From a virus, in IMG/VR virus record IMGVR_UViG_3300044294_000577, positions 1 to 35,273 of that record: a stretch of DNA of 35,273 nucleotides. One strand, 5' to 3'. The position numbers and the translations under genes were made by a program. Below, in pieces: positions 1 to 35,273 of the stretch (position 1 is its first letter; the number at the start of each line of letters is the position of its first letter). The notes under the pieces are model-generated. The model was not told the origin of the DNA. It ran no database searches and saw only the letters and a program-made list of their open reading frames with translations.

Positions 1-1185
1 CTGACCGTCCGGCAGCGCGTTGCGGTTCTCAAGTTCGTTGATGTCATCGGCCGAGAGCCAGCCCCACTGCCGCCCGATCGAGTAGGCGCGATAGCGGCTG
101 AGCAGGTCGCCGCGCAGGGTTCCGTCGAGGTCATACTCAATGAAGTATTCTTCATGCTCTCGGTCGGAGAGCAGCGTGTTTTCCATTTCCTGTTCGGACA
201 TCGCCGCCAGCGGAACGAGGCAGTCGCCCCGGTAGCTGATCGACTGGTGTTCGATGTTGCTGAACGTCGCCCGGTCCAGGATCCCGATCTTATGGGGCGG
301 CATGCGGAAGATGGTGCACATCTCGACAGCCTGCTGCTTGCGCAGTTCGACCAGCTGGGCGTCGTTGTTGTTGCTCGACCACTGCTTGAGCTTCAGCCCC
401 AGCTCGAAGATCGCCACCTTGCCGGCGTTGTCGACGCCGGACAGAACCTCTTCGATCTGCCGGCGCGTACGGTTGGCGACGTCGTCGTTCGGAAAGGTCT
501 TGTCCGTTTCGACGACGGCCGACGGGCGGGCGCCGTTGCGGAAGAACTTCGCCGCGAAAAGCTCGGCGGCCACCGCTAGGCCGATGGCATCCTTGTGCGT
601 CGCGATTGGCGACACACCGTAGATGCCGCCGTTCTCGCCAGCGTCGGTAGAGCCGCGGTAGTGGTGGTGCAGCATCTCTTGGTGGTTCAGGCCATGGATC
701 GTGCCGCGACCATTGCGCCGGAGGTCGAAGAAGGGCTCGCCGTCATCGGCCCACTTGTGCGTGACATAGCCGCGCTTGATCGGCGTGATCTGGGTGACCT
801 CGCCAAACCCGTTGCGGATCGGACGCGCGTAAGCGTTGCCCCCGGTCAGCGCGGTGCTGAACATGGCCTTGCGCCAGGAGTAGCTGGTCAGCCAGCGCGC
901 CGGGCGGTCCTTCAGCAGCCGGTACAGTGGGTGGTCCTTGGCCCGCTCGCGCCCGCCGCCCTTCTTGCGGCGATAGAGCACCAGCGGATGCGCCGCCATA
1001 TCGTCACTCAGCGTGTGGATGATCGCTGAGAAGCCAGGAACGGACAGCGCCTCGGCCACACCGATCCGCAAACCCGTGGCCGTCATCTGGTTACCCAGGA
1101 CGGACATCAGCCACGGCGTTGGGTCAGATGTTCCACTGACCTGTTGCGACTGAGCGACCGGACCGCCGAGAAGCGCGCTCAGCAT
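1..1185 (-). CDS. Phage portal protein, HK97 family (partial, runs off the left edge)
   Basis: The reading frame is open from the ATG at 1185 to the window edge, giving the first 395 residues. The portal forms the dodecameric DNA gate of the capsid and docks the terminase. Family features I can read are a middle segment with LAVAAELFAAKFFRNGARP, then RMPPHKIGILDRATFSNIEH, then YDLDGTLRGDLLSRY and SIGRQWGWLSADDINELE near the edge. These match the HK97-type portal pattern in which a short conserved core precedes an N-E-x-R-x-x-x-x-L-P segment. The C-terminus is missing only because the window ends. The start codon overlaps the stop of the upstream 49-residue gene (TGATG), so the two are probably translationally coupled. 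Large terminase lies just upstream, the standard order. Confidence 0.93.
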   Translation of the reverse strand, partial: MLSALLGGPVAQSQQVSGTSDPTPWLMSVLGNQMTATGLRIGVAEALSVPGFSAIIHTLSDDMAAHPLVLYRRKKGGGRERAKDHPLYRLLKDRPARWLTSYSWRKAMFSTALTGGNAYARPIRNGFGEVTQITPIKRGYVTHKWADDGEPFFDLRRNGRGTIHGLNHQEMLHHHYRGSTDAGENGGIYGVSPIATHKDAIGLAVAAELFAAKFFRNGARPSAVVETDKTFPNDDVANRTRRQIEEVLSGVDNAGKVAIFELGLKLKQWSSNNNDAQLVELRKQQAVEMCTIFRMPPHKIGILDRATFSNIEHQSISYRGDCLVPLAAMSEQEMENTLLSDREHEEYFIEYDLDGTLRGDLLSRYRAYSIGRQWGWLSADDINELENRNALPDGQ

Positions 1186-1334
1186 CAGGCCTTCCTCAAC
1201 GCGCCGAAGACAGCGACGGCGACCAGTGCGCCGCCCACTACGATGAAGGCGGCAGGTACGCTGAGCATGGCGGTGCCCCAGCCGACGGAGGCGAGGCCGA
1301 CGACGGCAAGGCCGGTGCGAACGCGCTCGACCAT
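1185..1334 (-). CDS. Small membrane protein between terminase and portal (49 aa)
   Basis: This 49-residue protein starts MVERVRTGLAVVGL and is almost entirely hydrophobic, with two predicted membrane segments (about residues 8-26 and 28-46) and a basic end (ALRKA). It starts 2 bases after the terminase stop and its own stop overlaps the portal start, so it sits tightly in the packaging operon. A longer open frame in the same register extends upstream into the terminase gene, but that part is a shadow. I cannot assign a function. A role in head assembly or in the host membrane is only a guess. Confidence 0.7.
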   Translation of the reverse strand: MVERVRTGLAVVGLASVGWGTAMLSVPAAFIVVGGALVAVAVFGALRKA

Positions 1335-1336
1335 AG

Positions 1337-3166
1337 TCACCCCCAAACCTTGATTTCGAAGTCGTCCGGCAACATCTCGCCGGCCGCGCCGTCGGCGCTG
1401 TAGGTCGCGGCTCCGACGGCCATCGCGTTTGTCACGAGACCGTCGATGCGGCCGCGCGATGCCTTCTTGTCGAAGGCGCGGTTCTTCTGGCCGTCGGAGA
1501 TCACCTTCGCGTTGCCCGCGCACATGTAAGTGACAGGGCTGGCGTCGATCGTAATCCACCGCTTGAGGATCAGGTCTTCGAACCTCTCGACCGACCTGGG
1601 CATGCACAGCTGCTTGTCCTCGAAGCGGACCTGCACGCCCTGCGCATGGCTGACGAGTTTCAACCCGATGCCGTTGGGTTCTTTCGGGCCCTTGTAGCGC
1701 CAGACCGCAAAGCCGATGTCCCCGCAGGCCTTCTCGAAGTCGGCGATGCCGGCCGGGTCGAACGCAAGGCATTGCAGGTCGTGAACCGCTGCAATCTCGG
1801 CCAGCTGCTGGGCGACGAACGTCTTGTCGATCGTCGGCGCATCCAGCGCGACCAGGTCGACCTTCGGATCCTCGACCCACTCCTCGTACTTAGCGCCTTC
1901 CTTCTTGGCGCGGTCAGCCAGACCTGGGCGCGTCGTCCAGTACCAGGTCTTCGTGTAAAACCGCCCGTCCTTCAGCCAGATGACCGTCAGGGCGGTAAGG
2001 TCGTTCTTTTGCGACAGGTCGAGAGCCGCCCAGCACTGGCAGCCAATGAAGTCGTCCGGATTGACGCGCCCCTGAACGCGGATCCACGACTCCTCGTCAG
2101 TCCAGAAGTCCACAACGCCGGCGGGGATGCCGAAGTACAGGCGCTTGACCGACATCGCCGTCGAGATCCGCGCCTTGGCCGTGTTGACCTCGCCCCGGAT
2201 ATTTTCGATCGGGAACGTGACATTGAGAGCGGGCAGAGCCTTGGGCCAACAGGCTTCGTTGTCGAAGACAGTCTCGCGGTCAGCTTTGTCGACACGGGCG
2301 ATGAAAGCGAAGGCCTCGTCGTCGTCGATCTCGCCCTTCAGGACCTTCTGATAAAACTCCGAGTACTCGGTGCCGATGATCTGCGTCGTCGCCGGTGTGT
2401 TCGTGCCCAGGAGCATGAAAGCATCGCCCGGCATCTTCGCGATCGCGCGCTGCCAGGTTTCCAACGACGTGTTGGTCTTGAACTCGTGGATCTCATCCGC
2501 CAGCACCACCACCGGGCGCGGTCCAGAGATAGCGTCACCGTTCGCGAGGGCCTGAAACTTCGACCCGGTGTCAGGGTGCTCGATCTTCCAGGCGTTATCA
2601 CCCTCGCCCCGGATGATGACTTCGCCTCTGTGTTCCAGCGTGTCCCACTCGCCTTCCCCGTCGGGGATCGGCGCGCGGCACATCGCCACCGCATCGCGAA
2701 ACAGCACGTTGGCGGTCGCGCGGTCTTGGCCGATGGCGTAGGCCTCGGCGCGCTTGACGCCATGATACCCCGTCATCAGCAGGCCAACGCCCGCCATCAG
2801 GGGGCTCTTGGCCTGCCCCTTCCCTGTCTCAAGCCAGCCCGAGCGAAATCGGAGCCGGCCGCTCGCCTTCTTCCAGCCGAACAGGCTGCCGACCGTGAAC
2901 ATGTGCCACGGGAGCAGATTGAAGGGCTTCCCCTCGTGCGCGCCCGCAGTGATCGACAAGATCGCAGGAAAGAAGCGCTGCACACGCGAGGCTGCGGCCG
3001 CATCCCAGTAGAGACCTCGAGACGGACCGTCGCGTAGATCGCGCAGATGCCGCTCGGCGGCCATGATGGCCAGCTCGCCGGAAACAAAGACGCCGTTGAC
3101 CGTGTCCTGCGCCCACGCCGTCGTGGGGTCAGCTGCTCCGAGGCTTGAGGAACTCGTCGGAGCCAC
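1337..3166 (-). CDS. terL: Phage terminase large subunit
   Basis: This 609-residue protein is the ATP-driven DNA packaging motor and nuclease. The N-terminal ATPase part shows the family lead-in VNGVFVSGELAIMAAERHLR (about residues 23-42), a Walker A-like GKGQAKS (115-121) and a Walker B VVVLADE (219-225). The C-terminal RNase H-like nuclease shows acidic positions in ALDLS (D383) and ALDAP (D442) and a late RIDGLVTNA segment. This matches the Terminase_1, HK97-like family in order and length. The start overlaps the end of the small terminase gene by 38 bases. Later in-frame starts would remove the conserved N-terminus. Long plus-strand frames over this gene are antisense shadows. Confidence 0.95.
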   Translation of the reverse strand: MAPTSSSSLGAADPTTAWAQDTVNGVFVSGELAIMAAERHLRDLRDGPSRGLYWDAAAASRVQRFFPAILSITAGAHEGKPFNLLPWHMFTVGSLFGWKKASGRLRFRSGWLETGKGQAKSPLMAGVGLLMTGYHGVKRAEAYAIGQDRATANVLFRDAVAMCRAPIPDGEGEWDTLEHRGEVIIRGEGDNAWKIEHPDTGSKFQALANGDAISGPRPVVVLADEIHEFKTNTSLETWQRAIAKMPGDAFMLLGTNTPATTQIIGTEYSEFYQKVLKGEIDDDEAFAFIARVDKADRETVFDNEACWPKALPALNVTFPIENIRGEVNTAKARISTAMSVKRLYFGIPAGVVDFWTDEESWIRVQGRVNPDDFIGCQCWAALDLSQKNDLTALTVIWLKDGRFYTKTWYWTTRPGLADRAKKEGAKYEEWVEDPKVDLVALDAPTIDKTFVAQQLAEIAAVHDLQCLAFDPAGIADFEKACGDIGFAVWRYKGPKEPNGIGLKLVSHAQGVQVRFEDKQLCMPRSVERFEDLILKRWITIDASPVTYMCAGNAKVISDGQKNRAFDKKASRGRIDGLVTNAMAVGAATYSADGAAGEMLPDDFEIKVWG

Positions 3167-3560
3167 GCGTCACCTTCGCTTTCCTCGTCGTCTTCACCGC
3201 CGAACCGCGGCGGCGGGGCGAGATGCAAAGCTCGGTTTCGAGAGAGGTGATCTGCTCGGAGGCCTGGCGCATGATCGGCCAGGCCGGGTTCGTCTGCGGG
3301 ACCTTAGTCCGACGGGCCCGGAGGATCGCGCCGTCGCCGGCCAGCGACTTTGCCGCCCGTTCGTAGATGACCCGGAACTCGACCAGCCGTTTGATCGCGT
3401 GGCCATTCGCCACCGACAGCGTTCCCTCGCCGGATAGCTCTCGGGTGACGATGCCCCACTGCTCTCGTGCCATCTCGACGTCGAGAACGTCGTTATAGAT
3501 CAGCGACCATTCCGGCTCTGGCGGGAGGCCGTCGCCGCCAGCGATTGTCGCTAGTGACAT
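3129..3560 (-). CDS. terS: Phage terminase small subunit, P27 family
   Basis: The protein (143 residues from the ATG at 3560) recognises phage DNA and hands it to the large subunit. The body fits the P27 family: EWSLIYNDVLDVEMAREQWG, then a long helix VEFRVIYERAAKSLAGDG, then NPAWPIMRQASEQITSLE, and a basic tail. A GTG at 3566 is possible but lies too close to the GGGGG stretch. The ATG at 3560 has that purine run about 8 bases upstream and is preferred. The ribosome binding site lies in one arm of a perfect 7-bp hairpin (3564-3580). It sits directly before terL, the usual arrangement. Confidence 0.88.
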   Translation of the reverse strand: MSLATIAGGDGLPPEPEWSLIYNDVLDVEMAREQWGIVTRELSGEGTLSVANGHAIKRLVEFRVIYERAAKSLAGDGAILRARRTKVPQTNPAWPIMRQASEQITSLETELCISPRRRGSAVKTTRKAKVTRGSDEFLKPRSS

Positions 3561-3563
3561 GCC

Positions 3564-3580
3564 CACCCCCTACGGGGGTG
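3564..3580 (-). promoter_or_regulatory. Hairpin enclosing the terS ribosome binding site
   Basis: CACCCCC and GGGGGTG form a perfect 7-bp inverted repeat with a 3-base loop. On the minus-strand mRNA the second arm contains the GGGGG that would serve as the Shine-Dalgarno of terS, 3 bases before its ATG region. Folding would hide the site. That it regulates translation is inference. Confidence 0.45.
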
Positions 3581-3638
3581 ACCGAAACCCCCCTTCAGAA
3601 AATCCGATTCAGTGCGAACGGTGGACCCAGCCCGGTCC

Positions 3639-3965
3639 TTACGACGAAGGTCCACAGGGATTTGCACCCCCCTCCCCCCGACCGACGAGGTCGATCGAGG
3701 CCACGCGCACGAGGCGCTGGGCGCCATAGCGTTCTTCGGTCAGCCTGATGGTGACGGTCGGAAGGCGCGCCAGGCTCACATCAACCGCAGCTTCGCACTC
3801 GGCGGGTAGCGCATCGCCTGCGACCACCAGCCGGACAATGCCGTAGCGGTTCGAATGCTCAGAGTTGATGACCTCAAGACCGTGATCGTTCATCGGACCG
3901 AGGACGTGGCGCAGGACAGTCGTCGAAATCTCCACGACTGCGCGCCGCGTGGAGTGCATGGTCAC
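3639..3965 (-). CDS. Conserved-looking phage protein of unknown function (108 aa)
   Basis: The frame encodes 108 residues beginning MTMHSTRRAVVEIS. The middle reads as alternating strands and helices (HSNRYGIVRLVVAGDALP, then LPTVTIRLTEERYG), suggesting a small alpha/beta fold. I see no catalytic motif and do not recognise the family. It begins with an ATGA overlap with the upstream 153-residue gene, so it belongs to the packaging operon. A short tail after the last strand is glycine-rich. The minus-strand interval between its stop and terS (78 bases) has C-rich and G-rich runs but no gene. Confidence 0.7.
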   Translation of the reverse strand: MTMHSTRRAVVEISTTVLRHVLGPMNDHGLEVINSEHSNRYGIVRLVVAGDALPAECEAAVDVSLARLPTVTIRLTEERYGAQRLVRVASIDLVGRGEGGANPCGPSS

Positions 3966-4423
3966 GCTCCGGCCCGGCTGCAGAAGAACGGCAGCACGTA
4001 GAAGTAGCCCGGCGCAGCGAACTTCACCTTCTTACCGTTCAGCAGCTCGACGACACGACGACGCTGATCATCTGTCAGGTGCTGGAAGTAGAACTTGGTC
4101 TCGGCGATCTCTCGCGTGACCCAGTGCGTGCAGGTGTCTGGGCCTTTGCAGTCCGAGCTGGCGCCGCAGTCACGATAGGTCTGCTTGAACGGCGTGCCGC
4201 CGTCGTTGCGGATGTAAGCCTTGTAGCTCTTGTCAGTGGGGACGATGGTCACGTCGCCAGCTTCAAGCCGCGCCATGAAATCATCCTGGTGAAGGCTGCC
4301 GCAGTAGCCGCACCGGTTGTCGGGCTGCCGCCAGCTCGTCTCGCCATTGAACGGGCGCATGAATGGGCTGTCAGGGCCGCCGCCATTCTCAACAGCGCGA
4401 GGGCAGAAGAACGTGTCGGTCAT
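3962..4423 (-). CDS. Phage protein with a Cys-x-x-Cys site, unknown function (153 aa)
   Basis: This 153-residue protein has an early CGYCGSLHQDDFM segment that looks like half of a zinc site, with further cysteines in YRDCGASSDCKGPDTCTHW. Later it reads ETKFYFQHLTDDQRRRVVELLN, a stretch that recurs in phage hypothetical proteins I have seen near terminases. I cannot name a function. The start is well supported: GGAGG lies 7 bases before the ATG at 4423. A G/C-rich hairpin (4449-4467) stands just upstream. It overlaps the next gene by ATGA and is probably co-transcribed with the small terminase. Confidence 0.75.
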   Translation of the reverse strand: MTDTFFCPRAVENGGGPDSPFMRPFNGETSWRQPDNRCGYCGSLHQDDFMARLEAGDVTIVPTDKSYKAYIRNDGGTPFKQTYRDCGASSDCKGPDTCTHWVTREIAETKFYFQHLTDDQRRRVVELLNGKKVKFAAPGYFYVLPFFCSRAGA

Positions 4424-4448
4424 GACGACCTCCGTGGGTGGAGCGAGG

Positions 4449-4467
4449 GGCGGGGTTCGGCCCCGCC
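4449..4467 (-). terminator. GC-rich hairpin upstream of the 153-aa gene
   Basis: GGCGGGG and CCCCGCC pair over a 5-base loop. A second perfect hairpin, CCCGCAG/CTGCGGG, lies at 4584-4601 in the same 197-base intergenic segment after the HNH gene. Neither is followed by a clear T run on the minus strand, so they may be weak terminators, RNA processing sites or DNA-level signals. Confidence 0.35.
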
Positions 4468-4620
4468 TGTCCCTGTCGGGTAGGGTTGCGCGCGGCGCCC
4501 TCGCAGAAACTGGTGAAGCAGCGCGCTCGCCCGCGGCGTCCCCTTAGGTACGCGCTTGTATGTGAGACGGGCGAGGCGCTGAACCCGCAGCACGCTGCGG
4601 GCGGGTATGTGGCCTGGCGC

Positions 4621-5019
4621 TTAGGCTGAGCGCCTATTCCAGGGATGAAGCGGATCCGTTGGCCGACCGTCTACGTCGCAGCCGACGATGTAGCCCCGCA
4701 CTTCGAGCTGCTGCTTCACCACGTCGTGGTCATCAGGGCAGAGCGTCTGGAACGGGCCGGCGAAGAACTTCTCGACGTCGCCCTTGTGGGGTTCGATGTG
4801 GTCGCACACCAGGAAGCGCCGGCGAGGATCCTGCTGTCGGTGGCCTGAGTTGGTCAGGCTGCCATCATTGACGATGCCCCGGGCCAGACAGAAGCGGCAG
4901 AGCGGCTCTTGGTCCAGGTGGGCCTTCCGCGTAGCGCGCCAGCGCGGGGTCTTGTAGAGACGCCGGTACTCCGCTGCTTCCTCGCTGCGGTAGTCGGTCC
5001 GGCTGGAAGGTCGGGTCAC
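4621..5019 (-). CDS. HNH endonuclease next to the terminase genes
   Basis: This 132-residue protein has the layout of phage HNH nucleases that assist terminase in cutting cohesive ends. Two residues CRFC (about 41-44) begin the zinc-binding part. The core reads VCDHIEPHKGDVEKFF, then QTLCPDDHDVVKQ, supplying the DH of the first strand, an N/D position and the last H. The tail VDGRPTDPLHPWNR is typical of this group. The start is a GTG at 5019 with GGGAGG 7 bases upstream; an ATG two bases earlier runs straight into a stop. HNH, small terminase and large terminase occur in this order in many HK97-like phages, which supports the role by context. Confidence 0.88.
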   Translation of the reverse strand: MTRPSSRTDYRSEEAAEYRRLYKTPRWRATRKAHLDQEPLCRFCLARGIVNDGSLTNSGHRQQDPRRRFLVCDHIEPHKGDVEKFFAGPFQTLCPDDHDVVKQQLEVRGYIVGCDVDGRPTDPLHPWNRRSA

Positions 5020-5043
5020 ATGGCCGCCTCCCTAAACGAAGAA

Positions 5044-5071
5044 GCGCCCCGGACTTGTGTCGGCGGGGCGC
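5044..5071 (-). terminator. Inverted repeat before the HNH gene
   Basis: GCGCCCCG and CGGGGCGC form a perfect 8-bp stem with a 12-base loop. Read leftwards, the stem is followed by TTCTTCG, so it could be a weak intrinsic terminator for the genes between 5155 and 5819. It could equally be part of a packaging (cos) region, which often lies beside HNH and terS. Confidence 0.4.
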
Positions 5072-5154
5072 AGCTCTTCGATCGTTCATAAGTGCATAAA
5101 TGTGTGGTCGTTGATTCGACGCCCATGTGCAAGCGTCTGGCCAAGCGCTCACCG

Positions 5155-5424
5155 TCAGGCCTGCTGCCTCTCACTCAACCACTGAAGCGCCAACGCCTTG
5201 ACCGCATCGATCGTCTCCTCTCGGGTGCGCTCCCTAGATGGATAGGGCGGAACTGCGCCTGGCAGGCGCATCGGTCCCGATTGCGAAACGGCCAACAGGG
5301 GGTCGACTACGCGCCATTCGCCGCTGAAATTTTCCCAAACTTCCCACGAAGTAAGAAAGCCAGGAAACACCCCTACATTGCCAAGGGTGAACCCGTCTTT
5401 GTGCGGCTCCCAGCCATCGGTCAC
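5155..5424 (-). CDS. Unknown small protein (89 aa)
   Basis: I do not recognise this protein. It starts VTDGWEPHKDGFTLGNVG and is rich in aromatic and acidic residues in its middle, with a helical C-terminus (REETIDAVKALALQWLSE). The open frame extends to a TTG at 5439, but the GTG at 5424 has GGGAGG 7 bases upstream and overlaps the stop of the upstream gene (GTGA). I therefore place the start there. The 130 bases after its stop contain no gene, only a strong inverted repeat. Confidence 0.6.
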   Translation of the reverse strand: MTDGWEPHKDGFTLGNVGVFPGFLTSWEVWENFSGEWRVVDPLLAVSQSGPMRLPGAVPPYPSRERTREETIDAVKALALQWLSERQQA

Positions 5425-5819
5425 GAGCGCGCCTCCCAAGCCCCAACAGGGAAGGTCTCACGGACGTCGTCAAGAAAGCTGCGAAACTCATCGACTGCTC
5501 GACCGTGCATCTTGGCTCTCAGGCGCTCCTCGACGGCATCAAGGGCTGGGCTCAAGATGGCGACAAGCGCCGCAAGGGCGTCCTCGTCCGAAGTGTCGTC
5601 GGCCTTCATGATCGGTAGGGCTGGCGGCGCGCCCTTAATGACCGATGAGTAGTCCCACACCGAATAGGCCACCATAGGTGGGAGCGGTGATGTCGGGCCT
5701 AACGATGCTACTTCTGGATCCGCGTAAGTCGGAAAGTCGGGAACAAGCGCTCGCGAGCCATGTCCGAATGTCATGGTCTCGCCGTGCACTGGGCCGTCGA
5801 TCATCAGGTAGGTCTTCAT
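5421..5819 (-). CDS. Unknown phage protein (132 aa)
   Basis: A 132-residue acidic protein. The N-terminus (MKTYLMIDGPVHGETMTFG) looks like a beta-rich domain with proline-rich loops. The second half (residues about 75-115) is helical and rich in Asp and Glu, and could form a coiled coil or dimer contact. No known motif is seen. It starts at ATG 5819 with AGGG 9 bases upstream and overlaps the following gene by 4 bases, so the pair is an operon. A likely terminator for the upstream operon lies at 5858-5881. Confidence 0.6.
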   Translation of the reverse strand: MKTYLMIDGPVHGETMTFGHGSRALVPDFPTYADPEVASLGPTSPLPPMVAYSVWDYSSVIKGAPPALPIMKADDTSDEDALAALVAILSPALDAVEERLRAKMHGRAVDEFRSFLDDVRETFPVGAWEARS

Positions 5820-5857
5820 GGAGTGACCCTATCAACGAGAACACGGGTTTTAAAGAC

Positions 5858-5881
5858 GCGCCCGGCGGTGAGGCGGGGCGC
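5858..5881 (-). terminator. Probable terminator of the replication operon
   Basis: Read leftwards, GCGCCC pairs with GGGCGC across a G/C-rich loop and is followed by GTCTTTAAAA. The stem lies just after the stop of the 285-residue gene and before the small 5819 gene. The T run is short, so termination would be partial. Confidence 0.45.
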
Positions 5882-5889
5882 GCTTTCGC

Positions 5890-6747
5890 TTAGATCCTGG
5901 ACGGCCGTACGCGCGAGCGCCGCTCAACGGTCAGGAGCGGATCGCCCGTCGCCGTGACGAACTGGGTCTCCTCGACAATGTAGGCAGGCGTCCGGCGTGG
6001 CGCCTGCGGGACGGACTGGATGTCCTGGCTAAGGCGCCGCGCTGCGCTTCGGACGATATCGCAGCCCTGCAGCAGGAGCGTGCGCCCCTCCTCCCAGCGG
6101 CTGTTGGCGAACCGCTCGATCTCCGCCTTCTCGGCCTCTGTCGGCTCGCGTTCCTCGGCCTTGATCTTCGCGGCCTTGGTCTTGGCGATGACCCGATGGT
6201 TGATCCACTGCGGCCAGGACTCGTCAATGCAGACGCGCTGCATCTCGTCGCGCACCGCCTTGGGCATCAGGTCGTTGATAGACTTCCAGCGCGCCAGGAC
6301 CTGGGCGGCGCGTTGCTGCCGCTCGAGCCCTTCCTCTTCGCCGACCACCGCCCCGGGACGAGACATCGCCGAATCCCAGATCGCCGCCACTTCGCGGGCC
6401 TCGAGGTCGCGGAACTCCACGCCGCGGTAGTCGACAACGCTGGTCGGCGTCGAAATGTCGACGGCGGTCGGAACGGACGGACCACCGCTCATGGCGGCGC
6501 GGTAGAGGCTGGCGTATGTTCCGGCGGCGCGGTGATCGATCTCCCGGATCCAGCCATTGGCCAGAGCCGCGTCCAGGGGGTTGGTGGCCTTGGTGATGTC
6601 ATCGCATAGCGCTTGCCTGCGTTCGATCACCACCGCGTTCTTCGGATTGACTGGCTTCAGGCGTCCCGAGGGGTAGCGATCCCCCTCCTTGCGCGGACGG
6701 CCCTGACGGGCTCGCAGGCTCTTCGCCCTCTTGGCCTTCTTCGACAT
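5890..6747 (-). CDS. Phage protein with basic GRPRK N-terminus, unknown function (285 aa)
   Basis: The 285-residue product begins with a very basic segment (KKAKRAKSLRARQGRPRKEG) that resembles an AT-hook, followed by RYPSGRLKPVN, a signature I associate with phage proteins encoded near the terminases of alphaproteobacterial phages. The middle is mostly helical with many charged residues (for example about residues 190-215, KTKAAKIKAEEREPTEAEKA). No enzyme motif is visible. A DNA-binding or regulatory role is an inference from the basic tail. It begins 1 base after the stop of the upstream gene, so it belongs to the leftward operon, and is probably its last gene before the terminator at 5858-5881. 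Confidence 0.7.
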   Translation of the reverse strand: MSKKAKRAKSLRARQGRPRKEGDRYPSGRLKPVNPKNAVVIERRQALCDDITKATNPLDAALANGWIREIDHRAAGTYASLYRAAMSGGPSVPTAVDISTPTSVVDYRGVEFRDLEAREVAAIWDSAMSRPGAVVGEEEGLERQQRAAQVLARWKSINDLMPKAVRDEMQRVCIDESWPQWINHRVIAKTKAAKIKAEEREPTEAEKAEIERFANSRWEEGRTLLLQGCDIVRSAARRLSQDIQSVPQAPRRTPAYIVEETQFVTATGDPLLTVERRSRVRPSRI

Positions 6748-6748
6748 G

Positions 6749-7027
6749 CTAGGTTCCCGACGTGGTGGGCGCGCTGGCCTTTGGCTTCAACGCGTGCTGG
6801 TTTCCAACGGCCTCGCAGATGCGTTCCCACGTCGACTGCTCCATGAACCGCCAATGACTGTTTTGTCCCTTGGTTCTGGTATTCGCTCCATCCACCTCGG
6901 CGTATTTTTTTAGCAGGTCCTTCCCGGCGCTGGCGGTGTGCTTGGCGCAGATGAACGGCCTGTCCGGCTTGGTCGGTTTCCCGGTCCGGCGACAGTCGAG
7001 GACGATGCAGCAGGGGTGGTTCGTCAC
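6749..7027 (-). CDS. Small putative zinc-binding phage protein (92 aa)
   Basis: The 92-residue protein begins MTNHPCCIVLDCRRTGKPTK and continues PFICAKHTASA. The cysteines at about 6, 7 and 12 and a later C-x-x-H pair could hold one zinc ion. The rest is basic and helical. The start is a GTG at 7027 that overlaps the stop of the replication gene (GTGA), and the gene is followed 1 base later by the next one. It may be a DNA- or RNA-binding accessory factor, but nothing here proves it. Confidence 0.6.
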   Translation of the reverse strand: MTNHPCCIVLDCRRTGKPTKPDRPFICAKHTASAGKDLLKKYAEVDGANTRTKGQNSHWRFMEQSTWERICEAVGNQHALKPKASAPTTSGT

Positions 7028-8340
7028 GCCGCGACCTCCATCGCCTCGAGCAGCAGATCAACGCCCAGGCGGCTGAACAGCGCGCCGCACTGGCTCCGGA
7101 GGCGGGGGAAGGCCGTGGCCGAGTGGCAGACGATGGTTCGGCCTGGCAGGTCACGCCAGGAGCACGGGTCGAGGTAGGTCCGGGCGAATGTCTCGCCGGC
7201 CTGCTCCCCGGCTGCGCCGCCGCCTCGGGCCACGGCGACATGGGCCACGACATCGCTGCGGATGTCCTCAGGCCCGACCCAGCAGCTGGCGCGCTCGGGC
7301 TCCGGCGCCGAGCCCTTTGGCAGGTGGATCTTCCAATCGCCGCGTTTGAGCCAGGTCACGATCCCAGGCACCGCCCTGCCCTCCCGGGCCTTGGCCGTGG
7401 CTGAGCGGGCGAATTCGCGCACCGCATCCAGCAGTGCGTCCTGCCCGCCGGCCTCCCTGGCGATGTCGGGCCACAGGGCCTCGGCCTGGGCGATCTTGGT
7501 TCGGCCGATCTCGGGGTAGGCGTCGAAGGCTTCCCGAAACCGACTTCCTTCAGGCGGCGCGTCACCCCCCGGCAAGGGGGGTAGGGGGGATAAGATTCTA
7601 TTATGTTCTATTGCGTCCGCACTGCGTTCGCACTGCGTGCGCACCGCGTTCGCAGTGGGTTCGCCCTGCGTCTGCACTGCGTCCGCACCGGGTTCGCGCT
7701 GCGCACGCGGTGCGTCCTGTTCCGCGACGCCCTGCGTCTGCACTGCGAACGCACTGCGTTCATGGTTCGTTCGCGAATGGGCTTCAGCTGGGTCTTCGCC
7801 AGCCTCGCCCCCCTGCTCTGCCTGGGCAACGGCTTCGACCACCGCCGGCTTGGCCAGAACCTTGGCCTTCGGGTTCAGGCGGCGCAGGCGGATGGCGAGA
7901 TCGGCCATCTCGGCCTGAAGGTCACGACCACCGCTCAGGGCTTTTCCCTGACTGGCGTTGCCCTTGGCGCCGGCGGCCTTCATCGTCAGGTGTTCGAGCA
8001 TCTGCTCCAAGGCCTTCTCGGCCACGACGGGGTGATACCAGCGCCCGTCGGCGCAGAGGCAGAACCCGGCCATCACCTCGTCCTTGATCGCCAGCCATTG
8101 ATTCATGGCGCGGCTGAACCCGGCCATGCCGGCCAGTTCGCGATCGTTGTTATCGAGTGAGGCGGCTGGGGTCTGCTGCCATGCGGCGCACCAGAGGATA
8201 ACAGAGGTACGGAACACCTCGGGGTTCTCATGGTTGGCGATGCTGCTGTCGCGCAGGCGCTGGACGTCCAGGAGCATGCTCGGCAGGTGGGCCACGGTGC
8301 TGTCCGGAGGCGTCAGGGGCTGTGGGAGGGGCACGATCAT
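7024..8340 (-). CDS. Phage replication protein with DUF1376-like N-terminus
   Basis: This 438-residue protein is the probable replication initiator. Residues about 20-110 follow the DUF1376/YdaU winged-helix pattern (LPSMLLDVQRLRDS, VILWCAAWQQTPAASLD, WLAIKDEVMAGF, DGRWYHPVVAEKALEQM). Residues about 189-243 are a low-complexity segment with an 11-residue period (ADAVQTQGEPT, ANAVRTQCERS) that is simply the translation of a DNA repeat array. The C-terminal part reads FREAFDAYPEIGRTKIAQAE and ends VTWLKRGDWKIHLP, as in phage O-like proteins. The start ATG follows the dnaB stop directly (TAGATG). DnaB upstream and the internal iterons support a role like lambda O: bind the iterons and load helicase. 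Confidence 0.82.
   Translation of the reverse strand: MIVPLPQPLTPPDSTVAHLPSMLLDVQRLRDSSIANHENPEVFRTSVILWCAAWQQTPAASLDNNDRELAGMAGFSRAMNQWLAIKDEVMAGFCLCADGRWYHPVVAEKALEQMLEHLTMKAAGAKGNASQGKALSGGRDLQAEMADLAIRLRRLNPKAKVLAKPAVVEAVAQAEQGGEAGEDPAEAHSRTNHERSAFAVQTQGVAEQDAPRAQREPGADAVQTQGEPTANAVRTQCERSADAIEHNRILSPLPPLPGGDAPPEGSRFREAFDAYPEIGRTKIAQAEALWPDIAREAGGQDALLDAVREFARSATAKAREGRAVPGIVTWLKRGDWKIHLPKGSAPEPERASCWVGPEDIRSDVVAHVAVARGGGAAGEQAGETFARTYLDPCSWRDLPGRTIVCHSATAFPRLRSQCGALFSRLGVDLLLEAMEVAA
7590..7611. other. AT-rich stretch beside the iterons (candidate DNA unwinding element)
   Basis: Eighteen of 22 bases are A or T in a region otherwise rich in G and C, and TTCTAT occurs twice, 10 bases apart. 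On its left lies a perfect CCCCCC/GGGGGG inverted repeat (7565-7581) and a second G run. Position directly beside the tandem array fits an unwinding element of a replication origin; this is inferred. Confidence 0.55.
7612..7776. repeat. Fifteen tandem 11-bp iterons inside the replication gene (candidate origin)
   Basis: The 165 bases divide exactly into fifteen 11-bp units with consensus TGCGTTCGCAC. Units 1, 2, 3, 6, 7, 12 and 13 are near-perfect; units 4, 5, 8, 9 and 14 are related; 10, 11 and 15 are weak. Each good unit contains the inverted repeat TGCG-N2-CGCA. Because 11 is not a multiple of 3, the reading frame rotates and the protein shows an 11-residue period. A period of 11 bp puts all units on about the same face of the helix. 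In lambda, the origin lies as iterons in gene O next to an AT-rich stretch, and the arrangement here is the same in outline. Confidence 0.8.
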
Positions 8341-9837
8341 CTAGGCGTCTCCGGTCTGGAAGCTGCGGGTGTGGGCGTTGTCACGGGCCTGCGCGAAGTA
8401 GGTCGAGCGGGCGAGGTTGCCGAACCGGGTCAGGTCGGCGTCAAAGGACAGGCGGACGGTCCCGATGGGGCCGTGGCGCTGCTTTGCGATGATCAGCTCG
8501 GCGAGGCCCTGGACCTTGTCCATATCCTCGAGCCAGGCGATGTGCTCAGGCGTGCCCTCGCGGGGCTCTTTCTGTCCGACGTAGTACGCCTCCCGATAGA
8601 CGAACCACACCATGTCGGCGTCCTGCTCGATCGATCCGGATTCGCGTAGGTCGGACAGCTGGGGCCGTTTGTCGTCGCGCTGCTCGACGAGGCGGCTCAA
8701 CTGGGACAGTGCAATGATCGGACAGCCGAGCTCTTTCGCCAGGGCTTTGAGGCCCATGGTGATCTCACTCACTTGCTGAACTCGATTTGCTCCAGCGCCA
8801 AGCGTTGAAGTCACCAGTTGCAGGTAATCGACCACAATCAGGTCTAGGCCGTATTGGCGCTTATGCCTGCGAGCCCTGGCGACGAGCTTTGAAAGTGAAA
8901 TACCGCCGGTATCGTCGATCCATAGCGGCATTTCCTGAAGTTCGATCGCGGCGTCGCGAACCTTGCCGAACTCGTGGGCCTGGATCTCACCCTTGCGGAT
9001 CCGGTCGGAGCTGACGCCGGCCGCAGCGGCCAGCATCCGCATGGCCAACTGCTCCTTGCTCATTTCCAGGCTGTAGAGCAGGACGCGACCGCCTGAGACG
9101 GTCTTGCGCGTCCCGTCAGGCATGTCCTGGTAGGCGTAGCGCTGGGCGACTGTGTGGGCGATGTTGCCGGCCAAGGCGCTCTTACCCATGGCCGGACGCC
9201 CGGCCAGGATGATCAGGTCAGGCGACTGCAGGCCGCCGATCTTCTGGTCCAGGTCGACCAGCTCCGTCGCGATGCCAGTGATGCCGCCGTCGCGGTTATA
9301 GGCCTCGGCGGCCATGCCCAGCGCGCCGGCCGCAGCTTCGGCGAAGGAACGCGGCCCGGAACTGGCCTCACCGGCCTCGGCCAGGCCGTACAGCGTCTGT
9401 TCGGCCTCCTCGACCAGTTCGCTGGCAGGATGCTCCCCTGCCCTCGCCGCGGCGGAAATCTCGGCGCCGATGTTGATCAGGGTCCGGCGCGCGGCCAGTT
9501 CCTCGAGGGTCTTGGCATAGTCCAGGACATAGGCCGACGGCGGCGCGTCGCGGACCAGGCCGGCGAAGTACGCCATGCCGCCCGTTTCGTGGAACGCAGG
9601 GTCGCTCTGCAGGTCGGCGGCGAGCAGCGTGGGGTCGGCCAGCACGCCCTTGCGGATCTGCTTCTCCAGCGCCGTGAAAATCCGGCCGTTGTACGGCTCG
9701 AAGAACGTCGAGGCCCTGGTGTGGCTCAGCCGCTCATAGGCGCCGTTGTCGATCAGCAGGATGCCCAGCAGGGCCATCTCTGCTTCGAGGCTATGGGGCA
9801 GGCCCTCAGCGACGAAGGCGGCGTTACCGTCAGCCAT
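8341..9837 (-). CDS. dnaB: Replicative DNA helicase, DnaB family
   Basis: The 498-residue product (from the ATG at 9837) unwinds DNA at the fork. The N-terminal domain starts PHSLEAEMALLGILLIDN. The RecA-like motor shows Walker A GRPAMGKS (213-220), LLYSLEMSKEQL, Walker B LDLIVVDYLQLV (331-342) and the arginine-rich late motifs (LSQLSRLVEQRDDKRPQLSD, then EQDADMVWFVYR). Length is slightly above that of E. coli DnaB (471 aa). The frame is open 18 codons further upstream, but the ATG at 9837 has GGAG 6 bases before it and overlaps the upstream gene. With DnaG at 14561 and the initiator next door, the phage supplies most of its own replisome. Confidence 0.95.
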   Translation of the reverse strand: MADGNAAFVAEGLPHSLEAEMALLGILLIDNGAYERLSHTRASTFFEPYNGRIFTALEKQIRKGVLADPTLLAADLQSDPAFHETGGMAYFAGLVRDAPPSAYVLDYAKTLEELAARRTLINIGAEISAAARAGEHPASELVEEAEQTLYGLAEAGEASSGPRSFAEAAAGALGMAAEAYNRDGGITGIATELVDLDQKIGGLQSPDLIILAGRPAMGKSALAGNIAHTVAQRYAYQDMPDGTRKTVSGGRVLLYSLEMSKEQLAMRMLAAAAGVSSDRIRKGEIQAHEFGKVRDAAIELQEMPLWIDDTGGISLSKLVARARRHKRQYGLDLIVVDYLQLVTSTLGAGANRVQQVSEITMGLKALAKELGCPIIALSQLSRLVEQRDDKRPQLSDLRESGSIEQDADMVWFVYREAYYVGQKEPREGTPEHIAWLEDMDKVQGLAELIIAKQRHGPIGTVRLSFDADLTRFGNLARSTYFAQARDNAHTRSFQTGDA

Positions 9838-10180
9838 TGTCGTCTCCAGCGTACGGCAGGCCAAGGTGCAGCCTCTTGATGGCCTGATCACAGGCGCAGT
9901 CGGACTTCGAGAGCACTGCGGCGGCGGCGGACTGCAGCTTGAGTGCAGCGTCGACCCAGCCCCAGGCCTTCTCGGCCTTGGCGAGCGACATCCGCACCAG
10001 TTCGGCGGCGTCGGCGCGGCGCCCTTTGGCCCTACGAACGAAATCCTCGTCCGGCCGGTCCCTGTTGGCCCGCTCCCAGCCCTCGGCGCGCTTGATCAGG
10101 TCGTCATGCTCGAGCCACGCCGGCGGATCGATGATCCGGGCCAGCCCCTCGAGGTCCTGGGTCTTAGCCAGATCAGCCAT
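9830..10180 (-). CDS. Unknown protein encoded upstream of dnaB (116 aa)
   Basis: A 116-residue mostly helical protein, rich in Ala, Asp and Arg (MADLAKTQDLEGLARIIDPP, then KAEKAWGWVDAALKLQSAAAA). Two cysteines lie close together near the end (SDCACDQ). I do not recognise the family. It starts at ATG 10180 with GAGG 7 bases upstream, overlaps its upstream neighbour by 8 bases and dnaB by 8 bases. It is therefore fixed between two replication-operon genes and may help load or regulate DnaB, which is a guess from position only. Confidence 0.6.
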   Translation of the reverse strand: MADLAKTQDLEGLARIIDPPAWLEHDDLIKRAEGWERANRDRPDEDFVRRAKGRRADAAELVRMSLAKAEKAWGWVDAALKLQSAAAAVLSKSDCACDQAIKRLHLGLPYAGDDNG

Positions 10181-10409
10181 GGGCGACCTCTTGAGCGAGG
10201 TCGACCGGGACCCAAAAAATGTCGTTGACCGCGCTGTAGCGCTCCGAGCGGCGGACCTTGCCCGCGCGTTCCAGCCCCAACATCAGGCGCCGGGCTTTTG
10301 GCGTCGTCATGTCCAGGTAGTGCGCTATATGAAAGGTCCTCGCGCCTCCGTGCTTGGAAGCGCGGGCATGGGCGCAAAGATAGGACAGCGCTTTAAGCTG
10401 GTCGCTCAT
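10173..10409 (-). CDS. Small winged-helix-like protein (78 aa)
   Basis: From the ATG at 10409 the product is 78 residues: helix SDQLKALSYLCAHARAS, then FHIAHYLDMTTPKARRLMLGLERAGKVRRSERYS, which reads as a helix-turn-helix with the recognition helix around PKARRLMLGLERAG and a following wing. The open frame runs far upstream, but that part is compositionally odd (Gly, Pro, Arg rich). The ATG at 10409 has a near-perfect AGGAGG 6 bases before it. The gene overlaps a neighbour on each side. It probably binds DNA, and its target is unknown. Confidence 0.65.
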   Translation of the reverse strand: MSDQLKALSYLCAHARASKHGGARTFHIAHYLDMTTPKARRLMLGLERAGKVRRSERYSAVNDIFWVPVDLAQEVAHG

Positions 10410-10629
10410 CGACCACCTCCTCGGAAGTCGAAGTGCGGTCGGCGGTGCGTGGGCATGGCCTCCCGGGCCAGGTAGTTGGCCCTCTGCGCCCGCACCACTC
10501 TGAGCCCTGGTCCCCTTCCGGCGTGCTGATCCAGTGAATATCCGGCCGTTGTTGGCGCAGATGCCGTGACAGATCGTCCAGTTCAAACTCTAGGTCTGTT
10601 GCGCGCCGGTAGTGGACGATCTCGCTCAT
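10393..10629 (-). CDS. Unknown small protein (78 aa)
   Basis: A 78-residue frame beginning MSEIVHYRRATDLEFELDDLSRHL. The first half is a charged helix that looks like real coding sequence. The second half is rich in Arg, Pro, Gly and Thr and has no recognisable motif. The start overlaps the stop of the upstream gene (ATGA) and the end overlaps the next gene by 17 bases, so the spacing fits the operon, but coding evidence for the second half is weak. Confidence 0.45.
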   Translation of the reverse strand: MSEIVHYRRATDLEFELDDLSRHLRQQRPDIHWISTPEGDQGSEWCGRRGPTTWPGRPCPRTADRTSTSEEVVDERPA

Positions 10630-11336
10630 TGACCACCGCCTTGGCGCGTCTTCGGGCGCTGATGCTCTTCGACTAGGGCGGCAGCCTCCTCAGGCGTCTT
10701 GCCCCTGAAGATGTACCAGGCCTCAAGATCGCCGAAGCTAATCAGGGCGTGGAACTCGGTCTCGCCCTCTTCCAGGGCCCAGCAGCCACCGTACTTCCCA
10801 CCGGGGAAGTCGAACTGCACGCGAACCTGCTTGGCTGCATAGCAGCCGTCGACCCGCTGCACGTAGGCGTGCAGACACCACCTGTCTGGGTCTGAGCGGA
10901 TCGTGACATCCGGGTGCTTCTCCAGCAGGTCGGCGACGGCGATCGCCGTACTCCACTGCTCGGCGACCCGGCGCTCCATGCGGTCGTTCTTGTCCGCTTC
11001 GTGGCAGTCCTGTGAGCACCAGATACCGTTGCCGATCTCGACCGGGACCGTGTCATGGGGCTCGCCGTCGAGATCCTGAACGGTTCCGCCCTCGATGCGC
11101 CGGTAGCAGCCGTGACATTCCATCCACCAGCCGTTGTCGAGTAGCGCCAGCTTGGGAACGGGCCCCGGCGCGTAGCTGTCGAATTCCTTGGACCTCCGAC
11201 AGGTCACCTCGCCCCACTCGCAGTCGATCTCCTGCGCGCCCTCGCGCCGGGCGATGCGGTGCTGGGTGGCGAAGACGACGGTCGCCTTCTCTTCCTCGTC
11301 CGTGACGTAGTAGGCCTTGAGGGCGGCGGCGCTCAT
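10626..11336 (-). CDS. Phage protein with paired cysteine sites, unknown function (236 aa)
   Basis: From the ATG at 11336 (overlapping the upstream stop as ATGA) the product has 236 residues. It starts MSAAALKAYYVTDEEEKATV and contains VVFATQHRIARREGAQE, then FDSYAPGPVP, GWWMECHGCYRRIEGG and NGIWCSQDCHEAD. The two Cys pairs probably hold zinc. I have seen this arrangement in phage hypothetical proteins from replication regions, but no function is known to me. The tail holds an acidic helix (KTPEEAAALVEEHQRP). A start 20 codons further upstream is possible but would overlap the neighbour heavily. Confidence 0.75.
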   Translation of the reverse strand: MSAAALKAYYVTDEEEKATVVFATQHRIARREGAQEIDCEWGEVTCRRSKEFDSYAPGPVPKLALLDNGWWMECHGCYRRIEGGTVQDLDGEPHDTVPVEIGNGIWCSQDCHEADKNDRMERRVAEQWSTAIAVADLLEKHPDVTIRSDPDRWCLHAYVQRVDGCYAAKQVRVQFDFPGGKYGGCWALEEGETEFHALISFGDLEAWYIFRGKTPEEAAALVEEHQRPKTRQGGGQ

Positions 11337-11668
11337 CGTGCACCGACCGCGCGCTTGCCGCTCTCGGTTTTGAGCAGGCGGGTCATCATCAGACACGACC
11401 CTTCGGTCGTGGCGGCGATGTAGACGACGCCGACCACCGCGATCTTCCAGAGCGCGCCGCTGGTCAGGGCCGGCCAGACCGTGCCCATGATCAGCAGCTG
11501 GGTGATGTACCAGACGCCGTTGGAGGCCCAGGCGGCCCGCCGGTGATAGGCGACGTCACCGCCGTTGCGGCTGCGGCTGACCCAGGTGAAGGCCATGTTC
11601 TGCACGAAGGCCGTCGCGCCGAGGATTGGCAGCAGCGCCCAGAACGGCAGGTGCGACAGGTAGTTCAT
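11333..11668 (-). CDS. Small integral membrane protein with three predicted segments (111 aa)
   Basis: The 111-residue product shows three hydrophobic stretches, at about residues 7-29 (LPFWALLPILGATAFVQNM), 47-68 (WASNGVWYITQLLIMGTVW) and 73-95 (LWKIAVVGVVYIAATTEGS), with short charged loops and a basic C-terminus. It begins with an ATGA overlap with the DndC-like gene and ends with one into the zinc-site gene, so it is firmly in the operon. I cannot name it. A small membrane protein among replication genes might anchor replication or affect the host membrane. Confidence 0.7.
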   Translation of the reverse strand: MNYLSHLPFWALLPILGATAFVQNMAFTWVSRSRNGGDVAYHRRAAWASNGVWYITQLLIMGTVWPALTSGALWKIAVVGVVYIAATTEGSCLMMTRLLKTESGKRAVGAR

Positions 11669-12948
11669 GACCCGAAAATCCCTAGAAGCGGTTGAACGGA
11701 GCCGTCGGCGTAGACGGCGGGCATGGGCGTATCGGCGCGCGGCTCGTCGCCGGCCCAGCCGTTCGGCCAGGTCTTGGCGGCTATCAGCTCGCGGATGCGC
11801 GCCTCTTCCTCGGCGTTGAGCATGTCGACGCCCGGCCGGCCGAGCACGGCGGCGGCCTCGTTGACTTCACGCTGGATGGTCAGGATCGCTTCCAGGGCCC
11901 AGAGGCGCGCTTCAAAGGTGAGCGGGCCCATGCGCTGCTTGTTCTTGGCCTTGGCGATCGAGCCGTCCGCGTTGATGCCCGTCTTCTTCAGCCGGTTTCG
12001 AGGCAGTCGGAGAGCACGGTAGACGGCCTTGATCCGCAGCAGCGGCCGGAGATGATCCCAACCGGGCATGGCGACGATGGCCGCCAGGGCCTTATCCTTG
12101 TCGACAAGCGGACAGCCGATGCAGCCGGTGCGGGCATTGATCTCTTCTGCTTCGTCACCGCCGTAGGCGTCGGCCAGGATCGCCGTAGGCCAGGCGCCGT
12201 ACTGCTGCATCGGCGCAAAGATCTTCAGCCAGTCCCACACCGAGCAGACCCGCCAGTGCAGCAGGGGCGCGAGCGTGGCGATGCGGCCGTTCACCGCCTT
12301 CGATTCCGGCAGGACCTGCTGATACCAGCCCTGGCCGCACTCACCGCCGTCCTTCGAGCAGGACATCGCGATCCGAGCGTCCCGAACAGCGCTCTCGCCC
12401 TGACGGACGCCCGTGATCATCAGGATGTTGCCGTCGATCTCCTCTATGCGGGGGATCAAGGCCGCCGCCATGGGCTCGACCTTGATTTGGCCCGTGCACC
12501 AGCGGAACGTGTTGCTAGGGGGCGGGACGCCACGGCCGAGGATGTAGACCAAGAAGCGGTCGTCGATGGGCGCCATGACGACCTCGACCCGGATCCCCAG
12601 ATCGCGCAGCTTTGCGATGATCAGGTTTGCTGCAGCCTGTAGCGGCGGCAGCTCCTGGCGCGTGTCGGCGTAGAAGATCGTCAGCGACTTCGGCGGCTTC
12701 AGCAGGCCAGCCGCGATGAAGTAGACGATCAGGGTCAAGATCGCGGTGCTGTCTTTGCCGCCCGACCATGCGAGCGCCCAGTGTTCGTGCTCGGCGCCGT
12801 ACTGCTGCAACGAGGCGAGAGTCATGGCCGCGGCGTCGCCCACGGGCAGCCGGTCGGCCGCGCCCGTGAGCAGGTCCGTCCTGATGCGACGCGGCTTATC
12901 CCCGGCCAGCGCCGACGAAACAGCGTTCATTTCTCCGAATGAGTTCAA
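11665..12948 (-). CDS. PP-loop ATPase of the PAPS reductase/DndC-like family
   Basis: This 427-residue protein carries the PP-loop SGGKDS (62-67), which adenylates a substrate with ATP. Further family marks are YADTRQELPPL (93-103), FRWCTGQIKVEPM with C151, TGVRQGES (179-186) and TGCIGCPLVDKDKAL with C276 and C279. The arrangement of one Cys plus a later C-x-x-C matches DndC, whose cysteines hold an iron-sulfur cluster for DNA phosphorothioation. No DndA, DndD or DndE gene is visible in this window, so the real substrate is open. The start may be the TTG at 12948, which has GGGGAGG 5 bases upstream and overlaps the primase stop, or the ATG at 12930. Confidence 0.85.
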   Translation of the reverse strand: MNSFGEMNAVSSALAGDKPRRIRTDLLTGAADRLPVGDAAAMTLASLQQYGAEHEHWALAWSGGKDSTAILTLIVYFIAAGLLKPPKSLTIFYADTRQELPPLQAAANLIIAKLRDLGIRVEVVMAPIDDRFLVYILGRGVPPPSNTFRWCTGQIKVEPMAAALIPRIEEIDGNILMITGVRQGESAVRDARIAMSCSKDGGECGQGWYQQVLPESKAVNGRIATLAPLLHWRVCSVWDWLKIFAPMQQYGAWPTAILADAYGGDEAEEINARTGCIGCPLVDKDKALAAIVAMPGWDHLRPLLRIKAVYRALRLPRNRLKKTGINADGSIAKAKNKQRMGPLTFEARLWALEAILTIQREVNEAAAVLGRPGVDMLNAEEEARIRELIAAKTWPNGWAGDEPRADTPMPAVYADGSVQPLLGIFGS

Positions 12949-14561
12949 GCTGCCCTCCCCTGCACCTGGTGCTGGGCGTCGCGGATCTGCTCATCGAGCA
13001 CGGCGCGATCGGCCTTGAGGCGCGCAATGTCGGCGACAGCGCCGGGCGCGCTGAAATCGGCGGCGAGGCCCTCGATCGAGCGGTCCAGATCGTCTCGGGC
13101 CACCAGCAGGTCAGCCAGGCGCGCCTGCTCGTCACTGAGCTTGGGGCTATTGAGCAGGGCCTGGAGCAGCCGCCGGCCGGTGTGGCCGTCGCCGCGCGCC
13201 ATCATCGCAGTGGCGGCCTTCAGGGCGTCCGAGGCGCCCATGACGATCGACGGCCTGGCGTATCGGGCGGAATTGGCGCGCTGCGGCGGTGCGAACATCG
13301 CGTCACAGCGGGCGATCAGCTCGCGGCGATAGGCCTCTGCCAGATCCTTGTCGCGGATGGTGTAGGCCAACTCGCGCAGACGATGGCGCAGGCCCGCCTT
13401 GGCTTCCGGCGTCCTGAACACCTCCGACGAGGTTTCCATGGTCCAGAGCGCGTCGACGAGGGCGACGCTGTCGCGCATCTGCGCCACTACCGCCTCCGGA
13501 CCCTGTTCGCGCAGAACGTCGTCAGGATCCTTGCCGCCCTTGGGCGTTGCGAACCGGAAGCTTCGCCGCGGCTGCAGCAGCGGCAAGGCGCGGTCGATGG
13601 TCCGGCGCGCGGCGCGCTGGCCAGCAGCGTCGCCGTCGAAGCAGAGCGTCGGCTCGGGATGAATGCGCCAGAGGATTTCCATCTGGTCTTCGCCCAGTGC
13701 GGTGCCCATGGCGGCGACGGCCGCCACCCCCGCGCGCTGGCAGGTGATGGCGTCCATGTACCCCTCGACCACCGCCAGCGGCGCGGCGGCGTGGGCCGGC
13801 AGAAGGCGGCGGGCTTCGGCCAGGCCGTAGAGCACCCTCCCCTTGTGAAAGACGCTCGTCTCTGGCCCGTTCAGGTACTTGGCGCGGGCAGCGGGATCGA
13901 GGGCCCGGCCGCCGAAGCTGATCACGCGGCCCTTGCCGTCGGTGATCGGAAACATAACGCGGTTACGGAAGCGGTCGTATGGCGCGCTGCCGTCCTCGGG
14001 GGCGATCAGCAGGCCGGCCTCGACCAGCTCACCCGGGCGCGCGCCCTTGGCGACGAGGTAGTCCTTCAGCGCCGTGCGGCTCTCGGGCGCAAACCCGATG
14101 CGGAACCGGCCCCATTCAGTCGAGGGGAAGCCTCGGCCCGACAGGTAGCGCTGGGCGTCGCCGCCGACCGGGCGGCGCAGCTGGTCCTCGAACCACTTCG
14201 CCGCCAGCTCAAGCCATTCGATCAGACCACCGCGTCGCTTATCCTCGGCAGCTGATCGCGGGTCGTGGACCGGCAGCGCCATGCCCGCCTCGCTGGCCAG
14301 GCGCTCGACCGCCTCGACGAACGTCAGGCTCTCGGTCTCCTGCAGGAAGCTGATGACGTCGCCGTGCTTGCCGCTGGAGAAGCAGTGATAGAACCCCTTC
14401 TCGTCGTTCACGAAGAACGACGGGCTCTTCTCCTTGGCGAAGGGCGAAAGGCCCGCATATTCGCGGCCTTGTCGGCGCAGCTTCACGCTCTTGCCGATCA
14501 GGTCCGAGGGCCGGATCCGCGCCTTCAGCTCGTCCAGAAAGCGTTCGTCGAAGCGGCTCAT
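12945..14561 (-). CDS. dnaG: DNA primase, DnaG family
   Basis: The 538-residue product makes RNA primers for replication. The N-terminal domain aligns with the CHC2 zinc finger, but of its four ligands only C60 remains: the C-P-F-H of E. coli reads SPFA (39-42) and the second cysteine of the C-F-x-C pair is S63 (CFSSGKHGD). The RNA polymerase domain has RVMFPITDGKGRVISFGGR (201-219), and the TOPRIM site has EGYMD (266-270) and DGDAAG (309-314). The C-terminal part is shorter than in host DnaG. I recall the same zinc-finger loss in alphaproteobacterial DnaG, so it probably reflects host descent. It overlaps both neighbours by 4 bases. Confidence 0.93.
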   Translation of the reverse strand: MSRFDERFLDELKARIRPSDLIGKSVKLRRQGREYAGLSPFAKEKSPSFFVNDEKGFYHCFSSGKHGDVISFLQETESLTFVEAVERLASEAGMALPVHDPRSAAEDKRRGGLIEWLELAAKWFEDQLRRPVGGDAQRYLSGRGFPSTEWGRFRIGFAPESRTALKDYLVAKGARPGELVEAGLLIAPEDGSAPYDRFRNRVMFPITDGKGRVISFGGRALDPAARAKYLNGPETSVFHKGRVLYGLAEARRLLPAHAAAPLAVVEGYMDAITCQRAGVAAVAAMGTALGEDQMEILWRIHPEPTLCFDGDAAGQRAARRTIDRALPLLQPRRSFRFATPKGGKDPDDVLREQGPEAVVAQMRDSVALVDALWTMETSSEVFRTPEAKAGLRHRLRELAYTIRDKDLAEAYRRELIARCDAMFAPPQRANSARYARPSIVMGASDALKAATAMMARGDGHTGRRLLQALLNSPKLSDEQARLADLLVARDDLDRSIEGLAADFSAPGAVADIARLKADRAVLDEQIRDAQHQVQGRAA

Positions 14562-17074
14562 GCCGCCGCCCCGACGTCATTGCGCCCTGCGTCAAGCACG
14601 TCGAACAGGGTCGGCTGCGTCACTTCGAACTCGGCGGCCGTCAGGTAGCGCAGGCTGTCGTTGAAGTACTGGGCGTTCAGCTCCGAGCCATAGCCCCGGC
14701 GGCCGTGCGTGACGGCGCGAACCGGCACGGTCCCAATACCTGCGAAGGGGTCATAGACCAGGTCGCCCTTGGCTGAGCAAAAGCGGATCACCCGGTCGAC
14801 GATGTCGATCTGCAGGGGGCAGACGTGCTTCTCTCGGTTGCCCAGCGACTGCTCACTGTTCAGGGTCAGCATACGGACAATGTCAGTCCAGACGAATCCT
14901 GTGGGCGATTCCAGCGAAAGGGCGGCAAAGGTCTTGGGCAGGGCGTTACGCGCCGCCAAGGCTTCGGCGAGGCGGACATGCTCCTCGTGGTCGTAGACCA
15001 CCCGGCCGGACTGCTCGCGGAAGGCGCGTTGCAGCTGTTTGGGCGGAAGGGCCGCCAGCTCTTCGGCGGTCAAGTAACGATCACCGCCGCTGCGCCAGTA
15101 TGCCGCCGCGTCCACCTGCCATCGCGCTAGGCTGTACTCGTCCAGGGACTTGGTGACCGGATCGTCGGCATAGCCGCGAGAAAGGTCAGTCTGCGCCTTG
15201 CGGAAGAAGAGGACGTACTCTGGCGAACCCGAACCCATCTTGGTGGCGTCTTTGCGCATTTCGGAATAGCCGAGCCGGTAGGTCTGGTTGTTCTCCCGCA
15301 CGACGTCGGTCTCGACGGGACGCACGGCCATGAGGTGGAAGCCATGCCGGCGGTAGTGGGCGATGCAGTCGGCATGGAACGGGTCGACGGTGGGGAACCC
15401 CAAGCCGGTGACCGCGCCGAACTGGATCCGATCCTTGACGTGGACCGCCAGGACCCGGCCGGGCTTCAGGATCCTCAACAGCTCCGGCGTCAGGTAGTCG
15501 AGCTGGTCGAAGAACGCGGCGTTGTCGCGGTTGTGGCCGAAGTCGTTGTAGCTCTCGCAGTACTCGTACTGCGTCCCAAAGGGGATCGACGTCAGGATCA
15601 GGCCGACATGGTCGCTCGGCAGGCGCCGAGCCTCGTCGACGCAGTCGTTATGGACGGCGGTCCAGCGCTCGCCAGCCTCCTCGCGGCGCGTGACGCCGAT
15701 GCTACGGCGCATCGTCTCCACCGCGGCGATCCGACCGAGGCCGTACTTGCGGATGATGTCCGTCATCACGGCCCGCAGCTCGATGTCGCGGGCCCACTTC
15801 TCTTCCAGGTTCCGGCGTTGCTCGCGTTCGGTCTCGGCGTAGATGATGTCGATGATCACCCGGTGGGCCTGGCCGAAGCGCTGGATCCGGTGGATTGCCT
15901 GGATGAAGTCGCGGAACTTTGGCCCGATGCCGGCGAAGATCGCCCGATGGCAGTGGCGCTGCAGGTTGCCGCCGGCGCCGAGCATGACGGGCTTGGCGGC
16001 TAGGTCGGTGAGATCACCGTTCTTGAAATCCCGCAGGATCTGGTCGCGCTCGTCCAGCTCCTGGGTCCCGTAGATGGCCTTAGCCGACGGGACGGCCTTG
16101 GTGATCGCCTCGCGCTCCGCCTCGAGGTCATGCCAGAGGATGAAGTGGTTCCCCGGCTCGGCCTCGCGCAGCTCCTTCATCTTGGCGATGCGGGCACCCA
16201 GCGTGTCCCGCTTCTCGCGGGCCGCCTCCTGCAAGCCGATAGCGGCGTCGCGCAGCAGCTTCATCTGGCCGCGCGCGTCCGTGCCGGCGTCCGTGATGTC
16301 CGCCCGCACCTCGTGCCAGCGGACCTCCAGCTCCGGCAGGTCGTAGCCCTCGTCGCTGAAGCCCAGGTCGGACGGCTTCTGAAGGAAGATCGCCCAAGTG
16401 GACACCCAGAGCCAGAATTCCTCTTCCTTGTGCGGGTACAGGGTCAGGTCACCCGCCTTCTCGGCGTTGCGCTGGAAGAACCGGGTCAGGGCCTGGCCGG
16501 TGTCCATGGCGCCGAGGAAGCCGGCGTAGTGAATCAGCTCCTTGTAGCGGTTCGGCGACGGCGTGGCCGTGGCCACGAAGCGGAACGGCACGTCGGCGAA
16601 GGCCGGCAGGAACTCCTGGAAGGTCTTCGACCCGTAGGAGCGGAGCACGTCCGCCTCGTCCAGGCTGGCGAAGATGAAGCGACTGGGCGTAACCTTGCCC
16701 TCGCGCACGCTCTCATAGTTGGTCAGATGCAGCTTGCCCGGCTGGATCTCAGCGTCGGTCTGGATGAACACGAGCTCGATGCCCATGGTCGCGGCGTCGT
16801 CGAAAAACTCCTGGCGTACGCCCAGCGGAGCCACGATCAGGCCTTCGCCGGCCTGGCGCATCAGGACCTGCCGGCCGCTCTCCAGCTGCATCGACGTCTT
16901 GTGCAGGCCGTAGCTGGTGAAGTAGGCGCGGCAGCCGCCGGCCAGGCCCCACTGGACGATCGCCTTACAGTGCGGCTTGAGCCAAGGATGCAGCTCGTCG
17001 ATCTCGACGTGGAAGCCGGTCGTCGGCGCGGCGATCGCCTTGTCCTCGAGAAACTTCAGATAGGGGTCAGTCAC
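14558..17074 (-). CDS. SNF2-like helicase fused to a DNA methyltransferase
   Basis: One continuous frame of 838 residues joins two enzymes. Residues about 1-440 are an SF2/SNF2-type motor: motif I reads SYGLHKTS (54-61) instead of the usual TGLGKT, motif II is DEAD (139-142), motif III ATATP (168-172), and motif VI IHRIQRFGQAHR (394-405). Residues about 465-838 are a beta-type amino-methyltransferase: the catalytic motif reads TSIPFG (495-500) where N4/N6 enzymes usually have SPPY or DPPY, and the AdoMet site DPFAGIGT (775-782) comes last. In phage P1, DarB is also a methylase-helicase and protects against restriction, so anti-restriction is a reasonable guess. Overlaps of 4 bases lie at both ends. 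Confidence 0.88.
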   Translation of the reverse strand: MTDPYLKFLEDKAIAAPTTGFHVEIDELHPWLKPHCKAIVQWGLAGGCRAYFTSYGLHKTSMQLESGRQVLMRQAGEGLIVAPLGVRQEFFDDAATMGIELVFIQTDAEIQPGKLHLTNYESVREGKVTPSRFIFASLDEADVLRSYGSKTFQEFLPAFADVPFRFVATATPSPNRYKELIHYAGFLGAMDTGQALTRFFQRNAEKAGDLTLYPHKEEEFWLWVSTWAIFLQKPSDLGFSDEGYDLPELEVRWHEVRADITDAGTDARGQMKLLRDAAIGLQEAAREKRDTLGARIAKMKELREAEPGNHFILWHDLEAEREAITKAVPSAKAIYGTQELDERDQILRDFKNGDLTDLAAKPVMLGAGGNLQRHCHRAIFAGIGPKFRDFIQAIHRIQRFGQAHRVIIDIIYAETEREQRRNLEEKWARDIELRAVMTDIIRKYGLGRIAAVETMRRSIGVTRREEAGERWTAVHNDCVDEARRLPSDHVGLILTSIPFGTQYEYCESYNDFGHNRDNAAFFDQLDYLTPELLRILKPGRVLAVHVKDRIQFGAVTGLGFPTVDPFHADCIAHYRRHGFHLMAVRPVETDVVRENNQTYRLGYSEMRKDATKMGSGSPEYVLFFRKAQTDLSRGYADDPVTKSLDEYSLARWQVDAAAYWRSGGDRYLTAEELAALPPKQLQRAFREQSGRVVYDHEEHVRLAEALAARNALPKTFAALSLESPTGFVWTDIVRMLTLNSEQSLGNREKHVCPLQIDIVDRVIRFCSAKGDLVYDPFAGIGTVPVRAVTHGRRGYGSELNAQYFNDSLRYLTAAEFEVTQPTLFDVLDAGRNDVGAAA

Positions 17075-17379
17075 GGGTGCACCTCACTGGCCACCTGGGC
17101 TCCGCCGAGAGCAGCCTTAAGCATGCTCTGGGCCTGTGCGCCGTTGTCGTTTTCACGCACGGCCCAGGTCAGTCGAACGGTCTTGACCGAGATCCCACCG
17201 CGGTAGGGTGGCATCTCATAGGCGACATATGCGACGAAGCCGCCGGGCGTCAGATCGACGCGCTGATGCGGCTTGAAGCGCGCGAAGTCGCAGTCCAGGC
17301 GTGAGAGGACCACCGCCCCGTCGGTGTCGACGCAGTGGCGCACGGCCTCCATGGGCAGGGTCCAGGCCGGGCCGATCAT
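17071..17379 (-). CDS. Unknown small protein (102 aa)
   Basis: A 102-residue product, MIGPAWTLPMEAVRHCVDTD, with a beta-rich middle (GGFVAYVAYEMPPYRGGISVKTVRLTWAV) and a helical Ala-rich end. No motif is recognised. It overlaps the HNH gene upstream and the helicase-methyltransferase downstream by 4 bases each (ATGA at both), so it is almost certainly translated in this operon and may partner the methyltransferase. Confidence 0.65.
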   Translation of the reverse strand: MIGPAWTLPMEAVRHCVDTDGAVVLSRLDCDFARFKPHQRVDLTPGGFVAYVAYEMPPYRGGISVKTVRLTWAVRENDNGAQAQSMLKAALGGAQVASEVHP

Positions 17380-18050
17380 GCTTCGACCACCTTCTTCGGC
17401 TGACGCCGCGCCTGGCGGGCCTTGTGCTCAACAGTGGCAAGAGCCACCAGGGTCGGCCTCACGTCTGGGTGGGCCTCATTGAAGGCCAGCCGCCGCTTGT
17501 GCCGGCCGCCGTTGAGAGCAGGCAGCAAGGCGCGCTCGATCAGCATCCAATTGGACGGGTCTGAATTGATCTTCGTCCCGTCCTTGGACTTGAGGCAGTA
17601 CCCCTTGGGGATGGGCCCGTTCGCGGCTTCCCAGTTGATCAGGTGGATCGCGCGCCAGCGCCCCTGAAGCGGCAGATCATCGTTGATCTTGCGTTCGGGA
17701 TAGCCGTCCTTGCTGATCCGTTCGGTGCCGATCGGCTTGTATAGGTCGACCGCTACTCCGGATCTGCCGTGCCCCTTCTTGAAGCGAGTTGCAACGGCGT
17801 TGGGATGATGGGCGCCGACACCGGGCTGGCACGGAACGCCCTTGTTGGCAGGCTCATGCCCCTTGGAGAATCTTCCCGTGCGGCCGGTCTTCCATCCTTG
17901 CCGCTTGCGCAGCGCGTGCAGGTTCGCTGGCGCCACATCGCGGGCGAAGGCCTCGTTGAAGGCGCGCGCGTAGTCGCTGATCGGCATGGTCCGGTTGGCT
18001 GACAGCCAGGTCAGTTCCTCGGCGGTGTACTTGATCCAGTGCCCCTTCAT
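17376..18050 (-). CDS. HNH endonuclease, HNH_3-like
   Basis: The 224-residue product has an N-terminal helix-turn-helix-like segment (YTAEELTWLSANRTMPISDY, then PANLHALRKRQGWK) and a middle typical of phage homing-type HNH proteins (FSKGHEPANKGVPCQPG). The nuclease core reads WRAIHLINWEAANGPIPKGY, then DGTKINSDPSNWMLI (about residues 135-180), matching H-x3-W-E-x3-G-x-I-P-x-G and the final N. The second histidine is replaced by K in CLKSKDG, so activity is uncertain. It could be a free-standing homing endonuclease in the operon. It starts with an ATGA overlap. Confidence 0.78.
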   Translation of the reverse strand: MKGHWIKYTAEELTWLSANRTMPISDYARAFNEAFARDVAPANLHALRKRQGWKTGRTGRFSKGHEPANKGVPCQPGVGAHHPNAVATRFKKGHGRSGVAVDLYKPIGTERISKDGYPERKINDDLPLQGRWRAIHLINWEAANGPIPKGYCLKSKDGTKINSDPSNWMLIERALLPALNGGRHKRRLAFNEAHPDVRPTLVALATVEHKARQARRQPKKVVEA

Positions 18051-18283
18051 TCCCGGTCGGTCCCGATCATGGTGAGGTGCGGACGCATGCGCTCGTGTTG
18101 CGCCAAGATCGCCACCGCTTTGAGCTGCAGGTCGGCATTGCGCACGATCTGCTCTGAGACGCTGACGATCGCCTCCGTGCGGCTGACCTCTTGGGCGATC
18201 TCCTCGGGTTTCAGGTCCTCGTCCGAGAGCCGCTCGAGCTGAGCGAACAGGTGATTGTTCAGGTCGGTGAGCTTGTTCTTCAT
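18047..18283 (-). CDS. Small conserved-looking phage protein (78 aa)
   Basis: A 78-residue helical protein, MKNKLTDLNNHLFAQLERLSDEDLKPEEIAQEV. The first 30 residues resemble a small phage protein found near HNH and replication genes in many proteobacterial prophages. The helices are amphipathic, suggesting an oligomer. No function is known to me. It overlaps both neighbours by 4 bases. Confidence 0.7.
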   Translation of the reverse strand: MKNKLTDLNNHLFAQLERLSDEDLKPEEIAQEVSRTEAIVSVSEQIVRNADLQLKAVAILAQHERMRPHLTMIGTDRE

Positions 18284-18543
18284 GGGGTCTGGCTCCCTAA
18301 TTCGCGCTGCTTCCGGTGCATTGCGAACACCTCCGGGTCGAAAGCCTCGTAGGCGGCCTGCAGGCAGGCGAGATGGATGAAGAAGTCGGCCAGCCGCAGG
18401 GCGTAGGCGGCGTTGCTCTCGCCTGGCCGCTGGTCGCCGGGCCCATCAGCGCCGCCGCGTTCAATGCGCCGTTGGCCCTCGGCGAGAATGTCCGCGATCT
18501 GCGCCCGATGGAGCGCCACCGTGTCGACGTGCGCCGTGCTCAC
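18280..18543 (-). CDS. Unknown small protein (87 aa)
   Basis: An 87-residue product, MSTAHVDTVALHRAQIADIL, with a middle rich in Gly and Asp and a hydrophobic helix near the end (YALRLADFFIHLACLQAAYEAF). No motif is seen. It overlaps neighbours by 4 bases on each side and is probably co-translated with them. Confidence 0.6.
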   Translation of the reverse strand: MSTAHVDTVALHRAQIADILAEGQRRIERGGADGPGDQRPGESNAAYALRLADFFIHLACLQAAYEAFDPEVFAMHRKQRELGSQTP

Positions 18544-19115
18544 GACACCGCCTCCAGCGCTGGCCAGCGATAGACCTGGACGCGATAGCGGCCGATGGCG
18601 CGGTCATCGCGAACGCGCGGGCCGTCGTTCCAGGCCAGGGCGATGGCTTCGCCCGGATCATCAGAGGCGCCGCGCATGACGACGCCCGCGTGGGGGCCTG
18701 GCCCGATATAGACCACCACGTCGCCGGCCTGGGTCGAGGCGCCGCCCCTGCCCTCCAGCCGCTCCATACCAGCGTCTTCCAGCATGGCCACGACATCGAT
18801 CGCGTCGGGCTCGATCGGCAGGGCGTCCGCCGGCGTCATGCCGCCCGGCGGGATGCGCGTCATGTAGCCGGCAAAGGGCTTGTCCAGCAGCGCGCGAGTT
18901 TTGCGCCCCGCCCTGAAACACCGCGCGTCAAAGACCATCTGCACGGCTTGGCGCACAAAACCGAACCCGTCGTACTCGAACGGTCCGCGCCCGCCGATGC
19001 GATAGCGCAGGTCCAGTCCGAGCAGATAGTCCGTGGCGGACGCCATCATCTCGCCCGCCGGCAGCTCCCGGACAGGAACGCCGTTTAGGGCGCTGATACC
19101 CGCGACGCAGCTCAT
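18540..19115 (-). CDS. NlpC/P60-like protein lacking the catalytic cysteine (191 aa)
   Basis: From the ATG at 19115 (overlapping the upstream stop) the product is 191 residues. The order of segments suggests an NlpC/P60 fold: ATDYLLGLDLRYRIGGRGPF, then EYDGFGFVRQAVQMVF, then AGDVVVYIGPGPHAGVVMR. In active members the second segment reads D-C-S-G and supplies the nucleophile. Here it reads YDGFG, so the cysteine is gone, while the histidine of the last segment is kept. If the assignment is right, this is a binding or structural relative and not a peptidase. The similarity is weak, so the call is tentative. A frame further upstream in the same register is a shadow. Confidence 0.55.
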   Translation of the reverse strand: MSCVAGISALNGVPVRELPAGEMMASATDYLLGLDLRYRIGGRGPFEYDGFGFVRQAVQMVFDARCFRAGRKTRALLDKPFAGYMTRIPPGGMTPADALPIEPDAIDVVAMLEDAGMERLEGRGGASTQAGDVVVYIGPGPHAGVVMRGASDDPGEAIALAWNDGPRVRDDRAIGRYRVQVYRWPALEAVS

Positions 19116-19447
19116 CGAATGCTCCTGACCAGTTGGGGAAGGCTGAGCTGCGCAGCGCGGGCTTTCGCCTGCTCCTGCAGCGTCTCGGCGGCGCGAAAGG
19201 CCTGACCTGACAGGCTGGCCAGATGCGTTCCGGCCTGAGCGTGGCCGCAGGCTTGAGCAGCATTGATCGCCGTAGCGGTGCAGAGCTCGCGAGCCAGGTC
19301 CTGGCGTTCTGCCGGGTCGATCACCTCGCGCATCGACGCGGCGACGACGTCCAGCGCGCGATCGCGCATCCGGCCGCGGCGCTCGGCGCGCTCGCGATCG
19401 CCGTCGATGCGCGCCACGACATGGTTCTCGCGACGGTTCAGGCCCAT
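19112..19447 (-). CDS. Unknown helical protein (111 aa)
   Basis: A 111-residue protein very rich in Ala and Arg (MGLNRRENHVVARIDGDRER, then AINAAQACGHAQAGTHLASL and QAFRAAETLQEQAKARAAQL). It should be almost all helix. No family recognised. It overlaps the GcrA-like gene by 10 bases and the next gene by 4 bases. The ribosome binding site is weak, consistent with coupling to the upstream gene. Confidence 0.55.
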   Translation of the reverse strand: MGLNRRENHVVARIDGDRERAERRGRMRDRALDVVAASMREVIDPAERQDLARELCTATAINAAQACGHAQAGTHLASLSGQAFRAAETLQEQAKARAAQLSLPQLVRSIR

Positions 19448-20157
19448 TGGCGCAATGCTCCGGTGCGGATGTCGACGCCGGCACGGGCCTTGCGCTTGCT
19501 ATGGGTGCTGGCCGAAACCTGACCCTGGCGCGTGTGATGGGCGCACCACTGGCGGCCGCCGGACTTGGGCGAGACCGGATCGCAGCAAGCCATCAGCTCG
19601 CCGCCGATCGTCAGCGGCCAGGCGCACTGCCCCATGCTCCGGTCCATGAACGGGCGTGCCTGCTGCGGCTTGAAGAACTCCGGCTTCATCGTCACCAGAG
19701 GCTCGACGGCCGGCTCCAGCGGCGGAGGCGGTGGCGGAGCGACGGCTACGATTTTCGCGGGCTGGGTCGGACGTTCCACCTTCGGCTTCAGAGCCTTTTC
19801 GGGCCGAATGCGACTGTTGGTGATCTTGGCCTGTCGGGCGCCGTTGGCCTTTTGATTTATGATGTTCAGGGCGACATCACGCTTGAGGCCCAGCCGGCTG
19901 ATCTTGCCGAGCACCGCGCTGCGGCTGCGACCTGGCAGCCGGCGGGCGATTTCCGTGGCCGTCGAACCGCCCTTCCAGAGAACGGTCAGCGTCTCAAGGT
20001 CTGCGTCGGTCCACTCCCCGGCGCGCACCTCCCGCGGCTGATACTTAAGCACCGCGCCGCGCGAGACGCTGAGCCGCTCCATCACGACTTCCTGGCTCAG
20101 GCCCGCCTGGCGCAGATCGCGGATCTTGTCGGTGATGTCTTGGGGCAGCTGGCTCAT
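19438..20157 (-). CDS. gcrA: GcrA-like cell-cycle transcription regulator with an extra N-terminal HTH
   Basis: The 239-residue product has the GcrA family order. A DNA-binding helix bundle at residues 49-91 reads WTDADLETLTVLWKGGSTAT, then EIARRLPGRSRSAVLGKISR, followed by a long basic, proline-rich linker (PPPPPP) and a Cys-rich C-terminus MGQCAWPL, ACCDPVSPKSG, QWCAHHTRQ. In Caulobacter, GcrA binds sigma-70 and activates promoters carrying GANTC sites methylated by CcrM. Residues 8-40 before the GcrA domain look like a second helix-turn-helix (DKIRDLRQAGLSQEVVMERL), which is unusual. The gene would let the phage drive or read methylation-dependent promoters. Confidence 0.85.
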   Translation of the reverse strand: MSQLPQDITDKIRDLRQAGLSQEVVMERLSVSRGAVLKYQPREVRAGEWTDADLETLTVLWKGGSTATEIARRLPGRSRSAVLGKISRLGLKRDVALNIINQKANGARQAKITNSRIRPEKALKPKVERPTQPAKIVAVAPPPPPPLEPAVEPLVTMKPEFFKPQQARPFMDRSMGQCAWPLTIGGELMACCDPVSPKSGGRQWCAHHTRQGQVSASTHSKRKARAGVDIRTGALRQWA

Positions 20158-20613
20158 TCAGACCTCCACGAGGTCGACGCCGTAGAGGGCGGCGACGATC
20201 TTTTTCTTCAGGCGGTAAAGGCTGTTGCGGGCCGTCGCGTCGGACTTCACGTCCTCGACCACCCGAGCGCCCGGGCCGTAGCCCTCGGGCGCAATGCTCG
20301 GATCCACGACGGTGTAAGCCGCGTCTGCGATGTAGGCGCCGACCCGCACGGGCTGGCCGGTCCGCTTGTCCGTGACGATGAAAGGAAACTCGGGCTGCGC
20401 CTCGAGGTCCTTGATCTTCCCCGCGCGCTCGAGCTGGCGCAGCTGAGACAGGCGCTTGGCTTCCTTGACTGAGCGGTAGACGACCCCGTCCACCTCAGTC
20501 AGCTTGTTCCCGTACTTCTGCTTGGCCTTGGTCTTCGCCTGGGCCAGCTCGGGGTGCTGTGCGATCGCAGCGGCGCGCAGGTGCGGCGGCAAGCTGTCGA
20601 GAGAGACGCCCAT
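20158..20613 (-). CDS. DUF1064 phage protein, probable PD-(D/E)XK nuclease fold
   Basis: The 151-residue protein matches the DUF1064 pattern: KQKYGNKLTEVDGVVYRSVKEAKRLSQL, then AGKIKDLEAQPEFPF, then GAYIADAAYTVVD, then ARVVEDVKSDATARNSLYRLKKKIVAALYG. The E in KEAKR, the D in YIADAAY and the E-D-V-K motif line up as the E, D and E-x-K of a PD-(D/E)XK nuclease, the fold proposed for this family. A role in phage recombination or Holliday junction cleavage is plausible but unproven. It starts at 20613 and is one of the better preserved families in this operon. Confidence 0.78.
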   Translation of the reverse strand: MGVSLDSLPPHLRAAAIAQHPELAQAKTKAKQKYGNKLTEVDGVVYRSVKEAKRLSQLRQLERAGKIKDLEAQPEFPFIVTDKRTGQPVRVGAYIADAAYTVVDPSIAPEGYGPGARVVEDVKSDATARNSLYRLKKKIVAALYGVDLVEV

Positions 20614-21047
20614 CAGACCAGCGCCCTTTCAAGAAGGGCCGCGCGCTCTTGGCCGGCGGGCGTCAGGGCGTAACGGCTCGGGCGCTTGCGACCACCGCCC
20701 CTGAACACGACCTCGACAAGCCCCGCCTTACGCAGCTCATAGGTCCGCGCCTCGGCCGAGGAGATCGACATGTCGGTCTCAGCCACGACATCGCCCAGCG
20801 TCTCGGCGCCGCGCGCATAGGCGACCAGGGCCCGATCGTAGTACGTGAAGCGCTTGCGCTCGGCTCGGGTCTCTGCGGCGCGAGCGAGTGCGGCCTCATC
20901 CGGCTCCAGATCCGCCAGGATCGCCCAGGCCGCGACCTTGGCGGCCGACGGCGTGAGACTGGCGGCGAAGGAGCTGCCGTCGCCGCCGCGCAAGATCACG
21001 GTGATAGCGCCGTTATCGGCCAGCTTGTGTCGGAGTTGGGCGTTCAT
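20613..21047 (-). CDS. Winged-helix protein, paralogue A of a tandem pair (144 aa)
   Basis: The 144-residue product has two parts. The N-terminal part (GAITVILRGGDGSSFAASLT, then AWAILADLEPDEA, about residues 13-51) is a small beta-sheet plus helix. The C-terminal part (ALVAYARGAETLGDVVAETD, then EARTYELRKAGLVEVVFRGG, about 72-125) reads as a winged helix with a basic wing. The neighbouring gene at 21044-21493 has the same two-part design, so the pair arose by tandem duplication. A DNA-binding, possibly regulatory, role is likely. Confidence 0.7.
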   Translation of the reverse strand: MNAQLRHKLADNGAITVILRGGDGSSFAASLTPSAAKVAAWAILADLEPDEAALARAAETRAERKRFTYYDRALVAYARGAETLGDVVAETDMSISSAEARTYELRKAGLVEVVFRGGGRKRPSRYALTPAGQERAALLERALV

Positions 21048-21493
21048 GCCGCGGCTCCGTGCATCGCAGCGACGGCGGCCTGGCCGTCGTTGGTAATCAC
21101 GTAGACCGCCTTGCGCCCTCTGCCCCGCGCCTGCGGCGACAGCAGCAGGCCCATGGCGACCAGATCCGCCAGCCGGCCCGAGATCGACGCGCGCGGAAAG
21201 CCCGTCACCGCCTGCAGCGCTGTCATGGTGTTCGCGCCGCGAGCAATGGACGCCAACACGGTGTCGCGCTGGGTCATACGACGAGGCTGTCCAGGGCCGG
21301 CGTCGCTCTCTGTCGCCGGCTCCAAGAACGTCGAGGCCTCGCTCGGATCAAGGTCAGCCAGGATGGCCCAGGCCCGACGCTTGGCGTAGTTGGCGGTCAC
21401 CTTCGCCTCGACAGCGAAACCGCTATCGTCGGTTAGCCGAAGGACCACTGCTCCGCATGGCTGCAAGGCGTATGACAGGGAGGCGGACGCCAC
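21044..21493 (-). CDS. Winged-helix protein, paralogue B of a tandem pair (149 aa)
   Basis: This 149-residue protein matches its downstream neighbour in layout: CGAVVLRLTDDSGFAVEAKV and AWAILADLDPSEA (about residues 13-53), then a winged helix VLASIARGANTMTALQAVTG with PRASISGRLADLVAMGLLLS (about 78-120) and a basic wing RGRGRKAVYVI. The start is GTG 21493, 2 bases after the GapR stop, with a weak ribosome binding site. The shared AWAILADL box is the clearest sign of common origin. Function unknown beyond probable DNA binding. Confidence 0.7.
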   Translation of the reverse strand: MASASLSYALQPCGAVVLRLTDDSGFAVEAKVTANYAKRRAWAILADLDPSEASTFLEPATESDAGPGQPRRMTQRDTVLASIARGANTMTALQAVTGFPRASISGRLADLVAMGLLLSPQARGRGRKAVYVITNDGQAAVAAMHGAAA

Positions 21494-21495
21494 GG

Positions 21496-21765
21496 TCAGA
21501 TCTCGCCGATGGCCGACAGGTAGAGGTCCAGGATCGCGTCTTCCTCCTGGCGAGCGGCGCGGTCCTGCTTGCGCAAGCGGACGACCTTCTTCAGCACCTT
21601 GACGTCGAAGCCGTTGCCCTTGGCCTCGGCGTAGACCTCCTTGATCTGCTCCATGATCTCGGCCTTCTCGACCTCGAGGCGCTCGACGCGCTCGATGATC
21701 GACTTCAGCTGACCTTGGGCGGTCGCGTTCAGGACGTCGGTGTGGGGGATGCTGTCGTCAGCCAT
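21496..21765 (-). CDS. gapR: GapR family nucleoid-associated protein (DUF2312)
   Basis: The 89-residue product is close in size and sequence to GapR: QGQLKSIIERVERLEVEKAE, then IMEQIKEVYAEAKGNGFDVK, then VLKKVVRLRKQDRAARQEED and ILDLYLSAIG. These strings are the family signature (LEEEK, VYAEAKGNGFD, RLRKQD). In Caulobacter GapR is a tetrameric clamp on overtwisted AT-rich DNA that supports replication elongation by stimulating topoisomerases. A phage copy next to replication genes suggests it helps phage forks or competes with host GapR. It starts at ATG 21765, 2 bases from the acyl carrier protein stop. Confidence 0.9.
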   Translation of the reverse strand: MADDSIPHTDVLNATAQGQLKSIIERVERLEVEKAEIMEQIKEVYAEAKGNGFDVKVLKKVVRLRKQDRAARQEEDAILDLYLSAIGEI

Positions 21766-21767
21766 GG

Positions 21768-22004
21768 TCAGGCCGCCACCAGCTTCGAGACCAGCGCGAT
21801 AGCGTCGCCGACCGTCTTCATCCGATCGGCGTCGTCGTCCTCGATCTCGATGTCGAATTCCTGCTCGAGGGACATCACGATCTCGATCTGGTCGAGGCTG
21901 TCAGCGCCCAGCTCAAGCAAGCCTGCGGCGTCAGTCACCTTGGCCGGCTCGGCGTCCAGGTGTTCGGTGATGATCTTCCGCGCGCGCTCGGCGATATCGG
22001 CCAT
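21768..22004 (-). CDS. acpP: Acyl carrier protein encoded by the phage
   Basis: From the ATG at 22004 the product is 78 residues, the size of bacterial AcpP. It reads MADIAERARKIITEHLDAEP, then GLLELGADSLDQIEIVMSLE, QEFDIEIEDDDADRMKTVGD and AIALVSKLV. Serine 36 in the D-S-L motif is the 4-prime-phosphopantetheine site, so it can be loaded by a holo-ACP synthase. An AGGGGG run about 6 bases before the ATG fixes the start; the longer frame upstream is poor. No partner synthase or acyltransferase is encoded here, so it would use host enzymes. Its job in a phage is unknown. Confidence 0.9.
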   Translation of the reverse strand: MADIAERARKIITEHLDAEPAKVTDAAGLLELGADSLDQIEIVMSLEQEFDIEIEDDDADRMKTVGDAIALVSKLVAA

Positions 22005-22068
22005 GCGAGGCCCCCTTGTCGTAGAACTGATCCGGCGACCGTCACGGGCGTCGCCTGCCCCGTGGTGA

Positions 22069-22299
22069 TCAGCAGTGGCGAAGGTCGAGGTTGACGGTGG
22101 CGGCGCTGGGCGCGCTGCGGCGGCGAACAATCTCTTCGCGCAGCGCCATCAGCCGGGCGGCGACGCTCTTTCGGCTATCAAGCAGCTTGGAAAGCGCGTC
22201 GAGCTGCCGGTTGATGCGGTCATCAAGCTCCTCGAGGTGCTGAGCGGCGCCGTCCTCGGCAAGCTTCAGAGCGTCGTTGACGTAGTCGGGCGAGGCCAT
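22069..22299 (-). CDS. Unknown coiled-coil protein (76 aa)
   Basis: A 76-residue protein whose middle (LKLAEDGAAQHLEELDDRIN, then RQLDALSKLLDSRKSVAARL and MALREEIVRRR) has a heptad-like spacing of Leu and charged residues, so a dimeric coiled coil is likely. It begins 3 bases after the HTH gene stop. No function is known to me. A 64-base gap separates it from the acyl carrier protein. Confidence 0.6.
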   Translation of the reverse strand: MASPDYVNDALKLAEDGAAQHLEELDDRINRQLDALSKLLDSRKSVAARLMALREEIVRRRSAPSAATVNLDLRHC

Positions 22300-22302
22300 G
22301 GG

Positions 22303-22743
22303 TTAGCCCGCCACGCTCGAGGGCGTCAGCGACATGGCGGCGTCGTAGGCGCGTTGGGCGACGTCGAGCTGCTCGCGGGCGGATTCCTGCGTCGCGCGGA
22401 TCTCTCCAGCGTCGCGTTTACCGTCGGCGTCCATGTCATGAACGAGGCGCAAGGTCTTGGCGCTGGTGGCCACGGAGGCGACCACCGCCGCGGCGATCTC
22501 GTTGTGCTGCTCGCCCTCGATAGCGCGGGTGGCCGGGCCGGTCACAAGCGCGAGGCCGGCATGCTCCTGCAGCAGCAGGATCGACATGAAGGGCATCACG
22601 TCGGCGTGGCCGATGTTTTGGTACTTCGACACCTGCTGGTGGCTCACCTCCAGCATGGTGGCGACGGGAACCACCCCGCCGGCCGCCTTAATCAGCTGGC
22701 GCGTGAAAGCCTTCACCTCTTCGAAGGTCAGGGCGCGGCTCAT
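22303..22743 (-). CDS. HTH regulator, first gene of the leftward replication operon (146 aa)
   Basis: The 146-residue product opens SRALTFEEVKAFTRQLIKAA, then GGVVPVATMLEVSHQQVSKY and QNIGHADVMPFMSILLLQEH (residues about 20-60). This is a helix-turn-helix like those of phage early regulators that read A-x-x-L-x-V-S-x-Q-x-V-S. The second half is helical. GAGG lies 8 bases before the ATG at 22743. Being first in the operon, it may regulate the operon itself. An inverted repeat ATTGC-N7-GCAAT lies 60-76 bases upstream (22803-22819) and is a possible site. Confidence 0.7.
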   Translation of the reverse strand: MSRALTFEEVKAFTRQLIKAAGGVVPVATMLEVSHQQVSKYQNIGHADVMPFMSILLLQEHAGLALVTGPATRAIEGEQHNEIAAAVVASVATSAKTLRLVHDMDADGKRDAGEIRATQESAREQLDVAQRAYDAAMSLTPSSVAG

Positions 22744-22802
22744 GCGAGAACCTCGTTATGGTTTGGGGTGAGCCGCCGGACGGTCCAATCGGCGGTTGCA
22801 CG

Positions 22803-22819
22803 ATTGCGAACTTTGCAAT
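22803..22819. promoter_or_regulatory. Inverted repeat upstream of the HTH regulator gene
   Basis: ATTGC-N7-GCAAT is a perfect 5-bp inverted repeat, with another TTGCA just to its left (TTGCACGA). It lies 60-76 bases before the HTH gene start and may be its own operator. Confidence 0.35.
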
Positions 22820-23097
22820 GCGCGCCCGCGAGGCCGGCGGTGGCATGGTCGGCGACATGGGAACGCCAGACGACATTCGAGGAACGACCACCGGCAAAAG
22901 GATCCCGGCGCGCGCTGCGAACGGCGCCGGGACAAGTCTGGTGGGAAGCGCCCCTCAGGGCTTCGCGGAAGCGGCGCGAGATCCACGATTCGCGGACAGC
23001 CTCATTCCGATGTTCATATTCGTTAACATCGCTGCGACCGTAATTGACGGAGTCATCCCGACGAATCGCCCCCACAAACGCAAAGGTGGTGGGGTTG

Positions 23098-23286
23098 ATG
23101 GTCTCGAAGCAAAAAACCGACGAAACGGTGCGATTATCACACGCGGAGCGGGTGAAGTGCCGGCAAGAGCGCATCCAGGACCTGGCGACGCTAAGCCAAG
23201 AAACTCGGCGCGGAGCGTATGCGCGAAGCTGGATCCTTGCGGGCTGCAAGGCGTGCGGCCGTTGCGCGGACATGGCGACCGGCTGA
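23098..23286 (+). CDS. Possible small Cys-containing protein (62 aa), doubtful
   Basis: From the ATG at 23098 the frame gives 62 residues, VSKQKTDETVRLSHAERVKC, with a basic middle and a C-terminal CKACGRC that could hold zinc. A GGTGG-rich stretch precedes the ATG. The frame ends 5 bases before the stop of the convergent Cro-like gene. A TTGACG with two GANTC sites lies 31-54 bases upstream, as expected of a GcrA-type promoter. I do not recognise the family, and it may be chance. Confidence 0.35.
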   Translation: MVSKQKTDETVRLSHAERVKCRQERIQDLATLSQETRRGAYARSWILAGCKACGRCADMATG

Positions 23287-23290
23287 CGCA

Positions 23291-23533
23291 TCAAGCTGCC
23301 TCGCATTGCGGGCGGGGTACATCGGCCGGCCAAATCGCGGAGGCTGGCCAGTTCTCGGAGAACCAAGCCATGACGGCGTCGTACTTTCGCGCGGTGAAGG
23401 TGGTCGCGTCCAACCTGTCAAAGAAGCGACTGTCCCCGGCGGCGAGCCGCGAAACCGTGCTCAGCTCAAGCGCCTTCGCCGCACAGAACGCGCGGGCCGT
23501 GGAGGTCAGATGATGGCGCAAGTCAGCTTCCAT
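23291..23533 (-). CDS. Cro-like or excisionase-like small phage protein (80 aa)
   Basis: This 80-residue protein reads as a helix-turn-helix followed by a tryptophan-rich tail: TARAFCAAKALELSTVSRLA, AGDSRFFDRLDATTFTARKY, then DAVMAWFSENWPASAIWPAD. I recall the same FF-x-x-L and WFSxxWP pattern in small proteins encoded beside repressors in rhizobial and caulobacterial prophages. Its promoter region contains operator 1 between TTGACT and TATCGT, so it should be the first gene turned off by the repressor and may act like Cro. No other gene overlaps it convincingly, although a plus-strand frame crosses it. Confidence 0.72.
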   Translation of the reverse strand: MEADLRHHLTSTARAFCAAKALELSTVSRLAAGDSRFFDRLDATTFTARKYDAVMAWFSENWPASAIWPADVPRPQCEAA

Positions 23534-23539
23534 GAGCAG

Positions 23540-23570
23540 AACGATAGTGGGATATTTCCCACTCAGTCAA
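23540..23570 (-). promoter_or_regulatory. Leftward early promoter overlapped by operator 1
   Basis: Read leftwards, TTGACT (23570-23565) is a good -35 and TATCGT (about 23546-23541) a weak -10 with an 18-base spacer. Operator 1 fills the spacer, so repressor binding would block RNA polymerase. It would drive the Cro-like gene at 23533 and possibly the operon beyond. Confidence 0.6.
23546..23563. promoter_or_regulatory. Repressor operator 1 (perfect palindrome)
   Basis: AGTGGGATATTTCCCACT is a perfect palindrome of 7-bp arms around TATT. The identical 18-mer in the other orientation occurs at 25202-25219. Repressor gene and both promoters are adjacent, so this is very likely its main site. 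Confidence 0.78.
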
Positions 23571-23586
23571 ATGGAAACTTCCAACT
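23569..23586. promoter_or_regulatory. Weak repressor operator between 1 and 2
   Basis: AAATGGAAACTTCCAACT matches operator 1 at 12 of 18 positions with the same GG-N6-CC core. Its centre is 23 bp from that of operator 1, close to the spacing of lambda operators, so it could bind a second dimer cooperatively. Confidence 0.45.
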
Positions 23587-23603
23587 TTGGTTTACCTCAG
23601 GTC

Positions 23604-23621
23604 GGTCGGATATTTCCGACA
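23604..23621. promoter_or_regulatory. Repressor operator 2, abutting the repressor start codon
   Basis: GGTCGGATATTTCCGACA keeps the GTCGGA/TCCGAC arms and the TATT centre and matches operator 1 at 14 of 18 positions. It ends on the first base of the preferred repressor ATG (23621), so binding here would shut off repressor synthesis itself. Confidence 0.65.
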
Positions 23622-24274
23622 TGGCCAAGGACCTTGCGGATCTTGTGAGCGAGCGCCTCGAAGCGCTGGGCATCAACGCGTTCGAGGCAGCGCGGCGGAT
23701 GGGCAAGAAGACCGACCGCCACTACGTCCACGACATCATCAATCGGAAGAAACGAAGCGTCCGGAGCGATAAGCTCCCCTTGCTGGCCAGCGCGCTGCAG
23801 ATGACCCCTGCTGAGCTGGGCACTCCAGGCTCACCGCCGCCAACCAACGTTTTCACTGTGCCGATTGTCGGGCGCGTCGGCGATCGCGTTGACGGATCCG
23901 TGCTTCCAGCCGAGGCCGGCTCCGCGCCGCCACTACCAGGCTCTGATAGAGAAACAGTCGCGGTCGAAGTTGGTGCGCAACTGCATGATTTTGCCGAAGA
24001 AGGATCGCTCCTCTACTTCGGCTATAAGTCCAGTTGCCCTGACCAGGAATACCTAGATCATCTCGTCCTTGTGCAACTGAAGAACAGCCCCCAGCCCGTG
24101 GTCGCGCGCCTGCTTCGCGGCTCTAGGCCGGAGCACTATGACGTGGCGCCATGGATCGGCCCGAAGCGTCGGGATGAGGCTGTCGAGTGGGTGTACGAGT
24201 ATTTGGGCCACCTCTCCGCCAAGCAAGTCGAGCGGATGCCTAAGCCGGTCACCGATCCTGCCAAGCTGAGCTAG
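23621..24274 (+). CDS. CI-like phage repressor with S24 peptidase-type C-terminus
   Basis: From the ATG at 23621 the product is 217 residues. The N-terminal DNA-binding part is MAKDLADLVSERLEALGINA, then FEAARRMGKKTDRHYVHDII (about residues 1-45), a lambda-repressor-like helix-turn-helix. The C-terminal part (PIVGRVGDRVDGSVLPAE, then EGSLLYFGYKSSCPDQEYLD, LVLVQLKNSPQPVVARLLRG) has the sheet pattern of the LexA/CI dimerisation domain. Expected S-x-x-P and K catalytic residues are not clear, so it may not self-cleave. No ribosome binding site precedes this ATG, as if leaderless. A start at 23510 or 23513 with a strong GGAGG is an alternative, but it would run through the operators. It ends 3 bases from the convergent immunity gene. 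Confidence 0.82.
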   Translation: MAKDLADLVSERLEALGINAFEAARRMGKKTDRHYVHDIINRKKRSVRSDKLPLLASALQMTPAELGTPGSPPPTNVFTVPIVGRVGDRVDGSVLPAEAGSAPPLPGSDRETVAVEVGAQLHDFAEEGSLLYFGYKSSCPDQEYLDHLVLVQLKNSPQPVVARLLRGSRPEHYDVAPWIGPKRRDEAVEWVYEYLGHLSAKQVERMPKPVTDPAKLS

Positions 24275-24277
24275 GCG

Positions 24278-25084
24278 TCACATCGGCTGAAGAAATTCGC
24301 CCGCAACCGATACCGTCGTTGCTCGGACGCAAGAACTGCTCAGCACATCCTCGCAAGTCACCTTCACGTGCATCCAGCCATTTGCCGTGGGGGTTTTGAT
24401 TTGGCAGGTGACGATGTGCTCCAGCTCACCAGCCACCAAATGGGGATCGTCGCCGATAACGACGGATACGTTCCGTCCCCGCTTGAATAGCCTCGGGACC
24501 TGACTTGTCCCGACCGCGCAAACATTCACCAACTCGAACTGACTGTCCAAATACGCTGGAACTTTGGGCTCTTCGTTGGCCGAAAAGCTGTCTCGGGCTG
24601 ATACGACGATAGATCCTATCGCGAGAAGCGCGATCGGGACCACCGCAACCAGAATAACCAGGTCGCCCTTCGACTTCTTCCGAGGGCCCGCAGACGCAGC
24701 TTGCTCTGGAACCACCGGCTCTGAGACCGGATCGCGCGGCGCGCTCCCGCCACCCTGGGCAAGCACAGTCGCCTTCTGAGCCGCGAACTCATCTTCCGTC
24801 AAAGCGCCTGAGGCGCGCAGCGCGGCCAAGCGCTCCAGGGCGGCCAAACTGTCCGGCGCAGCAGCGGAGGTAGAGGGCTGCAAGCCTGCCGGCGAAGGTC
24901 TGTCTTGCGCAGCAAAGGCCCAGACCATGGCAATGACCCACCCGACCAATGTCCAACCGGCCAGGAGATTGAGCACTAGGATAGCGGCGGTCTGCCGGTG
25001 GGAACGAAGCGCCGCTACAATCGATGGCGCGAAATACAGAGCTAGCAGGAACAGTCCAACTAGCGCGCCAATACCTTCGTCCAT
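24278..25084 (-). CDS. Superinfection immunity-type membrane protein with SHOCT domain
   Basis: The 268-residue product starts with two membrane helices (GALVGLFLLALYFAPSIVAA, about 6-26, and AILVLNLLAGWTLVGWVIAM, about 34-57) matching the superinfection immunity (Imm) family pattern Y-F-x-P-S-I-x-A-x-x-R-x-H-R and N-x-x-x-G-W-T-x-x-G-W. A SHOCT motif follows (LAALERLAALRASGALTEDE, about 80-108), then a Lys-rich turn, a third membrane helix (DLVILVAVVPIALLAIGSIV, about 141-163) and a 105-residue extracytoplasmic tail with four Cys. Imm of T4 blocks DNA entry of related phages. It lies between the repressor and the right operators, convergent with the repressor, so it may be expressed in lysogens. 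Confidence 0.8.
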   Translation of the reverse strand: MDEGIGALVGLFLLALYFAPSIVAALRSHRQTAAILVLNLLAGWTLVGWVIAMVWAFAAQDRPSPAGLQPSTSAAAPDSLAALERLAALRASGALTEDEFAAQKATVLAQGGGSAPRDPVSEPVVPEQAASAGPRKKSKGDLVILVAVVPIALLAIGSIVVSARDSFSANEEPKVPAYLDSQFELVNVCAVGTSQVPRLFKRGRNVSVVIGDDPHLVAGELEHIVTCQIKTPTANGWMHVKVTCEDVLSSSCVRATTVSVAGEFLQPM

Positions 25085-25172
25085 CGCTGCACCCCATTGC
25101 TACTTATGAGGATCGCACGCCAACAGCGCATCGTCTGGTTGGAAAGCTCCCGCTATTGCCGAGTCGCGGGAT

Positions 25173-25190
25173 CGTGGGTTTTTTCCCACT
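25173..25190. promoter_or_regulatory. Repressor operator, imperfect copy at the right promoter
   Basis: CGTGGGTTTTTTCCCACT keeps the GTGGG-N6-CCCAC core with a T6 centre. Its centre is 29 bp from that of the perfect operator to the right. It lies just upstream of the TTGACA of the rightward promoter. A GAGTC (GANTC) site is 8 bases to its left (25161-25165). Confidence 0.55.
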
Positions 25191-25196
25191 ACCTCG

Positions 25197-25225
25197 TTGA
25201 CAGTGGGAAATATCCCACTTAGCGT
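25197..25225 (+). promoter_or_regulatory. Rightward early promoter overlapped by an operator
   Basis: TTGACA at 25197-25202 is a perfect -35. A 17-base spacer leads to TAGCGT (25220-25225), a weak -10. The 18-bp operator at 25202-25219 fills the spacer. It would drive the rightward operon starting at 25255. Confidence 0.7.
25202..25219. promoter_or_regulatory. Repressor operator 3, exact copy of operator 1 at the right promoter
   Basis: AGTGGGAAATATCCCACT is the exact reverse complement of operator 1, 1.65 kb away. An 18-base identity between two promoter regions in one window is not expected by chance and shows one regulator controls both arms. Confidence 0.8.
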
Positions 25226-25254
25226 TTGGACCGTCCACCACGACGGAGCCGACG

Positions 25255-25377
25255 ATGCGGCAGCCCATCATCCCCCCCGACCAGAGCCCGGCTCAGCCTA
25301 CGGGTATTGAGCCTGGCTGGCTGCTGGTTGTTGTCGGCGCTGTCGTGGTGGCGCTGGCGCAATGGGCGGGCCTGTGA
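25255..25377 (+). CDS. Tiny single-pass membrane protein, first gene of the rightward operon (40 aa)
   Basis: Forty residues: a proline-rich start (MRQPIIPPDQSPAQPTGIEP) and one membrane helix (GWLLVVVGAVVVALAQWAGL). GGAG lies 6 bases before the ATG, and the stop overlaps the next start (TGATG). It is the first coding sequence after the rightward promoter, so it should be made early in induction. Function unknown. Confidence 0.6.
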   Translation: MRQPIIPPDQSPAQPTGIEPGWLLVVVGAVVVALAQWAGL

Positions 25378-25592
25378 TGGGCCGGGCGTCGACACGGATC
25401 GACATGGCGCTTGGCCATCTGGCCAAAGGCCCAGCGACCGGCGCGCAGCTGGCCGATGTTCTGTGCACCCACACCGGCGATATCGCTCGCATGATGAGCC
25501 AGCTGGTCGAGAAGGGGCGCGTGCGCCGCATCGACGGCGGCTCTGGGCGCGGATCGGTTGCGATCTACGCCCTGCCCCACCCTCACATCTGA
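25377..25592 (+). CDS. Small winged-helix DNA-binding protein (71 aa)
   Basis: From the ATG at 25377 the product has 71 residues, GRASTRIDMALGHLAKGPAT, then GAQLADVLCTHTGDIARMMS and QLVEKGRVRRIDGGSGRGSV. This is a compact winged helix like those of MarR or FaeA-type regulators. The start overlaps the stop of the previous gene. It may regulate the rightward operon or bind near the switch; no evidence beyond the fold. Confidence 0.7.
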   Translation: MGRASTRIDMALGHLAKGPATGAQLADVLCTHTGDIARMMSQLVEKGRVRRIDGGSGRGSVAIYALPHPHI

Positions 25593-25600
25593 GAGACGCC

Positions 25601-26315
<715 letters not shown>

Positions 26316-26323
<8 letters not shown>

Positions 26324-26669
26324 GTCATCCGTCACTCTCGAGGTTGACCTGACCACGGCGATCAGCGTCGTCGAAACCACCGGTGATAGGCTTCTCATCG
26401 TCATCGGCGGCCCCGATGATCCTCAGAAGCTGGCCCTGATCATGCCCAGCCTGAGCGCGATGCTCTTGGCAGCGCGGATCAGCACATGCCGGCTGGGCCA
26501 GCTGCGCGAAGAGTTCGAGGGCTTCGTCACGGCACGGCAGGCCGTCAGCAAGGCCATGGAGTCTCTTGAAACCGTTCGCGCCGAGCGCGCCGCGGAGCGC
26601 GTCGCGGCGACGGCCGCTGGCGTTGAAGACGCTAACGTCGTCGATCTCTCTTCGCGGCGGCAGCCATGA
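26316..26669 (+). CDS. Unknown protein (117 aa)
   Basis: A 117-residue product: a beta-rich start (AKSSVTLEVDLTTAISVVET, TTGDRLLIVIGGPDDPQKLA) followed by two long helices (GQLREEFEGFVTARQAVSKA, MESLETVRAERAAERVAATA). No motif recognised. It overlaps its upstream neighbour by 8 bases and the next small gene by 4 (ATGA). Confidence 0.65.
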
Positions 26670-26776
26670 CGCTCGCCCATTTCACCGGCCTGCTCCTGGC
26701 CGCCGCCGCGCCGACAGCGCTCTGCGGCCTCCTCGCCATCGTCATCACCTTGCACGCTGAATGGAGGGACCGATGA
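26666..26776 (+). CDS. Tiny membrane protein (36 aa)
   Basis: Thirty-six residues, MTLAHFTGLLLAAAAPTALC, followed by a hydrophobic run GLLAIVITLH and a charged end. ATGA overlaps on both sides link it to its neighbours, the best evidence that it is real. Function unknown. Confidence 0.55.
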   Translation: MTLAHFTGLLLAAAAPTALCGLLAIVITLHAEWRDR

Positions 26777-26991
26777 GCCTTTCCCAAGCCGATGCGACCT
26801 TCCTGGCCCTCTCGGGGATTTGGGTGCTTCTAGGCCTCGCCTCGATCGTCAATCTTGCGACAGGATGGCCGCCACGGGCGAGCTTTGACCGCCTCGCCGC
26901 CCAGATCGTGCGCCTCGGGTGCTGCGGGACCGTTCTCTACATCTCTGGCCGGATCTTCGTTGATCGCCTGATTGAGATCGCGGCCCGATGA
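26773..26991 (+). CDS. Small two-helix membrane protein (72 aa)
   Basis: From the ATG at 26773 (GGAGG 5 bases upstream) the product has 72 residues with membrane segments TFLALSGIWVLLGLASIVNL (about 9-28) and VRLGCCGTVLYISGRIFVDR (about 48-67). The start overlaps the previous stop and the end overlaps the SciP-like gene. An ATG 12 bases earlier is possible but lacks this ribosome binding site. Function unknown. Confidence 0.6.
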   Translation: MSLSQADATFLALSGIWVLLGLASIVNLATGWPPRASFDRLAAQIVRLGCCGTVLYISGRIFVDRLIEIAAR

Positions 26992-27230
26992 GCGCGCATC
27001 GCCTGCATCCGGCGTTGCGACCAGTCACCCGATGGGTCGCGTCTCGCCGCGAGGCGGTCGCGCTGGCGATCGTCAGGGACGAGATCAGTTTCACCGAGGC
27101 GCTGGAAGCGCACGACCTGTCCCCCGACGAGCTGACCAGCTGGATCTTTGGCCTGCGCAGACACGGCCGCGAAGGCCTCTACGCGCTCAAGCCCCGCCTG
27201 CGCAGCCCCACTGCCCTCCTCTCCGCCTGA
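26988..27230 (+). CDS. SciP-like protein (DUF1153-type helix-turn-helix)
   Basis: The 80-residue protein reads RPVTRWVASRREAVALAIVR, then DEISFTEALEAHDLSPDELT and SWIFGLRRHGREGLYALKPR. This follows the DUF1153/SciP pattern of a basic R-W-x-x-R-R-x-x-x-V start, a helix-turn-helix with E-A, a second helix ending S-W, and a G-L tail. In Caulobacter SciP binds DNA and blocks CtrA from activating its promoters. The match is by motif order, not full identity; the generic alternative is a TrpR-like regulator. It starts with an ATGA overlap in a run of small membrane genes. Confidence 0.65.
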   Translation: MSAHRLHPALRPVTRWVASRREAVALAIVRDEISFTEALEAHDLSPDELTSWIFGLRRHGREGLYALKPRLRSPTALLSA

Positions 27231-27247
27231 CCCTTTTGGACCACGAC

Positions 27248-27529
27248 ATGTTCGTCCGCCTCTTCACCATCTGCTTCCTCGTCGGCTTCGGCGCCTATCT
27301 GGCGGCAGCGACAGAAGCCCTGATCGCGCGCCGCAATGTGCGCGCGGCGATCGCGGCGGAAGGTTTGTCCCTGGTCGCCCTCGACCGCGATCGAGGCGTC
27401 GCCTGCCGGCCAGGCCAGTGGCCCTACAGCTTTGTCGCCACGGCCCACGGCGCGCTCGTCGCGGGTGGGGCCTGCTCCGGATCCTGGCGCGGCGACGCGC
27501 GCGTCGTGTCCATCTCCATCCTTCGCTGA
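27248..27529 (+). CDS. Membrane-anchored or exported small protein (93 aa)
   Basis: From the ATG at 27248 the product has 93 residues. It starts with a hydrophobic segment MFVRLFTICFLVGFGAYLAA that may be a signal anchor, then reads GLSLVALDRDRGVACRPGQW and PYSFVATAHGALVAGGACSG, a beta-rich domain with two cysteines that could pair outside the cytoplasm. The end is SVSISILR-like. The upstream extension of this frame overlaps the SciP-like gene and is a shadow. Function unknown. Confidence 0.6.
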   Translation: MFVRLFTICFLVGFGAYLAAATEALIARRNVRAAIAAEGLSLVALDRDRGVACRPGQWPYSFVATAHGALVAGGACSGSWRGDARVVSISILR

Positions 27530-27538
27530 GGACCACCC

Positions 27539-27913
27539 ATGGCCAGCGCTAAATCACCCACTCCCCTGGAGCCTCGTCGCGCCGCAAAGGCCCGGGCGAC
27601 GCGTGAGCAACTCGTCGCCGTCGCGCGGCGCCTTTTCGAGGCTCGTGGGTACGATTCCATCACGGTCCGCGACATCGCCGTCGCGGCCGGTCTTTCCACC
27701 GGCGCCATCTTCTCCGGCTTTTCGGACAAGGGCGACCTGTTCAAGGCCGCCTTCCCCACTGACCACCAGCAGCGACGCGTGGCGGAGGCGATGTGCAACG
27801 CCTACTACGCCGCGAGCGTCTGGGCCGCTGGCTCTTCAGCGCTGCGCGACCGCTGGCTTGCGGCAGCGGCCGACGCCCTGGCCCGACCTTCGATCGCCAC
27901 GAGGGCCGCATGA
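27539..27913 (+). CDS. TetR-type DNA-binding protein with shortened C-terminus (124 aa)
   Basis: Residues about 18-72 are a TetR helix-turn-helix: RATREQLVAVARRLFEARGY, then DSITVRDIAVAAGLSTGAIF and SGFSDKGDLFKAAF. The family usually has about 190-210 residues with a ligand-binding core of six helices. Here only about 50 residues follow (RVAEAMCNAYYAASVWAAGS, ALRDRWLAAAADALAR), so the ligand domain is nearly absent. It may be a stripped DNA-binding module that dimerises by two helices. GAGGA lies 6 bases before the ATG. It overlaps the next gene by 4 bases. Confidence 0.8.
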   Translation: MASAKSPTPLEPRRAAKARATREQLVAVARRLFEARGYDSITVRDIAVAAGLSTGAIFSGFSDKGDLFKAAFPTDHQQRRVAEAMCNAYYAASVWAAGSSALRDRWLAAAADALARPSIATRAA

Positions 27914-28185
27914 GCAAGGCCCAACCCGCCTTCAGGACGCTCGGTCAGATCCAGGCCGAAGCCCGCGCCGCCGAGGCCAAGGGCGAGCAGCGGCGCCAGA
28001 GCGAGGCGGCGAACCTCAACCGGTTCGGAACCGCGATCCGTGACCTCAAAGCCTTCGCGCAGGTCGGCCGCCACCGCGTCACCAAGGCTGCCGACGGCAA
28101 GCCCGCGACCCTCATCATCGACCTTCGCGACGACACCACCGCCGAGGCGGTCGACGGCGCGATCTATGGAGCATGGCAGGAATGA
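27910..28185 (+). CDS. Unknown small protein (91 aa)
   Basis: From the ATG at 27910 (ATGA overlap with the TetR-like gene) the product has 91 residues: a charged helix (GQIQAEARAAEAKGEQRRQS), then a beta-rich end (GRHRVTKAADGKPATLIIDL, RDDTTAEAVDGAIYG). No motif recognised. Confidence 0.6.
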   Translation: MSKAQPAFRTLGQIQAEARAAEAKGEQRRQSEAANLNRFGTAIRDLKAFAQVGRHRVTKAADGKPATLIIDLRDDTTAEAVDGAIYGAWQE

Positions 28186-28700
28186 GCACCGCCGACCTCC
28201 TTCAAGGCCAGCGAACGGCGCCCGCGTCGACGCCGCGGCCGACCCGACACTCTAACGCCGTGCTCGAAGGCGTGGCCCAGGACCTCACACCCGAGGTTTG
28301 CGCCTGGCTCGGCGATGTCAACCGAACGCGCGACCCCGATCTGGTCAAGGCTGATCTGCTCGAAGCGCTAAGGCGCGCATACTTCGACGGGTACGACCTG
28401 GCTCGCTACCTCGACTCGCATGGCTGGGACAGTGTCGATGCTCAGCTCGTCGAGATCCTGAACAGCGCATCCAGCATCGCCTGGTCCCATGAGCGAGACG
28501 CGGTCCGCGCTTGGGCTCTGGGTCAGGGTGACGCCCTCACGCTCGCGCTGGGCGCCGTCGTCGACACGCCTTACGGCAGAGGCGCGATCGTCCATCTCGA
28601 CGCGGACCAACTGACCTATGGCGTCCGCCCGCCAGACGGCCCGACCAATGGCTGGACCATCGTTCCGTACGAGCGCTGCACGCCGGTCGAGGCTAGCTGA
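28182..28700 (+). CDS. Unknown protein (172 aa)
   Basis: From the ATG at 28182 (ATGA overlap) the product has 172 residues. The middle is helical (LVKADLLEALRRAYFDGYDL, ARYLDSHGWDSVDAQLVEIL), the end beta-rich (GAVVDTPYGRGAIVHLDADQ, NGWTIVPYERCTPVE), and the C-terminal part could be an SH3-like barrel as in some phage nucleotide-binding proteins. I do not recognise a family. Confidence 0.65.
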   Translation: MSTADLLQGQRTAPASTPRPTRHSNAVLEGVAQDLTPEVCAWLGDVNRTRDPDLVKADLLEALRRAYFDGYDLARYLDSHGWDSVDAQLVEILNSASSIAWSHERDAVRAWALGQGDALTLALGAVVDTPYGRGAIVHLDADQLTYGVRPPDGPTNGWTIVPYERCTPVEAS

Positions 28701-28702
28701 CC

Positions 28703-29821
28703 ATGGCCAGCAAGATCGAATGGACCGACGAGACCTGGAACCCGGTCGTCGGCTGCCAGGTCATCAGCCCGGGCTGCACGAACTGCTACGCGATGAAGAT
28801 GGCCGGCCGCCTCGAGGCCATGGGGGTCCCGCACTATGCGGGCACGACCAAGAAGACCAAGGCCGGGTTCGTCTGGACGGGCAAGATGGCCGCCGCGCCG
28901 GCGCACATCCTGTTCCAGCCGCTACACTGGCGCCGGCCGCGCAAGATCTTCGTCAACAGCATGAGCGACCTGTTCGCCGACGGCGTGCCGCTCGCGCTTA
29001 TCGACCAGGTCTGGGCGGTCATGGCCCTGAGCCCGCAGCACACTTATCAGATCCTGACGAAGCGCGCCGAGAGCATGCGCAGCTACATCCAGGGCCTGTT
29101 TACGCCGGAGGGCCTGCAGCGCCTGCTGTTTACCTGGGTCGATCACCCCACCGGCCGCCGGCAACTGATCGACTTGATCGACGCCGCGGCGCTCGCGAAA
29201 CCGCTGCCGAACGTCTGGTTGGGGATCTCGGCCGAGGACCAGTCGCGGCTCGACGCGCGCGTGCCGCACCTCCTGGAGACCCCGGCCGCCATCCGGATCG
29301 TCTCGGCCGAGCCGCTGCTGGGCCCGCTCTGGTTTTATCGGACCTTCGACAACGGCAGGCGGTTCCACGACTACCTGAGCGGCGTCACTGGCGTCATGCA
29401 CCCGGACGGTCCCGACTTCGACGAAGGCCCGGGCATCGACCAGGTGATTGTCGGCGGCGAGCGCGGCGATCGTCCGATGCATCCGGCCTGGGTTCGCGAG
29501 ATCCGTCGCGCATGCGGCGAGGCCAAGAAGGCGTTCTTCTTCAAGCAGTGGGGCACCTACAAGGAGGCGTTTCACGACCAGGACGGCGACAAGGTCGACG
29601 TCATCGACGCCGATGACGAGGCAGCCGACGCCATCATGGCGGTGTTCGCCGGTCGCGAGACGGCCTTCGTCAGCCTGGAAGGCCATGTCTTCCGTGGCCA
29701 CCACCTCAACCTTCCGGAGGGCGTCGCCTGGCGCCTGATGGTCCGCGCCTCGAAGCGCGACAACGGCCGCCTCCTGGACGGCGTCGAGCACAGCGCCATG
29801 CCGGAGGTGTCGCATGGGTAG
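28703..29821 (+). CDS. DUF5131 (Gp37/Gp68) family phage protein
   Basis: The 372-residue protein has the family N-terminus MASKIEWTDETWNPVVGCQV, with cysteines at 18, 25 and 28 (C-x6-C-x2-C) that resemble a radical-SAM iron-sulfur motif, then HWRRPRKIFVNSMSDLFADG, TYQILTKRAESM, and later LPNVWLGISAEDQSRLDARV and VIVGGERGDRPMHPAWVREI, then AFFFKQWGTY. These segments are diagnostic for the family, common in phages and prophages; the reaction is unknown to me. It is followed closely by the ASCH-type gene, a frequent neighbour. Confidence 0.9.
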   Translation: MASKIEWTDETWNPVVGCQVISPGCTNCYAMKMAGRLEAMGVPHYAGTTKKTKAGFVWTGKMAAAPAHILFQPLHWRRPRKIFVNSMSDLFADGVPLALIDQVWAVMALSPQHTYQILTKRAESMRSYIQGLFTPEGLQRLLFTWVDHPTGRRQLIDLIDAAALAKPLPNVWLGISAEDQSRLDARVPHLLETPAAIRIVSAEPLLGPLWFYRTFDNGRRFHDYLSGVTGVMHPDGPDFDEGPGIDQVIVGGERGDRPMHPAWVREIRRACGEAKKAFFFKQWGTYKEAFHDQDGDKVDVIDADDEAADAIMAVFAGRETAFVSLEGHVFRGHHLNLPEGVAWRLMVRASKRDNGRLLDGVEHSAMPEVSHG

Positions 29822-30086
29822 CATCACCCTGACCGTCCGCCAGCGAGCCATGGTCCTCGAGAGCGAGCCCAGCGATCTCGACCGCGACACCGGCGCCGGA
29901 GTCGAACTCAAGACCGGCGCCGACTACGCGGTCGCCAGGTCGCTCGAGCGCAAGGGCTTGGGCGATGTCGAGGGGCCGGGCGGCCCGCTGTGTGGCCTCT
30001 ACTTCAACAACGAGGACGGGCTGGCGCTGCGGCGGGAGTTGCGCGGCGAGCCGGATCCTGCCGACCAGGACGACGACGATGATTGA
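29814..30086 (+). CDS. Unknown small protein with acidic tail (90 aa)
   Basis: A 90-residue product, MGSITLTVRQRAMVLESEPS, a central segment GADYAVARSLERKGLGDVEG and a short all-Asp tail (DDDDD). GGAGG lies 6 bases before the ATG. It overlaps the DUF5131 gene by 8 bases and the ASCH gene by 8. The body looks like a small helix-turn domain of unknown function. Confidence 0.65.
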   Translation: MGSITLTVRQRAMVLESEPSDLDRDTGAGVELKTGADYAVARSLERKGLGDVEGPGGPLCGLYFNNEDGLALRRELRGEPDPADQDDDDD

Positions 30087-30801
30087 ACGCCCGCTCCTGT
30101 TCAGCGGCCCGATGGTGACCGCCATCCTCGCCGGCGAGAAGACCCAGACCAGGCGCGTCGTGAAGCCGCGCCCCGGCTATCAGGCATCCTGGCTTGAACC
30201 GGAAGGGTTACTGACCTGCCCTTCGGCAGCGATCGTCTCGTCCAAGGACGAGCTCGGCGCGCAGTTCGAGCACCCCGGTGGCGGGCCCTTCACCTGGGTC
30301 AAGTGCCCCTATGGCAAGCCCGGTGACCGGTTGTGGATCCGTGAGACCTGCAAGGCGGAGGAGCGAGCCGCCGACGGCACGGACGGCGTCCGTTATCTCG
30401 CCGATGATGCGTGGGTCGCGATCGCGAACACCGCAGAGGCGGGTGCCGCTTGGCTGGAGCTGTTCCACTACGGGCAGCGGGGTGGGTCTCGGCCTGACGG
30501 GCTGATCGGCAACAGCGTGCCTTCAATCCATATGCCGCGCTGGGCTTCACGTCTGCTGGTCGAGATCGTCGACGTCCGCATCGAGCGCCTGCAGGACATC
30601 AGCGAGGGCGACGCGCTCGCGGAAGGCGCGAAGCACCAGGGCCTGGGCGAACTGGTTTGGGCCGGCTTCATGGGCGTGCCGCGCGCGACCTGCCCTGCCG
30701 TGACGGCCTTCGCTGTGCTCTGGAGCGACATCAACGGCGCGGCGTCTTGGTCCGCCAACCCTTGGGTCTGGGTCGTTGAGTTCAAGCGGGTGCAGGCATG
30801 A
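30079..30801 (+). CDS. ASCH-type phage protein
   Basis: From the ATG at 30079 the product has 240 residues. It starts MIERPLLFSGPMVTAILAGE, then KTQTRRVVKPRP, the signature of ASCH-like phage proteins that resemble RNA-binding PUA domains. Later it reads GKPGDRLWIRETCKAEERAA, SIHMPRWASRLLVEIVDVRI and ERLQDISEGDALAEGAKHQG, and the tail NPWVWVVEFKRV closes the barrel. A role in RNA or modified nucleotide recognition is inferred from the fold family only. The longer frame upstream is a shadow. It overlaps neighbours on both sides by 4-8 bases. Confidence 0.85.
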   Translation: MIERPLLFSGPMVTAILAGEKTQTRRVVKPRPGYQASWLEPEGLLTCPSAAIVSSKDELGAQFEHPGGGPFTWVKCPYGKPGDRLWIRETCKAEERAADGTDGVRYLADDAWVAIANTAEAGAAWLELFHYGQRGGSRPDGLIGNSVPSIHMPRWASRLLVEIVDVRIERLQDISEGDALAEGAKHQGLGELVWAGFMGVPRATCPAVTAFAVLWSDINGAASWSANPWVWVVEFKRVQA

Positions 30802-31373
30802 GGTTGCTTTCCTGGGGCAACTACCGCCGCGTGCCACCGCTCGACTCAGCCGCCGTCCGACGCCAGGTCGGCGACTCGGTCGTCGATCACATCCTGGATC
30901 TAGACAAGCGCCTGACTGCCAAGGCCCGCGCCTACGCGGCGTTCTGGAGCGAAGACTACGGCTGCGGGATCGTCCAGGCCCGCCGGCACGACGCCGAGCT
31001 GTACGCCAGCATGCGCGACTATGAACGCCAGCAGTGGCGCAAGGGTCTCCACGCTCTGTGGTTCGCGCCGAAGAACAAGGGTAAGGGCCTGGTCTGCGCC
31101 CAGGACGACGGCCTGGAGGATGCGCCACCGGTCAGGGCCGTGACCCTGCGGCTTCTCTGCACGCTGGCCATGCTCACCCGCCGCAGCGGGATTCGCCGGC
31201 ACCGCAAAATCCGCCTCCGCGCGTGGAATGAGCGCTGGGCGGGCTGGAACAGCGTCAACCTCGTCTTCTGGGACAATCACAGCGACGGCTACGGCTGGTC
31301 CGCCCAGATTCTCGAATTTCACCCCTGGCAGCTTCGCTACTCGCTGATCAGCGATGGCGAATGCACGATGTGA
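30798..31373 (+). CDS. Unknown protein (191 aa)
   Basis: A 191-residue basic, tryptophan-rich protein (MRLLSWGNYRRVPPLDSAAV, GLHALWFAPKNKGKGL, RLRAWNERWAGWNSVNLVFW). The second half is beta-rich (NSVNLVFWDNHSDGYGWSAQ, ILEFHPWQLRYSLI). No motif recognised. It overlaps the ASCH gene by 4 bases and ends 7 bases before the next gene. Confidence 0.65.
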   Translation: MRLLSWGNYRRVPPLDSAAVRRQVGDSVVDHILDLDKRLTAKARAYAAFWSEDYGCGIVQARRHDAELYASMRDYERQQWRKGLHALWFAPKNKGKGLVCAQDDGLEDAPPVRAVTLRLLCTLAMLTRRSGIRRHRKIRLRAWNERWAGWNSVNLVFWDNHSDGYGWSAQILEFHPWQLRYSLISDGECTM

Positions 31374-31380
31374 GGCCGCC

Positions 31381-32298
31381 ATGTCCAAGATGTACGCCGC
31401 CGAACTGGCACGGATCGACAAAGTCCTATCGCCGCACACCTGCAAGGCCCGAAACGCTCGCGCCTTCGACTTCCGCACGCCCGGCAAGGGCAGCGCCTAT
31501 GCCTTCAGCCTGACCTGGACGCCTGGATCTCTGTCCTTGGCGGGTGACTGCGGCGAGCTGACCATGACGCACTACAGCGCCCTCTGGGGCCTCGAAGACG
31601 GACTTCGCTGGGCCGCCAGCAGCGATATCCACTATCTGCTGAGCAAGACCCGCCTGCGCGAGACCTTCGACCGTGACGCCACGGTTCGCGACATCGTGCA
31701 GATGGCGAACGAGCGCGCGATCGAAGCCAGGAAGGCCCTGCGAGAAGAGTTGCAGGGCTGGCGCCGGGAGCGGCCGGATCCCTACGCCTGGTACGATCGC
31801 TACGAGTGCGACTACGTCGATTGGCTGAACGACAAGCCGTCGGATAACGGCGTCTGGACGACCTACGTCCGCCCGCAAGCCCGGTTCGAATACAAGGACC
31901 AGGAGGATCGGGTCATCGTCGCTGACGGCTGGGAGCTGTGGAACGACATCCGGCGCGAACTCGGCGATCGCGACGTCGGCCGCATCCACACCGCCAAGGG
32001 CCGCAAAGCGCTGATCGAAGTCCTGCATCACGAGATCGAGACCGAGCACCACGCCTACGAGTTCTGCTACGCCAAGCTGGGCCTCGACGACTACCGCGCC
32101 TGCTACGAATGGCGCTTCCACGACCTGCTGCAGGTCGAGTGCATCCGGCGCGGGGCCCGGATGGCCCTGGAGCAACTTGACGCCGAACCACCATTCATCC
32201 CCTACGCCTGGCGACCGGCCCTGGCCGACGAAATGGCGGAGGCTTTCCCGCTGACCTTCAGCGAGCGCTTCGGCGCCGTCCTGGCGAGGGCCGCATGA
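31381..32298 (+). CDS. Unknown phage protein (305 aa)
   Basis: From the ATG at 31381 (GAGG upstream) the product has 305 residues. It opens MSKMYAAELARIDKVLSPHT, then a beta part (YAFSLTWTPGSLSLAGDCGE) and a helical centre (IVQMANERAIEARKALREEL). Its middle is rich in Tyr, Trp and Asp (YAWYDRYECDYVDWLN), and the end is helical. I recognise similar phage proteins but not a function. It overlaps the MazG-like gene by 4 bases. Confidence 0.7.
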   Translation: MSKMYAAELARIDKVLSPHTCKARNARAFDFRTPGKGSAYAFSLTWTPGSLSLAGDCGELTMTHYSALWGLEDGLRWAASSDIHYLLSKTRLRETFDRDATVRDIVQMANERAIEARKALREELQGWRRERPDPYAWYDRYECDYVDWLNDKPSDNGVWTTYVRPQARFEYKDQEDRVIVADGWELWNDIRRELGDRDVGRIHTAKGRKALIEVLHHEIETEHHAYEFCYAKLGLDDYRACYEWRFHDLLQVECIRRGARMALEQLDAEPPFIPYAWRPALADEMAEAFPLTFSERFGAVLARAA

Positions 32299-32753
32299 CC
32301 GACTCCCGCTTCTTGCAAGAGGGCTTCGCCGCCCAGGCCGCCCATGTGGTCGAGGAAAAGGGCGAACTCGACATGGTTCTTGGCGAGCTGTTGGCCGCCA
32401 TCGGCAAGGCTCAACGTTGGGGCCTCGACAGCTTCAACCCGCTGCTTCCCAAAGGGGAGCGCGAGACCAACCGCGACTGGATCTGCCGGGCGATCAACGC
32501 TTGCTACGCCGAACTGGCCGACATGAAGCAGGTGCTAGACCGCTTCCGCAATACAGTTCCGGACTGCGAGACGGATCAGCCGATGGACGTGGTGAGGTTG
32601 GTGCAAGCGGCAGCCACGATCGATATCGACTACCAAACGAGCGAGGCGCACCACCCCAACCATGTGCTGATCCCCGTCACCAAGTTCAAAGAGATCCGCG
32701 ACGCCGCCACGCCCTTTTCCAGCCGCGTGCCGCTCGAGGCTCGGCAGGCATGA
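32295..32753 (+). CDS. MazG-like nucleotide pyrophosphatase-type protein (152 aa)
   Basis: The 152-residue product has helices that fit the all-alpha NTP pyrophosphatase group: AAHVVEEKGELDMVLGELLA (about 14-33) with an E-E-x-x-E-L pattern, then ICRAINACYAELADMKQVLD (about 63-82) with E-L-A-D. Such enzymes remove abnormal or alarmone nucleotides. A third segment (DYQTSEAHHPNHVLIPVTKF) is unexplained. The metal residues are suggestive, not complete, so the call is moderate. It sits between two phage unknowns and overlaps both. Confidence 0.6.
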   Translation: MTDSRFLQEGFAAQAAHVVEEKGELDMVLGELLAAIGKAQRWGLDSFNPLLPKGERETNRDWICRAINACYAELADMKQVLDRFRNTVPDCETDQPMDVVRLVQAAATIDIDYQTSEAHHPNHVLIPVTKFKEIRDAATPFSSRVPLEARQA

Positions 32754-33289
32754 GCGACCTCCTGACCAAGACCGGCGCGGACTTCTCGCCCTGCAGGACC
32801 TGGCGCTACCGCCTATGGCGCACCTGGGATCCCGGCGCCTACCCGCTGGTGTTCGTGATGCTCAACCCGTCGAAGGCGGACGAGGACAGCAACGACCAAA
32901 CCGTCGAGCGCTGCGAGCGGCGGGCCCGCGCCGGCAAGTACGGCGGCTTGGTCGTGCTGAACCTCTTCGCGTTCTGCGCCACCGATCCCCGCGACATGAA
33001 GGCCGCTGCCGACGCCGTCGGGCCTGACAATGACGAGCACCTTCGTCGCGCGCTGGACCTTGGCACGAGGCCAGGCCACCAAGGCGGTGCGGAACGGGTG
33101 TACGACCCAATGATAGTCGCCGCGTGGGGCATCCATGGCGCCCACCAGGGGCGAGACCGCGAGGTTCTAGCCATGGCGCGGACCGCAGGGGTCCAACTGC
33201 ATTGCCTGGGGACCACCGCCAAGGGTCACCCGAAGCACCCTCTGTACCTGTCCTACGATACCCCACTGCAGCCCTGGAGCCTGCCATGA
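32750..33289 (+). CDS. DUF1643 family protein
   Basis: From the ATG at 32750 the product has 179 residues with the family order: CRTWRYRLWRTWDPGAYPLV, FVMLNPSKADEDSNDQTVER, GKYGGLVVLNLFAFCATDPR, then MIVAAWGIHGAHQGRDREVL and TTAKGHPKHPLYLSYDTPLQ. This is the DUF1643 pattern of M-L-N-P-S-x-A, V-x-N-L-F, A-W-G and G-x-P-x-H-P-L. It occurs often in phages and the function is unknown to me. It overlaps the MazG-like gene by 4 bases. Confidence 0.87.
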   Translation: MSDLLTKTGADFSPCRTWRYRLWRTWDPGAYPLVFVMLNPSKADEDSNDQTVERCERRARAGKYGGLVVLNLFAFCATDPRDMKAAADAVGPDNDEHLRRALDLGTRPGHQGGAERVYDPMIVAAWGIHGAHQGRDREVLAMARTAGVQLHCLGTTAKGHPKHPLYLSYDTPLQPWSLP

Positions 33290-33801
33290 GCGCGATGTCC
33301 AGCCTCTCCGCCACGGCCGACCAGCTGATCGCCGACCTGCCGCCGGCCGACCTGCATCGTCTCGCTGCGCGGATCGCTAGCCAGATCGGCTTCGTTGTCA
33401 TCCCCGATCCGTTCGCCGCCGGCGATGAGGCGACGCGACGCCTGCAAGCGCCTATCACGCGGCTAAAGGCCAAGGCCGCCCACTATCGTGCGATGGCCAC
33501 CGGCTATCGCAAGAAGCTGACTAAGGGCGTTGCGGGCGTGAGCGTCCAAGACGCCCAGAACGCCGATCGCTTCGCCCAGGACCTTGAGGCGCTCCTCGGC
33601 GACCTCTCAGCCGCGCACGAGGCGTTGTTCTGCGCGAGGCTCGAGACATCGGTGCTGTCGACGCTGATCCACCAGCTCGGCGCCGAAAACGCTGCGCTGC
33701 GCCGCCTGCGCGATGATCTTCACGCAACAACGAACCGCTACCTATGCCGAGCGCGCGCAGCTGAATCCGTCGCACTAAACGGGGATGACTTCGATGCCTG
33801 A
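33286..33801 (+). CDS. Unknown helical protein (171 aa)
   Basis: From the ATG at 33286 the product has 171 residues, mostly helix: SATADQLIADLPPADLHRLA, ITRLKAKAAHYRAMATGYRK, RFAQDLEALLGDLSAAHEAL. A long coiled coil is likely. No motif recognised. It overlaps the DUF1643 gene by 4 bases and the excisionase gene downstream. Confidence 0.6.
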   Translation: MSAMSSLSATADQLIADLPPADLHRLAARIASQIGFVVIPDPFAAGDEATRRLQAPITRLKAKAAHYRAMATGYRKKLTKGVAGVSVQDAQNADRFAQDLEALLGDLSAAHEALFCARLETSVLSTLIHQLGAENAALRRLRDDLHATTNRYLCRARAAESVALNGDDFDA

Positions 33802-34003
33802 CACCCTTGCGCATGACTATTTGGAGGGCGTCTCGGCCATTGCGGCGTTTCTCGGCTGGAGCGAGCGCAAGGTCTATCACGTCCGTGAGCGCGGAGGATC
33901 TTGCCCGATCCGCAAACGCGAGGGCGTAGGGATATATGCCTTCAAGTCGGAGCTGATCACCTGGCTGAAGTGCGAGGAGACGCTTTCGCGCCCGGCGGCT
34001 TGA
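33794..34003 (+). CDS. xis: Probable excisionase (AlpA/MerR-type HTH)
   Basis: From the ATG at 33794 the product has 69 residues; an ATG at 33785 is possible but lies against the GGGG that would be its ribosome binding site. It reads YLEGVSAIAAFLGWSERKVY, HVRERGGSCPIRKREGVGIY, AFKSELITWL, a compact winged-helix of the excisionase/MerR type with a final F-K-x-x-L-x-x-W-L. Placed directly before the integrase, it is the natural directionality factor. It overlaps the preceding gene by a few bases. Confidence 0.75.
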   Translation: MPDTLAHDYLEGVSAIAAFLGWSERKVYHVRERGGSCPIRKREGVGIYAFKSELITWLKCEETLSRPAA

Positions 34004-34037
34004 CGCGCGCCGGCCGCAGAGCGCTCTAATCGCGCCC

Positions 34038-35273
34038 ATGGGACACGTCCAGAAATTCACCGGCCAGCCACGTAAGGACGGGTCCGCCACGATGAAATGG
34101 CGCGCCGCGGGCAAGAACGCCCACGGCAAGCGCGTCTCGAAGGTCTTCGATAAGAAGGGTGACGCGCAGACTTGGCTTCGCGAGGTCGAAAGCGCGCGCA
34201 TCGTCGGTTCAGCGCAAAAGACCTTGCTCGACGTCGCCGAGGCGCACTATCGGCATTTCGACGGCTTGGTGAAGGCAGGAGCGCGCGAGGCGGTCACCCG
34301 AGACGGCTATGCCACCGCGATCGAGCGGCACCTGAAGGCTGATCCTGGCTTTTGCGCTATCAAGCTCGCAGACCTCACCACACCACGGGTGCAGAGCTTC
34401 CTAGACGATCTGTTCGTCCGCACCGGTTCGCTCGATCTCACGAGGCGCATGCGGCGGGTGATGGTGACGTGGTGCGACTTCGCAGTCCGCAAGGGCGATC
34501 TGGTCATGAACCCTGCGAGCGCGTGCAAGGTTGAGACCACCGCCCGGCCCGACGAGGGAGAGGATCAGGTCGACATCCCATCCAAGGACGTGCTGGCCAG
34601 CCTGCTGCGTGCCGCGACTGAGGGGTCAGATCCCGAGCGCGATGCGGCGGCAGTGCATATCCTGCTCTTCGGCGGACTGCGAATCTCAGAAATGCTCGGC
34701 TTGGCGGATGACGCCGCGACGGTCAGCAAGACCGGCGGCGAGCTGCGTGTGCGTGAACGCCTGGACCGCCACTACGAGATTATCGGCAAGGTTAAGACCA
34801 AGCGCGCACGCCGCGACATCCCTATCGGCCCTGCAGCTGGCGCAGCCGTCAAGGCCTGGCGGCTACGCCGGGGCCCGGCCGCCGCTTTCATGCACCACAG
34901 CCATGGAACCGAGCGATCCATGAAGTCCGGGCGCCTCTTCCCCCATCCGGACGGACGGCCTGTCTGGGGCTATCTCGACTTCATGCGGCAGTGCTGGCTG
35001 CCCTTGATGCGCCGCGCTGGTCTGGTGACCATGGAGCTTGACGCCAGGGGCAAGAATCGTCCGGTGCAGGCGTTTGGTCCGCACACCCTCCGTCACGCTG
35101 CGGTCAGCCTGTGGATCGCCCAGGGCCTGTCGCCCAAGCGTGTTCAAGAACTGGCGGGTCACTCGGGCCTGCAGATGACCATGGACCTCTACGGACATCT
35201 CTGGCGCGACGCTGAGAGCGATGCCGATCTGGCGAAGCGGTCGGAAGCCATGCTGCTGGGCCGGAACACCTGA
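34038..35273 (+). CDS. int: Tyrosine recombinase, phage integrase
   Basis: The 411-residue product inserts and removes the phage. It has an arm-binding N-terminus with SATMKWRAAGKNAHGKRVSK, a core-binding region (about 60-170) and the catalytic domain: R215 in GGLRISEM, K in the KVKTKRARRDIP hairpin (about 241-252), H349 and R352 in HTLRHAAVS, H375 in LAGHSG and Y385 in MDLYGHL, so the full R-K-H-R-H-Y set is present. It ends exactly at the window edge. No tRNA or attachment site is visible; attP should lie just beyond. No clear ribosome binding site precedes the ATG. Confidence 0.95.
   Translation: MGHVQKFTGQPRKDGSATMKWRAAGKNAHGKRVSKVFDKKGDAQTWLREVESARIVGSAQKTLLDVAEAHYRHFDGLVKAGAREAVTRDGYATAIERHLKADPGFCAIKLADLTTPRVQSFLDDLFVRTGSLDLTRRMRRVMVTWCDFAVRKGDLVMNPASACKVETTARPDEGEDQVDIPSKDVLASLLRAATEGSDPERDAAAVHILLFGGLRISEMLGLADDAATVSKTGGELRVRERLDRHYEIIGKVKTKRARRDIPIGPAAGAAVKAWRLRRGPAAAFMHHSHGTERSMKSGRLFPHPDGRPVWGYLDFMRQCWLPLMRRAGLVTMELDARGKNRPVQAFGPHTLRHAAVSLWIAQGLSPKRVQELAGHSGLQMTMDLYGHLWRDAESDADLAKRSEAMLLGRNT

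Follow-up and report, generated by a model that had tools for sequence, protein, structure and literature searches.

The DNA analysed here, a virus record of 35,273 bp from IMG/VR with a GC content of 66%, is referred to below as the window. Its replication genes, the predicted parts of the initiator protein and the DNA elements found inside the initiator gene are as follows.

7024-8340, minus strand: replication initiator gene, an ORF of 438 amino acids that matches the PHROG 22470 replication protein
8341-9891, minus strand: DnaB-type replicative helicase gene, directly upstream of the initiator gene
12945-14561, minus strand: DnaG-type primase gene of the same replication module
7951-8265, minus strand: predicted N-terminal winged-helix domain, residues 26-130, pLDDT mostly >90
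7549-7800, minus strand: disordered linker, residues 181-264, pLDDT <50 for nearly all residues
7324-7542, minus strand: predicted C-terminal helical domain, residues 267-339
7612-7776, minus strand: 11-bp iteron array of about 14 recognisable units, gene-sense consensus GTGCGAACGCA
7618-7758, no strand: 11 CGCA-N-TGCG dyads with at most one mismatch, every one of them on the 11-bp grid
7590-7611, minus strand: AT-rich stretch, candidate DNA unwinding element, gene sense ATAGAACATAATAGAATCTTAT
7565-7589, minus strand: C6-TA-C6-TTGCC-G6 inverted-repeat block, candidate third origin element

The neighbourhood of the DnaB and initiator genes is also kept in the close relatives L095-L097. A PAPS-reductase-like protein (11665-12948; PHROG 12882, E 7e-199) sits in the replication module of the window, and a gene annotated as PAPS reductase is also found near in-gene iterons in Acinetobacter phage phiAC-1. 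The 838-residue ORF at 14558-17074 matches phage DNA helicase profiles as well as an N6/N4 DNA methylase domain, a helicase-methyltransferase fusion. Elsewhere in the window, the hexamer ACGCCG is repeated 12 times at 26103-26176 and is translated into an Asp-Ala run near the C terminus of the ORF at 25226-26323, for which no family was found.

The match of the initiator to PHROG 22470 (E 1.9e-29) covers residues 5-133, that is, the N-terminal domain. The only match in a Pfam scan is DUF1376 (PF07120), which at 26.0 bits (E 1.2e-5) is below the Pfam gathering threshold of 30.1; the scan gave no match to Phage_rep_O, the family of lambda O, or to the RepA_N model (PF06970). Comparison of the window subfamily (A3) with DUF1376 (A4) by hhalign resulted in an E value of 2e-4 and a probability of 46%. 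The initiator belongs to PHROG 22470, and its link to DUF1376 is probable but below threshold. The N-terminal domains of DUF1376 and Lin1244_N align with a probability of 98% and, judged by this profile comparison, are homologous winged helices.

An AlphaFold2 model of the initiator, built on 79 relatives, consists of a confident N-terminal winged helix, the disordered linker, which is the product of the array region, and a C-terminal helical domain. The N-terminal domain again gave a confident winged helix when modelled in isolation and is presumed to be the iteron binder, whereas the C-terminal domain presumably contacts the helicase or another partner. A profile search of PDB sequences with the initiator matched nothing. 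The top Foldseek matches of the N-terminal domain are the RepA_N initiators 5kbj, 4pta and 4pql, and these are weak (E 0.2-0.3, Z 3.7-4.6); the likeness to the fold of the DnaD NTD has a Z of 3.5. A viral structure library gave matches of the domain to DUF1376 proteins (E 3e-11) and weak ones to proteins named replisome organiser. DUF1376 and Lin1244_N proteins (e.g. L066 and L081, and the A4/A5 consensus) carry a conserved K..KA..SA..RW motif directly before the array, and this motif possibly takes part in DNA binding.

The repeat had been described in the original prediction as fifteen 11-bp units at 7612-7776, each with TGCG-N2-CGCA. The period-11 array inside the 438-residue ORF stands, and fifteen frames of 11 bp can indeed be set out up to 7776, but the claimed regularity of the units does not hold. 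Tandem Repeats Finder (TRF) run on the record reports a period of 11 with 13.5 copies at 7612-7759 and 68% identity between copies. The lag-11 identity over 150 bp is 93 at the array, compared to a maximum of 59 elsewhere in the record; in 200 genomes simulated with a first-order Markov model it never exceeded 68. One of the fifteen, at 7722 (CCGCGACGCCC), agrees at 3 of 8 positions and cannot be counted as a unit, and TGCG-N2-CGCA is exact in only five of the fifteen, with four more having one mismatch (9 of 15 within one mismatch). Compared to related iteron genes, the copies in the window are more numerous, but more degenerate.

The iterons carry imperfect inverted repeats, which can be read as TGCG-NN-CGCA or as CGCA-N-TGCG dyads. 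The centre of the dyad is ambiguous, isolated sites in relatives keeping CGCA-N-TGCG better than TGCG-NN-CGCA. The 11 dyads of the CGCA-N-TGCG kind have their low ends at 7750, 7739, 7728, 7706, 7695, 7673, 7662, 7651, 7640, 7629 and 7618; the synonymous null has a mean of 2.6, and none of 2000 recodings reaches 11. Neighbouring sites 11 bp apart are on nearly one face of the DNA. With about 10.5 bp per turn, however, 15 units accumulate a drift of roughly two thirds of a turn, so that the proposed placement of all units on the same face is approximate only.

Two elements that the original prediction did not contain lie next to the array. The AT-rich stretch at 7590-7611 touches the array on the gene-downstream side and is the most AT-rich 22-mer of the record (82% AT, a value that is reached by 2 of the 35252 windows of this size, overlapping and both at 7590-7611). 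It is followed, further in the gene-downstream direction, by the C6/G6 inverted repeat. The folding energy of the C6/G6 hairpin is not exceptional, being no better than that of shuffles, and the argument for the block therefore rests on conservation and not on folding. In a wider set of TGCG loci the AT content of the 3' flank exceeds that of the 5' flank in 30 of 52, a slight bias, which limits the AT argument to the window and its near relatives; outside these, a short direct repeat serves as the second element. GC skew shows no turn across 7.6 kb, where one had been suggested as a check, and is uninformative.

Relatives were found by a scan with the N-terminal alignment; a scan of viral and genome contigs with the full-length initiator gave no confirmed relatives. 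The N-terminal domain is 84% identical to that of the window in L095 and 62% identical in both L096 and L097, while the linkers of all three encode peptides unlike that of the window. Nevertheless, sites matching CGCANTGCG with at most one mismatch number 6, 8 and 7 in L095, L096 and L097, respectively, where synonymous shuffles lead one to expect 1.0, 1.5 and 1.9 (none of 2000 shuffles in each case reaches the observed number). The spacing of these sites is a multiple of 11 or of 11-12 bp, even across missing copies. The finding is the opposite of a protein that is kept while the DNA period is lost: the relatives have lost the linker protein and kept the sites. Relatives of the window family are also present in genome assemblies of Betaproteobacteria, Alphaproteobacteria and Gammaproteobacteria, where they are probably prophages.

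Downstream of the sites, a stretch rich in AT or purines and then CCCCCC(T/A)ACCCCCCTTG..GGGGGG are present in the window and in each of L095-L097. When 2.9 million viral contigs were searched for exact copies of the C6/G6 block, four contigs were found, namely L095-L097 and L412. In the last of these, the block is at the corresponding place of a DUF1376 initiator gene that has different repeats and is unrelated in other respects. More distant relatives have a repeated AGGGAC hexamer as the second element. L412 reads the block in phase 2 instead of phase 1, and phase 0 is used for its looser forms in the Hali and Solano phages; the AGGGAC repeat is used in all three frames (QGQG in 12 cases, TGTG in 4 and RDRD in 1). 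Such reading of the same DNA in different frames directly indicates that it is the DNA that is conserved.

The claim that the DNA repeat and not the peptide is kept is supported by these sites and frame changes, and also by a synonymous null, in which the same peptide was recoded 20,000 times with the codon usage of the phage. None of the 20,000 recodings attains the observed period-11 signal (z of 5.6 for lag 11 and 7.1 for the self-consensus), and TGCG..CGCA occurs 5 times in the array where 0.32 are expected under recoding. Agreement with the unit consensus is as good at codon position 3 as it is at positions 1 and 2 (45, 39 and 42 of 55). A peptide-level explanation of the repeat was considered and is rejected in view of the synonymous nulls together with the changes of frame.

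The layout extends well beyond this phage. A pattern of three exact units matches 83 viral contigs, and of 22 representative ORFs examined, 17 are DUF1376 (12) or Lin1244_N (5) proteins. To avoid circularity, loci were also picked by the N-terminal part of the protein only. In DUF1376 loci chosen in this way, TGCG..CGCA occurs at 0.94 per kb in the gene versus 0.03 per kb outside it, and in Lin1244_N loci at 3.2 per kb versus 0. Most protein-picked members that lack TGCG..CGCA have another repeat of 11, 12 or 22-24 bp at that place, followed by a direct repeat of 5-7 bp. A synonymous-shuffle test gives p<0.01 for 48 of 157 nonredundant initiator genes compared to 2 of 129 control ORFs; about two thirds of the 157 do not reach this level, and in some members (e.g. 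L137-L139) no array is detectable.

Among named phages, the TGCG type is carried by Vibrio phage 1.052.A, Acinetobacter phage phiAC-1 and Paracoccus phage Pkon1, and the Crassaminicella plasmid pCT01 carries a diverged form of the iteron, TGCAAACGCA. One 10-mer is common to phages of 31-68% GC, with a diverged form in a clostridial plasmid. Genes of DUF1376, Lin1244_N and PHROGs 22470, 3992 and 9327 have TGCGAACGCA, or other iterons of 11-12 or 22-24 bp, in the same linker. We are somewhat inclined to think that DUF1376, Lin1244_N/DUF4373, PHROG 22470 and their kin form one very large set of initiators, each of which has its origin within the linker part of the gene that encodes it. The common layout would be iterons at every one or two helical turns plus an unwinding tract that is AT-rich or made of short repeats, sometimes with a C/G inverted repeat; a near-identical TGCGAACGCA would range from clostridial plasmids to proteobacterial phages, and elsewhere the iterons would turn over with the binding domain. 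The suggested 'distinct version', if taken to mean one peculiar to this phage, does not hold, as the layout is found across the initiator family.

Repeat units were also encountered in other settings. Short TGCGACCGCA arrays between genes are present in L054 (3208-3239), L067 (4713-4744), L018, L022, L031 and their kin (about 65% GC). They stand just 3' of a RepA/AAA-type helicase gene and are probably intergenic origins, in which the same 10-mer belongs to a different replication system. L042 (2358-2389), L053 and L065 have three TGCGGTCGCA units close to a terminase-like gene, in DNA that looks noncoding; no DUF1376-type protein was recognised near them. In L073, a contig of 32% GC, an array of ten TGCGTTCGCAT units (5973-6081) is outside any recognised initiator gene and is followed by very AT-rich DNA.

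Three DNA elements, conservation of the DNA independent of the protein, a disordered linker, a predicted winged helix and a helicase neighbour were all computed. From the sequence we infer that the initiator binds the array and that replication starts there. Taken together, array, AT-rich stretch and C/G block would be a phage replication origin inside the gene of its own initiator, a reading to which we assign a probability of about 0.85. An in-gene origin as in lambda O, as originally proposed, is the best reading in view of the AT-rich 22-mer, the conserved sites and the family-wide tests. The N-terminal winged helix would bind the 11-bp iterons, likely as dimers on the CGCA-N-TGCG dyads, one per helical turn. 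The filled array might wrap or strain the DNA, causing the adjacent 22-bp AT-rich stretch to melt. The flexible linker, itself translated from the origin, would tether the C-terminal domain, and this domain would then recruit the phage DnaB encoded by the neighbouring gene, and then the primase.

A disordered, tolerant linker is a place where slippage could have produced a tandem duplication, or a peptide repeat, that has no role as DNA. Slippage does generate tandem arrays, and the copies here are only 68% identical. This very divergence argues against recent slippage alone, because position 3 should then have drifted most, whereas it is no less well kept than positions 1 and 2. In relatives the peptides differ while scattered sites stay in register with the 11-bp grid, the frame in which the downstream block and the hexamers are read is not constant, and a single 10-mer recurs in phages of widely differing GC content and, diverged, in the clostridial plasmid. 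An explanation by slippage or peptide is therefore highly improbable. Slightly less so, yet still improbable, is an array serving as an operator for autorepression of the replication operon, or as a parS-like partition or a pac packaging site. Iteron arrays of initiators often have a regulatory role as well, and the regular spacing of the dyads would also suit a ParB-like protein or a repressor. The array, however, is in the middle of the initiator gene rather than at a promoter, has the AT-rich or short-repeat element constantly on one side, and goes with replication-initiator families in unrelated phages.

It is also conceivable, though unlikely, that the array is an origin whose iterons are read by a host factor or another phage protein, with the DUF1376-type protein acting as a DnaD/DnaT-like primosome component or helicase loader. 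PHROG annotations include 'primosomal protein', the fold has the resemblance to the DnaD NTD mentioned above, and a near-identical iteron accompanies two initiator families. The N-terminal domains of both families, however, are homologous winged helices, the array is directly behind this domain in most loci, and members of the initiator family differ in their iteron sequence, which is what reading of the iterons by the initiator would lead one to expect. Reading of the iterons by the initiator itself remains the preferred interpretation.

In-gene iteron origins are known as a kind, and lambda has another inverted repeat on the far side of its AT tract. The best reading is that the window origin would work like lambda ori, with a protein that gives no sequence match to the lambda O family. 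In lambda, iterons and an AT tract are within gene O; as in the window, the origin of lambda and of the Stx phages lies midway in the initiator gene, its iterons contain imperfect inverted repeats, and an AT-rich tract adjoins them on one side (PMC7466680). The iterons of lambda (4) and of the Stx phages (6) are about 19 bp long, compared to about 11-14 iterons of 11 bp and of another sequence in the window. Unlike lambda O, the window initiator lacks a Pfam lambda O match, and its phage encodes its own DnaB and primase.

RepA_N-type plasmids have iterons within the rep coding sequence that are bound by an N-terminal winged helix (PMC3155836, PMC7145576). The initiators of pSK1, pSK41 and pAD1 resemble that of the window in both respects, the winged helix of the latter being predicted and its binding to iterons presumed, but the structural scores are weak, there is no Pfam match, and the iterons, C-terminal domains and hosts differ. 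SPP1 has oriL within gene 38 (PMC6316719), and 80alpha has an in-gene origin with the replisome organiser ORF20 (PMC5499656). Like the window, SPP1 oriL/G38P and 80alpha ORF20 combine direct repeats and an AT-rich element in the initiator's own gene with adjoining phage helicase genes. SPP1 and 80alpha, however, are Firmicute phages with different repeats, and the likeness to G38P found here is one of layout. In the open-licence literature no description of an origin was found for DUF1376, Lin1244_N/DUF4373 or PHROG 22470/3992/9327, and a search of open-licence papers for the iteron 10-mer gave nothing relevant. What appears to be new, and undescribed in that literature, is the 11-bp iteron version in a large initiator family, with the unwinding tract and the C/G block kept as DNA.

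Mapped origins exist for few phages. If the interpretation given here is true, the origins of many DUF1376- and DUF4373-type phages and phage-plasmids could be read from the linker of the initiator gene. One stretch of DNA would be both an origin and a disordered linker, in which the DNA visibly overrides the protein, as in the C/G block read in three frames. The system would allow a test of whether initiators and iterons change together, and would yield small two-part replicons for vector building.

Follow-up and report, generated by a model that had tools for sequence, protein, structure and literature searches.

The probable immunity region and its predicted operators

The window that we analysed is the whole of a 35,273-base IMG/VR virus record, which may be a fragment. 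The features of the switch region and of its two gene arms are as follows.

22303..22743 (-): second regulator-like protein of the leftward arm, 146 aa; weak YdaS/P22 Cro similarity, below the cut-off
23291..23533 (-): 80-aa Cro-like protein, first gene of the leftward arm; PHROG 7669, E 1.5e-21
23541..23570 (-): leftward early promoter, TTGACT-N18-TATCGT, with a -10 ending 7 nt upstream of the cro-like start codon (ATG at 23533)
23546..23563: operator A (strong, predicted), in the spacer between the -35 and -10 of the promoter for the cro-like gene
23569..23586: operator B (weak, predicted), 23 bp from A
23587..23614 (+): candidate repressor promoter, weak, TTGGTT-N16-GATATT, read by eye
23604..23621: operator C (predicted); overlaps the repressor ATG (23621) and covers the putative repressor -10
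23621..24274 (+): repressor, 217 aa, with a lambda-type HTH and a LexA/S24-like C-terminal domain (CTD) without Ser/Lys
24278..25084 (-): superinfection immunity homologue, 268 aa, PF14373 (E 1e-16) and SHOCT; convergent with the repressor
25173..25190: inner far operator (weaker, predicted)
25197..25225 (+): rightward promoter, TTGACA-N17-TAGCGT; the outer operator fills its spacer
25202..25219: outer far operator (strong, predicted), between the -35 and -10 of the rightward promoter
25255..25377 (+): 40-aa ORF, first of the rightward arm
25362..25592 (+): 76-aa ORF of the rightward arm, winged-HTH-like by matches below threshold
34038..35273 (+): tyrosine integrase, PF00589 (E 5.6e-14), at the end of the rightward arm and of the record

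The sequence AGTGGGATATTTCCCACT lies at 23546-23563 (+), and its exact reverse complement was found at 25202-25219, so that the repeat reported in the initial annotation holds. Three weaker sites that had been listed with it (23569-23586, 23604-23621 and 25173-25190) were all recovered as well. With up to three mismatches allowed, the 18-mer matched the window five times counted by strand, at three places, and was absent from 100 dinucleotide shuffles. The rule by which the sites had been grouped, GG-N6-CC, proved too loose; GGG-N6-CCC occurs 18 times in the window against 20.1 expected and is not enriched. The 18-mer had also been called a palindrome, which stands only in the sense of a near-palindrome, with two central mismatches against its own reverse complement, and the real operator motif is about 16 bp long. 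A matrix built from the five sites scored them at 25.9, 25.9, 23.0, 20.5 and 17.4 bits. These are the top five places in the window, followed by the next-best place at 10.5 bits, and in 100 shuffled windows the maximum averaged 12.1 bits and went up to 19.9. Because of that highest shuffle score, site B, the weakest, is not individually beyond chance and is accepted for where it lies, not for how it scores.

Three further kinds of element were sought. Dispersed sites of the mycobacteriophage stoperator type did not rise above shuffles elsewhere in the 35-kb record, itself possibly a fragment. The SOS box GTTC-N7-GTTC has three matches in the window, none of them near the switch, and 7 of 100 shuffles reach three. 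Terminator-like sites near the switch were at chance level only.

Sites A, B and C sit between two divergent genes, the repressor on the (+) strand and the 80-aa Cro-like gene on the (-) strand, the latter having been missed in the initial annotation. A scan of 22700-25700 returned the leftward promoter as its sole sigma-70-like site (0.6 expected). The rightward promoter has a poor -10, TAGCGT, and fell below the threshold of the same scan. Operator C contains the candidate repressor -10, which stands 6 nt upstream of the ATG. At the level of sequence, the early promoter of each arm and the candidate repressor promoter thus share DNA with operators, and the strong site in either cluster has promoter-like elements on both sides, in agreement with the earlier proposal of operators at both promoters.

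Long gene runs depart in opposite directions from the two clusters, as a switch controlling both arms would have them, and the leftward run reaches primase, DnaB helicase and the large terminase. From this anatomy of clusters and gene arms, the left cluster, with the cro-like gene and the repressor promoter, is the equivalent of lambda OR, and the right pair, on the integrase side, is the equivalent of OL. The original description of a lambda-like two-armed switch was therefore right in its principle and in its separated clusters, but incomplete, since the Cro-like gene had been overlooked and the OR and OL roles still needed to be assigned.

The placement of the repressor gene and an immunity gene between the clusters was borne out, the latter by its PF14373 match. 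Across relatives, the slot that holds the immunity gene varies from -7 to 2410 bp. By this comparison, the immunity gene is no conserved part of the switch but a passenger in a slot that varies.

Recurrence of the layout in related phages

A tblastn search with the 80-aa Cro-like protein returned 14 phage records, nine of which were fetched. In five of them the divergent neighbour of the cro-like gene was annotated as repressor or regulator, and in four it was a hypothetical gene. An alignment of 11 Cro-like members then found 99 viral loci, 80 of which were kept; together with the window and the nine named phages these made 90 loci, which fell into 61 clusters by Cro-like identity. Three clusters had too little upstream DNA and 11 had no operator triple, leaving 47 that were testable. 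The search windows for A, B and C were fixed after an initial free search. For the layout test, we built a symmetric matrix from the three proximal sites only, with no far sequence in training, and searched 350-4000 bp upstream for a pair of sites 24-36 bp apart, using 300 Markov shuffles per cluster.

The best far pair exceeded all 300 shuffles in 35 of the 47 clusters. It also outscored a Cro-side (downstream) stretch of equal length in 45 of 46 comparisons, and none of these Cro-side stretches beat its own shuffles. No significant far pair was obtained in the remaining 12 of 47 (L016, L018, L019, L028, L032, L044, L057, L058, L064, L070, L078 and L091). Among the 35 positive clusters, the far-pair spacing was 28-32 bp in 32, the A-B spacing 22-24 in 25 and the B-C spacing 33-36 in 26. 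The distance to the far pair varied from about 0.4 to 3.2 kb, and the half-site core took 16 different forms. On the far pair, a phage's own motif averaged 36.6 bits, compared with 16.0 for the motifs of other phages. A search of relatives for the motif beside their repressor genes, as had been suggested, thus supports the layout, which recurs in 35 of 47 clusters, with a motif that differs between phages.

Positions relative to the genes were also constrained. In the 35 positive clusters, the start of the A-equivalent site is 25-32 bp upstream of the cro ATG, with a gap of 9-16 nt between site and ATG, and in 30 of 35 the repressor start is 0-5 nt away from site C. A Shine-Dalgarno-like word precedes the cro ATG in only 3 of 35 which, with the short gap, suggests that the messages may be leaderless. 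TTGAC or TTGC stands just upstream of the outer far site, on the outward strand, in all 35 clusters, and in 0 of 35 at each control position, namely the inner site and the opposite strands. This pattern was picked after viewing the aligned sites; strict TTGAC gave 28 of 35 against 0 of 35 in the controls.

Cellular genomes yielded 20 loci. One had no triple; 12 of the other 19 passed the layout test and seven did not, and among the 13 whose cro gene lay outside the viral set, seven passed. The named hosts of passing loci include Chelatococcus, Phyllobacterium, Agrobacterium, Mesorhizobium, Devosia, Methylobacterium and Bartonella.

We further used the exact 18-mer as bait in the viral_contigs set and obtained five contigs. 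In L004, L007 and L008 its position is equivalent, next to both a repressor-like gene and a small divergent gene of the same type as the 80-aa one, and further sites accompany it. L004 and L008, which have low similarity, carry sites at -28, -58 and -93 of the small divergent gene, which in L004 matches PHROG 7669, and, some 0.6 kb upstream, a weaker candidate pair with a spacing of 34 bp, found by score. L005 and L006 seem to hold single chance matches with no further sites nearby, and we did not count them as members. The motif had been described as the phage's own, but it is not private: the same 3+2 sites recur in L007, whose repressor is a relative with 34% identity, and close counterparts occur in Agrobacterium phage Rivra. 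As bait, the repressor alone found no relative in viral_contigs and none among plasmids, and gave one weak phage match over residues 1-66.

Co-variation of the operators with the Cro-like protein and the DNA-binding domain of the repressor

In order to relate operators to proteins, we compared 36 loci, comprising 30 of the 35 positives and six of seven new cellular loci; five loci with a repressor ORF below 190 aa and L102, a near copy of L024, were left out. Far-pair distance correlated with distance in the repressor N-terminal domain (NTD; Mantel r 0.63) and in the Cro-like protein (Mantel r 0.76), values that 0 of 5000 permutations reached in either case. Its correlation with the CTD was -0.04. 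Thinning to 29 loci gave 0.59 for the NTD, 0.74 for the Cro-like protein and -0.10 for the CTD, and the use of pairwise alignments gave 0.59, 0.72 and -0.07, respectively. CTD distances are spread as much as NTD ones (sd 0.092 and 0.099). Since the DNA of the CTD lies between the NTD and the far pair, linkage alone would favour the CTD. L043 and L073 illustrate the separation of the domains, sharing 61% of the CTD and 36% of the NTD and having different operators. With the NTD held constant, the Cro-like protein was still correlated with the operators (A and far pair) at a partial r of 0.61. Descent contributes to these correlations, because near pairs of loci agree in all parts. As the far pair tracks the NTD and the Cro-like protein and not the CTD, repressor and Cro-like protein probably both read all five sites.

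The repressor and the Cro-like protein

The repressor belongs to the lambda CI/LexA family, with an HTH and a LexA-like CTD. Its family profile matches the lambda repressor 3bdn over both domains (5e-14) and also LexA. A Peptidase_S24 match is present in 33 of 36 family members; the window repressor by itself has none. Its predicted structure (pLDDT 88) consists of an HTH and a beta-rich CTD, and the modelled HTH superposes on the 434, P22 and SinR domains at 1.4-1.9 Å. The best Foldseek match was LexA 3jso, poor over the full length (TM 0.36), which a free arrangement of the domains in the model could explain.

In the catalytic columns the window repressor has Gln and Ala in place of Ser and Lys. 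Both residues are kept in 53 of 66 aligned operator-family repressors. Because the LexA-type dyad is lost, classical SOS self-cleavage of the window repressor appears unlikely. Among the sequences searched, the CTD is nearest to regulators from genomes of the family to which the Asticcacaulis locus L113 belongs; matches to the repressor occur in 67 of 299 genomes of that family, nearly all through the C-terminal half. The 18-mer, with up to one mismatch, was found in 0 of the same 299. All 30 fetched CTD relatives keep Ser and Lys, so that the loss of the dyad is particular to the window repressor or to an unsampled branch. These 30 loci have no Cro-like gene within about 1.5 kb and were rejected as switch members; the regulators are therefore relatives of the CTD and not of the switch.

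PHROG 7669, the family of the 80-aa protein, is listed as of unknown function and is matched by all 47 of the 47 members of our family alignment. The model of the 80-aa protein has four helices (pLDDT 87), and its best fold matches are XRE-type HTH proteins, albeit weak ones (best Z 5.4). Known Cro folds remain compatible with this weak fold list. A search for sequence relatives of the family in the PDB found none, giving chance-level rows only. By its position and its co-variation with the operators, the 80-aa PHROG 7669 protein is probably the Cro of this switch.

Discussion

We have computed the operator sites, their layout and recurrence, the -35 elements, and the co-variation of the operators with the repressor NTD and the Cro-like protein. 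We consider it very probable that the locus serves as immunity region in a temperate phage and forms a lambda-like switch with two arms and 3+2 sites, in which the repressor and a Cro analogue share the five predicted operators. The working that we infer for it, including binding and its order, any cooperativity or looping, leaderless messages and what each of the two proteins does, would be as follows. In the lysogen, repressor on A and B would shut the leftward early promoter, and with it the cro-like gene and then the replication and terminase genes, and repressor on the far pair would shut the rightward promoter and the integrase-side genes. At a higher repressor level C would be occupied as well, covering the repressor's own putative -10 and start codon, so that its own synthesis would be limited. 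In the lytic direction the Cro analogue would be made first and, reading the same five sites, would block repressor synthesis. Because the self-cleavage dyad is lost, induction would probably take a route other than RecA-stimulated autocleavage, for example an antirepressor or loss of the repressor.

With moderate confidence, we extend this reading to a widespread and so far unannotated class of alphaproteobacterial switches. Such switches would be built on a constant set of five operators, A, B and C plus two far sites spaced by about 30 bp, together with a PHROG 7669 Cro; NTD, Cro and all five operators would change specificity together, with the CTD exchanged independently. The window repressor would then be a chimera with a CTD that is similar to a regulator found commonly in one host family but is inactive in self-cleavage, and induction would be uncoupled from classical SOS.

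The five sites might instead be read by the repressor only, the 80-aa protein being an unrelated early protein, such as an antirepressor or a host-takeover factor, that travels along. The listing of PHROG 7669 as of unknown function, the lack of a sequence relative in the PDB and the weakness of the HTH fold matches fit this reading. We nevertheless regard it as improbable, as the 80-aa protein predicts the far operators better than the NTD does (r 0.76 vs 0.63) and keeps its partial correlation of 0.61 with the A and far-pair operators when the NTD is constant. Its gene is moreover the first divergent gene, in the cro position, and its four-helix model finds its best matches among XRE-type DNA-binding domains.

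Much less probable still is a switch made of the left cluster alone, with the far pair serving another regulator or left over from a duplication. The far pair did go undetected in 12 of 47 clusters, and its distance varies from about 0.4 to 3.2 kb. Against this, it shares the motif of the left cluster within each phage while that motif changes between phages (36.6 vs 16.0 bits), the -35 is found at the outer far site without exception, and in Rhizobium phage 16-3 the repressor gene is flanked by an annotated OL and OR. That the repeated 18-mer arose by chance, or is a mobile repeat without regulatory role, we hold to be extremely improbable. The exact motif does occur in viral_contigs at two places without nearby sites (L005 and L006), but none is expected in the window, and three of the five contigs (L004, L007 and L008) have it in the equivalent setting with further sites.

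The lambda immunity region is ordered OL, cI-rex, OR-cro. As in lambda, the repressor and a lysogenic gene lie here between two operator clusters with a divergent Cro, the operators lie inside the early promoters and over the repressor's own promoter, and the repressor combines an HTH with a LexA-like domain. Unlike lambda, which has 3+3 sites, the window has 3+2, with another motif and other spacings; the Cro analogue comes from another protein family, PHROG 7669, the immunity gene is opposed to the repressor and not co-transcribed with it, and the repressor lacks the self-cleavage dyad. The immC region of Rhizobium phage 16-3 is a further likeness and, like the window, comes from an alphaproteobacterial phage. 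According to its record annotation, its c gene lies between OL and OR, and its OL2 lies between the -35 and -10 of PL, as does the outer far site here relative to its promoter. It differs in having 2+2 sites (OL1/OL2 at PL, OR1/OR2 at PR/Pc) of the ACAA-N4/6-TTGT type, in contrast to the other motif and 3+2 sites of the window, and tblastn at E 0.01 found no PHROG 7669 gene in 16-3.

For the viral contig IMGVR_UViG_3300012865_000003 (L007, L042), L007 shows the same 3+2 layout with near-identical sites. Phage Rivra has a PHROG 7669 gene beside a CI gene, sites of the AGTGGGA kind and a far pair; no operator features are annotated in the stretch of Rivra that was fetched. Rivra, L007 and L042 differ from the window in having other genes, or none, in the slot between repressor and far pair, and L042 and L026 (Rivra's cluster) keep the repressor Ser and Lys, unlike the window. 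In Sinorhizobium phage phiLM21 the repressor and the Cro-like gene are divergent, as here, but to the eye its Cro-like protein seems unrelated, and the family search gave no match to it; the layout test found no triple, and phiLM21 was rejected as a member. Brucella phage BiPBO1 was likewise not counted, its record being absent from the results of three tblastn searches with Cro-family members. The respective reports describe lambda- or 16-3-like operators as not found in phiLM21-like prophages (PMC12429752), and operators as not predictable in BiPBO1 (PMC4729917).

In the open literature, which leaves most subscription journals outside, we recognised no description of this layout and none that names PHROG 7669. 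The principle is already known from lambda and 16-3; what is added is a probable new Cro family and a five-site chassis, recurrent across numerous phages of Alphaproteobacteria, whose specificity changes.

In summary, a family of unknown function, PHROG 7669, gains a likely function as Cro. Operator predictions become available for phages in a field where operators are reported to have gone unfound in BiPBO1 and phiLM21-like prophages, neither of which is shown to be in the class. Dozens of natural trios of repressor, Cro and operators, with 16 half-site cores, further provide a data set on how such proteins choose their DNA and on the origins of immunity groups.

The repressor of the switch (23621-24274, plus strand) looks chimeric: residues 1-66 are similar to a protein of Microcystis phage Mae-JY30, and residues about 67-205 to a regulator present in 67 of the 299 genomes drawn from one host family, that of an Asticcacaulis locus. 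The Ser/Lys dyad is lost in the window's repressor. Four loci (L049, L051, L053 and L055) form a subgroup of the relatives, marked by CGGTAA-type operators, whose divergent 'repressors' are very short, at 128-138 aa, and in these an S24 domain was not recognisable. Despite this shortness, all four retained the 3+2 layout, with three operators between the divergent genes and a pair beyond the repressor.

In two named phages a tRNA gene directly follows the Cro-like gene, tRNA-Leu in Rivra (L009, 4264-4339) and tRNA-Met in RR1-A (L015, 4269-4345).

The window also carries the following features:

7612-7759, 11-base unit repeated imperfectly in tandem, inside leftward-arm gene 7024-8340
11665-12948, PAPS-reductase-domain protein, amid replication genes
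14558-17074, 838-aa protein, helicase-like half fused to an N6/N4 DNA methylase
26103-26176, hexamer repeat ACGCCG, 12.5 copies, within a rightward-arm gene region
27539-27913, 124-aa rightward-arm protein, TetR-type DNA-binding domain (PF00440, E 2.4e-14)

A TetR-type DNA-binding domain is probably unusual for a phage. Annotations similar to the PAPS-reductase-domain protein were found in Rivra and RHph_N3_2, close to their switches. The tandem array consists of about 13.5 copies, with 68% matches, of a unit whose consensus is TGCGTCCGCAC; the gene that contains it encodes a DUF1376-like protein, and the array could be iteron-like.
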